From NCBI GenBank assembly GCA_014523525.1, contig JAATVL010000077.1, positions 1-12,622 of the forward strand: a stretch of 12,622 nt of DNA, given 5' to 3'. The position numbers and the translations under genes are program-made. Every line of letters begins with the position of its first letter. Position 1 is the stretch's first letter. Shown in pieces: positions 1 through 12,622 of this stretch. Source of the DNA: Nitrososphaerales archaeon TH703. GTDB taxonomy: Archaea > Thermoproteota > Nitrososphaeria > Nitrososphaerales > Nitrososphaeraceae. The notes beneath the pieces are model-generated. The model ran no database searches, was not told the DNA's origin, and worked only from the letters and a program-made list of their open reading frames with translations.

Positions 1-569
1 ACTGGCCCTTGGTCGTCGCGCGATTGCCACTTTCGAACGGTCTTCCCTGCGAGCGGTTCACGTGCGGTCGCCTCGCGCCGGTAGTTGTATTCAATATCTC
101 CCTCTCGCTGTTGCTCCTCGGTGAACCAGACGTTAAAGTCGAAGTTAAAGTCGCTCCCTAGCGATGATGCCCAAGGGAAAGTCCACCCCATCCGCTGCTT
201 GTACGCCTGCAGCTTCGCGAGAGGTGCCCGCGACACTGCTAAAAGTGTGACGTCGTGGTTGGCCAGGTGGACTACCAAGCCGTCGAAGCCGTCGGCGATC
301 GCCGAGCAGGCCGGACACCCCGCCGTGTAGTCGGGCCCGAACATGAAGTGATACACGAGGAGCTGTGAGCGTCCTCGGAAGAGGTCTGCCAGTAAGGCGC
401 CGCCCTCGTCGATCTCGAATCGATACTCCTTGTCGATCCGAACCCACGGCAGCTTCTGCCGCCGCCGCGCAAGGTCGTCACTCCGTCGCGTGAGCTCCTT
501 CTCCGCCTCTAGCAGTTTGAGCCGCGCTGCGAGCCACTGTTTACGTGTCCCGGTTTTGTGATTTATCAA
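1..569 (-). CDS. DUF899 thioredoxin-like protein, 3' end outside window
   Basis: About 189 codons are present and the reading frame runs off the left edge. The product matches the DUF899 family (thioredoxin-fold, AhpC/TSA-related, presumed cytoplasmic dithiol oxidoreductase of unknown substrate). Visible family blocks are an N-terminal helix TRKQWLAAR (residues 8-16), EAEKELTRRSD (21-31), LPWVRIDKEYRF (40-51), QLLVYHFMFGPDY (69-81), a CPAC redox-type motif (85-88) and later GWTFPWASS and EYNYRRE. The start is taken as TTG at 569-567: it has AGGAG (581-577) seven bases upstream and overlaps the stop of the preceding gene as TTGA. A second TTG at 575 is too close to that site. Base composition is strikingly GC-rich compared with the rest of the window, and codons end mostly in G or C. 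Horizontal acquisition, for example from a high-GC bacterium or haloarchaeon, is inferred. The family call is sure; the physiological role is not known. Confidence 0.88.
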   Translation of the reverse strand, partial: MINHKTGTRKQWLAARLKLLEAEKELTRRSDDLARRRQKLPWVRIDKEYRFEIDEGGALLADLFRGRSQLLVYHFMFGPDYTAGCPACSAIADGFDGLVVHLANHDVTLLAVSRAPLAKLQAYKQRMGWTFPWASSLGSDFNFDFNVWFTEEQQREGDIEYNYRREATAREPLAGKTVRKWQSRDDQGP

Positions 570-808
570 GGCCAATCTCCTAAAGTTTTGCAATGTCCCA
601 GTGCATCTGCATCTCCAGTAATCATATAGTTACCGTCACCTTCTATCACACAGGGAGCGTTACCATTGACACGTACTTCACCATAATCATCATCAGGATG
701 AGACCCTCTGAAAGTTCTGTTATGGACTTTACTCCATATTCCAGATATGTTTGATATTGCCATTAAAGTAATATCTTGTATCGCATATATTAGTTTGAGT
801 GTTTTCAT
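566..808 (-). CDS. Small hypothetical protein upstream of and overlapping the DUF899 gene
   Basis: The longest reading is 80 aa from ATG at 808; an internal ATG at 763 (MAISNISGIWSKVHN) would give 65 aa and may be the true start. I do not recognise the family. The C-terminal half, with IEGDGNYMITGDADALGHC near residues 54-72 and ending GDWP, has the balanced composition of a real small soluble protein, with two cysteines. The stop TGA (568-566) overlaps the TTG start of the DUF899 gene. No good ribosome binding site precedes 808 or 763. A strong AAGGAGGGG (834-826) instead serves an out-of-frame ATG at 821, so the 5' end of this gene is uncertain and may carry a frameshift or leader peptide. 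Confidence 0.5.
   Translation of the reverse strand: MKTLKLIYAIQDITLMAISNISGIWSKVHNRTFRGSHPDDDYGEVRVNGNAPCVIEGDGNYMITGDADALGHCKTLGDWP
577..581 (-). promoter_or_regulatory. Ribosome binding site deciding the TTG start of the DUF899 gene
   Basis: AGGAG on the minus strand lies seven bases before the TTG at 569 and only one base before the alternative TTG at 575. It lies inside the end of the upstream small gene, as expected for a translationally coupled pair. Confidence 0.55.
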
Positions 809-821
809 TTCCTGTGACCAT
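729..821 (-). other. Possible 30-codon leader ORF with a strong Shine-Dalgarno
   Basis: ATG at 821-819 follows AAGGAGGGG (834-826) by four bases and opens a 30-codon frame beginning MVTGNENTQTNICD, with a TAA at 731-729. It overlaps the 80-aa gene out of frame. It is either a leader peptide coupled to the downstream gene or the remnant of an older 5' end disrupted by a frameshift. The ribosome binding site is the only strong argument for translation. Confidence 0.25.
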
Positions 822-874
822 AGAACCCCTCCTTGTTAAGATAATCAATTGATAGGTCTGAAGCCGTCGGGGCA

Positions 875-892
875 AATCTGATTTTTCAGATT
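875..892. repeat. Perfect inverted repeat, 7-base arms and TTTT loop
   Basis: AATCTGA (875-881) pairs with TCAGATT (886-892) across a four-T loop. It abuts the dispersed repeat copy at 887-933 and lies about 70 bases upstream of the 80-aa gene on the minus strand. It could be an operator or part of the repeat. Confidence 0.5.
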
Positions 893-933
893 AATCGGAT
901 TTAGAATTTCTAGTTTCCTTATATAGAGAACTT
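887..933. repeat. Dispersed intergenic repeat, copy 1
   Basis: This stretch aligns nearly end to end with 5957-6003. Both contain GATTTAGAA, then TTTCTAGTTTCC, and end in AGAACTT, differing by a few substitutions and one- or two-base indels. Both copies lie in non-coding DNA in the same orientation. Confidence 0.6.
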
Positions 934-1159
934 TACTTCGCAACAATATCGGAGTAGAAATTAATATTATTTTTGGGTTAATCTAATAAATTTCCTTCGG
1001 GACAGGGGATTGAGATTTTCTAGCATTTAGGGTTCCTCGAGATCCAAACCTTGCATGTAGTAGGGTTCTACTGCTTGGTATTTTAGTTTAGTTTTGTCTC
1101 GGCTGTAATATTCCAAATCGTAAAAAAAAAATCTATGATAGGAGATGAAGTTTAGCTAT

Positions 1160-1552
1160 TTAATAATCCCCTATTCCGCAAGCAAGGATTTCGTATCCTA
1201 CCAAGCCGTTCTGTCCGTTACCATCTTTATGCGCCTGTGTCAGACATTGCTTCTCGTCCTCTTCACTCAATTCATATCCGGGTGAGCTCTTGAACTTTTG
1301 CCAATCGACTGCATCGTGGTTTGTGCATTCCACCATGTCCACGCACTTTGAGAGCTCACATAGAGAACCCTTGTAAGCCAGCATCTTAAATTCCTTCGAG
1401 GACGGATTATTAGAGCCGTGGTTTTTTGGATTCCACTTCATATCCGCGTAGCCATCGCCACATTTTACAGTTTTCGCAAATGAGTAGTGCGTTGATAGAA
1501 ATAACGTTAAAACCAGAGTTGCAAATAAGACAACAGTGATGTACCTGAACAC
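1160..1552 (-). CDS. Secreted six-cysteine protein of unknown function
   Basis: A 130-aa protein with an N-terminal signal peptide: a short start with Arg3, hydrophobic core about residues 5-20, and a probable cleavage after SFA at residue 26. The mature part is polar, rich in Asp, Lys and Gly, with six cysteines (31, 65, 70, 76, 103, 125). An even number in an exported protein suggests three disulfides. No known domain was recognised. The start is GTG at 1552-1550; no ribosome binding site is visible, but the AT box TTTATTTAG is centred about 25 bases upstream, fitting a leaderless transcript. It stands alone between two long spacers. It is probably an exported or cell-surface protein of the archaeon; its role is unknown. 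Confidence 0.78.
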   Translation of the reverse strand: MFRYITVVLFATLVLTLFLSTHYSFAKTVKCGDGYADMKWNPKNHGSNNPSSKEFKMLAYKGSLCELSKCVDMVECTNHDAVDWQKFKSSPGYELSEEDEKQCLTQAHKDGNGQNGLVGYEILACGIGDY

Positions 1553-1572
1553 AAAAGTTGTTGAAACTTATA

Positions 1573-1583
1573 CTAAATAAATC
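1573..1583 (-). promoter_or_regulatory. TATA-like box of the secreted six-cysteine gene
   Basis: On the minus strand ATTTATTTAGT is centred roughly 25 bases before the GTG start, the spacing expected for an archaeal TATA box driving a leaderless mRNA. Confidence 0.4.
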
Positions 1584-1770
1584 TTTATTTCTCTAGGATT
1601 TAGAATATTTTTATAAATCTAATAATAAATTTCGGATCTCTAGGCAAATCGTGTCTGTAAGTGGTATCATCGTTTGGTCATTCAAGCAATCTTTTGGTTT
1701 CTTTAATTTCCTTTTGTGATGTTGTTCTATACTAAAACCGAATTAGAATTACGAGAATCTAATATATCAA

Positions 1771-1785
1771 GTCCCTTATAGGGAC
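1771..1785. repeat. Short perfect hairpin GTCCCTTATAGGGAC
   Basis: Six-base arms around a TAT loop in non-coding DNA. It is not followed by a T tract on either strand, so an operator or repeat remnant is as likely as a terminator. Confidence 0.4.
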
Positions 1786-1983
1786 CGCATCCTTAACTAA
1801 TCTCCTCTATTCTGGTTATAGCAAGGAGCTTTTGCATCGTCAAGCTTCGCTTCATGCCTACAATTTTTTTTGGTAACGTAATTACAATTTTACAATTTTT
1901 AAAATTAAGGTGTATGTAAATACTAAGACAACTGTCGTACGCACTATTAAGGTCTTCTGAAATCAGTTTTACAACTCCTATCT

Positions 1984-2262
1984 TTACGGCAATAAAGGTA
2001 ATTTAAACGAAGGACTAGACACAGAAGCTCCGAAGACATCAAGTTCTGTTATGTGAGCATAATTATTTACGTTGTTGCCATTTACAGTTGTGTCAAACCG
2101 CAGAGCCTTTGCCTCAAAAAAGGAATTTTGTGACATTGGACTTAATATCCAGTTTGAAAATAAAAGCACAGTTGATCCTTGCTCATATGTAAGATCAGCT
2201 AATCTTAGAGCAAAAAATAATGTAGGTGACCAATAGGTAGATAAACAATAAAGAGTATACTT
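1984..2262 (-). pseudogene. Decayed C-terminal part of an F5/8 type C (discoidin) domain
   Basis: An open frame without a convincing start begins after a TAA at 2265-2263 and ends with TAA at 1984-1986. It contains LSTYWSP early and AKALRFDTTVNGNNVNNYAH then ITELDVFGA late. These resemble the first and last conserved blocks of F5/8 type C/CBM32 domains, where the last block is typically an RxxxxxNGN..N..A.I.E..V.G pattern closing the jelly-roll. Intact domains have about 120 residues; here the blocks are about 60 residues apart, so the middle is deleted or scrambled, and a run of six T near 2116-2121 may hide a frameshift. Such domains in archaea occur in large secreted carbohydrate-binding proteins; the rest of the protein is absent. 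The fragment reaches into the probable promoter of the gene at 2272. Confidence 0.6.
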
Positions 2263-2271
2263 TTAATAGCA

Positions 2272-2610
2272 ATGGATCTCAGCTTGAAAGAACAAATTAG
2301 TAGTTTCATAAGATCGTTACCAAATGTAGAGCGAAAACATGATCCTATGAGTAAAGAGGCTTATTTCTACGGTCTGAGAAATTTTTCTCATTTCCATGGT
2401 TCACGACATATTGATATCAGGCTTTCAAAACCTCAGCAAGAAGAAGCCTTGCGGACACATATGGCTATTCAGCATCAGTATGCTCCACAAGCAGGATGGG
2501 TTTCATGCATATTGGAAACTGAAGAGCAGGCAGAGAATACAAAGCGATTGATTAAAGAAGCATATGATACTTGCGTATCTCTGAAAACTTCACATAAACC
2601 AGCAAACTAG
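2272..2610 (+). CDS. DUF5519 / luciferase-like domain protein
   Basis: A 112-aa soluble protein. The segment FYGLRNFSHFHGSRHIDIRL (residues 32-51), then APQAGWVSC (71-79) and ETEEQAENTKRLIKEAYD (82-99) match the order of blocks in the DUF5519 family, often annotated 'luciferase family protein' although no light-emitting activity is implied. The histidines at 40, 42 and 46 and the Gly-Trp-Val motif are the family's conserved points. The biochemical role of the family is unknown. The start ATG at 2272 has no ribosome binding site; AT-rich DNA from 2241 could supply a TATA box for a leaderless transcript. Six bases after its stop begins a 41-aa cysteine-rich gene, which suggests co-transcription. 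Confidence 0.72.
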   Translation: MDLSLKEQISSFIRSLPNVERKHDPMSKEAYFYGLRNFSHFHGSRHIDIRLSKPQQEEALRTHMAIQHQYAPQAGWVSCILETEEQAENTKRLIKEAYDTCVSLKTSHKPAN

Positions 2611-2616
2611 TTTTCA

Positions 2617-2742
2617 ATGGGGAATTGTAATGATTGCTTTAATTGTTACTCCGAATTTCATCCAACCCGCTCAAAGCCATTATGTCCAAGTTGCGGCTTC
2701 TGTTACTGGTGTAGAGATTTTTCATGTTTTCATCATGATTAA
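2617..2742 (+). CDS. 41-aa eight-cysteine zinc-binding microprotein
   Basis: ATG at 2617 opens 41 codons, ending in TAA at 2740-2742. Eight of 41 residues are cysteine (4, 7, 10, 23, 26, 29, 32, 37), in the pattern CxxCxxC followed by CPSCGFCYWC and a last Cys before a His-His-Asp end. This regular CxxC spacing fits two zinc knuckles or a small zinc ribbon and would not be expected by chance in AT-rich DNA. It lies six bases after the DUF5519 gene and is probably in the same operon. Partner and function are unknown; small zinc proteins like this are numerous in ammonia-oxidising archaea and are often presumed to bind nucleic acid or protein. Confidence 0.72.
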   Translation: MGNCNDCFNCYSEFHPTRSKPLCPSCGFCYWCRDFSCFHHD

Positions 2743-2809
2743 TACGTGGTTGAAGTCAGATAATAAGGTCAGACTATTGAAATAACATACATGGAGCTAG
2801 CAACAGAAA

Positions 2810-3418
2810 ATGAGAATGCAGGCAAGGAAGAATCAGCAACCAGATTTTGGAACATATCACCACTCGACACCGCGCAGTTCAGAAAAGACAAGGGAAAAAG
2901 TCAAGATCGTATTCACGAAAGTCTTTGGCGATCTGCCATTCAGTCGGGACGACAAACTGAAAATTCTCGACGTAGGTTCTGGATTGGGATTTCTCTCATG
3001 CGTCTGCGCTGAATACTACCAGAACGCGAAAGTTACAGGGTTTGATACGTTCGAACATGGGAGCCTCAAGGACTCGAGTCTGGCAAAGGCGAAGAATAAT
3101 GCAAAGATCCTAGGATTTCAGGAGAGGGTAAGGTTTCAGAAAGGGGATCTCTTTTCATCGGATTACAGCAAAGGGAAGTTCGACCTTTTCGTCTCCAATC
3201 TAGTCTTTCACAACCTCGGAAGGAAGCGTTTCGATGCGTATGAGAGACTGGCGTATTGGATTATGTCGAACTCGTACATTGTACTCGGTGATCTATTCTT
3301 TGACTACAAGCTAGATTTGAGGCGACTCGTAAGCCTGTTCGGCAACGTAGAGAAAAAGCCTAGCTTCAGTATAGGCAGACAATATAAGTTGGTGACGCTA
3401 TCTGAGCCGAAGAAATAG
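2810..3418 (+). CDS. Class I SAM-dependent methyltransferase
   Basis: A 202-aa protein with a Rossmann methyltransferase core. Motif I is LKILDVGSGLGFLS (residues 50-63), the glycine-rich loop that holds S-adenosylmethionine; Asp79 (VTGFDTF) fits the acidic residue that contacts the ribose; KGDLF (111-115) and FDLFVSNLVFHN (124-135) are the next motifs. The target is not evident from sequence; a small molecule or a protein is possible. There is no signal peptide. The start is ATG 2810 or, six bases on, ATG 2816; neither has a clear ribosome binding site. An overlapping frame from 2791 has no recognisable content. The gene is noticeably richer in G and C than its neighbours, with many codons ending in G or C, suggesting a different history. 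It is 67 bases downstream of the cysteine-rich gene. Confidence 0.85.
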   Translation: MRMQARKNQQPDFGTYHHSTPRSSEKTREKVKIVFTKVFGDLPFSRDDKLKILDVGSGLGFLSCVCAEYYQNAKVTGFDTFEHGSLKDSSLAKAKNNAKILGFQERVRFQKGDLFSSDYSKGKFDLFVSNLVFHNLGRKRFDAYERLAYWIMSNSYIVLGDLFFDYKLDLRRLVSLFGNVEKKPSFSIGRQYKLVTLSEPKK

Positions 3419-3446
3419 TCGATCTTGTGTTACAGTCCTCTGGTAG

Positions 3447-3722
3447 AAATCGGGTGTCGAGCTCAGAGCAGGTCCAGTAGTTTTGATTAACAAATTTAAT
3501 GTCAAGTCTGTTGAAGCAGGACAGTTTTCAAAAGAATGAGAAGAAGATGCTACTAAGTTCAAGGATCAACCAGGATTCGTTTCTGCACAGCTATATTAGG
3601 GAATAGGAAAAAGCACTGTATTTATCAATTATGCGGTATGGGAATCCAAAATATGGTCCGAATTTTGGAAAACCAACAAAAAATATTTACATGTCCAGAT
3701 TAAATTTATAGAAAATAAATTT
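3447..3722 (+). pseudogene. Broken antibiotic-biosynthesis monooxygenase (ABM) domain gene
   Basis: In one frame the translation reads GPVVLINKFNVKS, then QFSKE-stop-EEDATKFKDQPGFVSAQLY-stop-GIGKSTVFINYAVWES. This is the order of an ABM-family ferredoxin-like fold, small dimeric proteins that include monooxygenases acting on polyketides and heme: first beta strand, helix ending in a KxW-like stretch, the PGF turn, then the GxxxFxxYxxWES strand. Two in-frame stops interrupt it: TGA at 3537-3539, where relatives commonly have Trp (TGG), and TAG at 3597-3599. No start codon is in the expected place, since TAG at 3444-3446 precedes it, and the C-terminal third is hard to align. It is therefore judged a decaying gene rather than one using recoding. 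Confidence 0.75.
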
Positions 3723-4005
3723 CTAAGTTGGTTGAGCAGAAATAATATTGATTATAATGATATAGATCACAGCATGATATAGATTGGATAATTTTGCAAA
3801 TATTAACAATTCTATTTTGTCTTGCACGGTGAAATAAAAAGACTGGAACTTAACTTGCAGAACTACCAATCTTCGACTGGCGAGATGCGTTGTTAACGAT
3901 TCGGATCCAACCAGTAGGATACGACTGAAAATCTGATGGGAGCAGCTGTTTGAATTTACATTCATTCTTATTGGAAATACATCTTGACAAAACTGTGTTA
4001 ACTAA
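3723..4005. other. Gene-free spacer before the Kelch gene
   Basis: No supportable gene was seen. An 80-codon frame on the minus strand (3723-3965) has low-complexity Ile-rich content, no promoter or ribosome binding site, and was judged chance. Confidence 0.4.
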
Positions 4006-4014
4006 TTTTATTAA
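4006..4014 (+). promoter_or_regulatory. TATA-like box of the Kelch gene
   Basis: TTTTATTAA is centred 26 bases before the GTG start at 4036, the normal spacing for a leaderless archaeal transcript. No ribosome binding site is present between the two. Confidence 0.5.
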
Positions 4015-4035
4015 CCAGAAAACGCTAATTAGATC

Positions 4036-5019
4036 GTGAGAGAATTACTAGTTGCAACACTAGTTTCAACAATCCTAATCATTTTGCTGATTCCATTGAT
4101 AACATCACCTTCCATGGCGCAGTCATGGTCAGAGGGAGCAGGTATGCCCACTGCAAGATCAGAAATTACTGCTACCAATATAGGAGATGCTATATACGTT
4201 ATCGGCGGGTTCGATAAATCAGGCGATACCTTGGACGTTGTTGAAGTTTATAATGTCAATAATAATTCATGGAAATCGATAGCTCCTATGCCGCAAGGAG
4301 TACATCATACAGCTGCAGCGAGTTATAACGGAAAAATATACGTGGTAGGGGGATTCATTTCAAGGGAATGGATTCCATCCAATCAATTATTTATTTATGA
4401 TCCAATAAAGGATCAGTGGACGGAGGGTAAATCGATGCCGACTCCGAGAGGTGCGTTAAATGCATTATTTGTTAATGGCACTCTATATGCCATAGGCGGA
4501 CAAGACGAAGCTAGAATTTTGAATATAAATGAAGCTTATGATCCACTCACAAACAAGTGGTTCTCAAAAGCATCCATGCCTACTGGCAGACATCATGCTG
4601 CGTCTACAACAATTGACAACAAAATATATGTAGTCGGTGGAAGAATAGCTGGATCTTCTCCTTTAGTAAATGTTAATGTTAATGAAATGTATGATACTGA
4701 AAAAGACAAATGGACACAGATTGAATCCATGCCGTCAAAAAGAAGTGGAATAGCGGCTGCCACAATAAACAATAGCTTTTTCGTATTTGGAGGAGAAGAT
4801 CTTACTAGGACATTTGGTAACAATGAAAAATATGACATAGAAAATGGTAAATGGACATTACTAGAATCAATGCCTACTTCCCGTCATGGTCTAGCAGCTA
4901 TTTCTATTGGTAACAAAATTTTTGTAATTGGTGGAGGACCTGAACCCGGATTAAGCGTAAGCAATGTTAATGAAATCTACGGCGATACTATACTAAATTC
5001 TATTACACAAACAAATTAA
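4036..5019 (+). CDS. Secreted six-repeat Kelch beta-propeller protein
   Basis: A 327-aa protein with an N-terminal signal peptide: Arg2 and Glu3, hydrophobic residues about 4-23, and likely cleavage after SMA at residue 28. Six Kelch repeats of about 47-52 residues follow. Each opens with a Trp and a xMPxxR-like turn (GMPTAR, PMPQG, SMPTPR, SMPTGR, SMPSKR, SMPTSR), continues with a strand ending in the diagnostic double glycine (YVIGG, YVVGG, YAIGG, YVVGG, FVFGG, FVIGG) and has a conserved Tyr about a dozen residues later. Six repeats make a complete six-bladed propeller, so the gene looks intact. Kelch propellers usually bind proteins or sugars; here it acts outside the cell, with no catalytic motif and no C-terminal anchor. 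The start is GTG, placed by the signal peptide and the upstream TATA box. Confidence 0.92.
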   Translation: MRELLVATLVSTILIILLIPLITSPSMAQSWSEGAGMPTARSEITATNIGDAIYVIGGFDKSGDTLDVVEVYNVNNNSWKSIAPMPQGVHHTAAASYNGKIYVVGGFISREWIPSNQLFIYDPIKDQWTEGKSMPTPRGALNALFVNGTLYAIGGQDEARILNINEAYDPLTNKWFSKASMPTGRHHAASTTIDNKIYVVGGRIAGSSPLVNVNVNEMYDTEKDKWTQIESMPSKRSGIAAATINNSFFVFGGEDLTRTFGNNEKYDIENGKWTLLESMPTSRHGLAAISIGNKIFVIGGGPEPGLSVSNVNEIYGDTILNSITQTN

Positions 5020-5265
5020 GTAGTCTTAACACTACAATGCCAGAACAATTGCCACCTCAATCTATCAATGGAAGCAAAGCGGGTAAAATTTAACTAGCTA
5101 ATAAAAGTGCCTCTCCAAAATTCATTTCACTTTACTATCCTAGAACCAATTTAGAGAACTAATATTATCGCGGGCTCGTCGGTACCCGCGACGCTATCGG
5201 TTCTAAATTAGGGTTCTTACTATAACAATAAGACACTAAGCTTTAAAGCTTTTCTTCTCTTCCAT
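5020..5265. other. Non-coding spacer carrying structured repeats
   Basis: No gene was seen between the Kelch stop and the tiny membrane gene on the other strand. It holds the nested inverted repeat (5142-5217) and a perfect 14-base palindrome AAGCTTTAAAGCTT (5238-5251) that lies just beyond the stop of the minus-strand microprotein gene. Confidence 0.5.
5142..5217. repeat. 76-bp nested inverted repeat with GC-rich core hairpin
   Basis: The outer arms AGAACCAATTTAGAGAAC (5142-5159) and GGTTCTAAATTAGGGTTCT (5199-5217) are imperfect reverse complements. Inside is a perfect seven-base GC-rich hairpin, TCGCGGG (5168-5174) with CCCGCGA (5185-5191). A GC-rich core in an AT-rich spacer is typical either of a structured RNA or of a small non-autonomous inverted-repeat element. 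No target-site duplication is obvious. It shares the words TAGAGAACT and TTAGGGTTC with other spacers in the window. Confidence 0.55.
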
Positions 5266-5367
5266 TCATTCTCCTAAACACCCCAAGATACAGTCTTTTA
5301 TTATAAGTGGCGCTATCATTGTGAGCGTGAGTATTCCGGCTGTTACTGGTACAATTATCAATTTCAT
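5266..5367 (-). CDS. 33-aa hydrophobic membrane microprotein
   Basis: ATG at 5367-5365 opens 33 codons and TGA closes at 5268-5266. The first 23 residues form one hydrophobic segment, MKLIIVPVTAGILTLTMIAP then LII, followed by Lys-Asp and a short cysteine-containing end (CILGCLGE), giving a single membrane span with a CxxxC-type tail. The case for translation is strong: AGGTGGTG, a good match to archaeal ribosome binding sites, stands about five to eight bases before the ATG. A perfect AAGCTTTAAAGCTT palindrome 15 bases past the stop could mark the transcript end. No family was recognised. It is divergent from the rest of the region and appears monocistronic. Confidence 0.6.
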   Translation of the reverse strand: MKLIIVPVTAGILTLTMIAPLIIKDCILGCLGE

Positions 5368-5372
5368 GTTAA

Positions 5373-5381
5373 CACCACCTT
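5373..5381 (-). promoter_or_regulatory. Ribosome binding site of the 33-aa membrane gene
   Basis: On the minus strand AAGGTGGTG lies five bases before the ATG. It is one of the clearest Shine-Dalgarno-like sites in the window and is the main support for this short gene. Confidence 0.55.
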
Positions 5382-5456
5382 TCTAATTATTTTTGAATTC
5401 ATAAGTTATATTTGGTGAATCCACCACATTAAGGCTAGTAAGATGTCTTTTTTACT

Positions 5457-5476
5457 AATACCAAACGACTGGTATT
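5457..5476. repeat. Perfect hairpin, 7-base arms
   Basis: AATACCA (5457-5463) pairs with TGGTATT (5470-5476) around AACGAC, and is followed on the plus strand by TTTA. It lies about 90 bases upstream of the 33-aa minus-strand gene, so it could be an operator or a plus-strand transcript end. Confidence 0.45.
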
Positions 5477-5742
5477 TTTAATATTAGACTTTTATTTCTC
5501 GATTTTGTTGACTTGACTAATTCTAAACAGAATTCATTATTGATTAAGGAATCAGAATATAATGCTTATTCTCAAATGGGTCCGAAAAGGTGTGGCTTAC
5601 AACTCACGAACCATTATCCGAATTACTAAGTCTAGAATTTAATTAGATCTAAATAAGAGGAAACGCTAAGTTATGAGCCCATCGGGATACATATTGTTTA
5701 TAATTCGGACCTAAAGTCTTTATTGAAAATTTAACTGGAAGT

Positions 5743-5761
5743 AATCTACCTGCGGTAGATT
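5743..5761 (+). terminator. Perfect 8-base hairpin followed by CCTTTT
   Basis: AATCTACC (5743-5750) and GGTAGATT (5754-5761) form a perfect stem with a TGC loop, followed by a short T run on the plus strand. It resembles a terminator, but no gene is seen immediately upstream and archaeal termination relies mainly on T tracts, so this is tentative. Confidence 0.3.
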
Positions 5762-5956
5762 CCTTTTCGAATTAATATTCTCATCAGTATCCTTATGACT
5801 ATGTATATGATCCTCTCTGTTGGAGTCATTACGACGTATATAATATTACTAGGTGATGTTTAATTTGAATATGACGGAACTTTGTTTCAATTAACCCCAC
5901 ACTGAAATCCTGATTTATAAGACATTCTTTAAATATATGATATTAGCTGGGTTTCT

Positions 5957-6003
5957 CAGGTTGATCAGATTTAGAAATTTCTAGTTTCCATTGTAAAGAA
6001 CTT
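5957..6003. repeat. Dispersed intergenic repeat, copy 2
   Basis: Aligns with 887-933 in the same orientation: CAGGTTGATCAGATTTAGAA here against CAGATTAATCGGATTTAGAA there, both followed by TTTCTAGTTTCC and an end in AGAACTT. Neither copy is in a coding frame. Confidence 0.6.
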
Positions 6004-6193
6004 GTTGGGTCATGCCTTTTACGATTTCTGTGATAGGTAATAATAATTAATTATATCTCCTTCACGATTAAATTATAAAATATAATGTTACGATTTATTG
6101 CTTTTTTGTGCCCTCACATTCCTGAGGCTTGTAAATAAAAAGGAAACTAACTATGTTAATCGATCCTTAATAATCTAGAATAAGTTAAGTGAT

Positions 6194-6403
6194 ATGATGT
6201 ACATTCAAAAAACTTTGCGTGGCGATCATGCCAACTGTAATAACAATTTACCAATTAATGTTAAGTTGGACACAAGTGTAAACCGACGAAGTAACGAAGA
6301 TAAAATTTCTACTCAGAGTGAACTTATTTTGTGTGAAAACTTGTATGAATCTGCAGCATTGTGTACTATTAACCTTAAAGTAGCTTTGACGAATCTATAT
6401 TGA
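6194..6403 (+). CDS. Hypothetical 69-aa protein
   Basis: An ATG-ATG start at 6194 opens 69 codons. The product is polar, rich in Asn, with three cysteines and no recognised motif or membrane segment. Support is contextual: the stop lies seven bases before the next gene, whose AAGGAG site overlaps its end, and an AT-rich box (TTAATAATC, about 25 bases before the start) could drive a leaderless transcript of the operon. Its amino acid content is not strongly protein-like, so it may be a chance frame inside the leader of the next gene. Confidence 0.38.
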   Translation: MMYIQKTLRGDHANCNNNLPINVKLDTSVNRRSNEDKISTQSELILCENLYESAALCTINLKVALTNLY

Positions 6404-6410
6404 AGGAGAA

Positions 6411-6743
6411 ATGTCTAATCCCTACGGAAATAACAGGTCCCATATCGGAAATATGTTCATATGGTTGGGCATATACATGGGGATTGGTTTAGCAATATCA
6501 TTTGTTCTTCCATTTCCTATATCACTATTGACTATGTTTGTATCGATAATTGGGATTGATTATCTAAGAGCCAGATACATTATGAAAAAGATGGGCATCA
6601 CTAACATAAGACAGATGTTTGGTTTCTTTTCGGCTCCGCAAACGCGAGATGAAGCACTGAAGTATTACTGCATGAGTTGCGGAACCGAACACAGAGAAAC
6701 TTCCTGTCCTAAGTGTGGATCTAAAATGACAAGGGTAGCTTGA
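6411..6743 (+). CDS. Membrane-anchored zinc-ribbon protein
   Basis: A 110-aa protein with two hydrophobic helices (about residues 14-34 and 36-51), a basic connector (YLRARYIMKKMG) and a C-terminal zinc ribbon made by Cys87, Cys90, Cys99 and Cys102 (CMSCG and CPKCG). The ribbon is the kind found in many archaeal small proteins that anchor a metal-binding knuckle at the inner face of the membrane; orientation is inferred from the Arg/Lys-rich loop. AAGGAG stands two bases before the ATG at 6411, rather close but clear. It is followed after 39 bases by another cysteine-rich gene on the same strand, probably in one operon. Function is unknown. Confidence 0.82.
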   Translation: MSNPYGNNRSHIGNMFIWLGIYMGIGLAISFVLPFPISLLTMFVSIIGIDYLRARYIMKKMGITNIRQMFGFFSAPQTRDEALKYYCMSCGTEHRETSCPKCGSKMTRVA

Positions 6744-6782
6744 TTGTAAACAAAATGAAGACGCTGGAAACCAAAAGGGAAA

Positions 6783-7004
6783 ATGTACAGTCTTAAATGC
6801 TTACAATGCGGATCGGGCTTCCTTTGCAGCTTCAATCTTGAAGCGCCAATTTGCAGAAAATGTATTCAAAAAGCTAAATCATTGGACTCCACCATTGATT
6901 ATGACAAAATGTGTCTCAAATGTGGTAACAGAAGAGTAATTTATGGTAAGGAAATGTGCTACTCTTGTTATTTCGGATTTGAAAAGAATGAAGCTCCTTT
7001 ATGA
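6783..7004 (+). CDS. Double zinc-knuckle protein
   Basis: A 73-aa soluble protein with nine cysteines. Two four-cysteine sites are visible: Cys6, Cys9, Cys24 and Cys27 (CLQC, then CRKC), and Cys44, Cys47, Cys59 and Cys62 (CLKCG, then CYSC); Cys15 is extra. The second half has the GNRRVIYGKEMCYSC pattern of a treble-clef-like finger. It probably binds two zinc ions. The partner is unknown; small double-knuckle proteins in archaea often touch nucleic acid or a larger complex. It lies 39 bases after the membrane zinc-ribbon gene in the same direction. A purine-rich AAAGGGAA precedes the ATG. T-rich tracts from 7227 on could end the transcript. Confidence 0.78.
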   Translation: MYSLKCLQCGSGFLCSFNLEAPICRKCIQKAKSLDSTIDYDKMCLKCGNRRVIYGKEMCYSCYFGFEKNEAPL

Positions 7005-7359
7005 GAAGCACTATACATAAGAACATAACGGAAGTCATTGGTGTCCCTTGTTAATTCAACTATCAATAATAGGACTTAGAGGTTCAACGGATTTAATGAA
7101 ATACAGTCATATTTTACAGAACCACCAGAGGTCTATCACAAGTGGAATTATACTGTTACCAGATAGTATAGTCACTTCTATATAGAATGAAATATGAGAC
7201 AATATCATTTTTGATTACATGAAAGGTCAAATCATTTTTTTAACCGTATCAAACTTTTTTGTTCAGGTTTTATGGAATCGATGATCATGCAGATCACAGG
7301 AATTTCAAATATACTTTGATAGCACTCTAGCGTGACATTTGAGTCTGTATCTTTTTAAC
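7005..7359. other. Spacer between convergent genes with an interrupted palindrome
   Basis: No supportable gene was seen. It includes the palindrome at 7140-7177 and T-rich tracts near 7227-7242 and 7255-7260 that suit termination of the plus-strand operon. A 54-codon open frame crossing 7030-7190 lacks a good start and was not called. Confidence 0.45.
7140..7177. repeat. Two-part inverted repeat between convergent genes
   Basis: AAGTG (7140-7144) pairs with CACTT (7173-7177) and TATACT (7149-7154) with AGTATA (7165-7170), giving a bulged hairpin with a ten-base loop. Its place between converging genes suggests a transcript-end structure. Confidence 0.4.
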
Positions 7360-8424
7360 CTATAGCAGTATCTTGCGTGATATTGATTTTCTCAGGTTAT
7401 TTACACCATATCCAGATTTAGGCGATACCAGTATTGGATCCAGTATATTTAATTCTGTGAAAATCCTTTTAACATCATCAAATTCAGCTTTATCTATTTT
7501 AGAAAAAATTATTACAATTTTTTCTTTGTCTACTTTCAACTCTTCTAGCACATTCATACAGCTATAATATTTTATTCTAATTTCATCCTCCGATTCTGAT
7601 GAATCAATTAGGAGGAGAATCATGTCTGCCTGAAGTGACTCTTCGAGAGTAGACTTAAAGGCCTCAATCATATAAGTAGGAAGTCTTCTAATGAATCCGA
7701 CAGTATCAGTAAGCAAAAGTTTCTGTCCACCAATAATAAAGGACCTAGTCGTAGTCGAAAGTGTAGTAAATAAATTTTCAGATGTTTCTTTACTTTCAAG
7801 AGTAAGCAAGTTGAATAGAGTAGTCTTTCCTGAACTTGTGTATCCTACAAGAGAAACTATTGGCATTCTGTTATCAAGTCTCTGATTATGGTAAAGTTCG
7901 CGTTTTCTTCTAGCTTCTGTCAACTTATTTATAATAAATCCCATCCTCCTTTTCAAGTCCCTAAATTTTACGTCAACTATGTATTCTCCACTGCCTCCTT
8001 TGCCTGGTCTCTCGCTACCTATTAACAGTGTCGAGTTTTCCCTAATCCGCGGTAGCTCATATTTAATTTCTGCAAGTTGGATCTGTAATTTTGCTTCCGA
8101 TGTAGTAGCTCTAGTGTAAAACAAGTCAAGGATAAGCCTTTCTCTATCTACTACCTTTGCGCCTGTTGTCTTCTCTAAATTATAGATCTGCTTTGGTGTC
8201 ATATGTTCATCAACAATAATCTTGTCAGACTCAGTATGTTGAAGAAATTCTTTAATCTCTTCGACCTTGCCAGATCCCAGACCATATTTCGTATGCCTCA
8301 GGTCTTTTTGGGTAAAGCACTTTACAATATTAAAATTGCCCAATGATTCAACCAAACCTTTTCCTTCCTGTTTGCTGAAATCGTCAGCATATGTTACCAG
8401 TATAGCATTTTGTTTACTTGTCAG
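7360..8424 (-). CDS. hflX: HflX-family GTPase, CTG start
   Basis: A 354-aa ribosome-associated GTPase of the HflX type. The N-terminal domain has YGLGSGKVEEIKEFL and VDEHMTPKQIYNLEK; the helical linker has ATTSEAKLQIQLAEIKYELP. The G domain has G1 GYTSSGKTT (residues 194-202), G3 DTVGF (240-244), G4 SKID (308-311) and G5 SPKSG (334-338). HflX binds the large ribosomal subunit and rescues or splits ribosomes under stress. The first TTG in frame (8355) would cut off the first beta strand, NAILVTYADDFSKQEGKG, which belongs to the family fold. The frame stays open only to a TGA just beyond 8424, and CTG at 8424-8422 overlaps the stop of the upstream zinc-ribbon gene as CTGA, so I place the start there. 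Odd points: Ser replaces Asn in G4, and the usual GPGE-type glycine motif is degenerate (GKGGSGEYIVDVKFRD). Confidence 0.88.
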   Translation of the reverse strand: MTSKQNAILVTYADDFSKQEGKGLVESLGNFNIVKCFTQKDLRHTKYGLGSGKVEEIKEFLQHTESDKIIVDEHMTPKQIYNLEKTTGAKVVDRERLILDLFYTRATTSEAKLQIQLAEIKYELPRIRENSTLLIGSERPGKGGSGEYIVDVKFRDLKRRMGFIINKLTEARRKRELYHNQRLDNRMPIVSLVGYTSSGKTTLFNLLTLESKETSENLFTTLSTTTRSFIIGGQKLLLTDTVGFIRRLPTYMIEAFKSTLEESLQADMILLLIDSSESEDEIRIKYYSCMNVLEELKVDKEKIVIIFSKIDKAEFDDVKRIFTELNILDPILVSPKSGYGVNNLRKSISRKILL

Positions 8425-8609
8425 AATGTTTCAGGTCCGGACCAGTCCATATAATCATCATGTGAATATTCGTTTTTGTGCCCCCTTGAACACTCATGTG
8501 ATGTTGCAGAATTAGCTTTTAATTTGGAACCTTCTTTGGTATCTTCAGGTATATAAACACCGGGAAACACTTCACCACAGTTCTTGCATTTTAACATCAG
8601 CATAGGCAT
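8421..8609 (-). CDS. Zinc-ribbon protein upstream of hflX
   Basis: A 62-aa protein with a CKNCG knuckle (Cys8, Cys11) and a second half-site CSRGH (Cys40, His44), ending DDYMDWSGPETF. The pattern LKCKNCGEVFPGVYI followed by a SHECSRGHKNEY segment is of a type common among tiny proteins of ammonia-oxidising archaea. It should fold around one zinc. The start ATG at 8609-8607 gives MPMLMLKC; alternative ATGs at codons 3 and 5 cannot be excluded. Its stop TGA overlaps the CTG start of hflX, so the two are translated from one message and the HflX level may depend on translation of this gene. The perfect palindrome GGTCCGGACC (8434-8443) lies in its last codons. Function unknown. Confidence 0.8.
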   Translation of the reverse strand: MPMLMLKCKNCGEVFPGVYIPEDTKEGSKLKANSATSHECSRGHKNEYSHDDYMDWSGPETF

Positions 8610-8834
8610 TTGTCTTAAACTAACTATTATACGATGTCGATGCTATTAATATCTACCGACGCTAATATTCAAGTAAAAATGGATTAACTGTCACCAATCG
8701 TTAGCAATATCATATATCGACCAGATGTACGCGTTATTCGCTACTAGTATCTCTAAGACTTGACCATTTTTAGGAGCGCTAAGGGTAATTCAGGGTTTCT
8801 AGTACCAAAAGATACTTAAAAATAAATCATAATT

Positions 8835-9098
8835 TTACTGAATAAGGTCTAAGACCATTTTCAATTCATCTATCTCATTTTCTATAGCTTGTCTGTCTAC
8901 CTCATCTCTACCATACTTTGCCGTGTACTTTGCCAACCTTTGACATGCTTCAATCTGTCCTAATATCAAGTCCTTCTTATCGTGACATAAACTATGGTAG
9001 CTATCAATCAAGGAATACGTTACTTTTCTCTTCTTATCCATGCATCCACAAGTTTTGGCCATAATGCCATAGGGTGATTCTGCTTCGGAAATATTCAA
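8835..9098 (-). CDS. Small helical cysteine-containing protein
   Basis: An 87-aa protein. After a short start it has Cys17 and Cys19 (TCGCMDKKRK), then mostly charged helix: SLCHDKKDLILGQIEACQRL and EVDRQAIENEIDELKMVLDL, suggesting a two- or three-helix bundle or coiled coil. No family was recognised. The start is taken as TTG at 9098-9096, which overlaps the stop of the upstream gene as TTGA; a GGTG about ten bases upstream is a weak ribosome binding site. An internal ATG at codon 13 (MAKTCGC) is the alternative. It is co-directional and overlapping with the zinc protein at 9095-9364, so it is probably translationally coupled and possibly its partner. Confidence 0.65.
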   Translation of the reverse strand: MNISEAESPYGIMAKTCGCMDKKRKVTYSLIDSYHSLCHDKKDLILGQIEACQRLAKYTAKYGRDEVDRQAIENEIDELKMVLDLIQ

Positions 9099-9364
9099 TT
9101 TACTAAGACACCGTCATTGGAATCAAACCAGAATTCTAGGACCATACCATGAATATAATCATAAACTAGTCTGTATGACTCATAATCTGATACAGGCATT
9201 GATTCTACTTCATTATTACCACACAAAGGACAAGTATTGGGAATGATTAAGTTGGTCAAGCATGTGGCACACCAGTGACACGATTTACAGATCAAGAAAT
9301 TTCTCTTGTCAATAAACTTATCTTTATTTTCATAGAGCAGCGGATAAATCTTCGAAGAGGTCAC
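9095..9364 (-). CDS. Six-cysteine zinc-ribbon protein
   Basis: An 89-aa protein with a regular cysteine array CKSCHWCATC (Cys26, 29, 32, 35) and CPLCG (Cys45, 48), able to hold one or two zinc ions. The following segment, NEVESMPVSDYESYRLVYDY and then GMVLEFWF, has alternating strand-like character. Proteins with this ribbon plus an ESxPxSxxESY tail recur in ammonia-oxidising archaea; their function is not established. The start is GTG at 9364-9362; no ribosome binding site is seen, and TATACAAA on the minus strand is centred about 29 bases before it, which fits a leaderless transcript. The stop TGA overlaps the TTG start of the next gene. Confidence 0.75.
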   Translation of the reverse strand: MTSSKIYPLLYENKDKFIDKRNFLICKSCHWCATCLTNLIIPNTCPLCGNNEVESMPVSDYESYRLVYDYIHGMVLEFWFDSNDGVLVN

Positions 9365-9389
9365 AATAACGAATCATAGCCTAACGCTT

Positions 9390-9397
9390 TTTGTATA
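9390..9397 (-). promoter_or_regulatory. TATA-like box of the six-cysteine zinc-ribbon gene
   Basis: TATACAAA on the minus strand lies just under 30 bases before the GTG at 9364, without any ribosome binding site in between. Confidence 0.4.
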
Positions 9398-9581
9398 TTG
9401 ATTTTATTTAACATCAATTATATTGAGTTTGGATGCATTTAAGCATATCTAATATTTGTATTAGCAACCGAAAGAATAGAATGGTTTAGAAAATATGTAT
9501 AACTTGACAGAATATTACGAATATTGCCCCTATAACAAACAAAGATAACAAAAAAGTTATGTATTACTTAATAACTTACGA

Positions 9582-9740
9582 ATGTTCCTATTCTTAGGAA
9601 TTATAGCGCTTAAACTTTTTGTAGTTAGTCTTCATTACATTTTTTTGTTACTGAGAACATACAAATTTTACCACAGGCGGCGCAACTCATTTTTTAAGAG
9701 CAGGTTATTCGCACACTGTTTTAAGAACTCATTCTACTGA
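9582..9740 (+). CDS. Possible 52-aa single-span membrane protein
   Basis: ATG at 9582 opens 52 codons: a hydrophobic segment MFLFLGIIALKLFVV... to about residue 24, then a strongly basic tail (RTYKFYHRRRNSFFKSR), an arrangement that would place the C-terminus in the cytoplasm. There is no ribosome binding site; TTATGTATT about 22 bases upstream might be a TATA box for a leaderless message. T-rich DNA yields hydrophobic chance frames, so this call is weak, though the sharp change from hydrophobic to basic is unusual. Confidence 0.28.
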   Translation: MFLFLGIIALKLFVVSLHYIFLLLRTYKFYHRRRNSFFKSRLFAHCFKNSFY

Positions 9741-9841
9741 TAACTTTTAAAGGCTTATATGACTTGAAGACGTTATCTTGATCAGTAAATAATAGTTGTG
9801 ACGTTGTCAATCTGAAAACAAAACTATTAGGATAATACAAA

Positions 9842-10129
9842 ATGAAAATAATAGCATGGTGTTATAACTGCAAACAGCAAATATGCTTTAACAACGAAAC
9901 CAGAAATAGAAATGGTGTGGCAATTCCAGTGGATGATTATGGTAATCTTCACAGTTGCAGACATAAAAATCGAAAGCCTGGATTTCAAAGTCAAAAATGT
10001 TTCAGATGTGGACAAGTCATACATTTTGACGAAAATTACAGGTCAATTTCGGGAAAGTATATTCCACTCGATTGGAATTTGGGCAAACGACATGAGTGTA
10101 ATGAGACGCCATATCTAGAGAATAGATAG
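9842..10129 (+). CDS. Tandem-duplicated zinc-binding protein
   Basis: A 95-aa soluble protein made of two copies of one domain. Copy 1 (about residues 5-43) has CYNCKQQICF, a VAIPVDD strand and HSC; copy 2 (about 51-88) has CFRCGQVIHF, a KYIPLDW strand and HEC. Both have the ligand plan CxxC - about 27 residues - HxC (Cys7, Cys10, His37, Cys39; Cys53, Cys56, His84, Cys86), so each copy should bind one zinc. Single copies with a CxxCGxxIxFDxxxxSxxGKxIPLD plan are typical small proteins of ammonia-oxidising archaea; a tandem pair is less usual. The ATG at 9842 has no ribosome binding site, as for a leaderless mRNA. Function unknown; nucleic acid or protein binding is a guess. Confidence 0.8.
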   Translation: MKIIAWCYNCKQQICFNNETRNRNGVAIPVDDYGNLHSCRHKNRKPGFQSQKCFRCGQVIHFDENYRSISGKYIPLDWNLGKRHECNETPYLENR

Positions 10130-10258
10130 TATAGGCTATCTCAAGAATTAATGAAAAAAGATGTGTACCAGGCGACAAGAACTGAACCACACATTACAGC
10201 GACATAGGAATAATGCACGATCACGAACAGCCATTGGAGATTACTCTAGACAAGTGTA

Positions 10259-10384
10259 TTATTGTAATTTGACTATCTCATCCCAAGTTCCAGTTGCTGT
10301 CAGCATATAATATTTACAGTGATTTCCAGATTCTAAATGTATAATATTTCCAGCTGTAATTTGAACTTGAAATAACCTATTCAA
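10259..10384 (-). CDS. Possible 41-aa protein or gene fragment
   Basis: A frame starting at TTG 10384 (or CTG 10393) and ending with TAA at 10261-10259. The translation contains FQVQITAGNIIHLESG and YYMLTATGTWDEIVKLQ, which reads like part of a folded protein rather than AT-rich noise, but no family was recognised and no ribosome binding site is present. An ATG four codons upstream of the CTG lies in another frame, so this could also be a frameshifted remnant. Confidence 0.25.
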   Translation of the reverse strand: MNRLFQVQITAGNIIHLESGNHCKYYMLTATGTWDEIVKLQ

Positions 10385-10447
10385 GAATTGCAGGAAACTT
10401 GGTCATGCCACTACGTCCTTGGCTTGCCTATCAAGTGGTTTATTGTA

Positions 10448-10612
10448 TTATATTTGTAGTGTGTCCATTAGGCCCAAACTTAGATCTTCAAGTAATTCGA
10501 ACAAATCTATAAACTTCGAATTCCTTTTATAGACCGTAAGAGTTGCCATGCCATGGTAAAATGTCTTAATTCCTTGTACGATACGATATACGTAACATTT
10601 CCACGTTCGCAT
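10448..10612 (-). CDS. Possible 54-aa hypothetical protein
   Basis: ATG at 10612-10610 opens 54 codons, MRTWKCYVYRIVQGIKTFYH followed by a TVYKRNSKFIDLFELLEDL helix-like end. The composition is balanced, with basic N-terminal and acidic C-terminal halves, and would be unusual for noise in AT-rich DNA. No family was recognised. It is divergent from the 53-aa cysteine-rich gene that starts 73 bases away on the other strand, leaving room for a shared promoter region. There is no clear ribosome binding site. Confidence 0.4.
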   Translation of the reverse strand: MRTWKCYVYRIVQGIKTFYHGMATLTVYKRNSKFIDLFELLEDLSLGLMDTLQI

Positions 10613-10685
10613 AGCTACAAATCATATCCTTCAAGTTACCCTGAAGATAGGTAACAATTAATTGGTGTAGAAGTAATCATACCTA

Positions 10686-10847
10686 GTGGTTAAATCCGCA
10701 AAATGTATTCAACAACAGCATGATTTGTGTGATGGAGAAATAATAGAAATAATCAATAACTCAAGGGAAACAAGAATTTGTGAATGTCAATGTCATGACA
10801 ATATGTATAAACTAGTCAGTAGGATGCAGGCTGCAAATAATCAGTAA
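10686..10847 (+). CDS. 53-aa cysteine/histidine-rich zinc protein, GTG start
   Basis: A GTG at 10686 opens 53 codons ending in TAA (10845-10847). The product has KCIQQQHDLCDG (Cys7, His12, Cys15) and ICECQCHD (Cys32, Cys34, Cys36, His37). This C-x4-HxxC ... CxCxCH arrangement recurs in very small proteins of ammonia-oxidising archaea and should bind zinc. An in-frame TAA four codons before the GTG limits the start choices, and AT-rich DNA (TTAATT, 10658-10663) about 25 bases upstream fits a leaderless promoter. No function is known. Confidence 0.62.
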   Translation: MVKSAKCIQQQHDLCDGEIIEIINNSRETRICECQCHDNMYKLVSRMQAANNQ

Positions 10848-11180
10848 TTATAGAACCCATGATATCAACGTAATAAACTAAAGTATAGCGTTATCAAGAG
10901 TTATTGAATTTCATATCTACCTGAAAAACCACAAACATCAATATATCATTTAGTTGTTTGTAATAAGAATGATTATGATTACCACAATTAAAGTCAATAC
11001 GATCTTGCAATTTGCATAGTTATTGATTTATGTAACCCGCATTGGTTCTGTTAAGTCAAGTATTATGACTTAACCGGCAATTGCAGAACCTCAATTAAGC
11101 AAATTAACCACAGCCGTAGGTGACCTAATTAGGAATATGAGTTGACTAGAACTTAAATAATCTGCCAGGGAGCGTCTAAC
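10848..11180. other. Spacer upstream of the radical SAM gene
   Basis: No gene was seen. The main content is the long hairpin at 11044-11090. Confidence 0.5.
11044..11090. repeat. Long two-part hairpin upstream of the radical SAM gene
   Basis: GTTAAGTCA (11050-11058) and TGACTTAAC (11066-11074) form a perfect nine-base stem with a seven-base loop. Outside it, GGTTCTG (11044-11050) and CAGAACC (11084-11090) form a second stem, with CGGCAATTG (11075-11083) left as a one-sided bulge. It ends 121 bases before the radical SAM start and about 90 bases before its TATA box, so it is probably outside the transcript of that gene. It could be a DNA operator, a small RNA or a repeat remnant. Confidence 0.6.
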
Positions 11181-11189
11181 TTATAAATT
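11181..11189 (+). promoter_or_regulatory. TATA box of the radical SAM gene
   Basis: TTATAAATT is centred 27 bases before the ATG at 11212. It is the best TATA match in the window, and with no ribosome binding site it implies a leaderless mRNA. Confidence 0.6.
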
Positions 11190-11211
11190 AAGTGCGATAT
11201 TATAACTATAC

Positions 11212-12180
11212 ATGGTCGATCTAGTTTATGGCCGTGGAATAACCGATATTGTTCGAGAGATACCTCTGTACGCCAGCATTTTCAAGAAATTTGTTGGTAT
11301 CAAGTTTTTTCATACAAAGCCATCACTATACGGGTCAGCCGATATAATCAATGTTTGTAACCTTCACTGTTCTCATTGCTACTGGTGGTTAAATAGGAAG
11401 GACGATAATCAAGATTTAAGCGTAGAGGACTGGAGAAAAACAATCAGAAGAACATTCAAGAAACAAAACCTTTTTGTTGTCACACTGGTTGGCGGAGAGC
11501 CAACTATGAGACCAGAGATAATAGAGGTATTTTGTCAAGAGATGCCTAGGAGGGTATGTGTGGTCACAAATGGCTATTTCCCATTGAAGAGGTTCGAAAA
11601 GCTTTACTTTTATTGGATATCATTAGATGGAACTGAAAAGGCCCACGATGCTATTAGGGGAGAAGGTTCCTACGCCAAGACCAAAAGTAACATTCTAGAG
11701 TATATTAAAGGTCCTCCTAGGAACGGAAAGCCTGCTTGGAAAGATATTTGGATAACAATGACTATTAATTCAGTCAATTGCTCTACTGCTATTGATTTGG
11801 CAGATGAATGGGTTGGAAAAGTCAACAAAATTGGATTTCAGTTTCACACACCATTTATGAAAGGAGATCCTTTATGGCTACCATTTGGAAATTTACGTAA
11901 TGATCTAGTAGATCGACTTATAGACCTGAGAAGAAAATATCCAGACTTTGTTATTAACAGTGAGAAACAATTAGCATTGATGAAAGGGAATTGGGGAGGT
12001 AGTGGGACAACTCCTGTTCAATGTCCCTCATGGGCTATACTTTCTTTGGATCATATGGGAAGAGTTAAACAGCCTTGTTGCATTGGTAGTGCTGATACCA
12101 AGTCACTAAAGCCAATCTGTGAAGATTGCGGTCTGGGTTGCTATTCTGTATTAGTCGCAAATGGCATTACAGGTGCATAG
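11212..12180 (+). CDS. Radical SAM enzyme with C-terminal auxiliary Fe-S cluster motif
   Basis: A 322-aa protein. The CX3CX2C motif CNLHCSHCY (Cys49, Cys53, Cys56) binds the [4Fe-4S] cluster that cleaves S-adenosylmethionine; LVGGEP (92-97) is the SAM-binding GGE motif, and VTNGYF and YFYWISLDG are the next core strands of the partial TIM barrel. The C-terminus has six more cysteines (271, 289, 290, 303, 306, 310; CPSW, PCC, CEDCGLGC), a pattern like SPASM/Twitch extensions, which hold an auxiliary cluster and are common in peptide-modifying and HpnH-like enzymes. The substrate cannot be told from sequence, and no precursor-peptide gene is evident next to it. It has its own promoter and long spacers on both sides, so it seems monocistronic. 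The N-terminal 40 residues, with IPLYASIFKKFVGIKFF, may be an amphipathic membrane-associated helix. Confidence 0.9.
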   Translation: MVDLVYGRGITDIVREIPLYASIFKKFVGIKFFHTKPSLYGSADIINVCNLHCSHCYWWLNRKDDNQDLSVEDWRKTIRRTFKKQNLFVVTLVGGEPTMRPEIIEVFCQEMPRRVCVVTNGYFPLKRFEKLYFYWISLDGTEKAHDAIRGEGSYAKTKSNILEYIKGPPRNGKPAWKDIWITMTINSVNCSTAIDLADEWVGKVNKIGFQFHTPFMKGDPLWLPFGNLRNDLVDRLIDLRRKYPDFVINSEKQLALMKGNWGGSGTTPVQCPSWAILSLDHMGRVKQPCCIGSADTKSLKPICEDCGLGCYSVLVANGITGA

Positions 12181-12520
12181 ACTATGCAAATCTCTGGTTA
12201 TGTATTTATTACCATAATTTGAAACACTATAAAGTAGGTTATTGTTACTAATTATAGGATAAGAGATTAACACAAAAATAAAATTGGATTGATGTACGGC
12301 AATGGGATTGATGTACACCATTATGATTCACTATTCAGTTGGAAATCTATTAGAATTTCGAATTTGAAGATGGCATCAGTAAGAAATTTTGGGAGTAGTT
12401 ATAGTTTTAGTATAAAATCAAAAATAAATACTGGCAACAAATTAAGAACATACTAGTGGTCTTAATGTTACCGCTTTTACTGAAGACTTTTACTTACATT
12501 CGTGTGATGGATCTTTTAAT
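12181..12520. other. Spacer between convergent genes
   Basis: No gene was seen. It contains the direct repeat pair at 12286-12316 and otherwise unremarkable AT-rich DNA. Confidence 0.5.
12286..12316. repeat. Two direct copies of GGATTGATGTAC
   Basis: The 12-base word GGATTGATGTAC occurs at 12286-12297 and 12305-12316, a period of 19 bases, about 110 bases past the radical SAM stop. A regulatory double site or a duplication scar are both possible. Confidence 0.55.
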
Positions 12521-12622
12521 TCACACAAGTTGTGCTTTTGCGAAGCGATCTCCGACACTGGTAATTCTAATGTTCGTTTTCTGTCCACTTTTTGCACCTT
12601 CGACAAATATTACAAATCCCTG
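12521..12622 (-). CDS. TRAM-domain protein, C-terminal 33 codons
   Basis: The frame enters from the right edge and ends in TGA at 12523-12521. It reads QGFVIFVEGAKSGQKTNIRI followed by TSVGDRFAKAQLV. This is the second half of a TRAM domain: the GFVIFVxGAKxGxxxxxxIxxVGxRFAxAxxV pattern of a small beta-barrel that binds RNA. In archaea TRAM domains occur both as short stand-alone proteins, some acting as RNA chaperones, and at the end of tRNA-modifying enzymes. Which applies here lies outside the window. It converges on the radical SAM gene. Confidence 0.78.
   Translation of the reverse strand, partial: QGFVIFVEGAKSGQKTNIRITSVGDRFAKAQLV

Follow-up and report, generated by a model that had tools for sequence, protein, structure and literature searches.

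The three places in the window (the whole 12,622 nt stretch of Nitrososphaerales archaeon TH703 DNA analysed here) where a minus-strand TGA stop shares two bases with an NTG start are best explained as three different things with separate origins, a reading to which, mechanism included, we give a probability of about 0.7. The hflX and 87-aa junctions are real short overlaps within small conserved gene pairs, one of a zinc-ribbon-like protein gene and hflX, the other of a Cys-rich protein gene and the 87-aa gene. The DUF899 junction is not a gene overlap at all, but a GC-rich gene adjoining a dead fragment. The unusual item among the three appears to be the hflX start, a CTG conserved throughout the genus.

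The sequence itself bears out the positions given by an earlier sequence-only reading: TTGA at 569-566, CTGA at 8424-8421, and TTGA at 9098-9095, all on the minus strand (Table 1). Each has the NTGA geometry with both frames open. The upstream ORFs closed by the three TGAs are 80, 62, and 89 aa long (each at least 60 aa), and the frames opened by the NTGs run for 189 (leaving the contig end), 354, and 87 codons. In 60 dinucleotide shuffles of the window the mean number of such pairs was 0.03 and the maximum 1, so at the ORF level the count is beyond chance. That all three are joined gene pairs, as was also proposed, holds for hflX and the 87-aa gene, whose upstream partners are conserved, and fails for DUF899. 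When both partners were assessed as real genes, the 89-aa Cys-rich ORF showed a third-position excess (differences of 96/56/151 by codon position, summed over pairs of five genomes), while the differences in the decaying fragment upstream of DUF899 were spread across codon positions. The overlap itself is kept at hflX in nine of nine same-genus genomes with the partner gene, and exactly so in five of eight orthologues of the 87-aa gene.

Table 1. Features of the window at and around the three NTGA junctions.
Feature	Position	Strand	Basis
DUF899 gene, TTG start 569-567, 3' part lost at contig end	3..569	-	Pfam PF05988, 235.3 bits (cut-off 27)
TTGA junction 1, apparent overlap only	566..569	-	sequence
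80-aa ORF, truncated decaying gene fragment	566..808	-	83% match to C276; frame breaks among relatives; 5/6/2 substitutions
GGAG-type Shine-Dalgarno motif region 5' of DUF899	573..581	-	TTAGGAGA with 16S tail, -7.0 kcal/mol
hflX, 354 codons from CTG 8424-8422	7360..8424	-	TIGR03156, 289.8 bits (cut-off 216.75); CTG in 9/9 same-genus genomes with upstream gene
CTGA junction 2	8421..8424	-	sequence
62-aa zinc-ribbon-like protein, MPMLMLKCKNCGE...SGPETF	8421..8609	-	conserved in alignment of 8 same-genus genomes; also precedes hflX in other genera
87-aa protein gene, TTG start 9098-9096	8835..9098	-	N-terminus MNI common to homologues
TTGA junction 3	9095..9098	-	sequence
89-aa Cys-rich (CxxCxxC...CxxC) protein gene, GTG start, upstream partner of 87-aa gene	9095..9364	-	third-position excess; alignment

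Matches to the 87-aa family were found in 29 of 61 genomes searched and in none of the 24 belonging to other families in the same order; within this set, the family is limited to the taxonomic family of the window. Comparison with homologues confirms TTG 9098 as its predicted start. Starts at ATG 9062 or 9041 are ruled out, since homologues with ATG or GTG as codon 1 share MNI there. Among eight orthologues the first base of the start is T, G, A, or C, but a paralogous pair elsewhere in the same genome (G000:C296) has ATGA.

The variation among orthologues speaks for what the sequence-only reading proposed for all three junctions: that a ribosome that has just terminated can start again almost regardless of whether an ATG is present, leaving the first base free to drift. 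Within the 87-aa family, non-ATG starts are found in 11 of 18 cases with a Cys-rich ORF ending at the start vs. 4 of 22 with no ORF ending nearby (p = 0.009, which is too small because the rows are related). At another junction, in pairs of 223 and 423 aa treated as orthologous by their lengths, G006 and G009 have ATGA and G008 has TTGA. In 40 further contigs of the window's genome, five of nine NTGA junctions at the raw ORF level have a non-ATG start. However, three of the eight drifting orthologues do not overlap their partner (two have a 1-nt gap, one a 24-nt gap), and 87-aa-type pairs with an exact 4-nt overlap include five that start with ATG. The counts of NTGA forms point both ways: in sampled DNA of the genus, A precedes TGA at 15 of 26 NTGA junctions vs. 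89 of 226 other TGA stops, which is not significant (p = 0.09), but ATGA is nonetheless the most frequent form there, and in the complete genome G034 it is strongly favoured (8/13 vs. 14/81).

The other two junctions also weigh against free drift as a common account, junction 1 because it is not a gene overlap and DUF899 has a GGAG motif of its own, and hflX because it is mostly non-ATG even without one. Over 47 distinct hflX loci of the archaeal family, with start codons assigned by rule, the starts are TTG in 28, CTG in nine, GTG in five, and ATG in five. The 18 loci without a zinc-ribbon gene detected by pattern search, which may miss members (at L249 the upstream frame ends YYMGWS), have TTG in 15, ATG in two, and GTG in one. 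ATG is thus scarce with or without the zinc-ribbon gene (5/47; 2/18), and its loss is not due to the overlap. Free drift at all three junctions is therefore rather improbable, and the data speak neither clearly for nor clearly against a lower demand for ATG where genes overlap.

At hflX, in all nine same-genus genomes with the zinc-ribbon gene (eight of eight aligned loci, plus G010), CTG lies on the zinc-ribbon TGA with ATT immediately before it, and in none of them is there an ATG, GTG, or TTG 5' of the conserved first strand of hflX. Differences in codons 5-23 number 45/48/160 by codon position, a third-position excess indicating that the stretch after the CTG is translated. The warning in the sequence-only reading about gene callers blind to CTG is apt here: a list restricted to ATG, GTG, and TTG places the hflX start at TTG 8355, 23 codons too far downstream, a start ruled out because it would cut off the conserved first strand. 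The sole other candidate common to relatives is ATT 8427-8425. If hflX began there, or at some other near-cognate codon, the CTG would be an ordinary leucine codon, and the ATT, present in all nine genomes, is as well conserved as the CTG. This is unlikely, however, as it is the CTG that aligns within about one codon of the TTG used by relatives and that meets the stop in the usual 4-nt overlap; ATT has about 0.3% of the efficiency of ATG in one measurement cited in the available portion of PMC10666635.

The zinc-ribbon-like protein matches no Pfam family above its cut-off. Synonymous sites near the end of its gene are not unusually conserved; over the whole gene, leaving Met and Trp aside, 33 residues are unchanged and 13 of these keep their codon. 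Nor is there a clear sign of selection to keep the C of the CTG: of 19 comparable codons ending in C, four (counting the junction codon) show no change in any of the eight genomes. In a comparison with PADLOC defence proteins, the three small proteins matched nothing and HflX gave a single weak hit (mad8, 14.2 bits, E 0.006).

As to how such junctions arise, an NTG start followed by A already contains a TGA, at which an upstream frame will end once its own stop is lost. Translation of the downstream gene would then begin at the NTG, carried out by the ribosome coming off the upstream gene or, alternatively, by another that a Shine-Dalgarno-like motif within that gene brings in. The latter may apply to the 87-aa gene, although its motif in the window (-5.7) ranks only in roughly the top 10% of random stretches. 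For hflX, duplexes of the upstream region with the 16S tail are only -3.3 to -4.7 kcal/mol in eight genomes vs. -7.1 and -6.6 kcal/mol in G001 and G016, two genomes in which the search found no zinc-ribbon gene; with no strong motif, termination-reinitiation is the likeliest mode. In the archaeal family hflX probably had a weak start already, mostly TTG, and in the window's genus this would have turned to CTG as the zinc-ribbon protein was slightly extended at its C-terminus. Such a start could serve to tune expression. Because HflX is reported to split ribosomes in bacteria, an autoregulatory switch resting on reinitiation can be imagined, comparable to the AUU start of E. coli infC: with CTG in place of a standard start, HflX would be made only by just-terminated, unsplit ribosomes, and its accumulation would deprive the CTG of them. 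We consider this a long shot.

At the DUF899 junction, the 80-aa ORF is similar to the beginning of a longer open frame found on another contig of the same genome (C276), with the match stopping at about window position 611. Compared with the nearest relative (G007), its differences fall 5/6/2 at codon positions 1/2/3, vs. 2/3/18 for DUF899 (Fisher p = 0.0004, third vs. other positions), and alignment of relatives shows frame breaks. A living gene is ruled out by differences that ignore codon position. The DUF899 gene, probably of outside origin, is likely to start from its own GGAG motif, whose duplex TTAGGAGA with the 16S tail is in about the best 5% of random stretches. Its second codon is ATA in the window vs. 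ATG in three same-genus relatives.

A sharp GC step at about 570, at the contig end of a 309-contig assembly, might suggest an artefact (a chimaeric contig, sequencing errors, or wrong starts, with the genes beginning further inside), but this is very improbable: the fragment/DUF899 junction recurs with the same step in G007, G004, G009, and G011, which rules out a chimaera there, the CTG is found again in nine assemblies, and homologues do not begin well inside these frames, HflX and the 87-aa protein being conserved from near the claimed starts and TTG 569 of DUF899 lining up with the starts of relatives.

An overlap in raw sequence can thus be a gene abutting a dead fragment, and both partners should be tested for coding before overlaps are counted. 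With the CTG, conserved in nine genomes of one genus, CTG-blind callers would miss the first 23 codons of a ribosome GTPase. Together, the hflX and 87-aa junctions offer a natural TTG/GTG/ATG/CTG series, making the start-codon dependence of archaeal reinitiation directly testable.

Four-nt overlaps of the ATGA, GTGA, and TTGA types with translational coupling by termination-reinitiation are described in the accessible parts of PMC6728339, PMC10666635, and PMC3887535; a Sulfolobus pair with adjacent UGAGUG is reported as not coupled in those of PMC6728339. The junctions here are alike in that the TGA stop begins with the final two bases of the NTG start, between same-strand neighbours. The (A/G/T)TGA set named in those parts already includes TTGA, and the hflX CTGA lies outside it. 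The pairs in the window are known from sequence, and junction 1 has no living upstream gene. A search of open-licence papers found no report of TTG start codons in Nitrososphaera. The AUU of E. coli infC is a non-AUG start that tunes a translation factor, and hflX resembles it as a translation-linked protein gene with a conserved weak start; it differs in being archaeal, with a CTG, on an upstream stop, and with autoregulation only hypothetical. As in the HflX GTPase family (TIGR03156), the N-terminal, middle, and GTPase domains are all present, and by sequence the protein matches solved HflX chains, among them those from Sulfolobus and E. coli; what sets the window's hflX apart is its near-cognate start and its zinc-ribbon partner gene.

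The sequence-only reading had placed three NTGA stop/start overlaps on the minus strand, and all are present there, with ORFs no shorter than 60 aa ending at each TGA and frames of 87 codons or more starting at each NTG. Such ORF pairs are rare in dinucleotide shuffles of the window (mean 0.03, maximum 1, in 60 shuffles). The same reading held that the first base had drifted at all three, suggesting reinitiation with little need for ATG, and here a common explanation is mostly unneeded: junction 1 is a false overlap, hflX has a start that is weak family-wide, and junction 3 is where the first base truly drifts.

Junctions and other genes in the window
Feature	Position	Strand	Reads
Junction 1, DUF899	569-566	minus	GGCC-TTGA-TAAATC
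Junction 2, hflX	8424-8421	minus	ACATT-CTGA-CAAG
Junction 3, 87-aa gene	9098-9095	minus	GTAAA-TTGA-ATAT
Kelch-repeat protein, hydrophobic N-terminus	4036-5019		
Radical SAM protein	11212-12180		

The window is the entire contig C40 (assembly of 309 contigs, 1.95 Mb), so its end truncates DUF899. At junction 1 GC drops from about 60% to <40%. A chimaeric contig is ruled out because four genomes of the same genus (G001-G011), G007, G004, G009 and G011, have the same gene order and GC contrast, with 34-37% in the upstream 500 bases and 57-61% in the DUF899 gene. Contig C276 of the window's genome has a longer frame whose beginning is matched by the 80-aa ORF ending at the junction, with 83% identity across about 200 bases; the match stops at about window position 611, short of the junction. 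In the alignment of relatives the frame of this fragment is broken by small insertions and deletions, and differences between the window's genome (G000) and G007 fall 5/6/2 on codon positions 1/2/3 in it, versus 2/3/18 in DUF899 (p = 0.0004). G031, from another genus, shares about 40 nt directly before DUF899, although nothing else of the fragment can be recognised in it in that alignment; these 40 nt contain GGAG, for which pairing to the 16S tail in the window comes to -7.0 kcal/mol. TTG 569 aligns with ATG in G034 (ATG ACG CAG CAC; another genus) and with TTG in G031 (TTG ACG AAG CAC). The first two codons are TTG ATG in G007 (TTG ATG AAT CAC), G011 and G009, GAG ATG in G004 and TTG ATA in the window (TTG ATA AAT CAC), so that TTG is the sole usual start left here.

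The C276 relative (L002 1-930) has an open frame of ~240 codons in which none of the usual starts stands out clearly. DUF899 genes of the window's archaeal family (1-569, L065-L077) have 48-67% GC versus 28-51% in upstream DNA; this composition suggests that GC-rich organisms were their source, perhaps repeatedly.

Matches to the 87-aa protein were found in 29 of 61 genomes, and in none of the 24 that belong to other families of the order; 47 of 89 match rows were classified, the rest being partial, weak or not fetched. Homologues share an MNI-type N-terminus (a few MNV, MNL or MNM), which confirms codon 1 at junction 3. Eight orthologues each lie on the contig that also carries hflX, and their start is TTG in G000, G007, G011, G009 and G010, GTG in G005, ATG in G006 and CTG in G003. 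The exact 4-nt overlap occurs in G000, G007, G009, G011 and G005; the upstream ORF stops 1 nt before the start in G003 and G010, and 24 nt before it in G006, after a 2-nt deletion. Where a Cys-rich ORF ends at -10..+4, 11 rows have a non-ATG start and 7 have ATG; with no ORF near, the starts are four non-ATG (TTG, TTG, GTG, ACG; contig-edge row L211, TTG, excluded) and 18 ATG; all six rows with other or distant ORFs have ATG. The non-ATG excess beside the Cys-rich ORF (p = 0.009 versus no-ORF rows, 0.004 versus all 29 other rows) is among related rows. Exact overlaps with that ORF comprise five TTG, three GTG and five ATG, one of the last being from the genome of the window itself (G000:C296). 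Upstream of nine tested starts the 16S tail pairs at -5.7 to -14.0 (-5.7 in the window), so reinitiation is not necessarily required.

The Cys-rich and 87-aa pair (8835-9364) belongs to a lineage-restricted family with at most eight match rows per genome (G030), whose members often have a CxxC-type ORF directly upstream. One paralogue (L046, G008:C117) has ACG where homologues show ATG, behind GAGGAGG, with none of ATG, GTG or TTG between that codon and the in-frame stop.

The product downstream of junction 2 is HflX, also matched by PDB HflX chains; PMC4770234 describes bacterial HflX as a ribosome splitting factor. Its frame has TGA two codons before CTG, then AAC ATT CTG ACA AGT AAA CAA AAT and a conserved strand. 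CTG is found in all eight aligned same-genus loci, on the TGA of an upstream zinc-ribbon gene ending SGPETF. G010, at a contig end, agrees; G001 has TTG, and no zinc-ribbon gene was recognised there by a pattern search that may miss members. G002 and G004 yielded no hflX N-terminus and fall outside this comparison. Between pairs of eight genomes, differences in codons 5-23 are 45/48/160 by codon position. The warning that gene callers without CTG would misplace this start is borne out, the ATG/GTG/TTG ORF list opening hflX at TTG 8355. In eight genomes of the genus the 16S tail pairs before hflX at -3.3 to -4.7, against -7.1 in G001 and -6.6 in G016 (random window stretches: 10% quantile -5.4, 5% quantile -7.0); the weak pairing in those eight would fit reinitiation. 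A second hflX-like gene in the window's genome (G000:C148, L221; 42% identity) has TTG and GTG as nearby start candidates, again no ATG.

A wider survey of hflX, with starts chosen by rule, reduced 60 rows to 47 distinct loci, leaving out more distant rows and seven records (L224-L230) duplicating genomes already in the set. The starts are TTG in 28, CTG in nine, GTG in five and ATG in five. Where the zinc-ribbon gene ends within -15..+10 nt (28 loci) they are TTG 13, CTG 9, GTG 4 and ATG 2; in 18 loci where it was not found by a pattern that may miss some (L249), TTG 15, ATG 2 and GTG 1; and in one locus, 49 nt off, ATG. The share of non-ATG starts does not differ between tight loci (26/28) and others (16/19; p = 0.38): this hflX avoids ATG whether the overlap is present or not. 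What is genus-specific is C instead of T, and with it the zinc-ribbon gene has lost its older stop: many relatives end in DWS-stop, the window in DWSGPETF-stop.

In 1.18 Mb of stretches from nine genus genomes (859 scored genes; hflX is the one window junction passing the scoring), there are 26 NTGA junctions, some orthologous, with a scored gene on either side. Their first base is A 15, T 5, G 3 and C 3, versus A 89, T 76, C 35 and G 26 at other TGA stops (p = 0.09 for A). Two of the three CTGA junctions are followed by ATG or TTG at 3 or 9 nt; only that of hflX has no such codon close by. In G034 (400 kb) the counts are A 8, T 2, G 2 and C 1 versus A 14, T 17, G 16 and C 34, and at raw ORF level in 40 other contigs of the window's genome A 4, T 3 and C 2. 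At 11/26, the chance of three non-ATG junctions in three is about 0.08, a mild local cluster.

The remaining point of interest is the CTG start of hflX, conserved in the genus. Archaeal mRNAs of all types can use AUG, GUG and UUG according to PMC7531240, whose text is without the term CUG. Passages in PMC3887535 give the 4-nt overlap as (A|G|T)TGA and general start usage as ATG 80%, GTG 17% and TTG 3%, and PMC10666635 gives the forms ATGA or GTGA. On coupling itself, PMC6728339 reports 13 of 14 tested pairs as strictly coupled and also mentions a Sulfolobus UGAGUG pair without coupling.
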